The position numbers and the translations under genes are program-made. Shown here piece by piece: positions 1 through 64,000 of a stretch of DNA of 64,000 nt (the stretch's first letter is position 1; every line of letters starts with the position of its first letter). Source of the stretch: Sphaerobacter thermophilus DSM 20745 (GTDB lineage Bacteria > Chloroflexota > Chloroflexia > Thermomicrobiales > Thermomicrobiaceae); NCBI RefSeq assembly GCF_000024985.1, contig NC_013523.1, forward strand, positions 806,001-870,000. Reading direction: 5' to 3'. The notes under the pieces are model-generated. The model ran no database searches, was not told where the DNA came from, and saw nothing but the letters and a program-made list of their open reading frames with translations.

Positions 1-45
1 GTAGTTCTTGGTCAGATCGTGAACTGACAGAATTGTAACCGGCAT
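1..45 (-). CDS. ABC-type ATP-binding protein, N-terminal fragment (runs off left edge)
   Basis: Reading leftward from an ATG at 45, the first 15 codons give MPVTILSVHDLTKNY, the usual first beta strand of an ABC-transporter ATPase or ABC-F protein (the LTKNYG region before Walker A). A strong ribosome-binding site, GAGGAAG, lies about 6 nt upstream on the minus strand (near 52-58). The rest of the gene, including Walker A, lies outside the window, so neither transporter partner nor ABC-F status can be decided. Confidence 0.6.
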   Translation of the reverse strand, partial: MPVTILSVHDLTKNY

Positions 46-453
46 GCTGCTTCTTCCTCATACTCGATCCCGCGTGTCTAGTGTTCACTTTCCAGGGCGC
101 GGGGCACAATAACCCCTTCGCCCGGCTAGACCGCGGTTCTGAGGATCAGCGGCCGGTTCACTGGAAGGTACGGGTCGCGGCCGTGGCAGGGGAACGCGCG
201 GACGGACGCACCCCACGGCGGTGCGCCTGCCACACATGATCCATCGTACCGGTTCGATTCGTACGCGATCATGCCGATAGCTTACACGGTCGTCACCGAC
301 ATGCCAAGGTGGGCGTTCTACCGTTGGATGGTGGCGGTATCCGGGAGTTGTGGCCCTCTTTGTCGGCGCGTGCTGGCACCGTATAATCCCGGAGCGATCA
401 GTATGGTGTAGGAGTGCAGCGCGCCCCGGCGGTCCGAAGCGGAAGGGAAGTCG
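46..453. other. Intergenic region between divergent ABC-ATPase and lysA genes
   Basis: About 400 bases without a convincing gene. It holds the start signals of the leftward ABC-type gene and, at its right end, a promoter for lysA. No long inverted repeat or known riboswitch was recognised. Confidence 0.5.
360..387 (+). promoter_or_regulatory. Predicted sigma-70 promoter of lysA
   Basis: TTGTCG at 360-365 and a perfect TATAAT at 382-387, separated by 16 nt, lie about 65 nt before the lysA start. The -10 match is exact and the -35 match partial. Confidence 0.55.
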
Positions 454-1779
454 ATGGTCTGGCCGGTCACGACCGAGCGCGATGGCTCGGGTCAGTTGAT
501 CATCGGCGGGGTACCGGTATCCCAGCTAGCCGATGAATATGGAACCCCGCTCTACATCTACGATGAGGCGACCCTGCGCCAGCGTGCGGATGCCTATCGC
601 CAGGCCTTCGAGCGCCACTACCCGCGGGCGCGCGTCGTGTACGCCGGAAAGGCGTATCTGGCGACGTGGCTGCTGCCGCTCCTCGACGAGGCGGGGCTGT
701 GGCTGGACGTGGTGTCGGGTGGGGAACTCTACCTGGCCGTGCGCGGCGGGTTCCCGGCCGAGCGTATCGTCTTCCACGGCAACAACAAGACGCCGGAGGA
801 ACTGGCACTGGCGCTCGAGCTGGGCGTCGGCGAGGTGGTCATCGACAACCACTACGAAATCGAGTTGCTGGCCCAGTTGACCGCCGAGCGCCAGGTCGCG
901 CTCGACGTCCTGCTCCGGGTGAACCCGGGAGTGGATGCCCACACCCACGAGTACCGGAAGACCGGCATCGTCGATTCGAAGTTCGGGCTGTTGATCCAGT
1001 CGGGTGACGCGGCGCGAGCGGTTGAACGGATCCGCGCGGTGCCGGGCCTGCGCCTGCGTGGCTACCACGCGCACATCGGCTCGCAAATCGCGGAGACGGA
1101 GCCGTTCGCGACGACGATCAACGTGCTCTTCGCCTTTGCTGCCGAGATGCGGGACCGTTTCGGCGTGGTGCCGGATCAGATCAGCCCTGGCGGTGGGTGG
1201 GCGATCCCGTACGAGAGCGACGATCCCGACGCCGCGATCGAGCCCTACGCCGCCGCCGTGGCGGGGAGCGCGCTGCAGGCAGCCGAACGTTGGGGGTTCG
1301 ACCCGCCGGTGCTCACGGTCGAACCGGGGCGCTCGATCGTCGGCCCTGCCGGGGTGGCGGTCTACCGCGTCGGGGCGATCAAGGATATTCCGGGCGTGCG
1401 CCGCTACGTTTGCGTCGACGGCGGGATGGCAGACAACATCCGACCCCCGCTCTACGGGGCGCGCTACACCGCGGCTCTGGCCAACCGGGATGGCGCCGGA
1501 AGCGACCACGCCGTGGTGACCATCGCCGGGAAGTACTGCGAGTCGGGCGACGTGCTCATCCGGGATGTGGAGCTGCCGACCGTGGAGCCGGGCGATCTGC
1601 TCGCGCTCCCAGCGGCGGGCGCCTACTGCCTGGCGATGGCGAGCAACTACAACCTGGCGCTCCGGCCGGCCGTGGTGGCCGTCGCGGATGGCCGGGCGCG
1701 GCTCGTGCAGCGGCGCGAGCGCTACGAGGACCTGCTGGCGCGGGAGGTGGTGGTGGTCCCGAATCAGACCGGTGAATGA
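454..1779 (+). CDS. lysA: Diaminopimelate decarboxylase
   Basis: 441 residues, the usual length. This PLP enzyme of fold type III decarboxylates meso-diaminopimelate to L-lysine, the last step of lysine synthesis, in the cytoplasm. Visible signatures are the PLP-lysine region VVYAGKAY (Lys66), HIGSQI near residue 206, the glycine loop SPGGGW for PLP phosphate, EPGRSIVGPAG near 290 and the substrate-binding KYCESGDVL near 360. The ATG at 454 follows GAAGGGAAG. It ends about 90 nt before rpoD. The family also contains ornithine/arginine decarboxylases, but the CESGD motif and overall spacing fit LysA. Confidence 0.93.
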   Translation: MVWPVTTERDGSGQLIIGGVPVSQLADEYGTPLYIYDEATLRQRADAYRQAFERHYPRARVVYAGKAYLATWLLPLLDEAGLWLDVVSGGELYLAVRGGFPAERIVFHGNNKTPEELALALELGVGEVVIDNHYEIELLAQLTAERQVALDVLLRVNPGVDAHTHEYRKTGIVDSKFGLLIQSGDAARAVERIRAVPGLRLRGYHAHIGSQIAETEPFATTINVLFAFAAEMRDRFGVVPDQISPGGGWAIPYESDDPDAAIEPYAAAVAGSALQAAERWGFDPPVLTVEPGRSIVGPAGVAVYRVGAIKDIPGVRRYVCVDGGMADNIRPPLYGARYTAALANRDGAGSDHAVVTIAGKYCESGDVLIRDVELPTVEPGDLLALPAAGAYCLAMASNYNLALRPAVVAVADGRARLVQRRERYEDLLAREVVVVPNQTGE

Positions 1780-1872
1780 GCGTGGGCGTTTGCATTTTGG
1801 TATTCGGCGTAGTATCACTGCGACACCGCTCCAGACCAGTGCTCGTCCCGTGGACTGGGGAGAGCGTCTAGC

Positions 1873-3489
1873 GTGGCTGAGGCGATGAGATTCCGCTATT
1901 CGGCTGACGGATTTGAAGACCCCGTGGACCCGGTGTCTATGAGCGGCGAGGGTGCCGACGGTATCTCCGGCGATGACCGTGCCGATGAGCTGGCCATCCG
2001 GAGGATCATCGAGCGTGCCCGCGAGCAGGGCTACCTCTCGGCCGAGGAACTGGCGGATGTAGCCTCCGCGCCGGGTGGGGCAGCCGCGGTCGATGCCATC
2101 ACGTCCCAGCTCGCGGAGATGAACGTACCCGTGCTCGACCCGGCCGAGGACGCGCCGGACTTGCCCGACGTCGCGGCTGTCGAAGCCGATAACGACCTCT
2201 TCTCCACCGAGCTCTCCGATGTCGATCTCAGCGGAGTCAGCCTCGACGACCCGGTCCGGATTTACCTGCGCGAGATCGGGCGGGTGCAGCTCCTCACCGG
2301 CGAGCAGGAGGTGGCGCTGGCGCAGGCGATGGAGCGCGGCGACTACATCTTCCGCCTGCAGCAGGAGCTCCAGGGAGGCAACGGCGACCGGCCGAGCGCG
2401 GCGGGGATCGGCTGGACGGTCTACCGCACGCTGCGCGAGGGCTGGCCGCTGACCATCGCCTTCTATCGCGCCGCGTTCCCGGATCAACCGGCCACCACCA
2501 AGACACGGGTTCTGGCGGCTGTCCTGCCGCTGACCGAGGAGATGGAGCCCGCGATCCAGGCGGTCGGCGAGGAGTTTGGTGTCAGCCGCGAGGAGCTGGA
2601 GGAGAGCCTGCGGCGGCGACGAATTGAGTACGACCTGCTCCCGTCGCCGATCCAGGAGTTGATCCGGCCGGTCGACGCGTTCCCGACCGACGAGGAAGTG
2701 TGGGAGCTCCTCCGCCGCGACGAAGCGGCGCTCCAGGCGCGGTGGGAAGAGTTCGTGGTCCGTGGGGACATCGCGCGCAAGAAGCTGACTGAGGCCAACC
2801 TGCGATTGGTGGTGAGTGTCGCCAAGAAGTACGGCGGGCGCGGCATGTCGATGCTGGATCTGGTGCAGGAGGGTAACCTCGGTCTGATCCGCGCCGTCGA
2901 GAAGTTCCAGCACCACAAGGGGTTCAAGTTCTCGACCTACGCCACCTGGTGGATTCGCCAGGCTATCACCCGGGCGATCGCCGACCAGGCCCGCACGATT
3001 CGGATCCCGGTCCACATGGTAGAGCAGATCAACCGGTTGATCCGGACCTCGCGCCGGTTGCAGCAGGAGTTGGGGCGCGAGCCGACCTCCGAGGAGATCG
3101 CGGCCGAGATGGGCCTGCCGCCGGACAAGGTCCGCGAGATCCTGAAGATCTCCCAGGAACCGGTGTCACTGGAGATGCCCATCGGCGAAGAAGAAGACAG
3201 CAACCTGGGCGACTTCATCGAGGACTCCAAGGCGCTGGCGCCGTCGGACGCGGCCTCGCTCAAGCTGCTCAAGGAGCAGGTGGACGACGTGCTTGGCTCC
3301 CTGGGCGACCGGGAGCGGCGGGTGCTTGAGCTGCGGTTCGGGCTGGACGACGGCCGCACCCGGACGCTGGAAGAGGTCGGGCGCGAGTTCGGCGTCACGC
3401 GGGAGCGCATCCGGCAGATCGAGGCGAAGGCGCTTCGGAAGCTACGCCATCCCAGCCGCAGCAAGAAGCTGCGCGACTACCTGGAGTAG
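1873..3489 (+). CDS. rpoD: Primary RNA polymerase sigma factor (RpoD/SigA)
   Basis: 538 residues; directs core RNA polymerase to housekeeping promoters. Region 1.2 ([12 protein letters not shown]) starts near residue 121. A long non-conserved region of about 150 residues follows, as in primary sigma factors. Region 2 (from [18 protein letters not shown], near 305, with the -10 recognition helix around [14 protein letters not shown]), region 3 and region 4 ([19 protein letters not shown], near the C-terminus) are intact. The start is a GTG at 1873; an ATG five codons later is possible. The chart of promoters in this window (TTGACA/TATAAT types) agrees with such a sigma factor. Confidence 0.95.
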
Positions 3490-5200
<1,711 letters not shown>

Positions 5201-5223
5201 GCGGCGTAGGGAAGGGCTGTGGG

Positions 5224-5829
5224 ATGGAGAAGATCGACCCGCGACAGTCGCTCAAGGAGCTCTATGCACCCTCGGCCAAGGACGTGACCGAGGTGGTCGT
5301 CCCGCCGCTACGCTTCCTGATGATCGACGGGGACGGGGGACCGGACAGCGCGGCCTATCGCGAGGCGGTCGAGAGCCTCTTCGCTCTTGCCTACGGCGTC
5401 AAGTTCGCCGTGAAACGCCAGGCGTCGGTCGACTTCCGGGTCATGCCGCTCGAGTGCCTCTGGTGGGCGGACGACTACTCGGTCTTCCTGACGGGTGACC
5501 GGGAGTCCTGGCGCTGGACGGCGATGATCATGCAGCCTGAGCCGGTGACGGCCGAACTTGTCGAGCAGGTGCGGGAACAGGTCGCGGCCAAGAAAAAGCT
5601 ACCCGCGCTCGATCAGGTGCGTTTCGAGACCTTTGAGGAGGGACGGGCCGCGCAGATCCTGTACGTTGGCCCGTACGCTGACGAAGGGCCGACGATCCAG
5701 CGTTTGCACCAGTTCATCGCCGACCGCGGTGGTTCGCTGACCGGCAAGCACCACGAGATCTACCTCAACGACCCCAGCCGCACTGCGCCGGAGAAGTTGA
5801 AGACGATCCTGCGCCAGCCGTTCGTCTGA
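5224..5829 (+). CDS. GyrI-like small-molecule-binding domain protein
   Basis: 201 residues with no DNA-binding domain. The pattern (VVPPLRFLMIDGDGGPDS at the start, an AYGVKFAVK segment, YVGPYADEGPTIQRLHQF near the C-terminus, then KHHEIYLNDPSRTAPEKLKTILRQP) matches the stand-alone GyrI-like/SOUL-type family related to the ligand-binding domains of AraC/MerR regulators. Such proteins are thought to bind or sometimes hydrolyse xenobiotics; the ligand here is unknown. It lies 23 nt after obg with an AG-rich ribosome-binding site and is followed by a strong terminator shared with the convergent rhodanese gene. Confidence 0.75.
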   Translation: MEKIDPRQSLKELYAPSAKDVTEVVVPPLRFLMIDGDGGPDSAAYREAVESLFALAYGVKFAVKRQASVDFRVMPLECLWWADDYSVFLTGDRESWRWTAMIMQPEPVTAELVEQVREQVAAKKKLPALDQVRFETFEEGRAAQILYVGPYADEGPTIQRLHQFIADRGGSLTGKHHEIYLNDPSRTAPEKLKTILRQPFV

Positions 5830-5853
5830 GCGGCGGATCGCAGGCGATACCAG

Positions 5854-5888
5854 GAGCGCGGGCGATGATCAATTCATCGCCCGCGCTC
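5854..5888. terminator. Bidirectional terminator hairpin
   Basis: A perfect 15-bp stem (GAGCGCGGGCGATGA with its complement) and a 5-nt loop sit between two convergent genes. There is no long T-run on either side, so it may be a bidirectional stem of the kind common in high-G+C genomes. Confidence 0.7.
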
Positions 5889-5924
5889 TGACCTTGCAGG
5901 CCGCACCGCGAATCGGCTTGGGTG

Positions 5925-6308
5925 CTAAGGCTCGACCGGAAGTCCCTGATCGCGCCACGCGGTGAACCCGCCTTCGAGGTGGGCGACCCGGCGGTAGCCC
6001 ATCTGCTGAAGCGTGTCGGCGGCCAGGGCTGAGCGACCGCCTGCGCTGCAGTACAGGATGATGTCCTGCTCGGGGTCGAACTCCTCCCGGTGATAGGACG
6101 TGGTGGGATCGGCGTAGAACTCCAGCATCCCCCGCGGCGCTGAAACCGACCCCGGGATCGCGCCGTTCTCCTCGCGCTCCTCCGGCTCGCGCAGGTCGAC
6201 CAGGACGACGTTGCCCCGCTTGAGCTCGGCGGCTACCTCGTCGGGCGAGAGGTTCCTGATGCGGGACTTGGCCTCGGCTACCATCTCCGCTGCGGTCTTC
6301 TTCGCCAC
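5925..6308 (-). CDS. Single-domain rhodanese-like sulfurtransferase
   Basis: 127 residues. Rhodanese fold with the LVDLREPEE CH2A-type motif near 36-43 and the active-site loop YCSAGGRS, in which Cys87 would carry the persulfide; the C-terminal LEGGFTAWRDQGLPV is the family end. It transfers sulfane sulfur to an unknown acceptor in the cytoplasm. I chose the GTG at 6308 because AGAGGAG lies 7 nt upstream; a longer reading frame upstream has no family similarity. It lies downstream of the sugar kinase gene on the same strand after about 170 nt. Confidence 0.88.
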   Translation of the reverse strand: MAKKTAAEMVAEAKSRIRNLSPDEVAAELKRGNVVLVDLREPEEREENGAIPGSVSAPRGMLEFYADPTTSYHREEFDPEQDIILYCSAGGRSALAADTLQQMGYRRVAHLEGGFTAWRDQGLPVEP

Positions 6309-6480
6309 GCTCGGCACTCCTCTCTTCGCGGCCCGCGGCGGTAGCATCGGCGATCGTCCGGGTGTCTCGTTGTGCCCGTGCCGGCGACTGCCGACCGGGT
6401 GAGACGCCGCCGGGTATGGTTCACGTAGCAAGCGCCGCGGGTGCGTATGCGCTGTTCGAGCCGTTCCGCGTGCTTGAAGA

Positions 6481-7467
6481 TCAACTTCCAGCAGGATGAG
6501 TGCCGCAATCCTGGCGCGAGGCGTGATCCCTTGCCGTGCGAGCAAGGAATGCGGCGACGTCCGCGGTGGTCGGGAGTGCGTCGATGGCGCCGTGGCGCGT
6601 CGTCGCGAGAGCGCCGACGGCCGCGGCGAAGGCGATGTCGTCCGCCGAGTAGTGGAAGCCGGTGGCGACCCCGCGGGCGATAAGTGCGGCCGTGAAGGCG
6701 TCCCCGGCGCCGGTCTCGTCGACGGTCTGCACCACGAACGCGGGCTGATGCCCGCTCATCTCAGGCGTCCAGTAGTCGCAGCCCGCTGCGCCGTGGGAGA
6801 GTACGCGGAGGCGTGCCCGCGGTGCGACATCGGGCAGGTCGTCGGTCGTGATGCCGAGGATCGTCATGTCCTCCGCGCTGACCTTCAGCACCGTAACCGC
6901 GCGGGCGATCCGCCAACACGCCTCGCGTGCCGCAGCCCCGGCGGCGAGGAACTGCGGCCGGGGATTCGGGTCGAAGCAGACGGGGACGCCCGCGGCAATC
7001 GCTAGGTCGACCGCCCGCAGGGCCGCGCTGCGGGAAGGCTCAGTCGTGAGAGGCAGCGCGCCGAGATAGAGCGCGGCGGCGCCGGCGATCGCTTCGGCCG
7101 GGAGGTCGTCCGGGCTCAGGAGGCTGTCGGCCGGCGGGTGTCCGTAGAAGGTGAACCCGCGCTGCCCTGCGGGCCCGGTCACGACGGCAAGGCGCGTCTG
7201 GGCCGCGGAAACGCGCCTAACCCAGCGGGTGTCGACACCCTCCGTCGCCAGCCGGTCGAGGAGCACTGGGGCGAATGGATCGTCCGCGGCGACGGCCCCG
7301 ACGAACGCCGACGGGACGCCGAGCCGCGCTAGCGCAACCGCGACGTTGGCCGGGGCGCCGCCAACTCGCGGCACGAAGCTCTCGACGGCCGCCGCGGGAC
7401 CGGGCGGGTGGCCGATCAGGTCGATCAGGATCTCTCCGAGGCAGAGGACAGGGGCGGGGGTGGTCAC
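6481..7467 (-). CDS. PfkB-family carbohydrate kinase (fructokinase-like)
   Basis: 328 residues, ribokinase/PfkB fold. The N-terminal CLGEILIDLIG and VGGAPANVAVALARLG motifs and the C-terminal DETGAGDAFTAALI signature (catalytic Asp in GAGD) are intact. It phosphorylates a sugar, most likely fructose by resemblance to bacterial fructokinases, but substrate cannot be fixed from sequence. Its GTG start at 7467 is 5 nt after the relA/spoT stop, so the two are probably cotranscribed, with the ribosome-binding site inside the relA end. Confidence 0.85.
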   Translation of the reverse strand: MTTPAPVLCLGEILIDLIGHPPGPAAAVESFVPRVGGAPANVAVALARLGVPSAFVGAVAADDPFAPVLLDRLATEGVDTRWVRRVSAAQTRLAVVTGPAGQRGFTFYGHPPADSLLSPDDLPAEAIAGAAALYLGALPLTTEPSRSAALRAVDLAIAAGVPVCFDPNPRPQFLAAGAAAREACWRIARAVTVLKVSAEDMTILGITTDDLPDVAPRARLRVLSHGAAGCDYWTPEMSGHQPAFVVQTVDETGAGDAFTAALIARGVATGFHYSADDIAFAAAVGALATTRHGAIDALPTTADVAAFLARTARDHASRQDCGTHPAGS

Positions 7468-7472
7468 GGCGC

Positions 7473-9719
7473 TCAGGCGGGACGTGGTCCGGGTGCTGCC
7501 TCGCGCCGTACGTCGTAAACGTCGCGGATGGTCTCCAGCTTCTGCAGCACCCGGCTGAGCTGCTGTACGCTCTCGACTTCGAGGGTCATCAGCACGGTGA
7601 CCGTCCGGTCGTCATTCACGCCGGTCAGCACCGAGAGCATGTTGACCTTCTCTTCGGCGACGAGGGTGGTGATGTCGCGCAGCAGGCCAACACGGTCCCA
7701 CGCTTCCAGGCGGACGTTCACCGGGTAGGTTTGCCGCTGGTCGTTCCCCCAACTCACCTGCACCAGCCGGCCGGGCTCGTCGACGTGCGCCACGTTGTGG
7801 CAATCGGTGCGGTGTACGGTGATGCCCCGCCCGCGCGTGACGTAGCCGATGATCGGGTCGCCGTACACGGGCTTGCAGCAGGCCGCCAACCGGGTGTAGA
7901 GGTCACCCACACCCTGGACCCGCAAACCCGGGAGGGCCGGCTGCGCGCTCGCCTTGCTCGAGTGTGTGAGTACCTGCGGCTCGGCATGCTCGGCCAGCCG
8001 GGACGCGATCTGCTGCGGCGTGATAGCGCCGTACCCGATCGCGGCCAGGAAGTCCTCGACCTTCTGGTAGCGCGGGAACTGCTTGGCGATGTCCTCCAGC
8101 TTGGCGTCGATGCCCAGCCGCCGCAACTCGCGATCGAGGATTTCGCGTCCCTGGGCGATGTTCTCCTCACGCTCCTGGCGACGGAACCACTGCCGCACCT
8201 TCTCGCGCGCCGATGCGGTGGTGATGTAGCCGCTGCTGGACATCAGCCAGTCCCGGCTGGGGCCGACCTTCGTCTTCGACGTCATGATCTGGACGACCTG
8301 GCCGTTCTGCAGCCGGTAGTTGAGCGGCACGAGCTGGTTGTTCACCTTGGCGCCGACGCACTGGTGGCCCACCTCGGTGTGGATGCGGTAGGCGAAGTCG
8401 ACCGGGGTCGCGCCCGCAGGCAGCTCGATGATGTCGCCCTTCGGCGTGAAGACGTAGATCATCTCCTGGAAGACGTCCGACTTGAGCGACTCGACGAACT
8501 CCTGCGCGTCGACCACCTCGTCGCGCCAGTCCATCAGTTGCCGGAGCCAGGCGATCTTCGCCTCTACGTTCGGGTCGGGTCGGGCACCCTCCTTGTAACG
8601 CCAGTGGGCCGCGATGCCGTACTCGGCGACGTGGTGCATCTCGGCCGTGCGGATCTGGATCTCGAGCGGGTGGCCGTCCGGACCCAGGACCGCGGTGTGG
8701 ATCGACTGGTACATGCTCTCCTTCGGCGTCGCGATGTAGTCGTCGAACTCACCCGGGATCGGGTGCCACATCGTGTGGATGACGCCGAGGGCGCCGTAGC
8801 AATCCTTCTTCTCGTCGACGATGACGCGGACGCCGAGGACGTCGTAGATCTCGTCGAAGCTCCGGCCCTTGCGCTCCATCTTCCGGGCGATCGACGTGAT
8901 GTGCTTTTCGCGCGCGGAGATCTCGGCTCGAATCCCGGCCTCGGCCAGGGCCTTCGTCAGATCGTTGATGACGCGCTGCAGATACCGCTCGCGATCGGTG
9001 CCGCGCCGGTCGAGCGCCCGCTTGATCGAGAAATAGGTCTGCGGGTCGAGATAGCGCAGCGCCAGGTCTTCCAGCTCCGACTTGAGCTGCCAGATGCCGA
9101 GCCGGTTGGCGAGCGGCGCATAGATCTCCATCGTCTCCTGGGCGCTGCGGAGCTGCTTGGCACGCGGCATGTGCTCGAGCGTACGCATGTTGTGGAGCCG
9201 GTCGGCCAGCTTGATCAGCACCACGCGGACGTCGTCCACCATCGCCAGGAACATCTTGCGCAGGCTCTCGGCCTGCCGCTCCTTCTCCCGGGTGACCGAG
9301 TCCTCCTCGGTCGCCCACCGGATACGTCCTAGCTTGGTGACGCCGTCGACGAGCCGGGCGATCCGCTCCCCGAAGATCGTCGTCAACTCCTCGACGGAGG
9401 TATCGGTGTCCTCGATGACGTCGTGGAGCAGGGCAGCGCACAGCGTCTCCTGGTCGAGCTGCATTTCGGCCAGGATGATGGCTACCGCAAGCGGGTGTGA
9501 GATGTAGGGATCGCCAGAGCGCCGGAGCTTCCCGGCATGGGCCTGATCCGCGAACTCGTACGCCTTGCGCACGAGGGTCAGGTCCATACCGGGCATCCGC
9601 TCCCGGATGACCTGCTCCAGGTCGGCCCAGGTCGCGACCCTTTCTCCCGCTTCGCTGGGATGGGGCGACGCGACGGCCGCCTCGCGCTCTGACCGGTCGT
9701 CGATCTGTGGTGCAGACAT
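7473..9719 (-). CDS. rsh: Bifunctional (p)ppGpp synthetase/hydrolase (RelA/SpoT/Rsh)
   Basis: 748 residues from ATG 9719. It makes and degrades the stringent-response alarmone. The HD hydrolase domain (SHPLAVAIILAEM, ALLHDVIEDT) lies near residues 70-120. The synthetase domain (LADRLHNMRTL before it, then FDEIYDVLGVRVIV and YQSIHTAVLGPDG) follows at about 250-350. The TGS domain (IYVFTPKGDIIELPAGATPVDFAYRIHT) is near 420-450, and an ACT domain ends the protein. Because the HD motif is complete, both activities are likely. No good ribosome-binding site precedes ATG 9719; a longer start further upstream is possible. Confidence 0.93.
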   Translation of the reverse strand: MSAPQIDDRSEREAAVASPHPSEAGERVATWADLEQVIRERMPGMDLTLVRKAYEFADQAHAGKLRRSGDPYISHPLAVAIILAEMQLDQETLCAALLHDVIEDTDTSVEELTTIFGERIARLVDGVTKLGRIRWATEEDSVTREKERQAESLRKMFLAMVDDVRVVLIKLADRLHNMRTLEHMPRAKQLRSAQETMEIYAPLANRLGIWQLKSELEDLALRYLDPQTYFSIKRALDRRGTDRERYLQRVINDLTKALAEAGIRAEISAREKHITSIARKMERKGRSFDEIYDVLGVRVIVDEKKDCYGALGVIHTMWHPIPGEFDDYIATPKESMYQSIHTAVLGPDGHPLEIQIRTAEMHHVAEYGIAAHWRYKEGARPDPNVEAKIAWLRQLMDWRDEVVDAQEFVESLKSDVFQEMIYVFTPKGDIIELPAGATPVDFAYRIHTEVGHQCVGAKVNNQLVPLNYRLQNGQVVQIMTSKTKVGPSRDWLMSSSGYITTASAREKVRQWFRRQEREENIAQGREILDRELRRLGIDAKLEDIAKQFPRYQKVEDFLAAIGYGAITPQQIASRLAEHAEPQVLTHSSKASAQPALPGLRVQGVGDLYTRLAACCKPVYGDPIIGYVTRGRGITVHRTDCHNVAHVDEPGRLVQVSWGNDQRQTYPVNVRLEAWDRVGLLRDITTLVAEEKVNMLSVLTGVNDDRTVTVLMTLEVESVQQLSRVLQKLETIRDVYDVRREAAPGPRPA

Positions 9720-10114
9720 GTTCTCGGAACCCGCACGTGCAAGGATGTGGGTCAATACGCTGTAACTATACGTTCTCAGGTGCTCACTGTCAAAACGACG
9801 ACACGCGGGCCGGCTACCGGCGGGATCGGCGATTGTCGATCCCGCTAGTGTGCGATTCCGGCATGTTGCGTTGATGCAACCCACGTGCCGCCCCTACCCG
9901 GGAAGGTAGGTCCGGGTTTACCCCGCGGGGTAGGCAGCGAACCACCCTGCCGGGCGTGGTCGGGTCCACCGCCCATCCATAGCCTCACACACAACAAGTA
10001 GCGGGTGGGTGTCCACCGCGGCCGGCGGCTCGGAACAGGGGCGACGCCTGGCCGCCGGCCGGGGATGGCGCGTGGAGTGGGCCGGCACCAACCGGCAGAC
10101 AAGGAAGTCGAGCT
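9720..10114. other. Divergent regulatory region between rsh and the nos operon
   Basis: About 395 nt separate the two outward-reading genes. I see no gene here. It contains the FNR/NnrR-like site (separate entry), several G+C-rich inverted repeats around 9893-9935, and the nosZ ribosome-binding site (AAGGAAG near 10100). Confidence 0.5.
9866..9879 (+). promoter_or_regulatory. Candidate FNR/NnrR-type regulator site upstream of nosZ
   Basis: TTGCGTTGATGCAA is a 14-bp near-perfect palindrome with half-sites TTGCG/TGCAA and a 4-nt spacer. This is the geometry of Crp/Fnr-family sites (TTGAT-N4-ATCAA) and especially of nitric-oxide-responsive NnrR/DNR variants (TTG-N8-CAA). It lies 236 nt upstream of nosZ and about 150 nt upstream of rsh, so it could serve either gene. 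The regulator is not in the window. Confidence 0.45.
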
Positions 10115-12133
10115 ATGGACAAAGCGCATCAGACGCGACGCTTCAATCGTCGCACCGTCCTCAAGGGCGTCGGTGCCGCCGCAGTCCTGGGACCAGCGGC
10201 GGGTGCGCTCTTCTCGTCGTGCAGCATCGGTGGCAACGGGAACGGCGGTGGCGGAACTGGGGCGCCCGCCTCGGCGAATGACATCGCCAAGGAACGCGGC
10301 CTGACCCCGGAAGACGTCGCGGCGGCGCTGAAGACGTATGTGCCGAGCGGCCGTCACGACGAGTACCTGATGTTCACCTCCGGGGGACACTCCGGCCAGC
10401 TCCTCGTGATCGGTATCCCGTCGATGCGGCTGCTGCGGGTCATCGGCGTGTTCGCGCCCGAACCGTGGCAGGGCTGGGGATACTCCGACGCCAGCCGGAA
10501 GGTGCTGGAGGAGGGCGGCTTCCAGGGCAAGACCCTAACCGTCGGCGATACCCACCACCCTGCGTTGAGCGAGACGAACGCGCAGTACGATGGCCAGTTC
10601 GTCTTCATCAACGAGAAGATCCACGGCCGAGTGGCGGTGATCGACCTGCGGGACTTCGAGACGAAGCAGATCGTCAAGAACCCCTTGACGCTCAGCAACC
10701 ACGCCTGCTTCGTCACCCCGAACACCGAGTACGTCGTGGAGGGGTGCCAATACGCCACTCCGCTCGGAGGCGCCTACGCGCCGCTGGAGGAGTTTGAGGA
10801 GAAGTACCGGGGCGCGATCACCTTCTGGAAGTTCAACAGGGAGCGCGGCCGTATCGTCCCGGATGAGTCGTTCGCAGTTGAGTTGCCGCCGTACTTCCAG
10901 GATCTGGGTGACGCCGGCCGCGGTGTGAGCGACGGCTGGGTCTTCCTCAACTCGCTCAACACCGAGATGGCGACTGGCGGCATCCAGGAGGGCAAGCCTC
11001 CGCTGGAGATCGGCGCCTCGCAGCGGGAGATGGACTATCTCTCGGTCGTGAACTGGAAGAAGGCCGAGGAGGTGGCCCGCGCCGGCAAAGTGGAGCTGAT
11101 CAACGGGTTCCCGGTCATCACGATCAAGACCGCAGTCGAGGAAGGGATCCTGTTCCAGGTCCCCGAGCCGAAGAGCCCGCACGGCGTCGATGTGTCGCCC
11201 GACGGCGCCTACATCGTGGTCTCCGGCAAGCTGGACCCGCACGTCACCGTCTACAGCATGAAGAAGATCGAGGAGCAGATCGCCAAGGGGAACTACGAGA
11301 CGGACAGCTTCGGCATCCCCGTCCTCGACTTCGCTGGGTGCATGGAGGCACAGGTTGAGCTGGGCCTGGGGCCGCTCCACACCCAGTTCGACGACAAGGG
11401 CTATGCCTACACCAGCCTCTTTATCGACAGCGCGGTGGCGCGCTGGACGCTCGGAGGCGAGGGCAAGTCCGACGGCTGGAAGTTCGTCGACAAGATCCCG
11501 GTCCACTACAACGTCGGCCACATCGCGGCGGTCCAGGGTGACACCATCCAGCCTGGCGGCAAGTTCCTGGTTGCGCTCAACAAGTGGTCGGTCGACCGCT
11601 TCGCTCCGGTCGGGCCGCTCCTGCCGCAAAACCTCCAGTTGATCGACATCTCGGGCGAGACGATGCAGTTGCTCTACGACATGCCGATCGGCATCGGTGA
11701 GCCGCACTACGCCCAGATCATCCCGGTGAGCCTGCTGCAGCCGTGGGAGGTCTACCCGGAGACCGGCTGGGAGCCGGGGATCCAGGCGGTGGACGCCCAG
11801 GCGGCCCAGCTCGGCAACGAGGGCGTCGAGCGCAACGGGTCGCAGGTGACGGTGCGCATGACCGCGCTGCGTAGCCACTTCACCCCGGACATCGTGCGGG
11901 TGAAGCAGGGCGACACGGTCACCTGGCACATCACCAACGTCGAGAACGCGCACGACGCGACGCACGGCTTCGTGCTGCCCGGTGTGAACGTCAGTCTGAG
12001 CCTGGAGCCGGGTGAGGCGAACTCGTTCACCTTCACCGCCGAACATCCGGGCGTCTACCCCTTCTACTGCACGGAGTTCTGCGCCGCGCTGCACGTCGAG
12101 ATGATGGGCTACCTCATCGTCGAGCCCAGCTAG
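10115..12133 (+). CDS. nosZ: Nitrous-oxide reductase
   Basis: 672 residues; reduces N2O to N2 outside the membrane. The seven-bladed propeller carries the CuZ histidine motifs GDTHHP, NHACF, SPHGVDVSPDG, PLHTQFD, YNVGHIA and GEPHYAQ. The C-terminal cupredoxin carries CuA ligands in CTEFCAALHVEM plus an upstream His (DATHGF). The N-terminus has a twin-arginine motif (RRTVLKG, R12-R13), a hydrophobic stretch and then LFSSC (Cys36), so export may be by Tat with possible lipid anchoring. It heads a cluster with NosD/F, NosY and NosL and no NosR, an arrangement typical of clade II; however, clade II enzymes mostly use Sec signals. Confidence 0.95.
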   Translation: MDKAHQTRRFNRRTVLKGVGAAAVLGPAAGALFSSCSIGGNGNGGGGTGAPASANDIAKERGLTPEDVAAALKTYVPSGRHDEYLMFTSGGHSGQLLVIGIPSMRLLRVIGVFAPEPWQGWGYSDASRKVLEEGGFQGKTLTVGDTHHPALSETNAQYDGQFVFINEKIHGRVAVIDLRDFETKQIVKNPLTLSNHACFVTPNTEYVVEGCQYATPLGGAYAPLEEFEEKYRGAITFWKFNRERGRIVPDESFAVELPPYFQDLGDAGRGVSDGWVFLNSLNTEMATGGIQEGKPPLEIGASQREMDYLSVVNWKKAEEVARAGKVELINGFPVITIKTAVEEGILFQVPEPKSPHGVDVSPDGAYIVVSGKLDPHVTVYSMKKIEEQIAKGNYETDSFGIPVLDFAGCMEAQVELGLGPLHTQFDDKGYAYTSLFIDSAVARWTLGGEGKSDGWKFVDKIPVHYNVGHIAAVQGDTIQPGGKFLVALNKWSVDRFAPVGPLLPQNLQLIDISGETMQLLYDMPIGIGEPHYAQIIPVSLLQPWEVYPETGWEPGIQAVDAQAAQLGNEGVERNGSQVTVRMTALRSHFTPDIVRVKQGDTVTWHITNVENAHDATHGFVLPGVNVSLSLEPGEANSFTFTAEHPGVYPFYCTEFCAALHVEMMGYLIVEPS

Positions 12134-12200
12134 CGCCGGGCGCGGCGGGGTGGGGCGGTTTGACCCCGCCCCGTCACCCCGGCCGGGGAAGGACGGAGCG

Positions 12201-12860
12201 ATGGTCTCCTCAGAGCAGGCAACCAGTCGAACGTTCGGCCGCTCGGCGGCGCGGACCAGGGAGCGCGCCGAGGCGCGGCGGGTGACAGTGCGCCAGATGC
12301 TCCCGCTAGGTCTCCTGGTCCTCGCCGCGGCGCTGTTGGTCGGCTCGATCTTCCTCCCGTACTGGGAGGTGGAGCTGCGCGCGCCACAGTACCCCAAGGG
12401 GCTGACGGTGGTGGCATACGTGTCCCACCTGAGCGGCGATGTCCGCGAGGTCGACGGGTTGAACCACTACATCGGCATGATGGCGCTCAACGAGGCCGCG
12501 AAGCTGGAGCGGCAGATCTCCCGCTACGCCATCGTCGCCGTGGCTGTGCTGGCGGTCGGTTCGTTCTGGCTGCGCGGCCGGTGGAAGTGGCTGCTGGTCC
12601 TGCCGGCGATCCTCTTCCCGATCATCTTCGCGGTGGATCTGGCCGCCTGGCTCTACTACGCGGGACACACGCTCGACCCGCATGCGCCGCTCAGCAGCTC
12701 GATCCAGCCGTTTACCCCGCCCGTGGTCGGCGAGGGCAAGATCGGCCAGTTCTCGACCGTCTCCAAGTTCCTGGTCGGGTTCTACGCGGCGGTGCTTGGG
12801 GCGGTTCTCACCGTGGTGGCAACCGTCCTCTCGCGGAGATGGGACCATGGACGCACCTAG
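12201..12860 (+). CDS. Nos-cluster integral membrane protein (NosB-like candidate)
   Basis: 219 residues from the ATG at 12201, preceded by GGAGCG. Four hydrophobic segments are visible near residues 34-54, 110-128, 133-155 and 195-215. After the first comes PYWEVELRAPQYPKGL, then LNHYIGMMALNEAAKLE. I recall this PYWE...APQYPKGL/LNHYIGM signature from membrane proteins next to clade II nosZ genes, where a small membrane gene called nosB follows nosZ. Function is unknown; electron transfer or assembly roles are guesses. Its end overlaps the nosD/F fusion by 14 nt, so translation is probably coupled. Confidence 0.7.
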   Translation: MVSSEQATSRTFGRSAARTRERAEARRVTVRQMLPLGLLVLAAALLVGSIFLPYWEVELRAPQYPKGLTVVAYVSHLSGDVREVDGLNHYIGMMALNEAAKLERQISRYAIVAVAVLAVGSFWLRGRWKWLLVLPAILFPIIFAVDLAAWLYYAGHTLDPHAPLSSSIQPFTPPVVGEGKIGQFSTVSKFLVGFYAAVLGAVLTVVATVLSRRWDHGRT

Positions 12861-15240
12861 CCGCGGGCAGTGGCTCGCCGCCTTCGCCGTTGCCGCCCTG
12901 TTGCTTGGCCTGTCGCTCCTGGTGCCGCGCGGCGTGAGCGCCGCAGCGCCGGAGATCGTCGTCTGCCCCGAATGCGGCGTGCGGACCATCGGCGAGGCGT
13001 TGGCCCAGGCTCCGCCCGGTGCGCGGGTGGTCGTGCGCGCAGGCACCTACGCCGAACAGGTGGTCATCGACCGGCCGGTGACCCTGGTGGGCGAGGGACA
13101 GCCGGTGATCCAGGGGAACGGGCAGGGCACCGTCGTCACCATCACGGCGCCCGACGTGACGATCGAGGGGTTCATCGTCCGCGGCAGCGGCACCGACCTC
13201 AACCGTGAGGACAGCGGCATTCTCGCCACCACGGGCCCGGTGGTGGTGGCGAACAACCGGGTCGAGGATGCGCTCTTCGGGATCTACCTCAAGAGCGCGC
13301 ACGGCAGCGTCGTGCGGGACAACGTGGTGCTGGCCAAGCCGCTCCCGATCTCGTTGCGCGGCGACGGCATCCGCATCTGGTACAGCAACAACACCACGAT
13401 CGAGCGCAACATTGCGCGCGACGGCCGCGACGTGATCCTCTGGTTCTCCCACGACGGCGTCGTGCGCGACAACCTGTTCGACCGCAACCGCTACGGGCTG
13501 CATCTGATGTACAGCGACCGTGCCACCATCGAGCGCAACTCCCTGCGGGCCAATGCTGTGGGGCTGTATGTGATGTACAGCCGCGAGGTGGTGGTGACCG
13601 GGAACCTGATGAACGACAACCACGGCCCCAGCGGGATGGGATTGGGGATCAAGGGGAGCGACGACGTCCTCGTCGAGGGGAACCGGTTGGTGTCGAACCG
13701 CATCGGGGCCCAGATCGACGAGTCGGCGCGGGAGATGACGTCCAGCATCGTCATCCGAGGCAATGTCTTCGCCTACAACGGCATCGGGATCGGCTTCCTG
13801 CCCAGTGCGCAGCGGAACACGGTCACCGGTAACGACTTCATCGACAACATCGAGCAGGTCGGCATCCTGGGCGGCGGCAGCCTGCGGGACATCACCTGGA
13901 GCGAGAACGGACGGGGCAACTACTGGAGCGACTACGTCGGCTACGACGCCGACGGGGACGGCATCGGCGACGTGCCCTACCGCAGCCAGCGGCTGTTTGA
14001 GTCGCTGATCGACCGGAACGAGGCGCTGCGGCTCTTCCAGTTCAGCCCGGCCGAGACGGCGATCGACTTTGCCGCCCGGGCGTTCCCGGAGGTCCGGCCG
14101 CAGGTGAAGCTCGAAGACGCGGCGCCGCTGATGCGGCCGGTGATGCCGGAGGGTCTGCCCCCGACCGAGAACGGGCTGAGCACGCAAGCACGGGTGGTGA
14201 CCGGTGCCGCCGGGGTGGTGGTCGCCATTGGAGGGGTGGTCATGATTGGAGCACTTCGGCGGCGGCCGACGGTCGCCACGGCGCAACCCGCGCCCGCCGT
14301 GGCCGGCGCGATGTCGGCTGGAGCGCAAGGGCTGGCTCACGCGACGAACGGGGCTGCTCCCCCGGCTGCGGTGGCGGTGCGCGGCCTGACCAAGCGGTAC
14401 GGGCGCGTGGCGGCGGTGGACGGCGTCAACTTCGACGTGCGCGGCGGAGAGGCGATCGCGCTCTGGGGGCCGAACGGCGCGGGCAAGACGACCATCCTGC
14501 GCTGCTTGCTCGGTATCGCTCGCTTCGAGGGCGAGGTGCGGGTGGCGGGTCTGGACCCGCGACGCGACGGTAGAGAGACCCGGCGGCGCATCGGCTTCGT
14601 GCCGCAGGAACTGCCGATCCCGGGAATGACGGTCGGTGAGTTCGCGCACTTCATCGCCGAACTCAAGGGCGTGCCCGCTAGCGCCGCGTTCGAGCGGCTG
14701 GAGCTGCTCGGCATCGGCGATCAGACGGCGAAGGACGTTGGGGCACTCTCGGGCGGGATGCGGCAGCGGCTGGCCCTGGCGCTGGCACTCATCGGCGACC
14801 CGGCACTCTTGCTGCTGGACGAGCCGACGGCCAACCTCGATGCCCGCGGTCGGGCCGAGTTGCTGGAGTTGCTGCGCGGGCTCAAGCGCCAGGGGATGAC
14901 GATGATCTTCTCGTCTCACCGGCCGGAGGACGTGCTGATGCTGGCCGACCGGATCCTCCTGATCGAGCGGGGAGCGCTGCGGGGCGAGATCACTCCCGAG
15001 CAGTTCCTGGAACGGCTGGAGCGGGACGCGCGGCTGGTCCTTCACCTCGCCGAGGGGGAGGCCGCCACGGCGCTGGCGGCGCTCGACCGGCTCGGTTACC
15101 AGGCCACGGCGCGGGGCGACGTGGTCGAGGTCGTCCTGGGTGGTCAGCCGAAGGGCCGCGTAGTTGGGGCGCTGGCGCGGGCCGGCGTGGCGATTGAGGA
15201 CTTCGAGATGGAGCGGGGGTCATGGACCGAAGCGTCGTGA
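12847..15240 (+). CDS. nosDF: NosD-NosF fusion: copper-site maturation beta-helix plus ABC ATPase
   Basis: 797 residues from ATG 12847. A signal peptide (residues 1-34) is followed by a NosD/CASH right-handed beta-helix (about 40-400) with repeated N-[RVN]-[VI]-x-x-[NA] rungs and the NosD end YWSDYVGYDADGDGIGD. A transmembrane segment (about 447-471) comes next, then a short linker. From about 508 there is a complete NosF ATPase: Walker A GPNGAGKTT (about 541), LSGGMRQRLALAL (about 634), LLLLDEPTANLD and FSSHRPED. NosD, NosF and NosY normally form a complex from separate chains that delivers copper and sulfur to NosZ. Here the extracytoplasmic and cytoplasmic parts are one polypeptide. The frame is open throughout. 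Confidence 0.92.
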   Translation: MDAPSRGQWLAAFAVAALLLGLSLLVPRGVSAAAPEIVVCPECGVRTIGEALAQAPPGARVVVRAGTYAEQVVIDRPVTLVGEGQPVIQGNGQGTVVTITAPDVTIEGFIVRGSGTDLNREDSGILATTGPVVVANNRVEDALFGIYLKSAHGSVVRDNVVLAKPLPISLRGDGIRIWYSNNTTIERNIARDGRDVILWFSHDGVVRDNLFDRNRYGLHLMYSDRATIERNSLRANAVGLYVMYSREVVVTGNLMNDNHGPSGMGLGIKGSDDVLVEGNRLVSNRIGAQIDESAREMTSSIVIRGNVFAYNGIGIGFLPSAQRNTVTGNDFIDNIEQVGILGGGSLRDITWSENGRGNYWSDYVGYDADGDGIGDVPYRSQRLFESLIDRNEALRLFQFSPAETAIDFAARAFPEVRPQVKLEDAAPLMRPVMPEGLPPTENGLSTQARVVTGAAGVVVAIGGVVMIGALRRRPTVATAQPAPAVAGAMSAGAQGLAHATNGAAPPAAVAVRGLTKRYGRVAAVDGVNFDVRGGEAIALWGPNGAGKTTILRCLLGIARFEGEVRVAGLDPRRDGRETRRRIGFVPQELPIPGMTVGEFAHFIAELKGVPASAAFERLELLGIGDQTAKDVGALSGGMRQRLALALALIGDPALLLLDEPTANLDARGRAELLELLRGLKRQGMTMIFSSHRPEDVLMLADRILLIERGALRGEITPEQFLERLERDARLVLHLAEGEAATALAALDRLGYQATARGDVVEVVLGGQPKGRVVGALARAGVAIEDFEMERGSWTEAS

Positions 15241-16052
15241 TGGCGATCGCGGTGCGAGAGGCGCGCGGCGGCCTCCGCAATCGCTGGTTCCTGCTCTACG
15301 CCGCGGCCTTCGTGGTGCTGATCGTCGCCTTCGCCTGGGTGGCGCTGGCGGGGAGCAATGTGGCCGGGCAGGCCGGTTTCGGCCGGACGGCGGCCGGGCT
15401 GCTCAACCTGCTGCTGCTGATGGTGCCGCTGATCGGCCTCACCATCGGCGCGCAGACGCTCGTGGCCGAGCGGCAGGATCGCACGCTCGACTACCTGCTG
15501 GCGCAGCCGGTGTCGGCCGCCGAAGTCTTCGTCGGGAAGTACCTTGGGGCGGCCGCGCTAATGGCGCTGATCCTCGCTATCGGCTTCGGCTGGGCGGGCG
15601 CGGCGCTGGCGCTGCGGGGCGCCGGGGGCAGCCTGGGCAACTTCGGGGTGCTGATCCTCCTCACCACGTTGCTGGCGCTGGGGATGCTCAGTGTCGGCTA
15701 CCTCGTCTCCAGCGTGACACGCCAGACCTCGGCGGCGCTCGGCATCGTGGTGACCCTCTGGCTGGTTCTGGTGATCGTCGGTGACCTGGGGCTGATGGGG
15801 AGCGCACTCGTGATGGGGCTGCGGCCCGATTCGCTCCTGGCGCTAACGCTGGTGAACCCGCTCGACACCTACAAGCTGGTCAGCGTGCAGATCCTCCAGA
15901 CCTCGCTCGAGGTTCTCGGCCCGGCGGGCGTGTACGCGATCGACCGCTTCGGCGCACGGTTGACTCCGGTCCTCCTCGCCATTGAGGCGGTCTGGGTCGT
16001 GCTCCCGCTGCCGATCGGCTACTGGCTCTTCAAACGAACGGACGTGCACTGA
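15222..16052 (+). CDS. nosY: ABC transporter permease of the Nos maturation complex
   Basis: 276 residues of the ABC-2 permease type, with about six hydrophobic segments. The first lies near 23-43, and TLVAERQDRTLDYLLAQPVSAAEVF marks the cytoplasmic coupling region. It would pair with the NosF half of the preceding protein to form the NosDFY transporter needed to build the CuZ centre. It overlaps the fusion gene by 19 nt (ATG at 15222) and the nosL start overlaps its stop, so the whole cluster is tightly coupled. General ABC-2 permeases share the fold; context decides the name. Confidence 0.9.
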   Translation: MDRSVVMAIAVREARGGLRNRWFLLYAAAFVVLIVAFAWVALAGSNVAGQAGFGRTAAGLLNLLLLMVPLIGLTIGAQTLVAERQDRTLDYLLAQPVSAAEVFVGKYLGAAALMALILAIGFGWAGAALALRGAGGSLGNFGVLILLTTLLALGMLSVGYLVSSVTRQTSAALGIVVTLWLVLVIVGDLGLMGSALVMGLRPDSLLALTLVNPLDTYKLVSVQILQTSLEVLGPAGVYAIDRFGARLTPVLLAIEAVWVVLPLPIGYWLFKRTDVH

Positions 16053-16510
16053 TGCGCCGGCTGCACTGGCTCGTGCTGCTGTTCCTGGGCAGCGTGCTGC
16101 TCGTGGGGTGCGGCGGGAACGACCCCGACAAACCGCCCGAGATTGCTTACGGCCGCGACACCTGTGCCCGCTGCGGCATGATCATCTCCGAGGAGCGCCA
16201 TGCCGCCGGACTGGTGGACGCCAGCGGCGAGCAGGACGTGTTTGATGACGCCGGGGAGATGGTCGCCTTCGTCCAGGAGGAGGGACTGGGTGACCGGCGG
16301 GTCTGGGTGCACGACTTCGAGAGCCTGGAGTGGATTGACGGCACAACCGCCTATTACGTCGCCAGTCCCGATACGACGACCCCGATGGCGACCGGCCTGG
16401 TGGCCTTCGCCACGCGAGAGGCCGCCGAGGCGTACAGCAGCCAACATGCGGGCACGGTCATGACCTGGGACGAGGTCCTGAACTCCTGGACCCCGCCAAT
16501 AGATCACTGA
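16052..16510 (+). CDS. nosL: NosL copper chaperone lipoprotein
   Basis: 152 residues. The lipoprotein signal peptide ends in LLVGC, giving lipidation at that Cys. The mature part begins with YGRDTCARCGMIISEERHAAGL, the NosL motif whose Cys and Met residues bind Cu(I). DVFDDAGEMVAF and the C-terminal SWTPP are family-like. It is thought to supply copper to NosZ through the NosDFY complex on the outer face of the membrane. It starts at the last base of nosY and ends the operon before a strong hairpin. Confidence 0.92.
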   Translation: MRRLHWLVLLFLGSVLLVGCGGNDPDKPPEIAYGRDTCARCGMIISEERHAAGLVDASGEQDVFDDAGEMVAFVQEEGLGDRRVWVHDFESLEWIDGTTAYYVASPDTTTPMATGLVAFATREAAEAYSSQHAGTVMTWDEVLNSWTPPIDH

Positions 16511-16537
16511 GCCTCCCCCATCCCCCACCGTGCTGCC

Positions 16538-16563
16538 GCGCCCGGCGCGCCTGCGCCGGGCGC
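16538..16563 (+). terminator. Hairpin terminator of the nos operon
   Basis: Perfect 11-bp stem GCGCCCGGCGC/GCGCCGGGCGC with loop GCCT, 28 nt after the nosL stop. No T-run follows; the moeA -10 box begins 5 nt later. Confidence 0.6.
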
Positions 16564-16564
16564 G

Positions 16565-16573
16565 TGCTAAGAT
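16565..16573 (+). promoter_or_regulatory. Extended -10 promoter of moeA
   Basis: TGCTAAGAT: an extended -10 element (TGn) followed by TAAGAT at 16568-16573, about 43 nt upstream of the start codon. The 12-mer GCTAAGATACGG recurs upstream of obg (3704-3715). Confidence 0.45.
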
Positions 16574-16615
16574 ACGGCCGGTTGGTGCTCCCGCATCTGG
16601 AGGAGGTCTGGTCTG

Positions 16616-17854
16616 ATGCCGATGGGCGATCGCCTGCTGCCGCCGCACGAGGCCCTCGAGATCATCCTGCGCCATGTGCGGCCACTGCCGGTCGAGCGGG
16701 TGCCGCTCGAGGAGGCCGGGGATCGGGTGCTGGCAGAGCCGCTGATCGCCGACCAGGACCTGCCGCCCTTCCCGGCTGCCACGATGGATGGTTTCGCCGT
16801 GATCGCGGGAGACGTCTCACCCTGGCGCGAGATCATCGGTGAGCAGTTCGCGGGGTCCCAGACCTCAGTCGAGGTGACGCCGGGAACGGCTGTGCGCATC
16901 ACCACCGGGGCGCCGCTGCCGCCCGGCGCCGACGCGGTGGTACCAGTCGAGAACACGGAACTGCGCGACGACCACGTGGTCATCCACCAGGAGCAGGTGG
17001 AGGTCGGGGAGAACGTGAGGCCGGTGGGCGCCGATCTGCGGCGGGATCAGGTGCTCGTCGAAGCGGGGACGCCGATCGGCCCGGCCGAGATCGGGCTGCT
17101 CGCCAGCCTGGGCAAGGTGGAGGTGCCCGTCTTCCGGCGGCCGCGAATGAGCGTGCTGTCGACCGGGGATGAGCTGGTCGATCCCGCTCAGGAGCCGGGA
17201 CCGGGGCAGATCCGCGACTCGAACCGCTTCTCGCTGGTGCTGGCCGCCCGGCGCGCCGGAGCTGACGTGGTGTGGTCCGGCCGCGGACCCGACGACCCGG
17301 CAGCCCTCCGCCGCCTGCTGGAGGAGCGGATCGCGGCCAGCGACATCGTCCTGACGTCGGGGGGCGTATCTGTCGGGGACAAGGACTTCGTCAAAGAGAT
17401 TCTCGACGACCTGGGTACGGTGCACTTCAGGCGGCTCTTCATGAAGCCGGGTAAGCCGCTGAACTTCGCGACGGTGGGTGACACGCTCGTATTCGGCCTA
17501 CCGGGCAACCCGGTATCGGCCCTCGTCGGCTTCGAGGTGTTTGTGAATGCCGCGCTACGGGTGATGGCCGGGCGGCGCGACGTGCAGCCGCGGCCAGTGC
17601 CGGTGGTGCTGACCCACGATGTCCAGAGCGGCGATCGGCTGGAGTTCCAGCGCGGCCTGGTGTGGGCGGACGAGTCGGGCGTCCTTCATGCGCGCAACAC
17701 CGGTCCCCAGGCGTCGGCGCGACTGCTCTCCCTAGTCGGCGCCAACGCCTTCCTCCTCATTCCGCCGCGAGAGGCGCCGTACCGTGCGGGCGAGCGGGTG
17801 ATGGCGGTCATCCGCGGGCCGATCGGACCAGCACCGGAGACGCCCGCCGAATGA
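16616..17854 (+). CDS. moeA: Molybdopterin molybdenumtransferase
   Basis: 412 residues. It inserts molybdate into adenylated molybdopterin, the last step of Mo-cofactor synthesis, in the cytoplasm. Visible motifs are ATMDGFAV near 60, the conserved DNxF loop region RDSNRFSL, TSGGVSVGDKDFVKE and the phosphate-binding GLPGNPVSAL. GGAGGAGG lies 9 nt before the ATG at 16616; a second ATG two codons on is possible. A moaD-moaE fusion lies 8 kb downstream. The stop overlaps the next gene (ATGA), so they share a transcript. Confidence 0.93.
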   Translation: MPMGDRLLPPHEALEIILRHVRPLPVERVPLEEAGDRVLAEPLIADQDLPPFPAATMDGFAVIAGDVSPWREIIGEQFAGSQTSVEVTPGTAVRITTGAPLPPGADAVVPVENTELRDDHVVIHQEQVEVGENVRPVGADLRRDQVLVEAGTPIGPAEIGLLASLGKVEVPVFRRPRMSVLSTGDELVDPAQEPGPGQIRDSNRFSLVLAARRAGADVVWSGRGPDDPAALRRLLEERIAASDIVLTSGGVSVGDKDFVKEILDDLGTVHFRRLFMKPGKPLNFATVGDTLVFGLPGNPVSALVGFEVFVNAALRVMAGRRDVQPRPVPVVLTHDVQSGDRLEFQRGLVWADESGVLHARNTGPQASARLLSLVGANAFLLIPPREAPYRAGERVMAVIRGPIGPAPETPAE

Positions 17855-18336
17855 GCCGTACCGACCGCCTCCTCTTGGGCACGCTGGCGCTGGTGGCGGT
17901 GCTGACGGCGGTCAACGTCCTCCCCGGCGTCGCGGGGTGGAATCGCTCCTGGCGGGCGTTCCAGTCGCTCGGGCTGCAATTGGAGGCGGTTCGGGTCCGG
18001 CCAGACCGGCAAGGTCTGGAAGTGGATCTGCTCCTTTGGAACGACTCCGACGTGCCGGTGCGCGTCATCGACATCACCGCGACCATCCAGGCAAACGGGC
18101 ATTCAGTGGCGGCCGGGCGGCTCTCGCTCGACGGGCTGACCCTGCTCGGTGGCGAGCGCCACTCCCAGGTCGTTGTGGGCGAGGTGTTCGCCAACACGCG
18201 GCAGACCTTCGAGGAGCAGATCGGTGCCCCCTCCGTCGAGTGGACGGTGAGCGGCCAGATGCGGGTGGCAGTCCAGAGCGGGGACGTGGCCGAGGAGGTC
18301 CTCATCCCCTACCGAGGCATCGTCGATGGGCACTGA
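17851..18336 (+). CDS. Membrane-anchored protein of unknown function (LEA14-like pattern)
   Basis: 161 residues from the ATG at 17851, which overlaps the moeA stop. One hydrophobic segment (residues 6-27) is followed by a soluble domain rich in alternating beta strands: LQLEAVRVRPDRQGLEVDL, DVPVRVIDITATIQANG and a C-terminal strand. This resembles the LEA-14/WHy type of small beta-sandwich, but I cannot confirm the family. It probably faces the outside of the membrane. Its end overlaps the following membrane gene by 11 nt, suggesting they work together. Confidence 0.6.
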   Translation: MSRTDRLLLGTLALVAVLTAVNVLPGVAGWNRSWRAFQSLGLQLEAVRVRPDRQGLEVDLLLWNDSDVPVRVIDITATIQANGHSVAAGRLSLDGLTLLGGERHSQVVVGEVFANTRQTFEEQIGAPSVEWTVSGQMRVAVQSGDVAEEVLIPYRGIVDGH

Positions 18337-18751
18337 GGTGGCGAGCCAGCGAGGTCGCTGGCGGGCGGCCGTGGAGGTGTTGCTGGCGGGGTGGGTGCTC
18401 TGTGCCCTCTACGCCGCGGCGGCCAGTAGTATCGGCCCGGGTGCGCTGGTGCGGCTGCCCTACTGGCTGACGGCGCTGGGCGACGTCGGGGTCGGGGTGA
18501 TCCTGGCCCTACTCGTGATCGAACTGCGGCGGGTGCTCATCGAGGCGGCGCTCGCGTCCGGCGCGGCGGCTGTCTTCTACTGGCTGCTGCTGGCGGGGCC
18601 CGCGTTGGTGGCACCGGACTTCGCGGCGCGTCTGACGAATTTCGCGTCGATCCAGATGGTGCCGGTCTTCTTCCTCTCGCTGTTCCTGACCCTGATCGGC
18701 GCCCTCGTGGGGACGCTGGTCAATACCGCCGCGCGCGGGTATGAGTTGTGA
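18326..18751 (+). CDS. Small integral membrane protein of unknown function
   Basis: 141 residues with four predicted membrane segments (about 16-36, 47-67, 74-97 and 112-133) and little outside the membrane. No family was recognised. The ATG at 18326 lies inside the end of the preceding gene, so translation is probably coupled. The start could be a few codons later (GTG at 18338). Confidence 0.6.
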   Translation: MGTEVASQRGRWRAAVEVLLAGWVLCALYAAAASSIGPGALVRLPYWLTALGDVGVGVILALLVIELRRVLIEAALASGAAAVFYWLLLAGPALVAPDFAARLTNFASIQMVPVFFLSLFLTLIGALVGTLVNTAARGYEL

Positions 18752-18793
18752 TGACCGGTCGCGCGGTGTGGGTCGTTTGTGGAGGAGGGAAGG

Positions 18794-20761
18794 GTGCAGA
18801 AACGACCGATCCGGGCTGACGACCTGTTCCGCATCGCGATGGTCAGCGACCCGCAGGTCTCGCCCGACGGAACACTGGTGGCCTTCGTCGTCACCCGGAT
18901 GTACCGCAAGGAGAACTGTTACCGGAGCGGGATCTGGACGGTGCCGGTGGCCGGCGGGGAGCCGAGGCCACTGACCGCCGGGACGGCGCGCGACAGCACG
19001 CCCCGTTGGTCACCCGACGGGCGCTGGCTGGCCTTCCTCTCCACACGCGGCGGGGACAAGCCTCAACTTTGGTACTTGCCGGCCGACGGCGGGGAGGCGC
19101 GACAGCTCACCAACCTTCCGGAGGGCGTGGAGCAGCCCGTGTGGTCGCCGCGCGGCGATGCGCTGGCGTTCGTCAGCAAAGTCGGGCCGGAGAAGCAGTC
19201 CGATTCGGATGTGCGGGTGATCCGCACGATCCGCTACCGCTTCGACGGCGAAGGATTCCTCGACGACAAGTACCGCCAGATCTGGGTCGTCCCGTTTGAC
19301 CCCAGCAACCCGTCAATGCCCGAGGCCAGACAGATCACCGACGGGCCGTACGAGCACCGTGATCCCGCGTGGTCGCCGACTGGGCACGAGATCGCCTTCA
19401 CCGCGGCGCGTCACCCGGACTGGGAGCTCGGCGTCCTGCAGGACATCTGGGCCGTCTCGGCGGCGGGTGGTCCGCCGCGAAAGATCACCTGCGCGCCGGG
19501 TGCCTGGTCCGAGCCGGTCTGGTCGCCTGACGGGACGACAATCGCCCTCCTCGGCCCAAGTGACTATCGCCGTGCCGATCACGCAAACGTCCTGGTGTGG
19601 ACGGTGCTGGCCGGAGGCGGTGCGCCGGTACCGCGCACGGCCGCGCTCGACCGCTCTGCCGGCGACACAACCCTGGGCGACATCCCGCGCTTCTCCTCCT
19701 CCCCGGTGGCCTGGGACAGCCGTGGGGAGGCCATTCACTTCCTGGCCAGCGACCACGGCAACACACACCTGTTCCGGGTGTCACTGGCGGACAACCGGAT
19801 CGAGCGGGTCATCGGCGGACAGCGCCGGGTCGGCATGGTGGTGCCGATACCGGGCGATGCCGGGTTCGTCTTCGCCGCGTCGACCCCGACGAGCCCGGGT
19901 GAGATCTACGCCTGCGGGCCGGACGGCGGCAATGAGCGGCAGTTGACCGACGTCAACCGCGAGTGGCTGGAGGAGGTCGAGCTGGCGGAGCCGGAGGAGA
20001 TCTGGGCGACCAGTCCGGATGGCACACGGATCCAGGGCTGGCTGCTGCGCCCGCCCGGTGCGCGGCCCGGTGTGCGCTACCCGATGATCCTGCAGATCCA
20101 TGGCGGGCCGCACCTCCAGTACGGCAACGGGTTCATGCACGAGTTCCAGATGCTGGCCGGGCTGGGCTACGCGGTCCTTTACAGCAACCCGCGCGGCGGC
20201 ACGGGCTACGGCGAGGAGTTTGCGGCCAAGCTGCACGCGGCGTGGGGCGAGGCCGACATGCCGGACCTCATGGCCATCGTCGACGAAGCGATCCGCCTGG
20301 GCGGGATCGACGAGCAGCGGCTCGGCGTGACCGGCGGGTCCTACGGCGGGATCATGACCAACTGGGTCATCGGCCACACCGATCGCTTCAAGGCCGCCGT
20401 CACCCAGCGCTGCTGCTCGAACTACGTCAGCATGTACGGCACCGACGACATCAGCTATTCCACCAGCGCCATGACGTTCGGTGCCGAGGTATGGGAGGAC
20501 CCGGGGCTGTACTGGCGCCTGTCGCCGATTACCTACGTCGAGAACATCAAGACGCCGTTGCTTATCATCCACAGCGAGGAGGACTACCGCTGCCCGATCG
20601 AGCAGGCCGAGCAGCTCTTCGTGTCGCTCAAGGTGCTGCGGCGCCCAGTTGAGTTCGTGCGCTTCCCGAACGAGAGCCACGGTCTGTCGCGCGGTGGGCA
20701 GCCGCGGCACCGGCTCGAGCGCCTCGAAGCGATCGCCGGGTGGTTCCAGCGGTGGCTGTAG
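18794..20761 (+). CDS. S9-family serine peptidase (acylaminoacyl-peptidase type)
   Basis: 655 residues from GTG 18794. The N-terminal part is a WD40/TolB-like propeller (repeated SPDG, PRWSPDGRW, AWSPTGHEI and VWSPDG motifs); the C-terminal third is the alpha/beta hydrolase. The catalytic triad is Ser in GGSYGG (about 515), Asp in SEEDYRCP (about 597) and His in NESHGL (about 628); HGGPH forms the oxyanion region. No signal peptide is seen, so it is probably a cytoplasmic oligopeptidase. A frame opening at 18779 would place the ribosome-binding site GGAGGAGGGAAGG inside the gene, so the later GTG is preferred. Confidence 0.88.
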   Translation: MQKRPIRADDLFRIAMVSDPQVSPDGTLVAFVVTRMYRKENCYRSGIWTVPVAGGEPRPLTAGTARDSTPRWSPDGRWLAFLSTRGGDKPQLWYLPADGGEARQLTNLPEGVEQPVWSPRGDALAFVSKVGPEKQSDSDVRVIRTIRYRFDGEGFLDDKYRQIWVVPFDPSNPSMPEARQITDGPYEHRDPAWSPTGHEIAFTAARHPDWELGVLQDIWAVSAAGGPPRKITCAPGAWSEPVWSPDGTTIALLGPSDYRRADHANVLVWTVLAGGGAPVPRTAALDRSAGDTTLGDIPRFSSSPVAWDSRGEAIHFLASDHGNTHLFRVSLADNRIERVIGGQRRVGMVVPIPGDAGFVFAASTPTSPGEIYACGPDGGNERQLTDVNREWLEEVELAEPEEIWATSPDGTRIQGWLLRPPGARPGVRYPMILQIHGGPHLQYGNGFMHEFQMLAGLGYAVLYSNPRGGTGYGEEFAAKLHAAWGEADMPDLMAIVDEAIRLGGIDEQRLGVTGGSYGGIMTNWVIGHTDRFKAAVTQRCCSNYVSMYGTDDISYSTSAMTFGAEVWEDPGLYWRLSPITYVENIKTPLLIIHSEEDYRCPIEQAEQLFVSLKVLRRPVEFVRFPNESHGLSRGGQPRHRLERLEAIAGWFQRWL

Positions 20762-20850
20762 GCGAGTGACGCTGATCCAGCGTCGCGTTGCACCCCAGTG
20801 AGGACCGAGCTGCCTAAGGTTCGGTAGCGCGGCGGGTCAGGTGCAACATC

Positions 20851-20896
20851 GGGGAACAAAGGGGAGCATGGTCGAGCCGTGTTCCCCCTTGTTTGA
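20851..20896 (+). terminator. Possible terminator after the S9 peptidase gene
   Basis: GGGGAACA (20851-20858) and TGTTCCCC (20880-20887) form an 8-bp stem with a 21-nt loop, followed by CCTTGTTTG. GTTGCACC (20787) and GGTGCAAC (20840) form an outer inverted pair just before it. Confidence 0.4.
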
Positions 20897-21003
20897 ACAC
20901 CGTGACGTTCATCTGACGCACCGCCGCTGGCACGAGCTGTGCCAGCCTCCGCCCCAGGCGCTCTCAGGAGCAGCCGACGTCGGGCGAAGGGATGGTCAGC
21001 GAG

Positions 21004-21564
21004 ATGACGAAGTCTGAGGTCCGGCATCCGGAGGTGCATACCGCGGCGGTTTCCTTCACCGGACCGGCTGGGCAGCGGTTCCTCCGCATCTCCCAGTACG
21101 CGCAGGGGCTGGTCTACAGCGCGACCGCGTTCCTCTTTCTGGCCGCTGCGGTCGTCATGCTCGGCTACAGCGTGATCGCCTTCTTGGAGACGGTCACCGC
21201 TACCACCAGGCAGGAGTTTCCGGTGACCATGGTCACGCTGATCAACGACCTCCTCCTGGTACTCATCATCATGGAGGTGTTGGCGACGGTTTTGTCCTAC
21301 CTGCGCGATCAGGCGTTCACCCTCCTGCCCTTTCTGTTCATCGCGGCAATCAGCGCCACACGCCGCATCCTGGCGGTGGGCGCGGCTATGAGTGTGGAGC
21401 GGCTTGATGCCGAGGAGTTCCGGCAGGCGGTGATCGACCTGGGAGTCAACGCTGGCATCATCGTCGCGCTCACTCTGGCGCTGTTCCTCCTCAGCCGGAC
21501 CCGTGTCCGAATCGGTCACAACAGCGAGACGGTGGAGACGACCCAGCCCACCCGCGGCGAGTAG
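21004..21564 (+). CDS. PsiE-like membrane protein
   Basis: 186 residues with about four membrane segments: YSATAFLFLAAAVVMLGYSV, LINDLLLVLIIMEVLATVL, FIAAISATRRILAVGA and a last one near 145-165. The LLxVLIIMEVLATVLSYL...FTLLPFLFIAAISATRRIL pattern matches the phosphate-starvation-inducible PsiE family, whose biochemical role is unknown. An ATG at 20992 is in frame, but AAGGGATGG is correctly spaced only for the ATG at 21004. It stands alone between a peptidase gene and a convergent M20 peptidase gene. Confidence 0.65.
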   Translation: MTKSEVRHPEVHTAAVSFTGPAGQRFLRISQYAQGLVYSATAFLFLAAAVVMLGYSVIAFLETVTATTRQEFPVTMVTLINDLLLVLIIMEVLATVLSYLRDQAFTLLPFLFIAAISATRRILAVGAAMSVERLDAEEFRQAVIDLGVNAGIIVALTLALFLLSRTRVRIGHNSETVETTQPTRGE

Positions 21565-21717
21565 CGTTGCCGGTGCTGGCCGGGCGATGGGCCTGACTCG
21601 TCCCCGGGGTTGTCTCTCCTCACCATCCACGTAGACCATGCGCGCGATCGTGCGCGTGCCGCAGGACCGGGATGTCGGCCGATAGATGCCGGCCGGTATC
21701 CCGGCCGCGCACTCGAC

Positions 21718-23082
21718 CTACGACGTGCGGGTTAGGAGACGATAGGCGAGCGCCACATGGAACTTGGTAGCGGCGATGACGCTGTCGATGCCAATCGACT
21801 CGTTGATGTTGTGTGCACCGGAGCGGGAGGGGTCGTCGGTGGGCGCCGACGGGACAAAGCCGTACGTGACGTTCCCGAGCGGTCGCACGAAGCGCGAGTC
21901 GGTGAACCCGACCGAGATGCCGGGCACAAAGGCAATGTCGTCGACGCCGATGGCGTCGCGCGTGGCGGCCTCCACGGCCTCCCGAAAGGGGGAGTCGTAC
22001 GGCGATGCGTTGCTCACCGCCGTCTCGATCACCTCGAAGCTGACCCCGTCGAGCCCCTCCAGGATACCTGCCACCTGGCTCCGGACATACTCGACGTCCT
22101 GCCACGGCAGGCTGCGCACATCGCAGATGATGGTGCAGGCCTCGGCCACGCTGTTCGACTTCACCCCGGCCTGAATCATGGTGGCGACCAGCGTCATCCG
22201 CGAGGCGGCGCGGAGCATTGAGGCCAGGTTCGGATTCCGCTTCTCCAACTCGGCGAGCACCTGATCGATGTTCTCGTCGGTCACCGGCTCCGTGATGCCC
22301 GCAAGGGTGTCCAGGTGCTGGAAGATCTCGGCCCGGGTCGAGACCTCGGGGCGCCAGGCGCGGATGCGGCGGATGACCTCCTCAGCCTTGTAAATGGCGT
22401 TGTCGGCCCGCCAGGGCTGAGAGGCGTGCCAGCCCCGGCCACGGATGCGGATATGGATCTCCAGCCGGCCCTTTTCCCCGGTAGAGATCGGGTAGATCAG
22501 ACGACCGTCGTGCCGCACCGGGCCGCCGCCGCCCTCGTTGACCGCGAAGTCGGCGCGGAGCACGTCGGGGTGGTGCTTGGCCATCCAGCCGAACCCGTAG
22601 GCGCCGCCCGCCTCTTCGTCAGCGCAGGTGGCGAAGGTGAGCGTCCCCTTGAGGGGAACACCGGCCCGCTTGAGGAGGATCAACGCCATTGCCTGCGCCG
22701 CGACAGTGCCCTTCATGTCGGACGCACCACGACCCCAGATGCGCCCGTCAGCGATCTCCCCGCTGAATGGCGGGTAGGTCCACTGGTCCGGATCTTCGAC
22801 CGGCACCACGTCGGTGTGCGACATGAAGAGCAGGCGTGGGCCGTTACCGTCACCCAGGGTGGCGACGAGATTGCCGCGGTTCTCCGACGCGGCGTAGATG
22901 GTGGCGTCGATTCCGTCCTCGGCCAGTTTGTCGCGGAGGAAGGTGGCGGCGGCCATCTCGTCCCCGCTTTCGGGCGTGCCGAAGTTGACGGTCGGGATAC
23001 GCACCAGATCCTGAGTGAGGCGGACCACCTCATCCGCCGCGGCGTCGACCAACTCCATGAGCCGGGAGATCTCCGCAGTCAT
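21718..23082 (-). CDS. M20-family metallopeptidase (ArgE/DapE/carboxypeptidase type)
   Basis: 454 residues. This di-zinc amidohydrolase has ligand motifs LFMSHTDVVPV, GRGASDMKG (bridging Asp), ATCADEEAGG (catalytic Glu and ligand) and a C-terminal GAHNINESI (His). The lid/dimerisation domain lies between about 190 and 330 (GRGWHASQPWRADNAI). It could deacylate N-acyl amino acids or cleave dipeptides; substrate is not determined by sequence. The ATG at 23082 has AAAGGAAAG upstream; about 145 codons of open frame beyond it look like noncoding shadow. Confidence 0.88.
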   Translation of the reverse strand: MTAEISRLMELVDAAADEVVRLTQDLVRIPTVNFGTPESGDEMAAATFLRDKLAEDGIDATIYAASENRGNLVATLGDGNGPRLLFMSHTDVVPVEDPDQWTYPPFSGEIADGRIWGRGASDMKGTVAAQAMALILLKRAGVPLKGTLTFATCADEEAGGAYGFGWMAKHHPDVLRADFAVNEGGGGPVRHDGRLIYPISTGEKGRLEIHIRIRGRGWHASQPWRADNAIYKAEEVIRRIRAWRPEVSTRAEIFQHLDTLAGITEPVTDENIDQVLAELEKRNPNLASMLRAASRMTLVATMIQAGVKSNSVAEACTIICDVRSLPWQDVEYVRSQVAGILEGLDGVSFEVIETAVSNASPYDSPFREAVEAATRDAIGVDDIAFVPGISVGFTDSRFVRPLGNVTYGFVPSAPTDDPSRSGAHNINESIGIDSVIAATKFHVALAYRLLTRTS

Positions 23083-23326
23083 CTCGCTCTTTCCTTTGCT
23101 CTCTTGGGGGCGCCGAACCGGCGCCGAACTCATTCCCACCCCTGCGGGTCGCCGCCATGGTAGCCGTGTCCATGCGGCGCCGCAAGGAGTCCGTGCCGGG
23201 ATCGAGCGATGCGATTCCGGCGAACGTATGAGGGGCCCCTGGGTGGTACAGGCATTGCGAAAGCCCTGGCAGGCCCCGATGCCGGGAGGCTCCGGCACGA
23301 TGGGCTCTTGGAAGGAGTGGTGATAG

Positions 23327-24076
23327 ATGGTGGAAGAGATGCGCGTCTCCGACGTCATCGTCCCCGAGGTGGATACCATCGGGCCGGACGAGACGGTGCG
23401 CACCGCTCGCCGCCGCATGGAAGCGCAAACAATCCGGTCGCTCATCGTGGTGGAGGAAGACCGCCCGGTCGGCGTGATCCAGTGGCGCGATATCATGCGC
23501 GAGAACGAGGTGCCGGCAGATGCCACGGTGGCCGACTACATGGTGCGCGAGTTCCCGGTCCTCGACCCGAACCTGCCGCTGGAGCAGGCGAGGTCCCAGC
23601 TCGGGGAAGAGATTGACTTCGACCGGCTGCCGGTCGTGGACGAGAGCGGGCACCTGATCGGCGAGGTGCCGCGCACCGCACTCGCGCAGGCAGGCGAGGT
23701 GATGGAGTCGGCCCCGACTGCCGAGGAGGGTGCCTCGCCCGAAGCGTGGACGACCGTCCGTGAAGAGGTTACGGTCACGACGGGGCGGGGTACCGAGGTG
23801 GACGTCGAGGAGGAGTTGGACGCGGTAGCGTTCCCGACCATCGGAGCGGGAATGACGGTCAAGGGATCGAACGGCCGAAAATTGGGCACGGTCGATCAGG
23901 TGATCGTCGATCCCAACGGGGAACTGACCGCGTTCACGGTTCAGCACGGCCTCTTCGGGCGCAAGCACAAGCGCATCCCGGCCGATCTGGTCGGGCAGGT
24001 TGAGGACGACGCGGTGGTCTTGTCGATCTCCGGCACGGAGTTCAATATGCTTCCCGACGTCGAGGACGAGGGGTGA
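23327..24076 (+). CDS. CBS-pair and PRC-barrel domain protein
   Basis: 249 residues. Two CBS motifs fill about residues 1-115 (MRVSDVIVPEVDTIGPDETV, RSLIVVEEDRPVGVI, then VADYMVREFPVL and RLPVVDESGHLIGEV), a module that usually binds adenosyl nucleotides. A linker rich in Glu and Thr follows, then a PRC-barrel (about 183-245, VKGSNGRKLGTVDQVIVDP). PRC-barrels mediate RNA-processing or membrane-complex contacts; the partner here is unknown. GGAG lies about 10 nt before ATG 23327. The cupin gene follows closely, so an operon is likely. Confidence 0.8.
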   Translation: MVEEMRVSDVIVPEVDTIGPDETVRTARRRMEAQTIRSLIVVEEDRPVGVIQWRDIMRENEVPADATVADYMVREFPVLDPNLPLEQARSQLGEEIDFDRLPVVDESGHLIGEVPRTALAQAGEVMESAPTAEEGASPEAWTTVREEVTVTTGRGTEVDVEEELDAVAFPTIGAGMTVKGSNGRKLGTVDQVIVDPNGELTAFTVQHGLFGRKHKRIPADLVGQVEDDAVVLSISGTEFNMLPDVEDEG

Positions 24077-24144
24077 TGCCCGCCGTGGCGCGCAGGCTGG
24101 CCCGCGCGCCGAGCGCCCACCCCGCCGGGGAAGGGGAGCGTTGG

Positions 24145-24495
24145 ATGACGCAGGCGCAACGGACGGGGGCGACTCACACGCCCTGGAACAGCACCCAACC
24201 CGCCAGCGAGGAGGCGATCCTGTCGCGCTTCGCTGCGGAGGGGTTGCGCCCCTACCGCTGGAGCAACGGGCCGGGTGACCGTTACTCGGTGCATTCCCAC
24301 CCGTACCACAAGGTGATTTACGTGGTCGAAGGGTCGATCCGCTTCGACCTGCGGCCCCACGGCTCGATCGAGATGCATGCAGGCGATCGGCTAGATCTCC
24401 CGGCCGGCGTCGAACACAGCGCCGTGGTCGGCCCGGAGGGCGTCGTGTGCCTCGAAGGGCATCGGTGGGACGATGCCGTCGGGAGCCGTGCCTAG
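24145..24495 (+). CDS. Cupin-domain protein
   Basis: 116 residues from ATG 24145, preceded by AAGGGGAG. A single cupin barrel: the first motif is HSHPYHKVIYVVEGSIRF with two metal-type His residues, followed by GDRLDLPAGVEHSAVVG as the second motif with another His. The function (small-molecule binding, isomerase or dioxygenase) cannot be told. An in-frame GTG at 24073, overlapping the previous stop, would give 140 residues, but the added part looks unstructured. Confidence 0.78.
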   Translation: MTQAQRTGATHTPWNSTQPASEEAILSRFAAEGLRPYRWSNGPGDRYSVHSHPYHKVIYVVEGSIRFDLRPHGSIEMHAGDRLDLPAGVEHSAVVGPEGVVCLEGHRWDDAVGSRA

Positions 24496-24607
24496 TTGCA
24501 GTGTGGTGGACTGGTCGTCTGAGCGATCCGGTGACGCCGTCCGTTTCCGGTACCGATGGCGCGATGGTTCCCGCGCTGTGGCCCGTGCCCGGGGTTCACC
24601 CCGGGCT

Positions 24608-24634
24608 GAAAAAGAAAAGCCCCCTGGAGGGGCT
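24608..24634 (-). terminator. Terminator of the moaD-moaE gene (minus strand)
   Basis: AGCCCC/GGGGCT stem with a 5-nt loop. Read on the minus strand it is followed by TTTTCTTTTTC, an intrinsic terminator. It lies about 205 nt after the stop. Confidence 0.6.
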
Positions 24635-24690
24635 CCCTTGTCTACATCTGGGCTGAATCGATCCGGCAACCAATTGGGCCTTGCGTCCCC

Positions 24691-24713
24691 AGCCCGCTTC
24701 AACGGGCTTTCTT
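24691..24713 (+). terminator. Terminator hairpin (plus strand)
   Basis: AGCCCG/CGGGCT stem, 6-nt loop, then TTCTT. Probably ends the CBS/PRC-cupin transcript. Confidence 0.5.
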
Positions 24714-24720
24714 GGTGAGC

Positions 24721-24739
24721 CCCGAGGGTTTCCCTCGGG
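24721..24739. terminator. Third hairpin in the convergent region
   Basis: Perfect 8-bp stem CCCGAGGG/CCCTCGGG with a TTT loop and no T-run. It may act as a bidirectional block. Confidence 0.4.
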
Positions 24740-24838
24740 CCCTAAGCACGACGCGAAATTCCTCACACAACTCATCCTGGGTACGGTCCGCACCGGTGGA
24801 TGCCGTCCCAGCGCTCGGCGTATTCGATTGGCGCGGCG

Positions 24839-25537
24839 TCACTTGCGGGATGTCGAGTGGCCGAACTTCTCCTGGTAGGCCGCCTCGCTGCCGATCCAGG
24901 TCTCGCCGCCCTCGTATGCCTCTTTCTTCCAGATCGGGACGATCTCTTTGATGCGGTCGATCGCGTAGCGGCAGGCGTCGAATGCTTCGGCGCGGTGGGG
25001 TGAGGCGACTGCAATGACGACGCTGGGCTCCCCGATCTCGACGCGGCCGATCCGGTGCGTGATGGCGACGCGGTCGATGCCCCAGCGCTCGCGGATTTCG
25101 TCGCCGATCTGCGCCAGGGTCTTCTCAGCCGCGGCGGGGTACGCGTCATACTCCAGGTAGAGGACCCGGCGGCCACGCGCGTTGTCGCGCACGGTGCCCT
25201 GGAAGGTGACGATCGCGCCGGCGTCCGGCGCGGCGACCGCGGCGGTCACCTCGTCCGGGTCGATCGGCTCTTGAACGACGCGGAAAGGACCGGCGCCGCC
25301 CGACACCGGCGGGATGATGACGAACTCGTCGCCGTCGGAGAGCGGATGGTCGAGGGGGACGTACTCCTGGTTAACCATGACCCGTGAGTACGCCCGGAGA
25401 CGGTCGACGATGGGGTAATCCTCGGCGAGTCGGTCGAGGAGGTCACCAACCGAGGTGCCGGGTGAGAGTACCCGTTCCTCCGCGCTGCGCCCGGCTGCCT
25501 CGCGCAGCACCGCGAAGTAGCGGATCGTCACACGCAT
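24839..25537 (-). CDS. moaDE: Fused molybdopterin synthase small and large subunits (MoaD-MoaE)
   Basis: 232 residues. Residues 1-81 are a ubiquitin-like MoaD ending in FVIIPPVSGG (Gly80-Gly81), the site where the sulfur-carrying thiocarboxylate would form. MoaE follows directly: GAIVTFQGTVRD, VLYLEYDAYPAAAEKTLAQI, ITHRIGRVEIGE and VPIWKKEAYEGGETW with the catalytic Lys pair. The enzyme converts cyclic pyranopterin monophosphate to molybdopterin. A free C-terminal glycine requires cleavage after Gly81, as known for mycobacterial MoaX. The ATG at 25537 has GGAGAGGGAA upstream. Confidence 0.9.
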   Translation of the reverse strand: MRVTIRYFAVLREAAGRSAEERVLSPGTSVGDLLDRLAEDYPIVDRLRAYSRVMVNQEYVPLDHPLSDGDEFVIIPPVSGGAGPFRVVQEPIDPDEVTAAVAAPDAGAIVTFQGTVRDNARGRRVLYLEYDAYPAAAEKTLAQIGDEIRERWGIDRVAITHRIGRVEIGEPSVVIAVASPHRAEAFDACRYAIDRIKEIVPIWKKEAYEGGETWIGSEAAYQEKFGHSTSRK

Positions 25538-25719
25538 GTTGGTTCCCTCTCCAGGCCACTCCGGCCGGTCCTGCCACGGCGCGCGTTGCTCGCTCCTCCC
25601 GGATTCTAGCACGTCGCCCCGGCGCGCTCGCGGTGACGGGAACTTGTCCCGGCCCCGTGACGTTAGTCAGGCAGGCGACATAACGGCCGTCGCGTGTCAT
25701 ATGCTGAGGAGGCGATTAG

Positions 25720-26439
25720 GTGGCGATAACGCGGCCCCGCATTGGATCACTGTTAGTAGTGGTCGCGGTTGCAGTGGTGGCGCTGCTGCCGATGCGTGCG
25801 CTTGCGTGCTCCTGCCTCGCGATGACGACGGAGGAGCGGTTTGAGCGAGCCGACGTGGTGTTCGTCGGGCAGGTCCAAAAGGTCGAACGGCCGATTGCTC
25901 AGGTCTTCGGAAGCACCCGGGTGACGCTCGCGGCCGAGACCATATGGAAGGGCCCGGCGCAGACCCACTTCGACGTGGAGGGCGGGAACGGCCTGGGCGA
26001 CTGCACGGTTGCGTTCGAGGTCGGCGAGCGGTACATCGTCTTCGCGACGGGTAATCCAGGCGGCGTCCTGAGCACCAGCGTCTGCGACGGTACAGGGCGG
26101 GTGGCCGTTTCGGCAGACATCGCCGCGCTCGGGCCGGGAACCCCGGTCCCGCCTGATGTGGAGGTCATCCCGCCGGACCCGTTCAAGGCCGGGGGTGTCG
26201 GCCCGGACGAGGTTGCCGCGGGACATATTATCCGCGACCCTGGAGTCGGGGAGGACACGCCACTGGAGAGCGGGGACGCGGGTGCGGTCGGAGATGTGCG
26301 GCCGATCAGGACCCCTCCGGGCGAATCGCTACGGTCCCGCGCTGGTGCGGATTTGGCGACCGCCGCGGGAGCGCTTGCCCTCGTCGCAGCGGGCGGCGGA
26401 GCCGGCTGGTTGATCCTGCGACGCCGCCGCGCGGCGTGA
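25720..26439 (+). CDS. Secreted, C-terminally anchored NTR/TIMP-like protein
   Basis: 239 residues from GTG 25720, after GAGGAGGCG. A signal peptide (about 1-28, ending ALA) exposes CSCLAMTTEERFERADVVFVGQV, the Cys-x-Cys N-terminus of netrin/TIMP-type (NTR) OB folds. The domain runs to about 135 with further Cys in GDCTV and TSVCDG. A Pro/Gly-rich linker and a C-terminal hydrophobic helix with Arg-rich tail (about 210-239) anchor it to the membrane. Role unknown; bacterial relatives are not shown to inhibit proteases. Confidence 0.65.
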   Translation: MAITRPRIGSLLVVVAVAVVALLPMRALACSCLAMTTEERFERADVVFVGQVQKVERPIAQVFGSTRVTLAAETIWKGPAQTHFDVEGGNGLGDCTVAFEVGERYIVFATGNPGGVLSTSVCDGTGRVAVSADIAALGPGTPVPPDVEVIPPDPFKAGGVGPDEVAAGHIIRDPGVGEDTPLESGDAGAVGDVRPIRTPPGESLRSRAGADLATAAGALALVAAGGGAGWLILRRRRAA

Positions 26440-26569
26440 GACACCTCAGCGGCGGGCCGGATCCGGGACAACTGGGCCTACTGCTCCAACGGGCCGCACC
26501 CGAACCCGGAATTGAACGGCCCCGCGCGGTGCGCCGAAGTCCCGCCCGACACGGCGGCACGCAACCGGG

Positions 26570-27964
26570 CTAGTTCTCAGGGGCGCGGCCGGGCCCTTTG
26601 GCGGGGAAGGTGAGCGTGGCGGTCGTCCCCCGGCCCGGTTGGCTCTCCAATCGCAGAGTTCCGCCGTGTGCCGTGGCGATCCCGCGCGCGATCGCCAGAC
26701 CAAGGCCGACGCCGCCCGTCTCCCGGGAGCGCGCTTTGTCCACGCGGTAGAAGCGCTCGCCCAGCCGCGGCAGGTGGGCGGGATCGATCCCCACGCCGGT
26801 GTCTGCGACCACCAGGTGCGCCTCGCCGTCGCTGGTGTCGGTTCGCAGCGTGACGCGGCCGCCCGGCGGCGTGTACTTCAAGGCGTTGTCAACCAGGATG
26901 AGCGCGGCCTGCTCCAGTGCCTGCCGGTCGCCGACGATGACGACGCGCCTGTCCGCAGCTACCTCCACCACGATCTGCCGCTCCGCGGCGAGCGCGGCCA
27001 CGCGGCGCGCGATCGCCGCGACTAGCTCGCTGAGGTCCACGACGTCGTACTCCAGTTGCAGCCGATTGGCATCGAGGCGCGCGAGGGTGAGGAGGTTGGA
27101 GGCGAGGTGATCCATATGTGCCGTCTCGGCGACGATATCCTCCAGGAGCGCCGCGTCCTCCGGGTCGAATCGGTCGCGGCGGCGTAGGAGAACCTCGGCG
27201 TTTGCCCGGAGCAGGGTGAGTGGGGTCCGGAGCTCGTGTGATGCGTCGGCGATGAACGCCTGCTGGCGGGCAAAGGCGAGGCGCGCAGGAGCCAGCGCCC
27301 GTCCGGAGAGGAAAAGCCCGCCGAGAGTCGCGACGAGCAGTGCCACCCCACCGAGTGCCAGCAGGATGGTCCGCAGGGCAGCGAGAGCCGAGCGCTGCTC
27401 GGCGATTGAGCGCCCGCCCTGGACGACGCCGAGCACCGACCCCGACGAGCGATCGCGCACCACCTGGGCCGTGCGATAGAGCGCCCCAACCTCGTGGCCG
27501 CCGTCCATGACGTCGGACGCGGTGCCCTGCGCGAGCGCGCGGTGGGCCAGGTCGTCGTCGAGGAACTCGTGGGGCGGCTCGGGCTCAAGCTCCTTGACGT
27601 CGTCGGTCGGTTCGAGGTCGTCGTCGTCGACTTCGAAGCAGACGGCGTAGAACGACACGGACCGCGAGGCTCCGGGGAGGGGACAGGGCGGACGCCCCTC
27701 ACGTGCCCAGTCCCGTGCCATCTGAGCGACCTGCCGATCCACGTCCTGTGTGATGGGCCGAAGGACGAGCCGCTCCACTCCGAAGTAGAGTCCGATCCCT
27801 GCCAGCAGCAGGGAGACGGTCAGGACCCCGCTGTACCAAAGAGTCAGCCGTAGGCGGAGTCCACGGAACAGCGCCGTGGCTGGGTCGCGATGCCGTGATC
27901 GCCAGCGACGGAATTGCTGCGGCAAGGCGAGCCGCTCCCGCATTGCCCGGGTTGCCAACCGCAC
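26570..27964 (-). CDS. Sensor histidine kinase
   Basis: 464 residues. Two membrane helices (about 40-62 and 190-212) flank an acidic extracytoplasmic sensor region with a notable stretch of Asp/Glu/Pro (around VDDDDLEPTDDVKELEPEPP). Then come the phosphoacceptor motif DASHELRTPLTLL (His about 241) and the ATPase with DNALKYTPPGG (N box), ADTGVGIDPAHLP (G1) and GGVGLGLAIARGI (G2). It starts at GTG 27964, 5 nt after the regulator gene stop; an ATG seven codons later is possible. The acidic sensor could bind metal cations, but that is inference. Its partner is the adjacent regulator. Confidence 0.9.
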   Translation of the reverse strand: MRLATRAMRERLALPQQFRRWRSRHRDPATALFRGLRLRLTLWYSGVLTVSLLLAGIGLYFGVERLVLRPITQDVDRQVAQMARDWAREGRPPCPLPGASRSVSFYAVCFEVDDDDLEPTDDVKELEPEPPHEFLDDDLAHRALAQGTASDVMDGGHEVGALYRTAQVVRDRSSGSVLGVVQGGRSIAEQRSALAALRTILLALGGVALLVATLGGLFLSGRALAPARLAFARQQAFIADASHELRTPLTLLRANAEVLLRRRDRFDPEDAALLEDIVAETAHMDHLASNLLTLARLDANRLQLEYDVVDLSELVAAIARRVAALAAERQIVVEVAADRRVVIVGDRQALEQAALILVDNALKYTPPGGRVTLRTDTSDGEAHLVVADTGVGIDPAHLPRLGERFYRVDKARSRETGGVGLGLAIARGIATAHGGTLRLESQPGRGTTATLTFPAKGPGRAPEN

Positions 27965-27969
27965 TGCTG

Positions 27970-28644
27970 CTAGCCCTCGATCTTGTAGCCGACGCCGCGC
28001 ACCGTCTTGATGAGCGGGCGGTCGAAGCCACGGTCAATCTTGTCGCGCAGGTAGTGGATGTAGATATCGACCACGTTCGAGAGCGAGTCGAGGTCGTACT
28101 GCCAGACTCGATCGATGATCTGCGAGCGGGTGAGCGCCCGCCCGGGGTTGCGCATGAGGTACTCGAGCAGGGCGAACTCTTTCGGTGTGAGTTCGATCAC
28201 CTGCCCGCCGCGGCGCGCCTCATGCCGGAGGAGATCGAGCGTGAGGTCGGCAACCTGCAGGATCGTCGGCGGGCCGTCCGTGCCCCGGGCGCGCCGGAGC
28301 AGTGCGTTGACTCTCGCCACCAGCTCCGCCATGGCGAACGGCTTTACCAGGTAGTCGTCCGCCCCGGCGTTCAACCCCGTGACCCGATCCTCGACCGCGC
28401 CCCGAGCCGTGAGCATGAGGATGGGTGTCCGCACCCGAGCGGCGCGCAAGTGGCGGCAGATCTCGACGCCGTCCAGGTCCGGGAGCATGAGGTCAAGGAT
28501 CGCGAGGTCATAGTCGCCGCGCAGCGCCATGTCGAGGCCGGTGACACCGTCGTACGCGAGATGGACCGTGTGCCCCTCGTCCTGGAGCACGCGCTGCAGC
28601 AGGCGCGCCAGGCGTTGCTCGTCTTCGACTACCAGGATGGCCAT
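27970..28644 (-). CDS. OmpR/PhoB-family response regulator
   Basis: 224 residues. The receiver domain carries acidic EDE (residues 7-9), phosphoacceptor Asp51 in LDLMLPDLDGVE, Thr in MLTARG and Lys in YLVKPF. The winged-helix effector domain (about 128-224) ends VVDIYIHYLRDKIDRGF...TVRGVGYKI. It is the first gene of the kinase operon and is divergent from the redox operon at 28933, whose upstream region carries three CTCAT direct repeats at 11-bp spacing, the usual binding pattern of this family. That operon is therefore a likely target. Confidence 0.93.
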   Translation of the reverse strand: MAILVVEDEQRLARLLQRVLQDEGHTVHLAYDGVTGLDMALRGDYDLAILDLMLPDLDGVEICRHLRAARVRTPILMLTARGAVEDRVTGLNAGADDYLVKPFAMAELVARVNALLRRARGTDGPPTILQVADLTLDLLRHEARRGGQVIELTPKEFALLEYLMRNPGRALTRSQIIDRVWQYDLDSLSNVVDIYIHYLRDKIDRGFDRPLIKTVRGVGYKIEG

Positions 28645-28804
28645 CGCTGCGCCGTTCTCCTCCAGTCCGGTCCGTCACCGGCCCAAGCCTAGCGTACCAA
28701 GATTGGAACTTGATGAGAGCGCGGAAAGAGGCCGCCCGCCATTGGCCCGACGGGCGGCCCACCGCGGTCTCCCCACGCTGCCATCCCTGGTCCATGGGAA
28801 TTCT

Positions 28805-28847
28805 CTCATCCAGTCCTCATCGACCTCTCATTGGCGCCGTCTAGGCT
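28805..28847 (+). promoter_or_regulatory. Three 11-bp-spaced CTCAT direct repeats before a -10-like box
   Basis: CTCAT occurs at 28805, 28816 and 28827, exactly 11 bp apart, i.e. on one DNA face. TAGGCT at 28842-28847 is a candidate -10 box, so the repeats overlap the -35 position. This is how OmpR/PhoB regulators commonly activate promoters. The operon starts at 28933. Confidence 0.55.
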
Positions 28848-28932
28848 CAGGGTGACAGGCACGTTCGCCACGGCGCACGCAGTGCCTCGGCGGACGTCCG
28901 CGCGACGAGGGAGAGCACGGCAGGAGGGCACC

Positions 28933-30261
28933 ATGGCAGTTGAACAGCGGCAGCGTGCGACGCTTCACCACCCGGTCGGTGAGACCCACCGACTCCTCAT
29001 CCCCGGGGTGACCCGGCGCGAGTCGCTGATGGAGTACCGCGCCCAGGGAGGATATGCACCCGAGGGATGGGCATGGTCGCCTGAGGAGCTGCGGAACCTC
29101 ATCGCCGCGAGCGGGCTTCGCGGTCGGGGTGGTGCAGCCTTCCCGACCGGGCGGAAATGGCACGGGGTGGCGGCGCAGCCTGCACCGCGCGTGGTGCTGG
29201 TGAACGCGGCGGAGTCTGAACCAGCGAGTGCGAAGGATCGCACCCTGCTGTTGCGCCGGCCACACCTGGTGCTCGAAGGGGCCTTGCTCGCAGCCCGGGC
29301 GATCGACGCCCGGGAGATCGTGCTCTACCTCCACGCCACGGCCACCGAGGTTCGGGCGTCGCTCGAGCTGGCGCTGCGGGAACTGCGGGCCGATGGGGTG
29401 CAGACGCCGCACTTCCGCATCGTGACCGCGCCGCCGGGTTACGTGGCGGGCGAGTCCTCCGCGGCCGTCCGCCGGGCCAACGGTGGGCCGGCGAAGCCGA
29501 CATTCAAGCCGCCTCGCCCGTCGGAACGGGGCGTGGGGAAGCGGCCGACACTGGTGCAGAACGTGGAGACGCTCGGCAACGTCCCGCTGATCGCCCGCCA
29601 CGGCGCGAACTGGCTGCGCGAGGTCGGGGCGCCGAACCTTCCCGGGACGCTCCTCGTGACGCTCTCCGGCGCCGTCAACCGGCCCGGTGTCTATGAGGTG
29701 CCCAGCGGCGTGCCGCTCCGACACATCGTCGAGGAGCTGGGGGGCGGAGTCATTGGCGGTGCATCGATCCAGGCGATGCTCGTGGGCGGCTACTTCGCCG
29801 GATGGCTGGGACCCGACGCATTGGAGCAGGGCGCACGGCTGGAACCGGAGTCGCTGCGAGCCTGGGGCGTCTCCCTCGGCGCGGGGGCCATCGTCGTTGT
29901 GCCCAACTGGATCTGTGGCCTGGCGCAAGCCGCCTGGCTCATGCGCTTCTTCGCGGATGAGTCGGCCCAACAGTGTGGGACCTGTCTCTACGGGACACGA
30001 GCGATGGCGGACGTCTTCGCCCGGCTCCTGCGGGGCACGGCCAGCCCGAGTGAGCGTGACCGCCTGCACCTGTGGGCGGAGCGCATGCTGCCGGGCCGGG
30101 GTGCCTGCGGTCACCTGGACGGGGCCGCGATCGCCGCGCGTACCGCGCTGGAGGTGTTCGCGGACGACATCAGGCGACACGCGCTCGGCGGCGGCTGCGG
30201 TCGGCCGGAGACGGTGATCCTGCCCGGTTACGAGGAAGGTGATCTCAATGCCGCAGCGTAA
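28933..30261 (+). CDS. NuoF-like NADH-dehydrogenase-family flavoprotein with SLBB domain
   Basis: 442 residues. The FMN/NADH part shows GLRGRGGAAFPTGRKW (about 55-70), VLVNAAESEPASAKDRTLL and PPGYVAGESSA. An SLBB domain (LSGAVNRPGVYEVPSGVPL) lies near 250-270. The C-terminal Fe-S domain has QQCGTCLYGTRAM and GRGACGHLDG, so only three of the four usual cluster cysteines are in place: the third of C-x2-C-x2-C is Gly. It would oxidise NAD(P)H and pass electrons on, here probably to the ferredoxin encoded next. The ATG at 28933 follows GGAGGG. It is not part of a nuo operon. Confidence 0.82.
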   Translation: MAVEQRQRATLHHPVGETHRLLIPGVTRRESLMEYRAQGGYAPEGWAWSPEELRNLIAASGLRGRGGAAFPTGRKWHGVAAQPAPRVVLVNAAESEPASAKDRTLLLRRPHLVLEGALLAARAIDAREIVLYLHATATEVRASLELALRELRADGVQTPHFRIVTAPPGYVAGESSAAVRRANGGPAKPTFKPPRPSERGVGKRPTLVQNVETLGNVPLIARHGANWLREVGAPNLPGTLLVTLSGAVNRPGVYEVPSGVPLRHIVEELGGGVIGGASIQAMLVGGYFAGWLGPDALEQGARLEPESLRAWGVSLGAGAIVVVPNWICGLAQAAWLMRFFADESAQQCGTCLYGTRAMADVFARLLRGTASPSERDRLHLWAERMLPGRGACGHLDGAAIAARTALEVFADDIRRHALGGGCGRPETVILPGYEEGDLNAAA

Positions 30262-30526
30262 GGTGCGCGTCCGGGTCGACCCGACCCGCTGTACGGCTTT
30301 CGGGTTCTGTGCGGAGTTCCTCCCTGAGGCCTTCGCGCTGGACGACTGGGGCTATGCCTGGCTCCAGGCCAAAGAACTCCCGGCCGAACTTGAGTCGCTG
30401 GCCCGCGAAGCGGCGCGGCTCTGCCCGACCGGGGCCATTTCGGTCGAGACCGTGACCGTGGACGCCGAGCGAGAGCCCACGGGGACGGAGCGCTCGGCAC
30501 CCAACGTCCATCCACGTCAACGGTAA
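30248..30526 (+). CDS. Small ferredoxin (3Fe-4S-type cysteine spacing)
   Basis: 92 residues. RCTAFGFCAEFLPEAF gives C-x5-C, and LCPTGAISVE gives the C-terminal CP motif. This is the three-cysteine pattern of single-cluster [3Fe-4S] ferredoxins such as those serving cytochromes P450, rather than the C-x2-C-x2-C of [4Fe-4S] types. It overlaps the NuoF-like gene by 14 nt, so it is the natural electron acceptor or donor of that protein. I chose ATG 30248 (MPQRKVRVRVDP); a GTG at 30239 is in frame. Confidence 0.85.
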   Translation: MPQRKVRVRVDPTRCTAFGFCAEFLPEAFALDDWGYAWLQAKELPAELESLAREAARLCPTGAISVETVTVDAEREPTGTERSAPNVHPRQR

Positions 30527-30545
30527 CTGCGAGGAGGCGGTGACC

Positions 30546-30905
30546 ATGAACAACGACGAGCCACTGCGTCACGTGCAAGGCAACACCACACACTCGGAGT
30601 CCGGGCCGCGACCCGGCTATGCCCAGAGAGCGCGGCTCTCCCGGCAGCTTCGTGCGATCCGGTGGGGCGTGCTGCTCGTCGGCACCGCTGCGACTGTCGC
30701 GTTCTCGACACTCGCGATGCGCGACACCTCAGAAGCCGCGGCGGAGCAGCCGACGCCTGTGCTGCCGGCGCAGGTCATTGCCGGTGACATGCCGAGCCAG
30801 TCGCTCTTCACCGAGGGGCTGCGCGGGTTCTCGCTCTCGCCCGACTCGCCCCGCGTGGGGGGACAGATCATCACGCAGCCGCATGCTCGATCGTCGACCT
30901 CGTAG
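30546..30905 (+). CDS. Small single-pass membrane protein of unknown function
   Basis: 119 residues, preceded by GAGGAGG. A hydrophilic N-terminus (1-42) is followed by one membrane helix (GVLLVGTAATVAFSTLAM, about 40-60) and a short exported part rich in Pro, Gly and Ser. No cysteine, haem motif or FMN-attachment motif is visible. It lies between the ferredoxin and apbE genes, so it may be an accessory subunit linking the cytoplasmic and membrane parts of the redox chain. No family was recognised. Confidence 0.6.
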   Translation: MNNDEPLRHVQGNTTHSESGPRPGYAQRARLSRQLRAIRWGVLLVGTAATVAFSTLAMRDTSEAAAEQPTPVLPAQVIAGDMPSQSLFTEGLRGFSLSPDSPRVGGQIITQPHARSSTS

Positions 30906-30919
30906 TGGGGAGCCGCATC

Positions 30920-31861
30920 ATGACAGTCGTTACTCAGGAGACCGTGGCAAGCACCAGCTTTCCCGCGCTCGGCAGCGAGATCACCGTGGCAGTGACCGAA
31001 CCGGCCCGGCTCGACCAGGTGGTGGGGCACGTCCGCGCGTGCGTCGACTTGGTCGATCGCACGCTGAGCCGCTTCCGGCCGGACAGCGAGCTTCGGCGGC
31101 TGGAGCGCCGGCCCGGCGAGCCCCAACCGGCTTCGGCGCTCTTCATCGAGGCACTGGAGCGCTCGATCATGGCTGCCGCCGCGTCGAATGGCCTCTTCGA
31201 CCCGACGATTCGGGACGCGCTGGAAGCCGCGGGCTACGACCGGAGTATCGAGCGGATCGAAGCCGAGGGGCCGGGGCCCGCACGGCTGCCCAGACCAGGA
31301 GGCGGCTGGACAGGCATCCGCGTCGACCGCGCGAATCGCACGGTGACGTTGCCGCCCGGTGTCCGGCTCGACTTCGGTGGCATCGGCAAGGGGCTCCTCG
31401 TCGACTTAGCGCTTCGCACCCTCGGCAACCTGACCTGCGGGATGCTGGTGAGCGCGGGTGGCGATCTGGCGGTGACTGGCCCACCGCCTCAAGGCGGCTG
31501 GCGCTGCGGCATCGCGCTCACTCCCGACGCACCGGACGAGGCGGTGGTGCGGCTTACGGCCGGCGCGCTCGCGACTTCCGGCCTGGGGCGTCGCCAGTGG
31601 ACGCGTGAGGGCCAGGTGCTCCACCACCTGATCGATCCACGGACTGGGCGACCCGGCGTCAGTCGGTGGCAGGTCGTCACCGTCGCGGCGGGGAGCTGCG
31701 TCGTCGCCGAGGTGGCGGCGAAGGTCGCCTGGCTGCTCGACGACGACGGACCGGCGTGGGTGGTGCGCCGCGGCCTGGCCGGCCGCTTCCGCGATCGGGC
31801 GGGGGCGGTGGTCACCGTCGGTGGATGGCCGGCTGAGTCCTCAGCCGGTGAAGGAGCATGA
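30920..31861 (+). CDS. apbE: FAD:protein FMN transferase (ApbE family)
   Basis: 313 residues. ApbE enzymes move FMN from FAD onto a Thr/Ser of exported redox proteins. Motifs: ALGSEITVAV at the N-terminus, FRPDSELRRLE, LDFGGIGKG, LVSAGGDLAVTG and HHLIDPRTGRPG with the Mg-binding region. No signal peptide is evident, so it may act inside or be exported by another route. ATG 30920 has GGGGAG upstream; an in-frame GTG at 30905 is possible. No FMN-bind or NqrC/RnfG-type substrate with the D-x-x-[ST]-G-A-[ST] motif was found next to it, so the target is unclear. Confidence 0.9.
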   Translation: MTVVTQETVASTSFPALGSEITVAVTEPARLDQVVGHVRACVDLVDRTLSRFRPDSELRRLERRPGEPQPASALFIEALERSIMAAAASNGLFDPTIRDALEAAGYDRSIERIEAEGPGPARLPRPGGGWTGIRVDRANRTVTLPPGVRLDFGGIGKGLLVDLALRTLGNLTCGMLVSAGGDLAVTGPPPQGGWRCGIALTPDAPDEAVVRLTAGALATSGLGRRQWTREGQVLHHLIDPRTGRPGVSRWQVVTVAAGSCVVAEVAAKVAWLLDDDGPAWVVRRGLAGRFRDRAGAVVTVGGWPAESSAGEGA

Positions 31862-31862
31862 G

Positions 31863-33038
31863 ATGGATACGAACTTTGATCTGAGCCTGACCTGGTACGT
31901 TGCGCGGGGGAGCGGGATGGTGGCCTACCTCCTGCTCACGGGCGCGGTCGTGCTCGGCATCGCCCTGAATCGCCGTGCCGCGGGCCGGCGGGTGCCCCGG
32001 CTCCTGCTCGACGCAGCGCACCGCTGGCTGACGCTCGGCTTCTTTGCCTTCGTCGTCGTCCACGCCGCGACGCTCCTGCTCGATCCGTTCACGCGCTTCG
32101 GGCTCCGTGACGTCCTGGTGCCGTTCGCCAGCGACTATCGCCCACTCTGGCTGAGCCTCGGCATCATCGCCGTGGAGCTGGGTCTGGCGGTCGGCGCGAG
32201 CGTCCTGGTGCGCCGGTGGATCAGCTATCGCACCTGGCACGCGCTCCACGCGCTGACGTATCTGCTCTTCCCGCTGGCCCTTCTCCACGGGCTCGGAACC
32301 GGGACTGACACCCGCACGCTGTGGGCGACCGCGATCTACGTTGGCAGCGTGCTCCTGGTGGTCGCGGCGATCGCCTGGCGCGCCCGGAGCCTCGCCCGCT
32401 GGGGGCGCCCCGCGGTCGCCGCGACCAGCCTGGTCGCTGTCGGCGTCCTGTTCTGGGCCGTGACTGGTCCCTACGCGCCGGGCTGGGCTGTCGCGGCCGG
32501 AACGCCCGATCGCCTGCTCGACGCTCCGGCTGAGCAGTCAGCGAGCCTGACGGTGGCCGACGTGCCGGTGCCGGCGCTCCCGACGAACCTCGACGTGCGG
32601 ATCAGCGGGGAGACCTTGACCGGGAAGGGGGACCGCATCCTCCTACGCGGTACCGGCACGGGCACGATGCCGCTCGACGTCGCGATCGGCCTGGCGCGCC
32701 GTCAAGGTGTGGGCGAGATTCAGCTCCGGACCGTTGACCACGTGCCGCTCTGCTCGGGACCGGTTGATCGCTTCGACGGGGCTGCGCTCACGGCCATCTG
32801 CGCGGGTCATGGGCGCTCTGATCGATTGGTGGTCACGCTCGATCGGCTCGACGACGCGGGGTTCAGCGGCGTACTGCGCTGGGCGGGCCCCGGCCCTGCG
32901 CTCGCCGAGGTCGAAGCGAACGCACGCGGGTACGTCGATGACGACGAGGACGACCACGGCGAGCGCGAGCACTGGGACGACGACCACGATCGTGATCGCG
33001 CGGCCGACCACGACGACGATGATGATGATGACGACTAG
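31863..33038 (+). CDS. Ferric-reductase-like transmembrane cytochrome with Asp/His-rich tail
   Basis: 391 residues. Six membrane helices fill about residues 15-215. Haem-type His pairs appear in HRWLTLGFFAFVVVH (about H-x13-H) and HALTYLLFPLALLH, the ferric reductase/NOX-like di-haem arrangement. There is no C-terminal FAD/NAD domain. Instead, an exported domain (about 225-350, two Cys in VPLCSG and TAICAG) is followed by a run of Asp, Glu and His to the end. It would carry electrons across the membrane from the NuoF-like protein and ferredoxin to an outside acceptor; the acidic tail suggests metal-ion binding. ATG 31863 follows GAAGGAG. Confidence 0.82.
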   Translation: MDTNFDLSLTWYVARGSGMVAYLLLTGAVVLGIALNRRAAGRRVPRLLLDAAHRWLTLGFFAFVVVHAATLLLDPFTRFGLRDVLVPFASDYRPLWLSLGIIAVELGLAVGASVLVRRWISYRTWHALHALTYLLFPLALLHGLGTGTDTRTLWATAIYVGSVLLVVAAIAWRARSLARWGRPAVAATSLVAVGVLFWAVTGPYAPGWAVAAGTPDRLLDAPAEQSASLTVADVPVPALPTNLDVRISGETLTGKGDRILLRGTGTGTMPLDVAIGLARRQGVGEIQLRTVDHVPLCSGPVDRFDGAALTAICAGHGRSDRLVVTLDRLDDAGFSGVLRWAGPGPALAEVEANARGYVDDDEDDHGEREHWDDDHDRDRAADHDDDDDDDD

Positions 33039-33202
33039 TGCCTGCGTGGCCCTTTAGGCGTTGGGCTCCTGGGTACAGTCCTGGCCCCATCTGTTCCAGA
33101 GAAGCAACATCGGTACCGGGCCGATGATTGGATTCTTCACCAACGTCACTGGGTCGGCTGCGCAACCTGCGCCCATCTGCCTCAATGTGGGGAGCAAATG
33201 GA

Positions 33203-33230
33203 GAGTCCGGGGCGACGCCGCCCCGGACTC
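33203..33230. terminator. Strong hairpin between the redox operon and tRNA-Arg
   Basis: Perfect 11-bp stem GAGTCCGGGGC/GCCCCGGACTC with a 6-nt loop, between the plus-strand operon and the minus-strand tRNA-Arg. It can serve both. Confidence 0.6.
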
Positions 33231-33262
33231 TGGTTTCCACTTCTGCATGCGGTTGTCGGTGG

Positions 33263-33335
33263 TACCCCCGGCAGGACTCGAACCTGCGACATGCGGCTTA
33301 GAAGGCCGCCGTTCTATCCGCTGAACTACGGGGGC
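33263..33335 (-). tRNA. tRNA-Arg (anticodon TCT)
   Basis: On the minus strand the cloverleaf reads: acceptor GCCCCCG paired with CGGGGGT, D-arm GTTC/GAAC, anticodon stem GCGGC/GCCGC with loop CTTCTAA (TCT), and T-arm GCAGG-TTCGAGT-CCTGC. CCA is not fully encoded. A -10-like TACAAT (minus) lies at 33391-33396. Confidence 0.95.
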
Positions 33336-33444
33336 GAGACACACGAGTCCGGCAGTCGTCCCGCGCCGGTACCCATGCCTCTATACGCCTATTGTACCCG
33401 AAGTCGCAGTGTCCGGCCGCGAGCCGAGTGCCGCGAAGCGACGG

Positions 33445-35022
33445 TCAGGAGCGCTCGTCCGAGGTCGCTGTCAGAGCCGGCACACTGGCGCCGGCGAGCG
33501 TGAGCCAGGACCGGAGCTGGGCCGAATCGGCGATGCCGCAGCGTAAGCCGATGTAGCCGTCGGGGCGGACGACGACCATGCCAGTGCCGGGGATGCTCGA
33601 CAGCCGGTGGACAGCGACGTGGGGGCCAAAGGACGTGTGCTCGATGGGTGCGGCGTTGCGGTGCAGCAGCACGTGGAACCCCGGTTGGGCGAGGAGGGCG
33701 TGCAGCCGGGTGTGCTGTCCGCCGTCGGTGGTGACGGTCGCGTCCGGAAGGCGTCGGCCTGCGCTCGGGCCTCCTGGGAGGGCGGGAGAACCCTCCACCG
33801 AGAGGGGGCTATCCGGGTAGGCAACCCGCAACTGGGAAACCAAGCGGACGCCCTCCGCGACCAGCCGGCGCCGGCCCAGGATGGCGGGGATGAGAGGCGC
33901 GCCGAGCGGGGCAAACACCCCACGGAGCAAGGAGGGGAGTGGGCCGGTGGCCGCCTCGGCCCAGAAGATCAGGTGGGTCATTCGAAGGATCTGCCGCACG
34001 ACGGGTCGGCGCTCGAGGTCGTAGGAGTCGAGCAACGTGGCCGGGTCGTCGGAAGCGGCGGCGCAGGCGAGTTTCCAGCCGAGGTTGACGGCGTCCTGGA
34101 TGCCGGCGTTCATCCCCTGGCCGCCTCCAGGGGAGGACGTGTGGGCGGCGTCGCCCGCGAGGAACAGGCGCCCCTGGCGGAAACGGGACGCCAGCCGGAG
34201 CTGCAGCGCGTAACGCGCCGACCACGCCAGACTGGTGATCCGAGCGTCGAGACCCGCCGCGTCGAGGAGTGCCTGCAGCTCGCTGCGGGAGATCGGTGGC
34301 CCCGGCTGGCCGTAGGGGATCGGGTCGCGTCCGGCAGGATAGGTCGCCAGGATGCGCCAGGTTGCCCGCTCACCAAGGGCGAAGACGAACGCCAAGCCGT
34401 CGCGCCCCGCGGCGACGTGGGCGACGCCGGGGGTGAGATCGGCATCGAGTTCCGCGTCGGCGATCACGACGTCTTCGGCGTACGGCTTTCCCTGCCACCC
34501 GATGCCGGCAAGGCGGCGCACGGTGCTCTCCGGACCGTCGCACCCGGCGACGTAGGTGCAGTCGACGTGCTGGAGCCCGGCGGGTGACCGGAGGGTGGCC
34601 CGGACCCTCGATGGCCCGTGTTCCAGGTCGACGAGTTCGGTTCCTCGCTCCACCACGACCCCGCGCGCCGCAAGTGCTCGATCGAGGACCTCCTCGACGT
34701 CCGTCTGCCGCACCAGCGTCAGGTGCGGGAAGGGGGTGTCCGGCAGCGCGAACCCGGCGAGGGAGACACGGACCACCCGTGAGCCCAGGCGCAGGTGCAC
34801 CTCGGGTGCGGTGTCCGCCCGGTCCAGGATCGCCTCGGTGACACCCAGCGGGCGCAGGACCTCCAAGGTGCGGGGGTGCAGGATCAGGGCACGGGACGGC
34901 CGCCATGCATCGGGGCGCCGGTCGATGATCTTGACCCGCGCGCCGAGGGCGTGTGCCTGGAGCGCCAGGGTGAGACCGGTCGGTCCGGCGCCCACCACCA
35001 GAACGTCGGCCGTCCGGCTCAT
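33445..35022 (-). CDS. FAD-dependent aromatic monooxygenase (PHBH family)
   Basis: 525 residues. The N-terminal Rossmann motif is DVLVVGAGPTGLTLALQAHALG (dinucleotide GxGxxG), then the DG motif VAGCDGPESTVRRLAG and the FAD ribityl motif RLFLAGDAAHTSSPGGGQGMNAGIQDA. The C-terminal thioredoxin-like domain typical of phenol 2-monooxygenase/PheA/TfdB relatives follows. It likely hydroxylates an aromatic or polyketide substrate using NAD(P)H and O2; the substrate is unknown. The ATG at 35022 overlaps the stop of the upstream small gene (ATGA), so they form a two-gene operon. Confidence 0.88.
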   Translation of the reverse strand: MSRTADVLVVGAGPTGLTLALQAHALGARVKIIDRRPDAWRPSRALILHPRTLEVLRPLGVTEAILDRADTAPEVHLRLGSRVVRVSLAGFALPDTPFPHLTLVRQTDVEEVLDRALAARGVVVERGTELVDLEHGPSRVRATLRSPAGLQHVDCTYVAGCDGPESTVRRLAGIGWQGKPYAEDVVIADAELDADLTPGVAHVAAGRDGLAFVFALGERATWRILATYPAGRDPIPYGQPGPPISRSELQALLDAAGLDARITSLAWSARYALQLRLASRFRQGRLFLAGDAAHTSSPGGGQGMNAGIQDAVNLGWKLACAAASDDPATLLDSYDLERRPVVRQILRMTHLIFWAEAATGPLPSLLRGVFAPLGAPLIPAILGRRRLVAEGVRLVSQLRVAYPDSPLSVEGSPALPGGPSAGRRLPDATVTTDGGQHTRLHALLAQPGFHVLLHRNAAPIEHTSFGPHVAVHRLSSIPGTGMVVVRPDGYIGLRCGIADSAQLRSWLTLAGASVPALTATSDERS

Positions 35023-35582
35023 GACGTCGCCACCAACCGCCACCATGCCTCGAAGTCCTTGGGTGCGGTGGCTTCGAGCCGCTCGGGAGCCGCGAGCAGG
35101 TCGTCCCGCCGCAGACCGGGTAGCACCTGGTAGTGAATCGAGCCCGGAACGCACACGACTGCGAGCACCTGCCAGAGGCTGCGGGCGTAGTGCTGAGCGC
35201 GCTCGGGTCCGTCCCACTCGTAGACCCCGCGATAGACCCCGTGCTCGTCGTTGGCGAGCCATAGCTTGGAGATGAAGCCGGGGAAACCGACGAACAGCGG
35301 GGTGTTGAGCAGGCTTTCCCGGCGGAAAAGGGTATGGCCCCGGCCGCGCACGGCCCGCAGCCTGAAGGCTACCACCAGGACGCAGGGATCCGTTGGCACC
35401 CGGTCGACGACCGTCTCTCGGTAGACCGGTGCGGACGTCCCGTCGGCGAAATGCAGGCACAACCCAACGTGCTCGTGCCGAAGATGTATTCGGCGCCGTG
35501 CTGCCAGAGAGATGGTGCTGGCGACGCAGCGAACCTCGGACCACGCCGCGGTCCTGGCCGGCAAAGGAGCCTGTGCGTTCAT
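35019..35582 (-). CDS. Uncharacterised protein translationally coupled to the FAD monooxygenase
   Basis: 187 residues starting MNAQAPLPARTAAW. A basic N-terminal part is followed by a segment with strands such as VLVVAFRLRAVRG and GVYEWDGPERAQHYARSLWQVL. The latter resembles dimeric alpha/beta-barrel (YdhR/ABM-like) monooxygenase proteins, but this is weak. Its stop overlaps the start of the FAD monooxygenase by 4 nt, so the two probably act on the same substrate. No signal peptide. Confidence 0.65.
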   Translation of the reverse strand: MNAQAPLPARTAAWSEVRCVASTISLAARRRIHLRHEHVGLCLHFADGTSAPVYRETVVDRVPTDPCVLVVAFRLRAVRGRGHTLFRRESLLNTPLFVGFPGFISKLWLANDEHGVYRGVYEWDGPERAQHYARSLWQVLAVVCVPGSIHYQVLPGLRRDDLLAAPERLEATAPKDFEAWWRLVATS

Positions 35583-35987
35583 GGTGTCCTCGCAACCAGT
35601 TCAGCCGCTCTAGTAGGACGATGGATCGCGTTGCGCGCGGCGCGAGTGAGGCAGGGTCACATCGCTGTTATGCGGGTCATACGTCGTGCTAGGGATACGA
35701 TAACCGCCGTAGGATCACGTGGTCGCAACAGTCACTGTCGCAACGTGTCAGATGCGTTGCCATGGCGAGGATAGGATTGCGGCAATGTCTTGGTCCGCGT
35801 TGCGACCATGCCATGGCTGGCACAGAGATTGTGACGGAATAAACATTCCACCCGACCACCAGATCGGGTACGGTTTGGACAGGTCTGGTGGGCTAGTCGG
35901 ACAGGTGGGAACGACCGGCCTCGCCTGGTATGGTACGCCGGGAGCGCAACGAGGCGCTCTGAGGCCGAAGGTGACGGGAGTGGTGCC
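35583..35987. other. 405-nt intergenic region with repeated GTCGCAAC boxes
   Basis: Divergent region between the monooxygenase operon and a small plus-strand gene, with somewhat lower G+C than its surroundings. GTCGCAAC occurs at 35722-35729 and 35737-35744 (same strand, 15 nt apart) and inverted at 35799-35806. These may be operator sites. No gene was found. Confidence 0.45.
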
Positions 35988-36281
35988 GTGGAGGTTGTTT
36001 CCGGCGACGCGGCCGGCGTCACGCTCCTCGATCCACCGGAAGTCGTCTGTGTAGCGACCACGCGGGATCCTGCCCAGGTGGCGCGCTGGAGGGAAAAGCT
36101 GGAGCGGGCGAACATGCCAGTCCGCACCCAGACGATCAGCGTCAGCCAGCCGGGGCAGCCGCGCGAGGTTGTCTACCTCCTCTACGTCCGGCCCTGCGAT
36201 GAGGAGGCTGCCGTGCAACTGATCGGGTCGCAGCCGGGCCTCCCGATCTTCCCCCTCGCGCACCTTCGTCAGACCTGGTAG
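35988..36281 (+). CDS. Small protein of unknown function
   Basis: 97 residues from a GTG at 35988, about 9 nt after GGGAG. The sequence has alternating strands and helices: PEVVCVATTRDPAQVARWREKLE, then VVYLLYVRPCDEEAAVQLIG. This resembles small ferredoxin-like or DUF2007-type signal-transducing folds, where a beta-alpha-beta unit begins with an (E)V-x-T-x-DP motif. Assignment is tentative. It is followed by a 180-nt region with two hairpins and another small gene. Confidence 0.5.
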   Translation: MEVVSGDAAGVTLLDPPEVVCVATTRDPAQVARWREKLERANMPVRTQTISVSQPGQPREVVYLLYVRPCDEEAAVQLIGSQPGLPIFPLAHLRQTW

Positions 36282-36402
36282 TGACGCCGGAAGTTGATCC
36301 CAGGGCACGGTTCCTGCTGCACGCGCCGGGGATTGGTGCCGCGTGACTGGATCGGGTCGTGCGCTCGGGAACTTCCCCTGCTATCGCGGCGTCTCATCAA
36401 TA

Positions 36403-36443
36403 GGCGCATCAACGGTGATGCGCCCCACGGGCGGTGCCCGTGG
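36403..36443 (+). other. Two adjacent hairpins upstream of the 36461 gene
   Basis: GGCGCATCA/TGATGCGCC (36403-36424) with an ACGG loop, then CCACGGGC/GCCCGTGG (36425-36443) with a 3-nt loop. No T-run follows. They lie just before the GGAGGA ribosome-binding site and may influence expression of the next gene. Confidence 0.4.
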
Positions 36444-36460
36444 CATGACGGAGGATTAGA

Positions 36461-36763
36461 GTGACCGAACGAGAGTTGCTGCGAATCATCGCTGCCTCGC
36501 CGAGCAAGCCGGGCGACCTCGTCGTCGAAGATCGGCACGGCGAGCGGCGACTGTTCATCGGTTCCACCGGCACGCTGAGCCGGGGGACGCTCAACCCCGA
36601 CTTTGTGGCGGCGCTGCTGCGCAGCGACCGCTGGGAGCCGATCGACGACGACCGGTGGTACTCACTGGAGGAATTGCGACAGCGCTACGCCTCGGGACAG
36701 CCCGAGAGTGAGCGCACCGGCGCGCGGCGGCTCGTTGCCGCGCTCGGGGGTCGCTCCCGCTGA
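36461..36763 (+). CDS. Small hypothetical protein
   Basis: 100 residues from GTG 36461, with GGAGGATTAGA immediately upstream. The sequence is soluble, with ITAASPSKPG-like N-terminus, DLVVEDRHGERRLFIGSTGTL and a helical YSLEELRQRYASG segment near the end. No known motif. The good ribosome-binding site and the strong intrinsic terminator after it support a real gene with its own transcript. Confidence 0.55.
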   Translation: MTERELLRIIAASPSKPGDLVVEDRHGERRLFIGSTGTLSRGTLNPDFVAALLRSDRWEPIDDDRWYSLEELRQRYASGQPESERTGARRLVAALGGRSR

Positions 36764-36778
36764 TTCGCACGCGATCAC

Positions 36779-36816
36779 GCACCCGGCACCGTGTGGTGCC
36801 GGGTGCGATTTTTTTT
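36779..36816 (+). terminator. Intrinsic terminator
   Basis: 12-bp perfect stem GCACCCGGCACC/GGTGCCGGGTGC with GTGT loop, followed by eight T residues. A textbook terminator 15 nt after the small gene. Confidence 0.9.
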
Positions 36817-36839
36817 GTGCCGCGTGGCGGAGCCACCGC

Positions 36840-36883
36840 TTGACAGCGCGGCCCACCTCGCTACTATGTAGGTATCCTACATA
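36840..36883 (+). promoter_or_regulatory. Promoter overlapped by a 19-bp perfect palindrome (predicted MarR operator)
   Basis: TTGACA at 36840-36845 and TACTAT at 36862-36867 (16-nt spacer) form the promoter. TATGTAGG-TAT-CCTACATA at 36865-36883 is an exact inverted repeat starting inside the -10 box. Binding there would block transcription of the protoglobin-MarR operon, whose second gene is the obvious repressor. Confidence 0.75.
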
Positions 36884-36907
36884 TCTTCTAGCGAAAGGAG
36901 GCCGCGC

Positions 36908-37495
36908 ATGGCAGTGAGTCAGATCCCCGGCTATCGCTACGGCGACCCGTCGCTCCCACCCTCGTCGATCTCGCTGGACGATCTGCACCGGATCCAGCAG
37001 GCTCTTCTCTTCACCGAGGACGATGTCCGGGCTCTGCGTCGCGCGGGCGAGATCCTGGCGCCACAGGTCTCCGACATCCTCGACGTCTGGTACGGGTTCG
37101 TCGGCAACCATGACTTCCTGCTGGCCTACTTCTCGACGCCGGATGGGCCGGATGCGGATTATCTCGCTCGGGTCCGCGCCCGATTCGGCCAGTGGATCCT
37201 GGACACGTGCCGGGCCGAGTACGATGAGTCCTGGCTGGCCTACCAGGAGGAGATCGCCCGCCGGCACTATCAGGACAAGAACAAGACGGACGGCGTGCAG
37301 GGCGCGCCCCCGTTCATCCACTTTCGCTACGTCAACGCCCTGATCTACCCTATCTTCGCGACCATCCGTCCCTTCCTGGAGAAGGGGGAGTCGGACCCGG
37401 CGGAGGTCGAGCGGATGCATCAAGCGTGGCTGAAGGCGGTGCTCCTGCAGGTGACCCTCTGGAGCCAGCCGTACCTGCGAGAGGGAGCGTTCTGA
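36908..37495 (+). CDS. Protoglobin (single-domain haem gas-binding protein)
   Basis: 195 residues. Matches the protoglobin fold: an N-terminal pre-A extension (IPGYRYGDPSLPPSSISLDDL), WYGFVGNHDFLLAYF, and the key motif IARRHYQDKNKTDGV, where His120 corresponds to the proximal haem ligand of archaeal protoglobin. HFRYVNALIYPI then follows. Protoglobins bind O2, CO and NO. No signalling domain is attached, so it may sense, store or detoxify a gas. AAAGGAGG precedes ATG 36908. It is the first gene of an operon with a MarR regulator 3 nt downstream. Confidence 0.9.
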   Translation: MAVSQIPGYRYGDPSLPPSSISLDDLHRIQQALLFTEDDVRALRRAGEILAPQVSDILDVWYGFVGNHDFLLAYFSTPDGPDADYLARVRARFGQWILDTCRAEYDESWLAYQEEIARRHYQDKNKTDGVQGAPPFIHFRYVNALIYPIFATIRPFLEKGESDPAEVERMHQAWLKAVLLQVTLWSQPYLREGAF

Positions 37496-37498
37496 CGG

Positions 37499-38146
37499 GT
37501 GAGCCTCTACGACCCTGAACGCCGGCGGAACGACCCGGCAGCTCGCGTCGGGATGGCGCTGCTCCGCATGGCCCAGGCGGTGAAGAAACTTTCCCTCGCC
37601 GAGGCGGAGGAGCAGGGGCTCACGCCGGTGCAGGCTCAGACGCTCCTGTTCATCCGGCACACTAAGCCGTTCCTCGCGTCGGTCGGGCGGCTCGCAGCGG
37701 AGTTGGGGACCACCCACGCGACGGCGATCGGTGTGGTGGATGGCCTGATACGGCGCGGGCTGGTGGCGAAGGAGCCCAGTCCATCCGACCGGCGGGTGAC
37801 GCTCCTCCGACTCACCCCGCAGGGTGAGGCCGTGTGCCGAAACCTCGATGGGTGGGGCCAAACGCTGGCGGAGGCGCTCGGGCGCCTCGACTCCGATGAT
37901 CTGATGAGCCTGGAGCGACACCTGGGCGCCCTGGTGTGGAGCCTGCGTGAGGCGGGTGCCCTGCAGGTAAGCGAGCCGTGCCGCGGCTGCGTGCATTTCC
38001 GAGAGAACGCCGCACCGGGCACGCCCGAGCCGCACCGCTGTGTGCTGATCGACCGCTACCTGTCGGAAGCGGACGCTCGGCTCGCCTGCCCCGATTTCAC
38101 GCCCGCCGCCCTCGTGGGTCGGGACAGCCCAGCGAACCCCCGGTAG
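37499..38146 (+). CDS. MarR-family regulator with C-terminal four-cysteine motif
   Basis: 215 residues from GTG 37499. Residues about 15-150 are a MarR winged helix: LTPVQAQTLLFI, LAAELGTTHATAIGVVDGLIRRGLV and the wing PSDRRVTLLRLTPQGE. An extension beyond the usual length carries Cys161, Cys164, Cys181 and Cys197 (CRGCVHF, HRCVLIDRYL, LACPDF), a C-x2-C-x16-C-x15-C set that could bind Zn or an Fe-S cluster. It probably represses its own operon through the palindrome at 36865-36883. The ligand may be redox- or gas-related given the protoglobin partner. Inference only for the cluster. Confidence 0.85.
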   Translation: MSLYDPERRRNDPAARVGMALLRMAQAVKKLSLAEAEEQGLTPVQAQTLLFIRHTKPFLASVGRLAAELGTTHATAIGVVDGLIRRGLVAKEPSPSDRRVTLLRLTPQGEAVCRNLDGWGQTLAEALGRLDSDDLMSLERHLGALVWSLREAGALQVSEPCRGCVHFRENAAPGTPEPHRCVLIDRYLSEADARLACPDFTPAALVGRDSPANPR

Positions 38147-38248
38147 GGGGCGCAGGTGCCGTGGCCAGACTAGTGCCGATGACCGCGCTCGGGACGAACC
38201 GGACGCTCCAGGTCGCCTGCCCTCCGGGTGCGGAACCGGAAGCCTGCC

Positions 38249-38277
38249 TTGACACTGGGAGCGGGGTCTGATACATT
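38249..38277 (+). promoter_or_regulatory. Promoter of the leu operon leader
   Basis: Perfect TTGACA (38249-38254), 17-nt spacer, TACATT (38272-38277). The transcript should begin near 38284, directly before the T-box, about 500 nt ahead of leuA. Confidence 0.75.
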
Positions 38278-38286
38278 GCTCACAAT

Positions 38287-38532
38287 CTCATCTGGCGATG
38301 AGGGGAAGTAGTAGCGCGTTTCGGCGCACAGCGAGCCGGGGACAGGTGTGAGCCCGGCGCGAGCAGAGCGCGCGAACTCGTCCCTGAGCCGTCGGGGTGA
38401 AGCCGGTAGGTCTAGCTCCGACCGGGTCGCGTCCGTTAGCACGCGCAGAGTGGGCACCGCTCCGAGCGGGAGCAGTGCCAAGTAGGGTGGTACCGCGGGT
38501 GAAGCCCGTCCCTTCAGTGGGACGGGTTTTTT
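38287..38532 (+). ncRNA. T-box riboswitch (transcriptional) upstream of leuACDB
   Basis: The conserved T-box sequence AGGGTGGTACCGCGGG is at 38484-38499. It follows a Stem I with AGTA on the 5' side (near 38307) and GAACTC on the 3' side (38374-38379); CTC (Leu) at 38377-38379 is the best specifier candidate. A Stem III-like helix (GGCAC/GTGCC with GCTCC/GGGAGC) spans about 38453-38480. The intrinsic terminator is CCCGTCCC/GGGACGGG (38505-38526) with six T residues. Uncharged tRNA-Leu would stabilise the antiterminator and let transcription continue. The T-box motif and terminator are certain; the specifier assignment is inference. Confidence 0.9.
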
Positions 38533-38565
38533 GATTGCCGAGAGCGGCACGAGCGGTAGGACGAC

Positions 38566-38676
38566 ATGGTGATCGGGCAGATGGCAGCGCGCAACCTCGA
38601 CCTTCTCGGGCTTTTCCTTCTTTCCCTTCTTCGGCCCCTTGGCGGGGCGAGAGGCGCGCTGGGAGGCTGCCCGTAA
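38566..38676 (+). CDS. leuL: Leucine-rich leader peptide of the leu attenuator
   Basis: A 36-codon frame from ATG 38566 (after GGTAGGA), or 31 codons from the in-frame ATG at 38581, ending in TAA at 38674-38676. From 38596 the peptide reads LDLLGLFLLSLLRPL: nine Leu in fifteen codons, all CTT or CTC. CTT is uncommon in the other genes of this window, which prefer CTG and CTC. The frame ends just before the terminator/antiterminator pair, as in enterobacterial leuL. Ribosome stalling at these codons under leucine shortage would favour readthrough into leuA. It is too short for routine gene calling. Confidence 0.85.
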   Translation: MVIGQMAARNLDLLGLFLLSLLRPLGGARGALGGCP

Positions 38677-38739
38677 CGCGGGCATACGTATCAGACCGGA
38701 ACACTCACCGGCCTCCCAGCACGGGAGGCCGGTTCGTTT
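38658..38739 (+). promoter_or_regulatory. Attenuator: mutually exclusive antiterminator and terminator
   Basis: GCTGGGAGGC (38658-38667, inside the leader peptide frame) is an exact complement of GCCTCCCAGC (38711-38720). The latter overlaps CCGGCCTCCC (38708-38717), which pairs exactly with GGGAGGCCGG (38723-38732) to form a 10-bp terminator followed by TTCGTTT. The two helices cannot coexist. A ribosome at the stop codon covers 38658-38667 and allows the terminator; one stalled at the Leu codons leaves it free. A small hairpin TGCCCG/CGGGCA (38668-38684) with the stop codon in its loop may act as a pause site. Confidence 0.85.
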
Positions 38740-38787
38740 ATCCGGCACTTGTCATCACGTCGGACTGGAGAGGAGCGGAGGTACCCG

Positions 38788-40314
38788 ATGAGCGACAGGT
38801 TGATCATCTTCGACACGACGCTGCGTGACGGCGAGCAGTCGCCGGGTGCGACGATGGCGACCCCGGAGAAGCTGGAAGTCGCCCGAATGCTCGCCCGCAT
38901 GGGCGTCGACGTGATCGAGGCCGGCTTCCCGGCCGCGTCGCCCGGCGATCTGGAGGCCGTGCGGACCATCGCGCGCGAGGTCAAGGGGAGCGTGATCTGC
39001 GCCCTGGCGCGGGCCAATGACCAGGACATCGACGCCGCCTGGGAAGGGATACGCCCGGCGGAGGAGGCGCGCATCCACACGTTCATCGCGACCTCGCCGG
39101 TCCACATGGAGTACAAGCTCCGCATGACGCCGGACCAGGTCGTTGAGGCGGCCCGCCGGGCTGTGACGCGGGCCCGTGGCTACGTCTCCAACGTCGAATT
39201 CTCGGCCGAGGATGCGACCCGCAGCGACTGGGACTTCCTCTGCCGCATCTTTGCGGTGGCGATTGAGGCCGGGGCGACGACGATTAACGTGCCGGACACG
39301 GTCGGCTACACCACGCCGGCCGAGTACGCGCGGCTCATCACCTACCTGATGGAGAACACGCCCGGTATCGAGAACGTCGTGGTCAGCGTCCACTGCCACG
39401 ATGACCTGGGGATGGCGACGGCCAACACCCTGGCCGCGATCCAGGCAGGCGCGCGGCAGGCGGAGGTCACGATCAACGGGATCGGGGAGCGCGCGGGCAA
39501 CACCTCGCTGGAAGAGGTCGTCATGGCGCTCCACACTCGCAAGGACTTCTACGGCGGGATCATGCCGCGCATCGAGACCCAGATGCTGGTCCCGGCGTCG
39601 CGGCTGGTAAGCCGGACAACCGGGATCGTGGTGCAGCCGAACAAGGCGATCGTCGGTGCCAACGCGTTCGCTCACGAGGCCGGCATCCACCAGGACGGCA
39701 TGTTGAAGCATCGCGACACCTACGAGATCATGACGCCGCAGTCGGTCGGCTGGGAGTCGAGCCGGTTGGTGCTCGGCAAGCACTCCGGACGTGCCGGGTT
39801 CACCGCCCGACTCAAGGAGCTGGGCTACGGCGATCTGAGCCGGGAGCAGATCGAGGAGCTATACCGGCGATTCATCGACCTGACCGACCGGAAGAAGACC
39901 GTCACCAACGCGGACCTGATCGCGATCGTCGAAGAGGACCTGCAGCACGGCCCGGAGCGCTACGTGCTGTCCGGCTGGCGGGCGCACTCCGGGTCCGACG
40001 GCCAGGCCGAGGCCTGGGTCAAGATGGTCATCGACGGCGTCGAGCGGGAGGCGTCGGCGGTCGGGAACGGGCAGATCGACGCGCTCTTCAAGGCGATCGA
40101 CCGGCTGGTGAACAGTGGTTGTACGCTGGAGGCGTTCCATATCGACGCGGTCACCCCGGGCGAGGATGCGCAGGGAGAGGTGACGGTGCGCGTGCGCTGT
40201 GGCGCGAACATCTACAACGGCCGGGGCGTGGCGACCGATATTGTGGAGGCTGGAGTACGCGCCTACCTGATGGCGCTGAACCGGGCAGGGGTAGCAACGG
40301 AGGTGACGGTCTAA
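38788..40314 (+). CDS. leuA: 2-isopropylmalate synthase
   Basis: 508 residues from ATG 38788 after GGAGGT. It condenses acetyl-CoA with 2-oxoisovalerate, the first committed step of leucine synthesis. The TIM-barrel carries FDTTLRDGEQSPG near the start, VHCHDDLGMATANTL (metal-binding HxH), NGIGERAGNTSLEEVVMAL and GANAFAHEAGIHQDG. The C-terminal LeuA regulatory domain (about 380-508, with TVRVRCGANIYNGRGVATDIVEA) is the leucine-feedback module. It heads leuA-leuC-leuD-leuB under the T-box and attenuator, 49 nt after the attenuator stem. Confidence 0.95.
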   Translation: MSDRLIIFDTTLRDGEQSPGATMATPEKLEVARMLARMGVDVIEAGFPAASPGDLEAVRTIAREVKGSVICALARANDQDIDAAWEGIRPAEEARIHTFIATSPVHMEYKLRMTPDQVVEAARRAVTRARGYVSNVEFSAEDATRSDWDFLCRIFAVAIEAGATTINVPDTVGYTTPAEYARLITYLMENTPGIENVVVSVHCHDDLGMATANTLAAIQAGARQAEVTINGIGERAGNTSLEEVVMALHTRKDFYGGIMPRIETQMLVPASRLVSRTTGIVVQPNKAIVGANAFAHEAGIHQDGMLKHRDTYEIMTPQSVGWESSRLVLGKHSGRAGFTARLKELGYGDLSREQIEELYRRFIDLTDRKKTVTNADLIAIVEEDLQHGPERYVLSGWRAHSGSDGQAEAWVKMVIDGVEREASAVGNGQIDALFKAIDRLVNSGCTLEAFHIDAVTPGEDAQGEVTVRVRCGANIYNGRGVATDIVEAGVRAYLMALNRAGVATEVTV

Positions 40315-40316
40315 GC

Positions 40317-41573
40317 ATGGGCCAGACGATGACCGAAAAGATCCTCTCGCGCGCGGCGGGCCGCCGGGTGGAGCCCGGCGAGATCGCCGAAGTCGCGGTG
40401 GATCTGGTGATGACCAACGACATCACCGCGCCGCTGGCGATCAAGGAGTTCAAGAAGACCGGGCTGGAGAAGGTTTTCGACCCGAACAAGGTCGTCTTCG
40501 TGCCGGATCATTTCGTCCCCGCCAAGGATATCAAGGCGGCCGAGCAGGCGAAGGTCATGCGCGAGTTCGCCGTCGAGCAGGGGGCGGTGTACTTCGAGGT
40601 TGGCCGCGCCGGCATCGAGCACGTTGTCTTGCCGGAGAACGGCCTCACGTTGCCGGGCCAGGTGATCATCGGCGGGGACTCCCACACCTGCACCTACGGC
40701 GCGTTCAATGCGTTCGCGACCGGTATGGGCTCGACCGACATCGCCGCGGCGATGGCGCTTGGCACCACCTGGGTGCGTGTGCCGCCGACGATCAAGTTCG
40801 TCTACAACGGCACGCTGCCCGAGGGGGTCGGCGGCAAGGACCTGATCCTCTACACCATCGGCCAGATCGGGGTGGACGGTGCGCTCTACGCGGTCATGGA
40901 GTTCACCGGCGAGGTGATCGACGCCCTCGACATGGACGGCCGCATCGCCATGGCCAACATGGCCATCGAGGCGGGTGCCAAGACCGGCATCTTCGCCTGC
41001 GACGACAAGACCCGCGAGTGGCTGGCCCGCGTCACCGATCGGCCGTACGAGCCGGTGGAGAGCGACCCGGATGCCGAGTACCTGAAGGTCATCGAGTTCG
41101 ACGTGTCCAATCTCAAGCCGGTGGTGGCGCTGCCGCACCTGCCGTCGAACGTGTACCCGGCCGATGAGGTAGGCGACATGCCGATCCATCAGGTCGTCAT
41201 CGGCTCCTGCACGAATGGCCGCATTAGCGATCTGCGTGAGGTGGCCAAGATCCTCAAGGGCCGCCAGGTGCACCCGAACGTGCGCTGCATCGTCATCCCG
41301 GGCAGCCAGGAGGTGGCCAAGCAGGCCACGCGCGAGGGGCTGGCCGACATCTTCCTGGAGGCGGGTGCGATCTTCTCCACCTCCACCTGCGGCCCGTGCC
41401 TGGGCGGCTACATGGGTGTCCTGGCCAAGGGCGAGCGCTGCGTCTCGACCACCAACCGCAACTTCCGCGGGCGCATGGGGCACCGGGAGGCCGAGATCAT
41501 CCTGGCCGGTCCGCAGGTGGCGGCCGCCAGCGCCGTGCTCGGCCGTGTCGCCTCGCCCGCCGCGTTGAACTAA
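40317..41573 (+). CDS. leuC: 3-isopropylmalate dehydratase large subunit
   Basis: 418 residues, the short form shared with archaea and many thermophiles. It isomerises 2- to 3-isopropylmalate with LeuD. The aconitase-type [4Fe-4S] ligands are in GSCTNGRISDL and STCGPCLGGYMG; GGDSHTCTYGAFNAFATGMGSTD is the substrate region. It starts 2 nt after leuA; an ATG four codons later (MTEKILSR) is also possible. This subgroup includes homoaconitase-like enzymes, but the leu operon context settles the role. Confidence 0.93.
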   Translation: MGQTMTEKILSRAAGRRVEPGEIAEVAVDLVMTNDITAPLAIKEFKKTGLEKVFDPNKVVFVPDHFVPAKDIKAAEQAKVMREFAVEQGAVYFEVGRAGIEHVVLPENGLTLPGQVIIGGDSHTCTYGAFNAFATGMGSTDIAAAMALGTTWVRVPPTIKFVYNGTLPEGVGGKDLILYTIGQIGVDGALYAVMEFTGEVIDALDMDGRIAMANMAIEAGAKTGIFACDDKTREWLARVTDRPYEPVESDPDAEYLKVIEFDVSNLKPVVALPHLPSNVYPADEVGDMPIHQVVIGSCTNGRISDLREVAKILKGRQVHPNVRCIVIPGSQEVAKQATREGLADIFLEAGAIFSTSTCGPCLGGYMGVLAKGERCVSTTNRNFRGRMGHREAEIILAGPQVAAASAVLGRVASPAALN

Positions 41574-41587
41574 TCGGGTAACGACGG

Positions 41588-41612
41588 GGCCGCCCGCTGA
41601 GAGCGGGCGGCC
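41588..41612 (+). other. Perfect hairpin between leuC and leuD
   Basis: 10-bp stem GGCCGCCCGC/GCGGGCGGCC with loop TGAGA and no T-run, inside the operon. It may stabilise or process the mRNA, or cause partial termination. Confidence 0.5.
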
Positions 41613-41632
41613 TGCGCAGGGAGCGCACGCGA

Positions 41633-42151
41633 ATGCTGATTCGAGGCAAGGTCTGGAAGTTCGGGGATGACATCGACACCGATGTGATCATCCCCGCGCG
41701 CTATCTGGTCACGTTCGAGCCGGAAGAGCTCGCCAAGCACGTCATGGAGGACATCGACCCGACCTTCGCCAGCAAGGTCCAGCCGGGCGACATCATCGTC
41801 GCCGGCAAGAACTTCGGCTGCGGCTCCTCGCGCGAGCACGCGCCGATCGCGATCAAGGGCGCGGGGGTCGCGGCGGTGGTCGCCGAGTCGTACGCGCGCA
41901 TCTTCTTCCGCAACGCGATCAACATCGGCCTGCCGGTGATCGACGCGGCAGAGGCGGCTCGCGAGGCGGAGGAGGGTGACATCCTGGAGATCGACACCGA
42001 AGAGGGCGAGATCCTCAACACCCGCACCGGCAAGACCTACCGGGCCGCGCGCTACGACGACTTCATCCAGGACATCATCAACGCCGGTGGTCTGATGGAG
42101 GCGGTCACGCGGCGAGTCCAGGAGCGGCGGGGGGAGCAGCAGCCCTCATGA
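41633..42151 (+). CDS. leuD: 3-isopropylmalate dehydratase small subunit
   Basis: 172 residues; the swivelling domain partner of LeuC. Motifs: [17 protein letters not shown] at the N-terminus and [19 protein letters not shown], the substrate-recognition loop of the family. The [11 protein letters not shown] segment follows. The length fits the archaeal/thermophile type (about 165-170 aa). The ATG at 41633 follows AGGGAG by about 10 nt. Its end overlaps leuB by four bases (ATGA), giving coupled translation. Confidence 0.94.
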
Positions 42152-43263
42152 GCGACCGCACCTTCCACATTCTCCTCCTGCCGGGCGACGGGGTCGGACC
42201 GGAGGTGACCGCCGAGGCTCGGGCACTGCTGGAAGCGGTCGGGCCTGCCGTCGGGGCGCGCTTCGTCTTCAACGAGGGACTGATCGGCGGCGCCGCGATC
42301 GACGCGTACGGCACTCCGCTGCGGGACGAGGAGATCGATGCGGCGCTGGCGAGCGATGCGGTCTTCCTCGGCGCGGTCGGCGGCCCGGCCTGGGACAACC
42401 TGCGCGGGGAAGCCCGCCCGGAGTCGGGTCTGCTGCGCCTGCGCAAGGCGCTGGGGCTCTTCGCCAACCTGCGGCCGGTGCGTGTCTTCGACGCGCTGGT
42501 GGACGCGTCCCCGCTCAAGCCGCAGATCGCCCGCGGGGCCGATCTGCTGGTCGTCCGCGAGCTGACCGGCGGGCTCTACTTCGGCCGCCCCTCCGAGCGG
42601 CGGACGGACGAGGCGGGTCGCCGCGCGATCGACACGCTTCCCTATACCGACCATGAGATCGAGCGGATCGTCGACCTGGCCTTCCGCCTGGCACGGCAAC
42701 GCCGCCGCAAGGTGACCAGCATCGACAAAGCCAACGTCCTCGCGACCTCCCAGCTCTGGCGGGAGGTTGCGACCGAGGTGGGCGAGCGCTACCCCGACGT
42801 CACCCTGGAGCACATGCTGGTCGACGCCGGCTCGATGCGCCTGATCGCACGGCCGCGCGACTTCGACGTGCTGGTGACCGAGAACCTGTTCGGCGACATC
42901 CTCAGCGACGAGGCCGGGGTGCTGGCCGGGTCGCTCGGGATGTTGCCCTCAGCGAGCCTCCACGGTGAGCCGCCCACTCGTCCCGGGACGGTCGCGCCGA
43001 TGTTCGGTCTGTACGAGCCCGTCCACGGCAGCGCGCCGGACATCGCCGGTCAGGGCTTGGCGAACCCGCTCGGCGCCATCCTCAGCGTGTCGATGATGCT
43101 GCGCTTCTCATTCGGACTGGCCGACGCAGCCGACGCGATCGAGGCAGCCGTGGAGGATGCCCTGGCGGCGGGCTATCGCACCCGCGACATCGGGGGCACC
43201 GCGACCACCGCCGAGTTGGGCGCGCAGGTCCGCGAGCGGGCGCTGGCGCGCCTCGGCGGGTGA
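42148..43263 (+). CDS. leuB: 3-isopropylmalate dehydrogenase
   Basis: 371 residues. It oxidises and decarboxylates 3-isopropylmalate with NAD+, giving 2-oxoisocaproate in leucine synthesis. Motifs: [50 protein letters not shown] and the signature [25 protein letters not shown], then [24 protein letters not shown]. The start overlaps leuD. It ends the leu operon; no strong terminator was seen in the 160 nt before the next promoter and gene. Confidence 0.95.
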
Positions 43264-43324
43264 GGTCACCGCGGGTGGTAGAATATGCGCAGGTGTCCGA
43301 TTCGCGGTCGCGCCGCGCGGCGCC

Positions 43325-43352
43325 TTGACACATGGTGCTGAGCCGGTATGAT
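43325..43352 (+). promoter_or_regulatory. Promoter of the HesB/IscA gene
   Basis: Perfect TTGACA at 43325-43330, 16-nt spacer and TATGAT at 43347-43352, 76 nt before the start codon. Confidence 0.75.
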
Positions 43353-43427
43353 TTTGGTAATGATTGGTTGCGAAACGCCGGCGACGCCCGCGCGACGGGT
43401 ACGGGGCGAACGTGGAGGAAGTGACTC

Positions 43428-43793
43428 ATGATCACCATCACGCCGGAGGCGGTGGAGCGCCTGAAGGAGTACCTGGTAGACGAGGGGTTTGAGGACGCGA
43501 TGCTGCGCGTCTTCGTGGCTCCGGGTGGGTGCTCCGGGCTGCAGTACGGTATGTCGGTCGAAGAGGTCGCTGAAGAGGACGACCAGATCATCGAGCAGGA
43601 CGGCATCAAGCTGCTGGTCGACCAGTTCAGCGCGATGTACCTTGAGGGTGCCGAGATCGACTACGTCAACAGCCTGATGGGCGGCGGCTTCACCGTGCGC
43701 AACCCGAACGCGGTTGCGACCTGCGCCTGCGGCCACTCCTTCGATACGGGCGACAACGCCGGGACTGTCCAGGGCTGCGGCTGCGGCGCCTAG
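43428..43793 (+). CDS. HesB/IscA/ErpA-type iron-sulfur carrier protein
   Basis: 121 residues. A-type carrier that delivers Fe-S clusters to apoproteins. Ligand cysteines are Cys35 (VAPGGCSGLQYGM) and the Cys99-x-Cys101 pair (ATCACGHSF). The protein has an acidic insertion (VEEVAEEDDQIIEQDG) and an extra C-terminal Cys-x-Cys (QGCGCGA, Cys117 and Cys119) beyond the usual end. GGAGGAAGTGACTC precedes the ATG. It has its own promoter and terminator. Proximity to leuC, an Fe-S enzyme, may be chance. Confidence 0.9.
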   Translation: MITITPEAVERLKEYLVDEGFEDAMLRVFVAPGGCSGLQYGMSVEEVAEEDDQIIEQDGIKLLVDQFSAMYLEGAEIDYVNSLMGGGFTVRNPNAVATCACGHSFDTGDNAGTVQGCGCGA

Positions 43794-43841
43794 GCGCCGA
43801 CCGCGCTCTCCGTACCCGCGATCGCAACGACAGCAAGCAAG

Positions 43842-43869
43842 AGCACGCGCCGGGAAACCGGCGCGTGCT
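43842..43869 (+). terminator. Terminator of the HesB/IscA gene
   Basis: Perfect 12-bp stem AGCACGCGCCGG/CCGGCGCGTGCT with GAAA loop, followed by ACGTTTCGTCC. It lies between convergent genes. Confidence 0.7.
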
Positions 43870-43905
43870 ACGTTTCGTCCTGTTGTCAGGAACGGCTTGG
43901 TGCGA

Positions 43906-44139
43906 TCAGACCACCGCGACCGGTGCCGGGGTGGCGGCCATGGCCGCCTTCCGGCGACGCATCCGCGTCTGGATGGGCTGATAGTGGCTCATTCGGCGCA
44001 GCCGCGCGAAATCTGCCGGGGGGACCGGCTGCGGTGTGCTGTCGGATTCGAGCTGCAGGAACCCTTCCCCTCGCCGGTTCATGAGTAACCTGCGCCCAGG
44101 GTGGATTGCACTTTCAGCGATGACGCGATAGTGTTCCAT
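43906..44139 (-). CDS. Small basic hypothetical protein
   Basis: 77 residues from ATG 44139 (MEHYRVIAESAIHPGRR). The C-terminal half is basic (RLRRMSHYQPIQTRMRRRK) and then Ala/Val-rich. No family recognised and the ribosome-binding site is weak. The open frame extends upstream through tRNA-Leu on the opposite strand, which cannot be coding. A possible nucleic-acid-binding peptide or a spurious frame. Confidence 0.4.
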   Translation of the reverse strand: MEHYRVIAESAIHPGRRLLMNRRGEGFLQLESDSTPQPVPPADFARLRRMSHYQPIQTRMRRRKAAMAATPAPVAVV

Positions 44140-44322
44140 CTCGGCGCTGCTTTCTAGAGTCCTCCCTGTCACCATAACTTTAACTAATGCACGTTCCGTG
44201 CCACATGGTCCCCATACCGGCCGTTTACTGGTCTCTGATTGCTGATCTGTCAGGGGAAAACCTGCTCCGCTGGGGTGGGGCACGTCATCACCGACGAATC
44301 CTCGGCCCAAGCGGGGTTGTCC

Positions 44323-44331
44323 TGGTACAAT
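44323..44331 (+). promoter_or_regulatory. Extended -10 promoter of tRNA-Leu
   Basis: TGGTACAAT: extended -10 (TGn) plus TACAAT at 44326-44331, 38 nt before the mature tRNA. No -35 match at the expected distance. Confidence 0.55.
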
Positions 44332-44368
44332 CGTAGTGTCCGCGCCGATCCCGGCCGCGGACATCCCT

Positions 44369-44450
44369 GGGGGAATGTCGGAACTGGCAGACGAGCATGA
44401 CTTAGGATCATGTGCCGCAAGGCGTGTGGGTTCGAGTCCCACTTCCCCCA
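44369..44450 (+). tRNA. tRNA-Leu (anticodon TAG)
   Basis: 82 nt with the long variable arm of class II tRNAs (TGCCGCAAGGCG). Acceptor GGGGGAA pairs with TTCCCCC; anticodon stem CATGA/TCATG with loop CTTAGGA (TAG); T-arm GTGGG-TTCGAGT-CCCAC. It is not the isoacceptor (GAG) predicted for the leu leader. Confidence 0.95.
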
Positions 44451-44566
44451 CCCTCGTGAGAGTTCACTTGGGATCAAGGGACGGCTCGCGTCTGCGGGGG
44501 TTGCTCTGTCCGCAGACAGGGGTGGCTGACAGCAGCGCAGCAGATGCGCTGCTGTCAGCATGACGC

Positions 44567-46216
44567 TTACCAGCCACGGGCCGTGACGAGATCTGCACCG
44601 AGGCGCCCGAGGAGCACCCGGTGCGGCTCCGGGTTGTCCGGGTGGAACTCGAAGCGCGCGCGCTCGAAGTACTGCACTGTCAGCCCGGTGTCGGGGTCGG
44701 TGAACTCCTCGGAGATGGGGTAGCCGAAGAGTGCGAGGCTCTCGCGGTAGGACACACCGGGATCTCCGAACTCCAATCCGTGGCTCTCCCAGTACTCCTT
44801 GAAGCCGAAGCAGAGTCGGTGGCCGGTTTGCGGGAAGAAGGTGCAGTTGGCGTCGTTGGGTGTGTCGCCCGGGAGGGGTGCGAAGGCCAGGTTGTCCAGC
44901 AGGCCGCGGCGAGCAGCATCCTCGGCCCCGAGCCGTCCCAGCTCCACCTCATACGGGGTGCCGGCGTGCTCAGGGTGGTACTCGAAGCGTTGCCGCTCCA
45001 GGTACTGGACCGTGCGGATCGTGAAGGGATTCACCTGTATCTGTGAGAACTCCTCGGTGAGGGGGAAACCGAAAACCGGAAGTCCCCCTGACTCCTCCCA
45101 ATACTCCTTAAAGCCGTTGCTCAGATAGTGACCCGTCTCCGGGAAGTAGCGCCATGCGGTACTGGAGTCGCTTGGCGCCGGGCGGGGCGCCGAGGGGAGA
45201 ACGCTGCTGATGGGTACAGCGTGGATCTCTGGGACCGCGGACGACTCGGAACCACCGGCACCCCAGACACCACCCCATTGACCCCAGACGAGCATGTCAC
45301 CGCGGGCCATGAGCACGAGTTCGGTGAGGGTATTCCCCGTCGGCACGGTGAAACGGCTGTCGGTTTCGCGGTCGTATCCTACGAACTCCCGCACCGAACA
45401 GCGGTACCCGTGGCACCCTGAGGTATCCACGAAGATGTAACGGCCGTTCGTCCGGGGATTCCTCACCGACACTTGGTCACCAACAAAGAGAACTTGTGAC
45501 TGTTCGGTCACCAGGTCGTGCACGACAACGCGCGCGTCCGACATGGTGTAAACCAGGAGATTCTCGACCAGATCGAGGCCGCCAAGTCCGAAGGCGATTC
45601 CCTCCTGCACCAGAATGGGCTCGTCCCCTATCGTAGCCACGTAAATGAGTCCGCGCTCATAGTTTTCTCGCTCGACCCAGGCGACTCTATCCTCCCAAAT
45701 AGCCGCATCCAACAGCAACCTGTCCGCGGGAATGGTGCGGATGGTTACGGGCGGTGCCATCGTCGCTAGGTCGCGGGCCTTCAGCGAAGTGCTTGCCCCT
45801 TGGGCCTCTTGCCATAGCACGGTCGTCCCGAAGATCCCGCGGAGGTATTCAAATGACTCTGTGATCGCGACGTCGAACTCATGCCCCGTGGCGAGATTCT
45901 TCCCCCGAACAGCAGGGATTCCGTCGCCTCCATATTGCTGCCAAACCACCAGGTCACCCGAGATTCCGACCTTGTCGATGCCAATCTGGGGCGGCGGGGC
46001 GTAGACCAGGAATGGCTCGTGGTCGCCCTCTCTCATGGCATACACGCCTGCCGGATCCTCCGAAGAGAGCCACACGACCGTGGTGCCGTCTGTGGCTGGG
46101 GCATAGCCCGTGGCGACGAATTCACCGGGACTTGGCGCCGCGCGCACACCCTCAGCGCTGAGGCTCATCAACAGCAAGGCGAGCGTGATGATTCGGAGTC
46201 GCCAGTGGCGACGCAT
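44567..46216 (-). CDS. Secreted protein: beta-propeller plus two FxxTGH repeats
   Basis: 549 residues from ATG 46216. Signal peptide (ITLALLLMSLSAEGVRA). The first 350 residues show propeller-like repeats (TTVVWLSSEDPAGVYAM, LVVWQQYGGDGI, TVLWQEAQG, MLVWGQWGGVWG). The C-terminal part has two copies of a repeat: RYFPETGHYLSNGFKEYW...FGFPLTEEF...VQYLERQRFEYHP and FFPQTGHRLCFGFKEYW...FGYPISEEF...VQYFERARFEFHP. This repeat is common in exported Chloroflexi proteins; function unknown, perhaps cell-surface binding. GGAGGA lies 10 nt upstream of the chosen ATG; an ATG 15 codons earlier is possible. Confidence 0.75.
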   Translation of the reverse strand: MRRHWRLRIITLALLLMSLSAEGVRAAPSPGEFVATGYAPATDGTTVVWLSSEDPAGVYAMREGDHEPFLVYAPPPQIGIDKVGISGDLVVWQQYGGDGIPAVRGKNLATGHEFDVAITESFEYLRGIFGTTVLWQEAQGASTSLKARDLATMAPPVTIRTIPADRLLLDAAIWEDRVAWVERENYERGLIYVATIGDEPILVQEGIAFGLGGLDLVENLLVYTMSDARVVVHDLVTEQSQVLFVGDQVSVRNPRTNGRYIFVDTSGCHGYRCSVREFVGYDRETDSRFTVPTGNTLTELVLMARGDMLVWGQWGGVWGAGGSESSAVPEIHAVPISSVLPSAPRPAPSDSSTAWRYFPETGHYLSNGFKEYWEESGGLPVFGFPLTEEFSQIQVNPFTIRTVQYLERQRFEYHPEHAGTPYEVELGRLGAEDAARRGLLDNLAFAPLPGDTPNDANCTFFPQTGHRLCFGFKEYWESHGLEFGDPGVSYRESLALFGYPISEEFTDPDTGLTVQYFERARFEFHPDNPEPHRVLLGRLGADLVTARGW

Positions 46217-46712
46217 CCAACCCGAGTCCTCCTTCCGGGTTTGTCGATGTCCGATCCCCACAACATCCCCTCTCCGTTTTGACCGTTTCGTATCCCTTGC
46301 CCATGGTAGTGCCAGCCGGTTCCCTTGTGGTTCCCCGTCGGGCGTAACTATCCGTATGTTCGAGGGGTCTCCTTGATAAAGTGCTCATGCGCCTGGATGC
46401 CCGAGGGGCGTGACCGATGCGTGATTGGTGCGTCGTGATCGCGGGTGGTTCCTTACGACCGGGTGGTCGATCCGGGGATCGCGGTGCCACGGCGGTGGCC
46501 GGGGATCGGTCCGCGCAAAGAGCCGGGGCCTGGCGGGGAGACGCTGCGACGAGCGTTGCGTGGTCACCAACCGCCGCCGTCGACGTGTCATGCAATTCCC
46601 CCGGCGGTGTTCGTGAGTCCAGAGCGCCACCAACCGTAGAGCAGCACAGAGGAATGCGAAGCGCCGGCGAAGAGCCGGCGCTTCGGGTCTGGGTGGGTGC
46701 GTCGTGTCGTGG
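46217..46712. other. Intergenic region between the propeller gene and the ppdK 3' end
   Basis: About 495 nt. It contains the upstream region of the minus-strand propeller gene and, at its right end, the ppdK terminator. Open frames here look like noise and have no ribosome-binding sites. No gene supported. Confidence 0.45.
46658..46684 (-). terminator. Terminator hairpin of ppdK
   Basis: Perfect 11-bp stem GAAGCGCCGGC/GCCGGCGCTTC with 5-nt loop, 28 nt after the ppdK stop on the minus strand. No clear T-run. Confidence 0.6.
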
Positions 46713-49346
<2,634 letters not shown>

Positions 49347-49444
49347 CGGATACCTCCTGATGCTCGGGGAGGATTCCCCAACGGTTCCGCTGCGGCCTAC
49401 GGGGAGTTGCGCCCGCTCGCGCACGCAACTCCGTGCTGACCGCG

Positions 49445-51661
49445 TTAATCTACGGTCAGATTGGCCAAGCTCGCCAGCAGGCGCTTCTGCCCGTGGCGCT
49501 TGAACTCGACGGTTACCTCTTGGTCACCTCGTGATGCACGCACCGCAGTAACAATGCCGTCGCCGAAGCGCGGGTGGAACACGCGCATCCCGGGTCGGAA
49601 TTCGGGGACCGCCGCCGGCGGGGCGGCCGGCCCATTGCTGGCCACGACCGTGGGGCGCGTGCTGGGCCGCGGGGTAGCGGTGCGCAGCGCGGTCGTTTCG
49701 ATCAACTCCGGCGGGATGGCGTCGACGAAGCGCGAGCGGATGCTGACGTCGTCGCGCCCCCAGACGGTGCGGCGGAAGGTGTGGGTGATGTACAGGCGCT
49801 CCTTGGCGCGGGTGATCCCGACATAGAAGAGGCGGCGTTCCTCCTCGACCTGCGCCTCACTCTCCATCGACCGGGCATGGGGCAGGATGCCCTCCTCAGC
49901 TCCGACCAGGAACACGACGGGGAACTCGAGCCCCTTCGCCGCGTGGAGGGTGATGAGGGTGACCTGATCGCCGCTCTCGTCAATCGTGTCGGCGTCGGCG
50001 ATCAGGGCTGACTCCTCCAGGAAGATCTCGAGGGCCTCCGACTCGGGCAGTTCGTCGTACGTCATGAGCACGTTGCGGAGCTGGAGCACGTTCTCCCAGC
50101 GCTCCAGCGCCTCCGGATCGCCGCCCTCCTGGAACTGGGCGGCGAAGCCGGTCTGCTCAACGGCCGCGTCGAACAGAGCCGAGAGGGGCATTGAGCGGCT
50201 CTTGACCTCCAGGCCGGCGATGGTGCGGTAGACATCGGCGAGCAGCCTGGCAGGGCGGGTGCCGACGGGCGGCGCCGGGGCGCCGCTCTCGCCCGCGAGC
50301 GCGGCCAGGCCGGTGTAGACCGGGAGGCCGGTCTCGGAGGACCAGCGCTCCAGCTCCTGCAGCGTGCGCGCGCCGATCCCCTTGCCGAGCGGGGTGTTGG
50401 CGAGGACCCGCTGCAGGCTCACCGCGTCGCGCGGGTTGGCAATCAGGCGCAGGAGCGCCAGGGCGTCCTTAATCTCCCGGCGCTCGTAGAACCGGGTGCC
50501 GCCAACAAGCTGGTACGGGATATCGGCGCGGATGAGCGTATCCTCCAGCGGCCGGCTCTGCGCGTTGGTGCGGTAGAGCACCGCGATGTCACGGTAGCGG
50601 TAGCGACCCGACTGGACGAGGCGGCGGATCTCGCCGACGACGAACTGCGCCTCCTGGGTTTCGTCGTACGCTTCGCGCACGACCAGGCGATCGCCGCGCG
50701 GGTTCTCGGTCCGGAGCTGGCGGCGGATGCGCTGGGTGTTGGCGCGGATCACCTGGTCGGCGGCCTCGACGATCACGCCGGTGGAGCGGTAGTTCAGCTC
50801 CAGGTGCACCTCGGCGGCGTCAGGGAAGTCGCGCTTGAACTCCAGGATGTTGCGGATGTCGGCCTGCCGCCAGCCGTAGATCGACTGGTCGGGGTCGCCG
50901 ACGACGCAGAGGTTCCGGTGCCCGGCCGCCAGGGCATGGACGAGCAGGTACTGGACGTGGTTGGTGTCCTGGTACTCATCGACCAGGATGTAGCGGTACC
51001 AGTCCTGATAGCGACGAAGCACATCGGGCTGCTCGTCGAATAGCCGGACCGTCTCCACCAGGAGGTCGTCGAAGTCGAGCGCGCGGTTGCGGCGCAGGAT
51101 CTCCTGGTACCGCGGGTAGACGCGGCTGACAATCTCTTCCCAGTAGGTTTCGACCTGCTCGGCGAAGCGCGCCGGGTCGACCACCTGACTCTTAGCGGCG
51201 GAGATGCGGCTCAAGATCGGCCGCGGGGGAAACTGCTTCGGGTCGAGGTTGAGCGCCTTGAGCGCCTGCCGCACCGCGTCGATCTGGTCGGCGTCGTCGT
51301 AGATGGTGAAACGCGGGTCGAGGCCGATGAGGTGGCCGTCGCGCCGGAGGATGCGGACGCAGAGCGCGTGGAAGGTGCCGACGGTGAGCTGCCGGGCGCG
51401 CTCGGGACCGACCAGCACCTCGAGGCGATCGCGCATCTCGCGCGCGGCCTTGTTGGTGAAGGTGACGGCCAGGATGTTCCACGGCGAGACGCCCCGCTGG
51501 TCGATGAGGTAGGCGACACGGTGGGTCAGCACCCGTGTCTTGCCGCTACCCGGCCCGGCGACGACCAGGACCGGGCCCTCAGTGATCGTCACGGCGCGCT
51601 GCTGCGCCTCGTTCAACCCGCGGAGCAGATCCACGCCCCCGGAAGACGGCTCCCACACCAA
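49445..51661 (-). CDS. pcrA: UvrD/PcrA-family superfamily-1 DNA helicase
   Basis: 738 residues. Helicase motifs in order: Q motif LNEAQQRAV, motif I GPGSGKTRVL, Ia AVTFTNKAAREM, Ib VGTFHALCVRIL, II LVDEYQDTNHVQ, III VGDPDQSIYGWRQAD, IV LELNYRS, V TLHAAKGLEFPVVFL and VI EERRLFYVGITRAKERLYI. The C-terminus has a Tudor-like module (FRPGMRVFHPRFGDGIVTAV) as in PcrA that binds RNA polymerase. It acts in nucleotide excision repair and transcription-replication conflicts. The start is TTG 51661 or the next codon GTG 51658. Confidence 0.92.
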   Translation of the reverse strand: MVWEPSSGGVDLLRGLNEAQQRAVTITEGPVLVVAGPGSGKTRVLTHRVAYLIDQRGVSPWNILAVTFTNKAAREMRDRLEVLVGPERARQLTVGTFHALCVRILRRDGHLIGLDPRFTIYDDADQIDAVRQALKALNLDPKQFPPRPILSRISAAKSQVVDPARFAEQVETYWEEIVSRVYPRYQEILRRNRALDFDDLLVETVRLFDEQPDVLRRYQDWYRYILVDEYQDTNHVQYLLVHALAAGHRNLCVVGDPDQSIYGWRQADIRNILEFKRDFPDAAEVHLELNYRSTGVIVEAADQVIRANTQRIRRQLRTENPRGDRLVVREAYDETQEAQFVVGEIRRLVQSGRYRYRDIAVLYRTNAQSRPLEDTLIRADIPYQLVGGTRFYERREIKDALALLRLIANPRDAVSLQRVLANTPLGKGIGARTLQELERWSSETGLPVYTGLAALAGESGAPAPPVGTRPARLLADVYRTIAGLEVKSRSMPLSALFDAAVEQTGFAAQFQEGGDPEALERWENVLQLRNVLMTYDELPESEALEIFLEESALIADADTIDESGDQVTLITLHAAKGLEFPVVFLVGAEEGILPHARSMESEAQVEEERRLFYVGITRAKERLYITHTFRRTVWGRDDVSIRSRFVDAIPPELIETTALRTATPRPSTRPTVVASNGPAAPPAAVPEFRPGMRVFHPRFGDGIVTAVRASRGDQEVTVEFKRHGQKRLLASLANLTVD

Positions 51662-51772
51662 ACCGGCTCGTCCCTCCCTGCGATTCAGATTCCTGAGGCC
51701 GATTGTACCACCCGATGCGCGGACGTACGGTGTGTTCGGACACCGTCTCGATGCGCGCTGTCGGAACCGGGT

Positions 51773-51801
51773 TTGACGTCGAGGGGAGCGCCTGCTACAC
51801 T
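51773..51801 (+). promoter_or_regulatory. Promoter of tRNA-Met
   Basis: TTGACG at 51773-51778, 17-nt spacer, TACACT at 51796-51801, 16 nt before the mature tRNA. Confidence 0.7.
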
Positions 51802-51817
51802 TATTTGCGCTCTGAGC

Positions 51818-51889
51818 GCCGGTGTAGCTCAGCGGTAGAGCAGGGGACTCATAAGCCCTTGGTCGGTGGTTCGAATCCGCCCACCGGCA
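51818..51889 (+). tRNA. tRNA-Met (anticodon CAT, elongator type)
   Basis: 72 nt. Acceptor GCCGGTG pairs with CACCGGC; D-arm GCTC/GAGC; anticodon loop CTCATAA; T-arm CGGTGG-TTCGAAT-CCGCC region. It lacks initiator features, so elongator Met is likely; a tRNA-Ile with modified CAT cannot be excluded by sequence. Confidence 0.9.
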
Positions 51890-51916
51890 CCGAGAATAGC
51901 AAGACGCGACGCAGGA

Positions 51917-51955
51917 AACCGAGCCAACCGGAGAACCGGGAGCGGCTCGGTTTTT
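51917..51955 (+). terminator. Terminator of tRNA-Met
   Basis: AACCGAGCC (51917-51925) pairs with GGCTCGGTT (51944-51952), with an inner CCGG-type helix in the loop and TTTTT at 51951-51955. Confidence 0.8.
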
Positions 51956-52025
51956 CGTGTCCCGCTCGGTTGGGTCGACGCCGCACGCGCTAGGGACGAG
52001 CTCATCCGGGGTAGGGAACCGGGGG

Positions 52026-53036
52026 CTAACGTGCCAGGCGACGAGCTAGGGACCAGACGCCTGCAAGGACCGCCCCGAGGACGGCGAGGCGGGTGGCGGG
52101 GTAGTGCTCGAACACGCGAGTGTAGAGGCTGTTGGGCTTGGCCTTGGCGGTGAACTGGCCGGTGGTGGTGTAGGTGTCGGCGGGCATTGGGGCGGCGAAG
52201 TTGTCGAGGCCGTCGTCGGGTTGGTCGGTGCGCTGCATTCGGTACACGAGGTCGCCGACGAGCATGAGGCGGTCGAGGAGGCCGGGCATCGCGGCGTTGA
52301 TGATCGCGAGCGGGCGGCCGGGGCCGATGTAGATCTCGGCCCGGGGGTGTTCGATGGCGAACAGGATGGCCTCAGCCACGGCGCCCGGCTCGTAGGTCGG
52401 GGGGATGGGGTGCGGCGCGAAACCGAGCCGCGAGCGGGCGTGGTGGGTGAACAGGGGCGTGTTGATTGAGAGCGGCATGATCAGGACGACCTTGATCCCA
52501 GGGTGATCTCGCGCCAGCTCCACGCGCAGGGCCTCGGTGAAGCCCTTCACCGCGAACTTCGAGGCCGAGTAGGCGGCGAGGAGCGGGATGCCGCGAGCGC
52601 CGACGGCGGATCCGACGTTGATGATGGTGCCCTGCCCATGGCGGATGAGATGCGGTAGGGCGGCCTTGGTCCCGTAGATCGTCCCCATCACGTTGACCTG
52701 CATCAGTCGCGCCGCGTCGTCCACGGTCATGTCTTCGACGCGGGAAGCCAGGTAGAGTCCGGCGTTGTTGATCCAGGTGTCGATACGGCCGAAGCGGTCG
52801 ACGGCAGCCTCGGCGAGGCGCTCGACCTGCTGCCAGTCGGCGACGTCGGTCGGGACCACGTGGGCTTTGCCGCCGGCCTGCTGGATCTCCCGCGCCAGCG
52901 AGGCGAGCGCTTCCTCGTTGCGGGCGGCAAGGACCAGTGAGGCGCCACGCTCGCCGAGGCGGAGCGCGGTCTCACGGCCGATGCCGGATGATGCTCCGGT
53001 GATGACAACCACCTGCTCACGCAGCGGGCGGGGCAT
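52026..53036 (-). CDS. Short-chain dehydrogenase/reductase
   Basis: 336 residues. Classical SDR: cofactor motif VVVITGASSGIGRETALRLG, NNAGLYLASR, Ser in INVGSAVGARG and the catalytic Y-x3-K in AAYSASKFAVKGF. The Arg at VLAARNEE after beta-2 suggests NADP(H). An extension of about 90 residues includes a C-terminal hydrophobic helix (LAVLGAVLAGVWSLARRLAR), so it may sit on the membrane. Substrate unknown. ATG 53036 follows GGGAGGAGG. Confidence 0.87.
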   Translation of the reverse strand: MPRPLREQVVVITGASSGIGRETALRLGERGASLVLAARNEEALASLAREIQQAGGKAHVVPTDVADWQQVERLAEAAVDRFGRIDTWINNAGLYLASRVEDMTVDDAARLMQVNVMGTIYGTKAALPHLIRHGQGTIINVGSAVGARGIPLLAAYSASKFAVKGFTEALRVELARDHPGIKVVLIMPLSINTPLFTHHARSRLGFAPHPIPPTYEPGAVAEAILFAIEHPRAEIYIGPGRPLAIINAAMPGLLDRLMLVGDLVYRMQRTDQPDDGLDNFAAPMPADTYTTTGQFTAKAKPNSLYTRVFEHYPATRLAVLGAVLAGVWSLARRLAR

Positions 53037-53261
53037 GGTTCCTCCTCCCTTCCAGGGCGTTTGCGCGTCGCGTACGCGGGGGCGACTGCCGGCACCAGTG
53101 CACGCGCGATGCCACTCGCGCCGGACATCTTGCGGTGAGGGCGACGTGGGTCGTCGGTAGGGCGTGGAGCGGCGTGCGTCGTTGAGCCGGGCCGAGTACC
53201 ATGTTGGCAGCGCGACGGGCGCGGTCGGTGCCGGATGCCGGTTGGACTGGAGGTGTCGATC

Positions 53262-53609
53262 ATGCCGGAGCGAGCCGCAATCTACACGTGGTTCCGCGGG
53301 GAGCAACATCCTGACCCGGAAGACGACCTCGACTCTCAGGAGGAGCGGTGCCGGGCCTACGCGCTCGCCCAGGGCTACCGGGTGGTCGACGTGTTCCGGG
53401 AGACGGCGTCGGAGCCGGGCGACGAGCGTCCGGAGCTGAAGCGACTCCGGACGCTCCTTTGGCGGCGTGGACTGGACGTCATCATCGCGACCCGCCCGGA
53501 CCGAGTCTACGTCGACCTGAACCGCCTCACGCGCCTTAGCAACGAGGCCCGGCTGATGGGCGTACGGCTGGAGTTCCTGGAGCAGCCGTTCATCCTCCCC
53601 GAGGAGTGA
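53262..53609 (+). CDS. Stand-alone resolvase-like domain lacking the catalytic serine
   Basis: 115 residues from ATG 53262 after GGAGGTG. The pattern RAAIYTWFRGEQ...LDSQEERCRAYALAQGYRVVDVFRE...PELKRLRTLLWRRGLDVIIATRPDRVYVDLNRLTRLSNEARLMGVRLEFLE follows the catalytic domain of serine recombinases, but the usual Y-x-R-[VY]-S motif is replaced by YTWFRG, so the nucleophile is absent. There is no DNA-binding C-terminal domain. It is therefore not expected to recombine DNA; a regulatory or structural use, or decay, is possible. No mobile-element remnants surround it. Confidence 0.7.
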   Translation: MPERAAIYTWFRGEQHPDPEDDLDSQEERCRAYALAQGYRVVDVFRETASEPGDERPELKRLRTLLWRRGLDVIIATRPDRVYVDLNRLTRLSNEARLMGVRLEFLEQPFILPEE

Positions 53610-53646
53610 TCGCCGAGCGGAGTGCCCGCTGCGGCGTCTCGGGGAA

Positions 53647-54141
53647 TTATCGGTTCAGGCGCCAGATGGCGGCGTTGAGCACGGTCGCGAAGGTGGTCCA
53701 GGCCAGGTAGGGGAGCATCAGCCCCGCCGCCCGACCGGAGATGCGCGAGAAGCGCAGGGTCGTCGCGACGACCGCGATCCAGAGGGCAACGATGTTGATC
53801 AGCGCCGCGAAGGGCGAGCGGGCCCCGAAGAAGGCGGCCGACCAGAGCACGTTCAGCCCGAGCTGGACGCCGAAGAGCCGGAGCGCGGGGCGTGCCTCCG
53901 GGTCGGTGTCGCGGTGTTGCCAGATCATCGCGGCGGCGATGCCCATGAGGGCGTAGAGCACGGTCCAGACGGGGCCGAAGACCCAACCCGGTGGGTTGAA
54001 ACTTGGCTTGTTCAGTGTTTGGAACCAACCGTTGAGTCCGGCTCGGGTGAAGAAGGAGCCGATAAGGCCGGCGCCTTCGCAGATGAGAACCGCGACGATC
54101 GCCGGCTTGATCAGTCCGGTGCCTCTTCGAGTCTCTTCCAT
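53647..54141 (-). CDS. tspO: TspO/MBR-family membrane protein
   Basis: 164 residues with five membrane helices, the TspO architecture. Conserved elements: LNKPSFNPPGWVFGPVWTVLYALMGIAAAMIW (proline-rich loop and second helix), LGLNVLWSAAFFG and the final YLAWTTFATVLNAAIWRLN. TspO proteins bind porphyrins and related ligands and affect tetrapyrrole handling and stress. The ATG at 54141 follows GGGGAGG at about 10 nt. The gene stands alone. Confidence 0.9.
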   Translation of the reverse strand: MEETRRGTGLIKPAIVAVLICEGAGLIGSFFTRAGLNGWFQTLNKPSFNPPGWVFGPVWTVLYALMGIAAAMIWQHRDTDPEARPALRLFGVQLGLNVLWSAAFFGARSPFAALINIVALWIAVVATTLRFSRISGRAAGLMLPYLAWTTFATVLNAAIWRLNR

Positions 54142-54319
54142 ATTTTCCAACCTCCCCGAATTCTGAATGTCGGTGCAGCCGCGGTTCCCCGGTGTCCGTG
54201 ACCGGCGCGCAGCCTTTCCTGTGCATCGCCTACGCACGCGGCGGGCCGCGCGTGGTCCGGTCCGTCCGGTGATACACTCGCGGCGACGGGATGCCGGGCC
54301 TGGCCCGGTGGACTGAGCG

Positions 54320-55726
54320 GTGGCGGCAGTCGTGGTGGCGTCCTTCGAGCGACACGTCCAAGCGGCTGTGGAGCGGGCCGGACTTGGCCCGGACGACTGC
54401 GTGCTGATCGGATTTTCCGGCGGGGCCGACTCGCTGGCCCTGACCGCCTCGCTTCAGGCGATCCACGCGGCGGGCCGGGGTCCCCGTCCGCTGGCACTGC
54501 ACGTCAACCACCGGCTCCGGCCGGAGGCAGACGCAGACGCGGAGCGCGCGGTCGCGCTCGGGGAGGCCATGGGGGTGCCCGTCACCGTCGTCCCGGTCGA
54601 TGTCGGCGCGTGGGACCGGGTGCTGCGGGAGGGGACCGAATCGGCGGCGCGGGCGGCCCGCTACGCGGCGCTGGCGTCGGCGGCTCGGGAGTGGGGGGTG
54701 CGCTGGGTTGCAGTGGCGCACACGGCCAACGACCAGGCGGAGACGGTACTGCTGCGGCTCGCCCGCGGAGCCGGGCTCGACGGGCTGGCGGGGATGCGGG
54801 AGCAGAGCCACCGGCCGGTGCCGCTCGACCCCGACGAGAGCGAGGTGGTGCCGCTGTGGCTGCTGCGCCCGCTGTTGGGACTGACCCGGGCGCAGGTGGA
54901 ACGCTACGTCCGGGCGCGAGGTCTGGTGCCGATCGAGGACGCGTCAAATGTATCGCCGGTCTACCGGCGCAACCTCGTGCGGCACTCGGTCCTGCCGGAG
55001 TTGGAGCGGGTCGCGCCGGGGGTGATCGAGACCATCGCCCGTACGGCGACGTTGCTGGCGGACGACGCGGCGTATCTCCAGGCGGCGGCTGAGGCGGCGG
55101 GTGCGGACATCGTAGGGCGGGCCGGGCGGCTGGTGACAGTCGCGCGCGAGCCCCTGCGCAATCTGCACCCGGCGTTGCAGCGGCGCGTGCTGATCCTGGC
55201 GGCGCGGGAGGCTGGCGTCGACCCGGCTGGGCCGACGGCGGAACGGGTCGAGGCACTACGGCGGGCGGCGGTCGAGGGCGCGGTCGGCCGCGTGATCGAG
55301 GTCGGTGGGGGCGTCGGTGCGTGGGTGGACTACGCGTCGCTTGCCCTCGGGCCGCTGGAGAGTCTGGAGGAGGATCTGCGCCGGGCATCCGGCCGGCCGC
55401 TGATGCCGGCAGGCTCCGTGGAGCCGCTTCGGGCAGGGACGGAGATCGATCTCCCGCTGCTCAATGGTTGGCGGCTGCGGGGCCGCGTTGGACCCGGCGA
55501 CTGGTGCCTGCGCACGCGCAGGGCGGGAGACCGGGTCGCCGTGTCACGCGGACGGCACCGATCGTTGCAGGACTTTCTGGTCGACGCCAAGGTGGCGGCA
55601 TACCTGCGAGATTGGCTGCCGCTGCTGGAGCGGGATGGACTGATTGTGTGGGTGGCCGGTGTGCCGTCCCTGTCGTTCGACGACGCAGGGACGACGCTCC
55701 GGTGCGAGCGGTTGGAGGGCGACTGA
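54320..55726 (+). CDS. tilS: tRNA(Ile)-lysidine synthase
   Basis: 468 residues. It converts C34 of tRNA-Ile(CAT) to lysidine with ATP and lysine so that it reads AUA. The N-terminal PP-loop motif is IGFSGGADSLAL (about 34-45), followed by LHVNHRLRPEADAD and VAHTANDQAETVLLRLARGAG. DASNVSPVYRRNLVRHSVLP marks the substrate helix region, and a C-terminal TilS domain ends the protein (GDRVAVSRGRHRSLQDFLVDAKV). GTG start at 54320. It is followed 3 nt later by hpt and then ftsH, the usual tilS-hpt-ftsH order in many bacteria. Confidence 0.93.
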   Translation: MAAVVVASFERHVQAAVERAGLGPDDCVLIGFSGGADSLALTASLQAIHAAGRGPRPLALHVNHRLRPEADADAERAVALGEAMGVPVTVVPVDVGAWDRVLREGTESAARAARYAALASAAREWGVRWVAVAHTANDQAETVLLRLARGAGLDGLAGMREQSHRPVPLDPDESEVVPLWLLRPLLGLTRAQVERYVRARGLVPIEDASNVSPVYRRNLVRHSVLPELERVAPGVIETIARTATLLADDAAYLQAAAEAAGADIVGRAGRLVTVAREPLRNLHPALQRRVLILAAREAGVDPAGPTAERVEALRRAAVEGAVGRVIEVGGGVGAWVDYASLALGPLESLEEDLRRASGRPLMPAGSVEPLRAGTEIDLPLLNGWRLRGRVGPGDWCLRTRRAGDRVAVSRGRHRSLQDFLVDAKVAAYLRDWLPLLERDGLIVWVAGVPSLSFDDAGTTLRCERLEGD

Positions 55727-55729
55727 GCC

Positions 55730-56299
55730 GTGGCGGAGGGTTTGAGGGACATTCCCCTGCACCGGGGTCTGGACCGGATTCTGATCGACGAGGAGACCCT
55801 GCAGGCGCGCGTCAGGGAACTGGGGCGGGAGATCAGCGAGTACTACGGCGACCGCAGTCCCCTCCTGGTTGGGGTGCTGACCGGGGCGTTCGTCTTCATG
55901 GCCGACCTGGCACGGGCGATGGCGATGCCGCTCCGCGTCGAATTCATGGCGGTGTCGAGCTATGGACAGGCGACCCAGACATCGGGTGTCGTGCGGATCC
56001 TGAAGGATCTCGATCGGCCTATTGAAGGTGAGCATGTGCTGCTGGTCGAGGACATTATCGACAGTGGGTTGACGCTGGAATATCTCATCGATGTCCTGCA
56101 GCGGCGCAACCCGGCCTCGCTGCGACTCGTGGCCTTGCTGCGCAAGAACAAGCCGCGCAGCGTGCCCGCGCGGGCCGACTGGGTGGGCTTCGAGATCCCC
56201 GACGAGTTCGTCGTCGGCTACGGGCTGGACGTTGCCGGCCGCTACCGGAACCTCCCGTTCGTCGCCGTGGTCAAGCCCGATGCCGTGCTGGGCAAATAG
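55730..56299 (+). CDS. hpt: Hypoxanthine phosphoribosyltransferase
   Basis: 189 residues. It salvages hypoxanthine/guanine with PRPP. Motifs: LVGVLTGAFVFMADLARAM, the flexible loop with EFMAVSSYGQATQTSGVVRI, the PRPP signature VLLVEDIIDSGLTLEYL, and VGFEIPDEFVVGYGLDVAGRYRNLPF. The GTG start at 55730 lies 3 nt after tilS, with no separate promoter. Length is normal for the family. Confidence 0.94.
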   Translation: MAEGLRDIPLHRGLDRILIDEETLQARVRELGREISEYYGDRSPLLVGVLTGAFVFMADLARAMAMPLRVEFMAVSSYGQATQTSGVVRILKDLDRPIEGEHVLLVEDIIDSGLTLEYLIDVLQRRNPASLRLVALLRKNKPRSVPARADWVGFEIPDEFVVGYGLDVAGRYRNLPFVAVVKPDAVLGK

Positions 56300-56338
56300 G
56301 GTGCCGATCACCCGGCTGCCGAGGCGTCGCGTCCTGTC

Positions 56339-56347
56339 TGTTATAAT
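56339..56347 (+). promoter_or_regulatory. Extended -10 promoter upstream of ftsH
   Basis: TGTTATAAT: extended -10 (TGn) plus perfect TATAAT at 56342-56347, 83 nt before ftsH. No -35 box at the usual distance, as expected for an extended -10 promoter. Confidence 0.65.
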
Positions 56348-56429
56348 CAAGCTACCCTGTTTAGCCCGCGTGACCGTGGCGCAAGCACAGGGACCAATCG
56401 ATGCGCATGGCGCGGTCGGAGGGCACTGA

Positions 56430-58391
<1,962 letters not shown>

Positions 58392-58416
58392 CCGGCAGCA
58401 CAATAGAGACACCACA

Positions 58417-58447
58417 GCCACCCGGGCACGACAACGGCCCGGGTGGC
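58417..58447 (+). terminator. Terminator of ftsH
   Basis: Perfect 11-bp stem GCCACCCGGGC/GCCCGGGTGGC with 9-nt loop, then TTCGTCTCC, 25 nt after the stop. Confidence 0.7.
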
Positions 58448-58515
58448 TTCGTCTCCGGGACGTGCTTCCGGAGGCGACGGCGCACCTCAACGGTTGCGTG
58501 CCGCTGCGCGAGATG

Positions 58516-58779
58516 CTACGAGCCGGCGACCTCGGGCGCGGCGGTGTCCGGGAGCGGACAATCCATCACGATAGCGTCGATCTCGCTCCGCCAGGAGCGG
58601 TCGAGAACACTGTGGTAGTCGCGGCTGCGCATGAGCCGCATCGCGTCGCGTGCCGTGACACGGACCAGTCGTGTCCCGCAGCCCGCGCGCAGGAAATGGC
58701 GGCCGTCGGGGTCGCGAAAGATCAGGGTTTGGGGTTGGCTGAGCCGCCGGCCGATCACCTGGTAGCCCCGGGATTCCAT
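58516..58779 (-). CDS. Small hypothetical protein
   Basis: 87 residues from ATG 58779, with GAGGGAGGG about 6 nt upstream. The sequence MESRGYQVIGRRLSQPQTLIFRDPDGRHFLRAG...RVTARDAMRLMRSRDYHSVL suggests a compact alpha/beta domain with two Cys (GCGT, DCPL). No family recognised. The good ribosome-binding site argues that it is real. It lies between the ftsH terminator and tRNA-Ala. Confidence 0.5.
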   Translation of the reverse strand: MESRGYQVIGRRLSQPQTLIFRDPDGRHFLRAGCGTRLVRVTARDAMRLMRSRDYHSVLDRSWRSEIDAIVMDCPLPDTAAPEVAGS

Positions 58780-58960
58780 GGCGCACCCTCCCTCTCCGGT
58801 GCGTCGAGCGGTGAAGCGGTGGAAGGTGGGGTTCAAGATACGCTGAGCCGGCGCACCTCCGCGGATTGTGCGATCCGGTTGTTCGACCCTGGTGCGGTCG
58901 CGTCTGAATATGGAACCGTCGCGAGGCGTGCGACGGATTGCATATGTGAAGGATCGTGGG

Positions 58961-59033
<73 letters not shown>

Positions 59034-59062
59034 ACGGTCGGCCCCGTTCCGGAGCCTGGAGA

Positions 59063-59092
59063 AGTATACGAGGGATGCAGGGTCATTGTCAA
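59063..59092 (-). promoter_or_regulatory. Promoter of tRNA-Ala (minus strand)
   Basis: On the minus strand, TTGACA (59087-59092) and TATACT (59063-59068) with an 18-nt spacer, about 30 nt before the tRNA. Confidence 0.75.
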
Positions 59093-59311
59093 ACCGTCAC
59101 CAGGGCGAGCGAGAACCGCCGTTTTCCCCGTCGCTGTCACGAAATTGTGACGATGGTCCTGGAGATCAGGATGACGCTGTTGCCCTGGCTTGTCTACTAT
59201 ACACTCACCAAGGCCGCGTACGTACGGGCTTGAGACGAGGCCCGTGACAAGGCCCGAGCAAGCACCCCCAACTTCCCCATGTTTCCTCTGTTGACCCCCA
59301 AGATCGTCTCC

Positions 59312-59341
59312 CCGGCGCACCAGCGCCGGGTTCCCTCTTTT
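59312..59341 (+). terminator. Orphan intrinsic terminator
   Basis: 8-bp stem CCCGGCGC/GCGCCGGG with ACCA loop, then TTCCCTCTTTTTG. No upstream coding gene on this strand for 900 nt. Confidence 0.6.
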
Positions 59342-59537
59342 TGGCTTGTTGGCTTGGGCGAGGAGGGTCCGGGTGCTGTCCATTGGTGCAGGGTGAGTGG
59401 CTGGCCGGTGTGCCGCTCCCGGCCTGACCCAAGATCCGATATCGCGCACCACGCCGTGCGTCTACCCTGGTGCTCGTGAAGGACGATGTGGTCCACGACC
59501 GGCGATGGAGCCGGGAGCAGCCGAGAGGAGCACGACG

Positions 59538-59711
59538 GTGATCGGACCGATGATGGAGGTTCATGCCGAGGCGAGGCGCCAGGCCTTGCTGCTCGAGTCC
59601 GAGCGAGGGCGGCGGATCGTCGAGGTGGAACGCGGGCAGCGCCGGAGCGTGCGGTCGTCGATCGGGGGCCGCATCGTGCGCCTCGGAGCCTGGATCGCGG
59701 GCGAGCACTAG
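59538..59711 (+). CDS. Very small basic protein
   Basis: 57 residues from GTG 59538, 7-8 nt after GAGAGGAG. The sequence runs [19 protein letters not shown], then [19 protein letters not shown], and ends [13 protein letters not shown], i.e. an amphipathic, Arg-rich helix and a hydrophobic end. No family recognised. A clear hairpin terminator follows at 59743. Alternative starts at the two ATGs four codons later are possible. Confidence 0.5.
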
Positions 59712-59742
59712 TCCAGGTACCAAACACGCTGAGGTCGGCACG

Positions 59743-59770
59743 GAGCCGGGTCCGTTCGTGGACCCGGCTC
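59743..59770 (+). terminator. Terminator after the small basic protein gene
   Basis: Perfect 11-bp stem GAGCCGGGTCC/GGACCCGGCTC with GTTCGT loop, then TGTCGTG. Confidence 0.6.
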
Positions 59771-59851
59771 TGTCGTGTCGACCGATCCCCGAGTCACATC
59801 TGGCCCGGTTGCGCGGCCTCGTCCAGAATAGGGGCGGAGAGGGGAGGGCGT

Positions 59852-60172
59852 ATGGCGTGGGTCTTTCTCTTGATCGCCGGCGCGCTCGAGGTCACCTGGG
59901 CGGTGGGGCTGAAGCTGTCTGATGGCTTTACCAAGCTGTGGCCGTCCGTCTGGACCATCGCTGCGATGATTCTGAGCTACGTCTTCCTGGCGCAGGCAGT
60001 GAAGTCGCTCCCGCTGGGGACCGCCTACGCCATCTGGACCGGGATCGGTGCCGTCGGCGCCGCAGTCGCTGGCATCTTCCTGTTCAAGGAGCCGGCCTCC
60101 GCATTGCGGCTGGTGTCGATCTCTCTCATTGTCGCCGGGATCATCGGGCTGCGGCTGGCAACGCCCGCGTAG
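59852..60172 (+). CDS. SMR-family exporter, SugE/Gdx type
   Basis: 106 residues with four membrane helices. The essential Glu13 lies in [25 protein letters not shown]; the GFT-x-L-x-PS signature after helix 1 is characteristic of the SugE/Gdx branch, which exports guanidinium ion, rather than the EmrE drug exporters. Then [19 protein letters not shown] and a last helix [18 protein letters not shown] 59852 follows GGGGAGGG. SMR proteins work as antiparallel dimers; a single-gene system such as this one suits a homodimer. I saw no guanidine riboswitch upstream. Confidence 0.88.
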
Positions 60173-60413
60173 CCCGCTTCCCGCGGCTCGAAGGTCATTC
60201 CCTGGCCCACACCCTCCAGCGCTGCCGTCACACTCGCGACGGACGACGGGGGTGCGTCCCTTGCAGCCGGAACCACAGCAACCAGGACCTCCGAACCAAC
60301 CGAACCGGGAGCGCGAGACTTGGGCGCACCCGCCGTTGTATCGGCTCGACAGGCCAGCCAAAGTGAGCCGGACGGGTGCCGGCAGCCGGGGCCGCGACGA
60401 GACGAGGGGGGTG

Positions 60414-60860
60414 ATGACGGACGAACAGAGCGCGCCTGGGACACCACGGGACCGGCAGCTTGAGGAGGCGAACAAGGCCATCATCGCCGGCGCCTTCGAG
60501 GAGTGGGCAGCGGGAACGGGCGGCCCCTTCGCGCTGTTGGCTCACGACGTCTCGTGGACGATCGTCGGGAACAGCCCGGTGTCGCGGCGGTACGAGAGTC
60601 GCCAGGAATTCATGGACGCGGTGATTCATCCGTTCAACGCTCGGATGGCGTCGCCACTCGTGCCGACGGTTCCCTCGCTCTACGCTGAGAACGACTGGGT
60701 TATCGCCCTGTTCGACGCCGCAGGGACCGCGCGCGACGGCAAGCCGTATCGCAACACGTACTCGTGGTACCTGCGGCTGCGGGACGGCCGCATCGTCGAA
60801 GCCGTCGCCTTCTTCGACACGATTGCATTCACGGACCTCTGGAACCGGATCACGCCGTAG
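60414..60860 (+). CDS. SnoaL/NTF2-like protein
   Basis: 148 residues. NTF2-like cone fold: EEANKAIIAGAFEEWAAGTGGPFALLAHDVSWTIVG, SRRYESRQEFMDAVIHPF and the C-terminal YSWYLRLRDGRIVEAVAFFDTIAFTDLWNRI. Relatives include polyketide cyclases, ketosteroid isomerases and many with unknown roles; no specific catalytic set is clear. ATG 60414 (or GTG 60411) follows GAGGGGG. It is separated from the SMR gene by 240 nt without a strong terminator. Confidence 0.78.
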   Translation: MTDEQSAPGTPRDRQLEEANKAIIAGAFEEWAAGTGGPFALLAHDVSWTIVGNSPVSRRYESRQEFMDAVIHPFNARMASPLVPTVPSLYAENDWVIALFDAAGTARDGKPYRNTYSWYLRLRDGRIVEAVAFFDTIAFTDLWNRITP

Positions 60861-60971
60861 TGCGCTGCGTTCAGAGACCCAGGGGCGAGCCCGGAGCGGT
60901 CGAGACGTGACACCCGCACGATCCCCACGGGTGCCCGCTGTACCCCGAGTGACCGGCGTGCCGAGCAGGAA

Positions 60972-61002
60972 GGACCCCGCCAGGCCAGTCCAGGCGGGGT
61001 CC
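60972..61002. terminator. Hairpin between convergent SnoaL-like and LigM-like genes
   Basis: Perfect 10-bp stem GGACCCCGCC/GGCGGGGTCC with an 11-nt loop. On the minus strand it is followed by TTCCTGC. It may serve both genes. Confidence 0.6.
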
Positions 61003-61038
61003 GGTTGGGAGGCGGCTCAGGGGATCTAAGGAGCTCCC

Positions 61039-62457
61039 TCAACGTCCCGGTTTGACTGTCGCCCAGTACTCCTGCGCGACCCGGCTCAACGGGACCGGCG
61101 CCACTCGCGCACGCACTTCGAACTCGCGATGCCGTTCGATCCACGGACCGCTTCGGCTGCCGCCACCGTTGTCACCCCACACAACCACGACTTCCGACCC
61201 GGGTGTTGCGTACTCCTCGGGAACCAACGCGAGCGAGACCACGGCCTTCTCCGTGGCGAGGTAGCCGGTGTACTTCGACACGCCGATGATGTTCCCGTGC
61301 GGGTCCTGCACCCGGTCGTACTTCCACATGGCGTAGTCTGCCATCGGGAAGTCGAGACGCTTCGCCGGCATGTCGCTGTCGAAGAAGGCTGCCCGTTGGA
61401 GCTCGAGCACGTCGTCCGTGTTCCAGACCAGCGTCACCTTCCGCCGGTGCGGCTGTCCAGCCATCCGCTCGAGCGCTTCCCGGCCGATGAAGTCGTGATC
61501 GAACTTCACGATCCGTTCGTACCCCAGTTCATAGGGCGTCACGTAGTAGTCCTCGATCTTCGGGGAGTAGAAGCTGCCGCCAAGCGACAACGTGGCTTCC
61601 ATGGCGGTCGCCGGCAACCACTCGCGATACGGCCGCAGCTCTTCTCCCGTATAGATCGCCGGCAACGGGACGGCGAACCAACCCGACGGCAGCCCGCCTG
61701 GGAAGTACGCCAGCGATCCCACTCGCTTGAGGTCGAACCGCTCTCCCGCGTCGAGGAGCGCTCCCAGCACACGCTCGCGATCGTCCCACGGTCCTGACAG
61801 TTCGAAGCCCGGCGTGCCCGTCATGCTGTGGCGCAGGACCCACACTGGGCAGTTGGCGATCTTCAGCTCCACGAAGTTGAAGAACTTGATCTCCGGCAGA
61901 GGGCCACCGGTTACGGCTTCGAGGAGCGCGGTTGCGTTCGGTCCTTCGATCTGGAACCGGTAGAGGGTGCGGCGGCCTGATGGATTCAGCACATAGATCG
62001 GGTCGCGCTCCACCGTCACGTCGTAGCCGCCCGTGACCGCGTGATACTCGACCCAGTTATCGACGCCGAGGCCGACCAGGAGCAGCGTCTCGGGCTCGAG
62101 GCAGTAGAGGATCTGGTCTCCAACCATGTGCCCGCTCGGGGCGCAGGCAACGAACTGCTTGGCCTTGCCCGGGCCGAAGTTCTTGAAGCTGTTCACCCCC
62201 AGTCGCTCGAGGAGGCGCACGGCGTCCCGGCCGCGGACATAGAAGTTGACCATGTGGAAACTCTGATCGGCGAGGGCCACGGACTCGACGCTGGCACGCT
62301 GTTCATCCTGCCAGTTGGTGAACTCAGGGAGGACGTGTGGTGCCGGCTGAAGGGTCGCGGTCCATATGGCGAGCGTGCCCTTGGGGTTCCGAAAGAGATG
62401 ATCAACGATATTTGTCCCAGAGTCGAAAATGTCCTGAAGGGAACGAGGTGTCTGCAT
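61039..62457 (-). CDS. Tetrahydrofolate-dependent O-demethylase-like protein (LigM/GcvT family)
   Basis: 472 residues from ATG 62457 after GGAGGC. It has the GcvT/aminomethyltransferase fold: ADQSFHMVNFYVRGRDAVRLLERLGVN at the start, a central FQIEGPNATALLEAVTG, MTGTPGFELSGPWDDRE, and the barrel end VSLALVPEEYATPG. The length and the NFxVRGRDA...GVNSFKNF pattern fit the vanillate/3-O-methylgallate O-demethylase branch (LigM, about 471 aa) better than GcvT (about 370). It would move a methyl group from a methoxy-aromatic to tetrahydrofolate. No other lignin or folate genes are adjacent, so the substrate remains open. Confidence 0.78.
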   Translation of the reverse strand: MQTPRSLQDIFDSGTNIVDHLFRNPKGTLAIWTATLQPAPHVLPEFTNWQDEQRASVESVALADQSFHMVNFYVRGRDAVRLLERLGVNSFKNFGPGKAKQFVACAPSGHMVGDQILYCLEPETLLLVGLGVDNWVEYHAVTGGYDVTVERDPIYVLNPSGRRTLYRFQIEGPNATALLEAVTGGPLPEIKFFNFVELKIANCPVWVLRHSMTGTPGFELSGPWDDRERVLGALLDAGERFDLKRVGSLAYFPGGLPSGWFAVPLPAIYTGEELRPYREWLPATAMEATLSLGGSFYSPKIEDYYVTPYELGYERIVKFDHDFIGREALERMAGQPHRRKVTLVWNTDDVLELQRAAFFDSDMPAKRLDFPMADYAMWKYDRVQDPHGNIIGVSKYTGYLATEKAVVSLALVPEEYATPGSEVVVVWGDNGGGSRSGPWIERHREFEVRARVAPVPLSRVAQEYWATVKPGR

Positions 62458-62702
62458 ACACAGCCTCCGTCTCTTCACGGCTCCCGGACCTGTGCGGTAC
62501 CGGCGCAATGACAGGAAGATCCATGCCAGAGGCTGGTTGAACGTGTGCACCTCACTTTCGGGCGGGCGGCAGGTCGCCGTGCCGGGGACGTAGGTGCGGA
62601 TGCGCTGCTGGGCCGGGTTCGGCAGATCGAAGTTGTCACGTCACAGCCCATCACAGCGCGAGCGGTTACGCGTCGTGGCGGTGGGCTGGCTGCGGTGGAC
62701 AC

Positions 62703-62731
62703 AAAAAACCCGTCTGGCTCAGCCAGACGGG
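62703..62731 (-). terminator. Second terminator downstream of tRNA-Gly
   Basis: Perfect 10-bp stem CCCGTCTGGC/GCCAGACGGG with a 3-nt loop; six T residues follow on the minus strand (62703-62708). Confidence 0.8.
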
Positions 62732-62808
62732 GTCCGCTTCTCAAGCAATCAGGCTGGCTCTGTGCGCTGTGGGAATCACGCATGAAGCCAAGCGCCGTCG
62801 CCGAGCAC

Positions 62809-62838
62809 AAAAAAAGCCCGGATTCATACGGAATCCGG
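62809..62838 (-). terminator. First terminator downstream of tRNA-Gly
   Basis: 8-bp stem CCGGATTC/GAATCCGG with a 5-nt loop; about seven T residues follow on the minus strand (62809-62815). Confidence 0.8.
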
Positions 62839-62846
62839 ACCAAGGG

Positions 62847-62919
62847 AGCGGGTGATGGGATTCGAACCCACGACATCCTGCTTGGGAAGCAGGCACTCTG
62901 CCAACTGAGTTACACCCGC
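62847..62919 (-). tRNA. tRNA-Gly (anticodon CCC)
   Basis: On the minus strand: acceptor GCGGGTG with CACCCGC, D-arm CTC/GAG, anticodon stem CCTGC/GCAGG with loop TTCCCAA (CCC), T-arm GTGGG-TTCGAAT-CCCAT. TATACT (minus) at 62940-62945 is a good -10 box. Confidence 0.95.
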
Positions 62920-63147
62920 ATCAGTACCTGCCGACTCACAGTATAGCAGATGGTTCGGCACGTCGTCTAGAGGTGCTCCCGGGGGGGCCGGCGTGCCGTC
63001 GGTCGGTACCGTGGTCCCGCGCCGAGGAGGGTTTCAATGGGACGATTCTCCCGCGCGGGATCCTTGATGACAGGCTACCTTGTTGGGGTGGGTTGTTGGT
63101 GCCAGCGCCGCCGGAGGCGGTGCAGAGCCCGGAAGGGGAGGAGTATT

Positions 63148-63669
63148 GTGAGAGTTGCGCTGATGAGGATGACCGGACGCTGGGTGGCGCTCGTCGGGGC
63201 GGTCGCCGCAGTGCTGGCGATCACCTCGCTTCTGGTCGTGCCGCGCGTGGCCGGGCAGCAGGGCCAGACGATCGTCATCGATGTCGCGTTCGACCAGCCG
63301 AACATCCACCGCCTGGCGGAAGCGCCGGCCGGGGCGTGGCCCGCGCGTGGGGAGGTGTCCTCCGGCGGCGGCAAGATCTTCGACGGCGATCTGGAGGCCA
63401 CGGAGCAGATCGGCGAGTTCTACTTCATCGGCGTCGGCACGTCCGCTCCCGAGTACTTCGAGACCGCGGCCAACCATCTCTTCGAGGTGGCGCGCTTTGA
63501 GCTCTGGGGTCAGGGGAGCATCGACGTGATGGGGACCGTCACGTTCCGGGGCACGAGCCACCTCTCCATCACGGGCGGTACTGGTGCCTTCGCGATGGCG
63601 CGCGGGGAGTGCACTGAGGAGATGGTCGCCTCTCGTCGCGGGCGCTTCACCTGCTACATCGAGCGCTAG
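63148..63669 (+). CDS. Secreted protein of unknown function (allene-oxide-cyclase-barrel-like)
   Basis: 173 residues from GTG 63148, after GGGGAGGAG. A membrane segment or signal peptide (VALVGAVAAVLAITSLLVVPRVAG) is followed by about 140 exported residues. The stretch MGTVTFRGTSHLSITGGTGAFAMARGECTEE resembles the G-T-G-A-F/Y-x-x-A-R-G strand of dirigent/allene-oxide-cyclase-type beta barrels. That family call is tentative. Two Cys (GECTE and TCYIE) could form a disulfide. No operon partner. Confidence 0.55.
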   Translation: MRVALMRMTGRWVALVGAVAAVLAITSLLVVPRVAGQQGQTIVIDVAFDQPNIHRLAEAPAGAWPARGEVSSGGGKIFDGDLEATEQIGEFYFIGVGTSAPEYFETAANHLFEVARFELWGQGSIDVMGTVTFRGTSHLSITGGTGAFAMARGECTEEMVASRRGRFTCYIER

Positions 63670-63698
63670 GTATCAATCCACCTCTTCCAACGCGGCCT

Positions 63699-63740
63699 GA
63701 CGCCGCCTCGCCTAGCTGGTATGCCGTGTGAGGCGGCGTC
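63699..63740 (+). terminator. Hairpin after the secreted protein gene
   Basis: Perfect 11-bp stem GACGCCGCCTC/GAGGCGGCGTC with a 20-nt loop, 30 nt after the stop. No T-run. Confidence 0.45.
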
Positions 63741-63831
63741 CGTGTTGGAGGCGCGCATCGGGGCATTCCTCGTTACAATCCCGTGAGGGGCAAGGGCCCG
63801 AGGGGTGCCGAACTGAGAGCGAGGAGTGTTG

Positions 63832-64000
63832 ATGCGTAGCCACCTCACCCATCTGGAGTGCACGGCCTGTGGGGAGACCTATCCCGCCGACCGGTTGATG
63901 ACGACCTGCCCGGCATGCGGCAAGGTGCTCTTTGCGCGCTACGACCTCGAAGCGGCGGCCAAGACGCTGACGCGAGAATCGTTAGCCAGCCGGCCGTGGA
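63832..64000 (+). CDS. thrC: Threonine synthase, N-terminal fragment (runs off right edge)
   Basis: The first 56 residues of a gene cut by the window end. MRSHLTHLECTACGETYPADRL...TTCPACGKVLFARYDLEAA is the N-terminal zinc ribbon (Cys10, Cys13 and the CPAC pair) found on one class of PLP-dependent threonine synthases, followed by the RESLASRPW linker. The PLP lysine lies outside the window. GAGGAG precedes ATG 63832. Other zinc-ribbon PLP enzymes remain possible. Confidence 0.7.
   Translation, partial: MRSHLTHLECTACGETYPADRLMTTCPACGKVLFARYDLEAAAKTLTRESLASRPW

Follow-up and report, generated by a model that had tools for sequence, protein, structure and literature searches.

How transcription of the leucine biosynthesis genes is matched to the leucine supply of the cell is the question raised by the RNA leader in front of leuA in Sphaerobacter thermophilus. 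We analyzed a window of 64,000 nucleotides, meaning the whole stretch of DNA under study, from this genome of 3.99 Mb, which is divided between two replicons of 2,741,033 and 1,252,731 bases. The forward strand of the window carries leuA (38788..40314; 2-isopropylmalate synthase, PRK00915.1-3 and TIGR00973), which is preceded by a Shine-Dalgarno-like GGAGG at 38777-38781, followed by leuC (40317..41573; aconitase family, start approximate), leuD (41633..42151) and leuB (42148..43263). Our results indicate that leuACDB is probably controlled by two tRNA-Leu sensors placed in series on one leader RNA. The first, a T-box at which uncharged tRNA-Leu(GAG) would oppose a first terminator, is strongly supported by its sequence; for the second, ribosome-mediated attenuation of transcription is the most likely mechanism.

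The T-box and its terminator stand between a promoter-like site and the leader reading frame, and both were absent from the first-pass annotation of this locus. The promoter-like site (TTGACA-17-TACATT with an extended -10 TG; 38249..38277, forward strand) was the sole such site detected from 38100 to 38900. The T-box leader (38289..38516, forward strand) matched RF00230 over the full length of the model (positions 1-219) with 105.6 bits, against a gathering threshold of 93. In the T-box alignment, the specifier is CUC (Leu) at 38377..38379, directly after GAA; this specifier-loop form, GAA...XXXA, matches that described in PMC5794164, and the CUC specifier also occurs in the orthologues whose stem I sequence was covered. 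Farther downstream, the T-box sequence GGGUGGUACCGCG (38485..38497) includes UGGU at 38488-38491, which fits the ACCA end of tRNA-Leu(GAG), the acceptor end of this tRNA (...GGCACCA) being complementary to the bulge. Terminator 1 follows at 38505..38532, with the stem CCCGTCCC/GGGACGGG and then TTTTTT. A full-length match above the gathering threshold, a specifier that agrees with the pathway, a UGGN bulge and a competing terminator, which together mark membership of RF00230, are all present. Immediately 5' of the leu T-box, genes for a protoglobin and for a regulator of the MarR family lie at 36908-38146 in the same orientation.

Downstream of terminator 1 lies a reading frame of 36 codons (38566..38676, forward strand) that is presumably translated, giving MVIGQMAARNLDLLGLFLLSLLRPLGGARGALGGCP before the stop. 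Ten of its codons specify Leu (7 CTT, 2 CTC and 1 CTG). The first-pass annotation had pointed to nine Leu codons among fifteen at 38596..38640, the predicted stall region, and this run proved to be the sole 15-codon window of such density in all six frames of the whole 64 kb. The dominance of CTT that it described was likewise confirmed: 7 of the 10 leader Leu codons are CTT, as against 4 of the 163 Leu codons in a comparison set (binomial P 6e-10) made up of six genes of the neighbourhood, namely leuA, leuC, leuD and leuB plus the two that precede them. The same annotation put forward the idea that the rarity of CTT raises stalling, which it might do; an alternative reason for the CTT/CTC bias is that one tRNA may serve both codons. 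The genome holds one tRNA-Leu gene each for the anticodons UAA, GAG, UAG, CAA and CAG, and tRNA-Leu(GAG) reads both CUC, the T-box specifier, and CUU. Nine of the ten leader Leu codons are CUU or CUC, and the T-box and the leader attenuator would both read this single-copy tRNA. Sharing of tRNA-Leu(GAG) leaves the excess of CTT over CTC without explanation. One codon of the run, CTT at 38629-38631, aligns with a codon that relatives keep as CTT-A[GC]Y; directly 3' of it is hairpin H1 (GCCCC/GGGGC; 38634..38648, forward strand), which is conserved in relatives and could be a pausing hairpin. Searches of the leader peptide gave 0 matches in NCBIfam and 0 matches above the cut-off in Pfam.

The second half of the leader offers two alternative pairings. 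The antiterminator arm GCTGGGAGGCTG (38658..38669, forward strand) was checked by complementarity and by shuffling, and the terminator 2 hairpin (38707..38733, forward strand) has 11 bp and the tail TCGTTTATCC, a weak U-tail. The complementarities on which the first-pass annotation built its mutually exclusive structures are exact: 38658-38667 is the reverse complement of 38711-38720, and 38708-38717 that of 38723-38732, over 10 nt in each case. Mutual exclusion itself also held, in that the pairing of the arm in the window surpassed 500 of 500 dinucleotide shuffles of the spacer. The 106 nt from 38640 to 38745 fold better than 200 of 200 shuffles (z = -3.9). The leader TAA at 38674-38676 lies +3 nt past the paired arm, a placement that, as had been proposed, fits blocking of the arm by a terminating ribosome.

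Partition-function folding of the window sequence at full equilibrium gave victory to terminator 2 (P 0.98), and the switch must therefore be kinetic, decided while the RNA is being transcribed. When a ribosome was placed on the Leu codons before synthesis of the terminator's 3' strand, the 5' strand was engaged in upstream pairing to 66-100%. Moving the ribosome to the stop codon lowered this value to 0-64%, and in genera g1 (the genus of the window) and g4 the 5' strands were still paired upstream about half the time. When no ribosome was present, the antiterminator formed as well and kept the 5' strand of the terminator paired upstream; consequently, folding without a ribosome revealed no protector (1:2) hairpin of the trp type. 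Such a hairpin provides for termination without translation and is not essential in every attenuator.

Comparison with relatives gives this anatomy its meaning. We collected LeuA orthologues from the class and aligned the stretch between T-box and leuA. All orthologues of families f1 and f3 with enough upstream sequence have a T-box, a short reading frame with a conserved CTT, and the GCCCC...GGGGC hairpin. The codon after the conserved CTT is mostly A[GC]Y; it is CGG or CGC in g1 and ATC in one f3 locus. A search of 158 genomes of the class with the pattern CTTASYNRGCCCCN{3,8}GGGGC found the signature CTTASYNRGCCCC...GGGGC only in f1 and f3, two families of the order (18 of the 158 genomes), and in every locus among those listed it stands behind a T-box. 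The pattern misses g1 because of the CGG or CGC codon, and g1 was therefore placed by alignment. Outside f1 and f3, the 20 leuA upstream regions examined from the class contained no T-box, and leuA of family f2 lacks the unit of T-box plus leader. Family f1 has, between the GCCCC...GGGGC hairpin and leuA, a further strong hairpin of 8-14 bp. In f3 (L024-L028), the T-box and leader signature are kept, terminator 2 and the antiterminator are absent, and the leader stops just 6-45 nt past the conserved CTT; control in f3 must thus differ.

The leader frame persists throughout genera g1 to g5 of the family, the single exception being L016, in which it continues beyond the antiterminator arm. Counted from the conserved CTT, the stop codon comes at +45 to +54 nt, and in most loci it is found between -6 and +6 nt relative to the arm end. 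The arms themselves differ (GCTGGGAGGC in g1, GCGGGACGGC in g2, CTGGGAGGTCG in g3 and GGAGACTGA in g4), and in four of the five genera the arm, the 5' strand and the 3' strand of the terminator match each other despite these differences. At one position, g1 and g4 are distinguished by a C to U change in the terminator 5' strand, accompanied by G to A changes in both the terminator 3' strand and the antiterminator. For every locus, we asked how many of 500 dinucleotide shuffles let the spacer pair as well with the 5' strand of the last hairpin as the real sequence does; the loci are related to one another, so that the counts are not independent. Shuffles equalled or exceeded the real pairing in 0/500 cases for g1, 3-4/500 for two g4 loci and 48/500 for L023, 9-36/500 for most g2 loci and 128/500 for L020, and 37-125/500 for g3 leuA. 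For the leuS copies of g3 described below, the numbers were 0, 0 and 359 of 500, no antiterminator better than the shuffles being found in the leuS copy L070. In g5, no antiterminator beyond chance was detected (215/500 shuffles equal or better).

These comparisons support the ribosome-controlled attenuation proposed in the first-pass annotation through the conserved frame, the position of the stop codon and the concerted strands; however, the leader forms just the latter part of the device, the leucine T-box acting first. Anatomy together with comparison thus argues for attenuation at the second step. Several observations speak against it: the weak or missing U-tails of terminator 2, the lack of an antiterminator signal in g5 and L070, the L016 frame that overruns the arm, the absence of terminator 2 from f3, and the partial upstream pairing in g1 and g4 that persists with a ribosome at the stop codon. 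The tail of terminator 2 is weak in g1, strong in g4 (TTTTTGTTTG) and in the incomplete locus of G101, whose terminator is CGGCCCCC/GGGGGTCG, and is missing in g2, g3 and g5. Exactly these three genera have also lost the U-runs of the T-box terminators in their leuA leaders, as have the leuS T-boxes of g2; lack of a tail is therefore not peculiar to hairpin 2. Locus by locus, the loss of U-runs was seen in L012-L020, L057, L058, L070, L225 and L226 (g2, g3 and g5), the leuS T-boxes of g2 and g3 included. This pattern suggests that in g2, g3 and g5 intrinsic termination may run without a U-tail or be replaced.

In g3, a second copy of the arrangement precedes leuS, with a T-box, a leader containing L-S-R-P-R-x-G-A, an antiterminator and a hairpin. 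The leuS T-boxes of g3 are 82-89% identical to the leuA T-boxes of the same genus and 69-73% identical to the leuS T-boxes of g2, which indicates that T-box and leader were copied together. In one of these copies, L057, the antiterminator is exact over 14 nt. The leuS leader of Sphaerobacter has a T-box and shows no clear Leu run or hairpin pair.

That Sphaerobacter leuS T-box leader (G000:C1:1582271-1582564, minus strand) contains a complete nested tRNA-Ala(GGC) gene, CCA included (in L002, minus strand, with the tRNA at 1556-1631), in the loop position of the stem before the antiterminator (GGATAGGCG-[tRNA]-CGCCTATC). It is the sole tRNA-Ala(GGC) listed for the genome, and its excision would split the leuS riboswitch. 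Nesting of a tRNA in the leuS T-box was also seen in g1, g4, g53, families f2, f3 and f4, and probably f14; g2 and g3 instead carry the tRNA immediately before the leuS T-box. The literature searched yielded no report of a tRNA gene nested in a T-box leader. The genome has eleven T-boxes in all (L003-L008 and L041-L043 among them); the frames downstream, assigned by eye, include trpE, trpS, ileS, valS, thrS, pheS and metX besides leuA and leuS, and the T-box of L005, whose leader of ~350 nt is unusually long, precedes a LysX/RimK-like frame.

Could the T-box regulate leuA by itself, with the leader frame and hairpin 2 as a degenerate or passive remnant, or as an extra terminator that tightens the T-box? 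We regard this as unlikely. A T-box by itself commonly controls leu genes, f3 does without the second hairpin, hairpin 2 ends in a weak U-tail, and the g4 leaders retain few Leu codons, all of which would suit a second element of little consequence. A remnant would not readily explain, however, why antiterminator and terminator co-vary across genera, why the frame is conserved with its stop held at the arm, or why the pair also occurs before leuS, with the 14-nt exact antiterminator of L057.

Another possibility is that the second element controls translation of leuA in the style of the actinobacterial LEU element, in which the Leu run pairs with the Shine-Dalgarno site and stalling frees that site. 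In the original account (Seliverstov et al. 2005, PMC1262725), the LEU element is described without a terminator and without a T-box; like the Sphaerobacter leader, it lies upstream of leuA and has a short frame with a Leu run, then an AGC-type codon and a G+C hairpin. We compared leaders of Nocardia, Nonomuraea and Microbacterium, and both groups indeed share the Leu run, the CTT-AGC-like codons and the G+C hairpin (L046, MLRGLLLSCRGGGL; L047, MQFGLLLLSCRDESSD); the three genera without terminator U-runs would also fit translational control. Rfam offers no family for the leader part, either in the 64-kb window or in the actinobacterial loci. Identity with the LEU element was rejected, as the defining base stem between Leu codons and Shine-Dalgarno site is unsupported: in the window, 218/500 shuffles were as good, and among all loci only L017 rose above the shuffle level, in a test in which the actinobacterial loci themselves are not strong either. 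Moreover, hairpin 2 ends at least 25 nt before leuA and leaves the Shine-Dalgarno site free. Translational control of this kind is thus very improbable. It is more doubtful still that the leader is an arrest peptide (L-S-R-P-R-G-G-A) that stalls on a ligand and not through the supply of Leu-tRNA. Much of g2, g3 and g5 does keep this motif together with the CTT codon, but the residues in place of its S, R and R differ among leaders (LTGPRIGA, LTGPLLGA, LTWPHCGA, LTRPHRGA and LLRPLGGA) while the RNA GCCCC...GGGGC stays constant, so that the constraint looks like RNA pairing.

We therefore return to two tRNA-Leu sensors acting in series. RNA polymerase would meet the T-box first, where uncharged tRNA-Leu(GAG), in contact with both the CUC specifier and the UGGU bulge, would stabilize the antiterminator; without it, terminator 1 (38505-38532) would end transcription. 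Translation of transcripts that extend past terminator 1 would begin at 38566. With charged tRNA-Leu(GAG) in ample supply, the ribosome would reach the stop codon at 38674-38676 and mask the arm at 38658-38669, allowing terminator 2 to form. If it is scarce, the ribosome would stall in the Leu run, and the arm would pair with 38709-38720 before the 3' strand of the terminator exists, letting polymerase proceed into leuACDB. The two checks would then multiply, the leu genes being switched on only when uncharged tRNA is present and ribosomes are actually starved; stalling, termination at the second site and this AND logic are what we infer from the sequences. The unit of T-box plus leader also appears to be movable, as it stands before leuS in g3.

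Neither a T-box nor a leader attenuator is new alone. Like B. subtilis ilv-leu, Sphaerobacter has a Leu-specifier T-box before leucine biosynthesis genes; no peptide attenuator is known downstream of the B. subtilis T-box. The S. aureus ilv-leu operon combines a Leu-rich leader-peptide attenuator with CodY, a T-box having been tested and rejected there (PMC5794164). With this attenuator and the classical proteobacterial leu attenuators, the Sphaerobacter leader shares a Leu-rich leader and a competing terminator and antiterminator before leucine genes; unlike it, they have no T-box in front, and the protector hairpin was not found in the Sphaerobacter leader. The nearest precedent is the B. 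subtilis at (rtpA/anti-TRAP) operon, which, as summarized in PMC11255114 from Chen and Yanofsky (2003, 2004), places a T-box and a Trp leader peptide one after the other in a single RNA, each of them responding to charging of the tRNA for the same amino acid. According to that summary, the anti-TRAP leader peptide controls translation, whereas the prediction for the Sphaerobacter leader is control of transcription at a second terminator; the former system concerns tryptophan and an anti-repressor in Bacillota, the latter leucine, a biosynthetic operon and leuS in Chloroflexota. The tandem of T-box and ppGpp riboswitch attributed to Sherlock et al. 2018 in PMC7583486 is an AND gate of the same serial two-switch logic, with ppGpp as the second input where ribosome stalling would serve here. 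In the literature searched, we found no Chloroflexota example of two serial transcription checkpoints that read one and the same Leu isoacceptor.

We see an even chance that the whole constitutes a transferable two-input gate, in which a T-box and an attenuator read one isoacceptor, tRNA-Leu(GAG), at serial checkpoints, which moves from leuA to leuS and whose second stage is open to polymerase in the absence of a ribosome, opposite to the design of E. coli trp. T-boxes and leader peptides are usually viewed as alternative solutions to one problem; here, both sensors appear to be kept in series for the same tRNA in at least five genera. Such a pair would allow one to ask what each sensor contributes, the concentration of uncharged tRNA on the one hand and actual ribosome stalling on the other, and it would extend peptide attenuation to Chloroflexota as part of a natural two-checkpoint gate for leucine.
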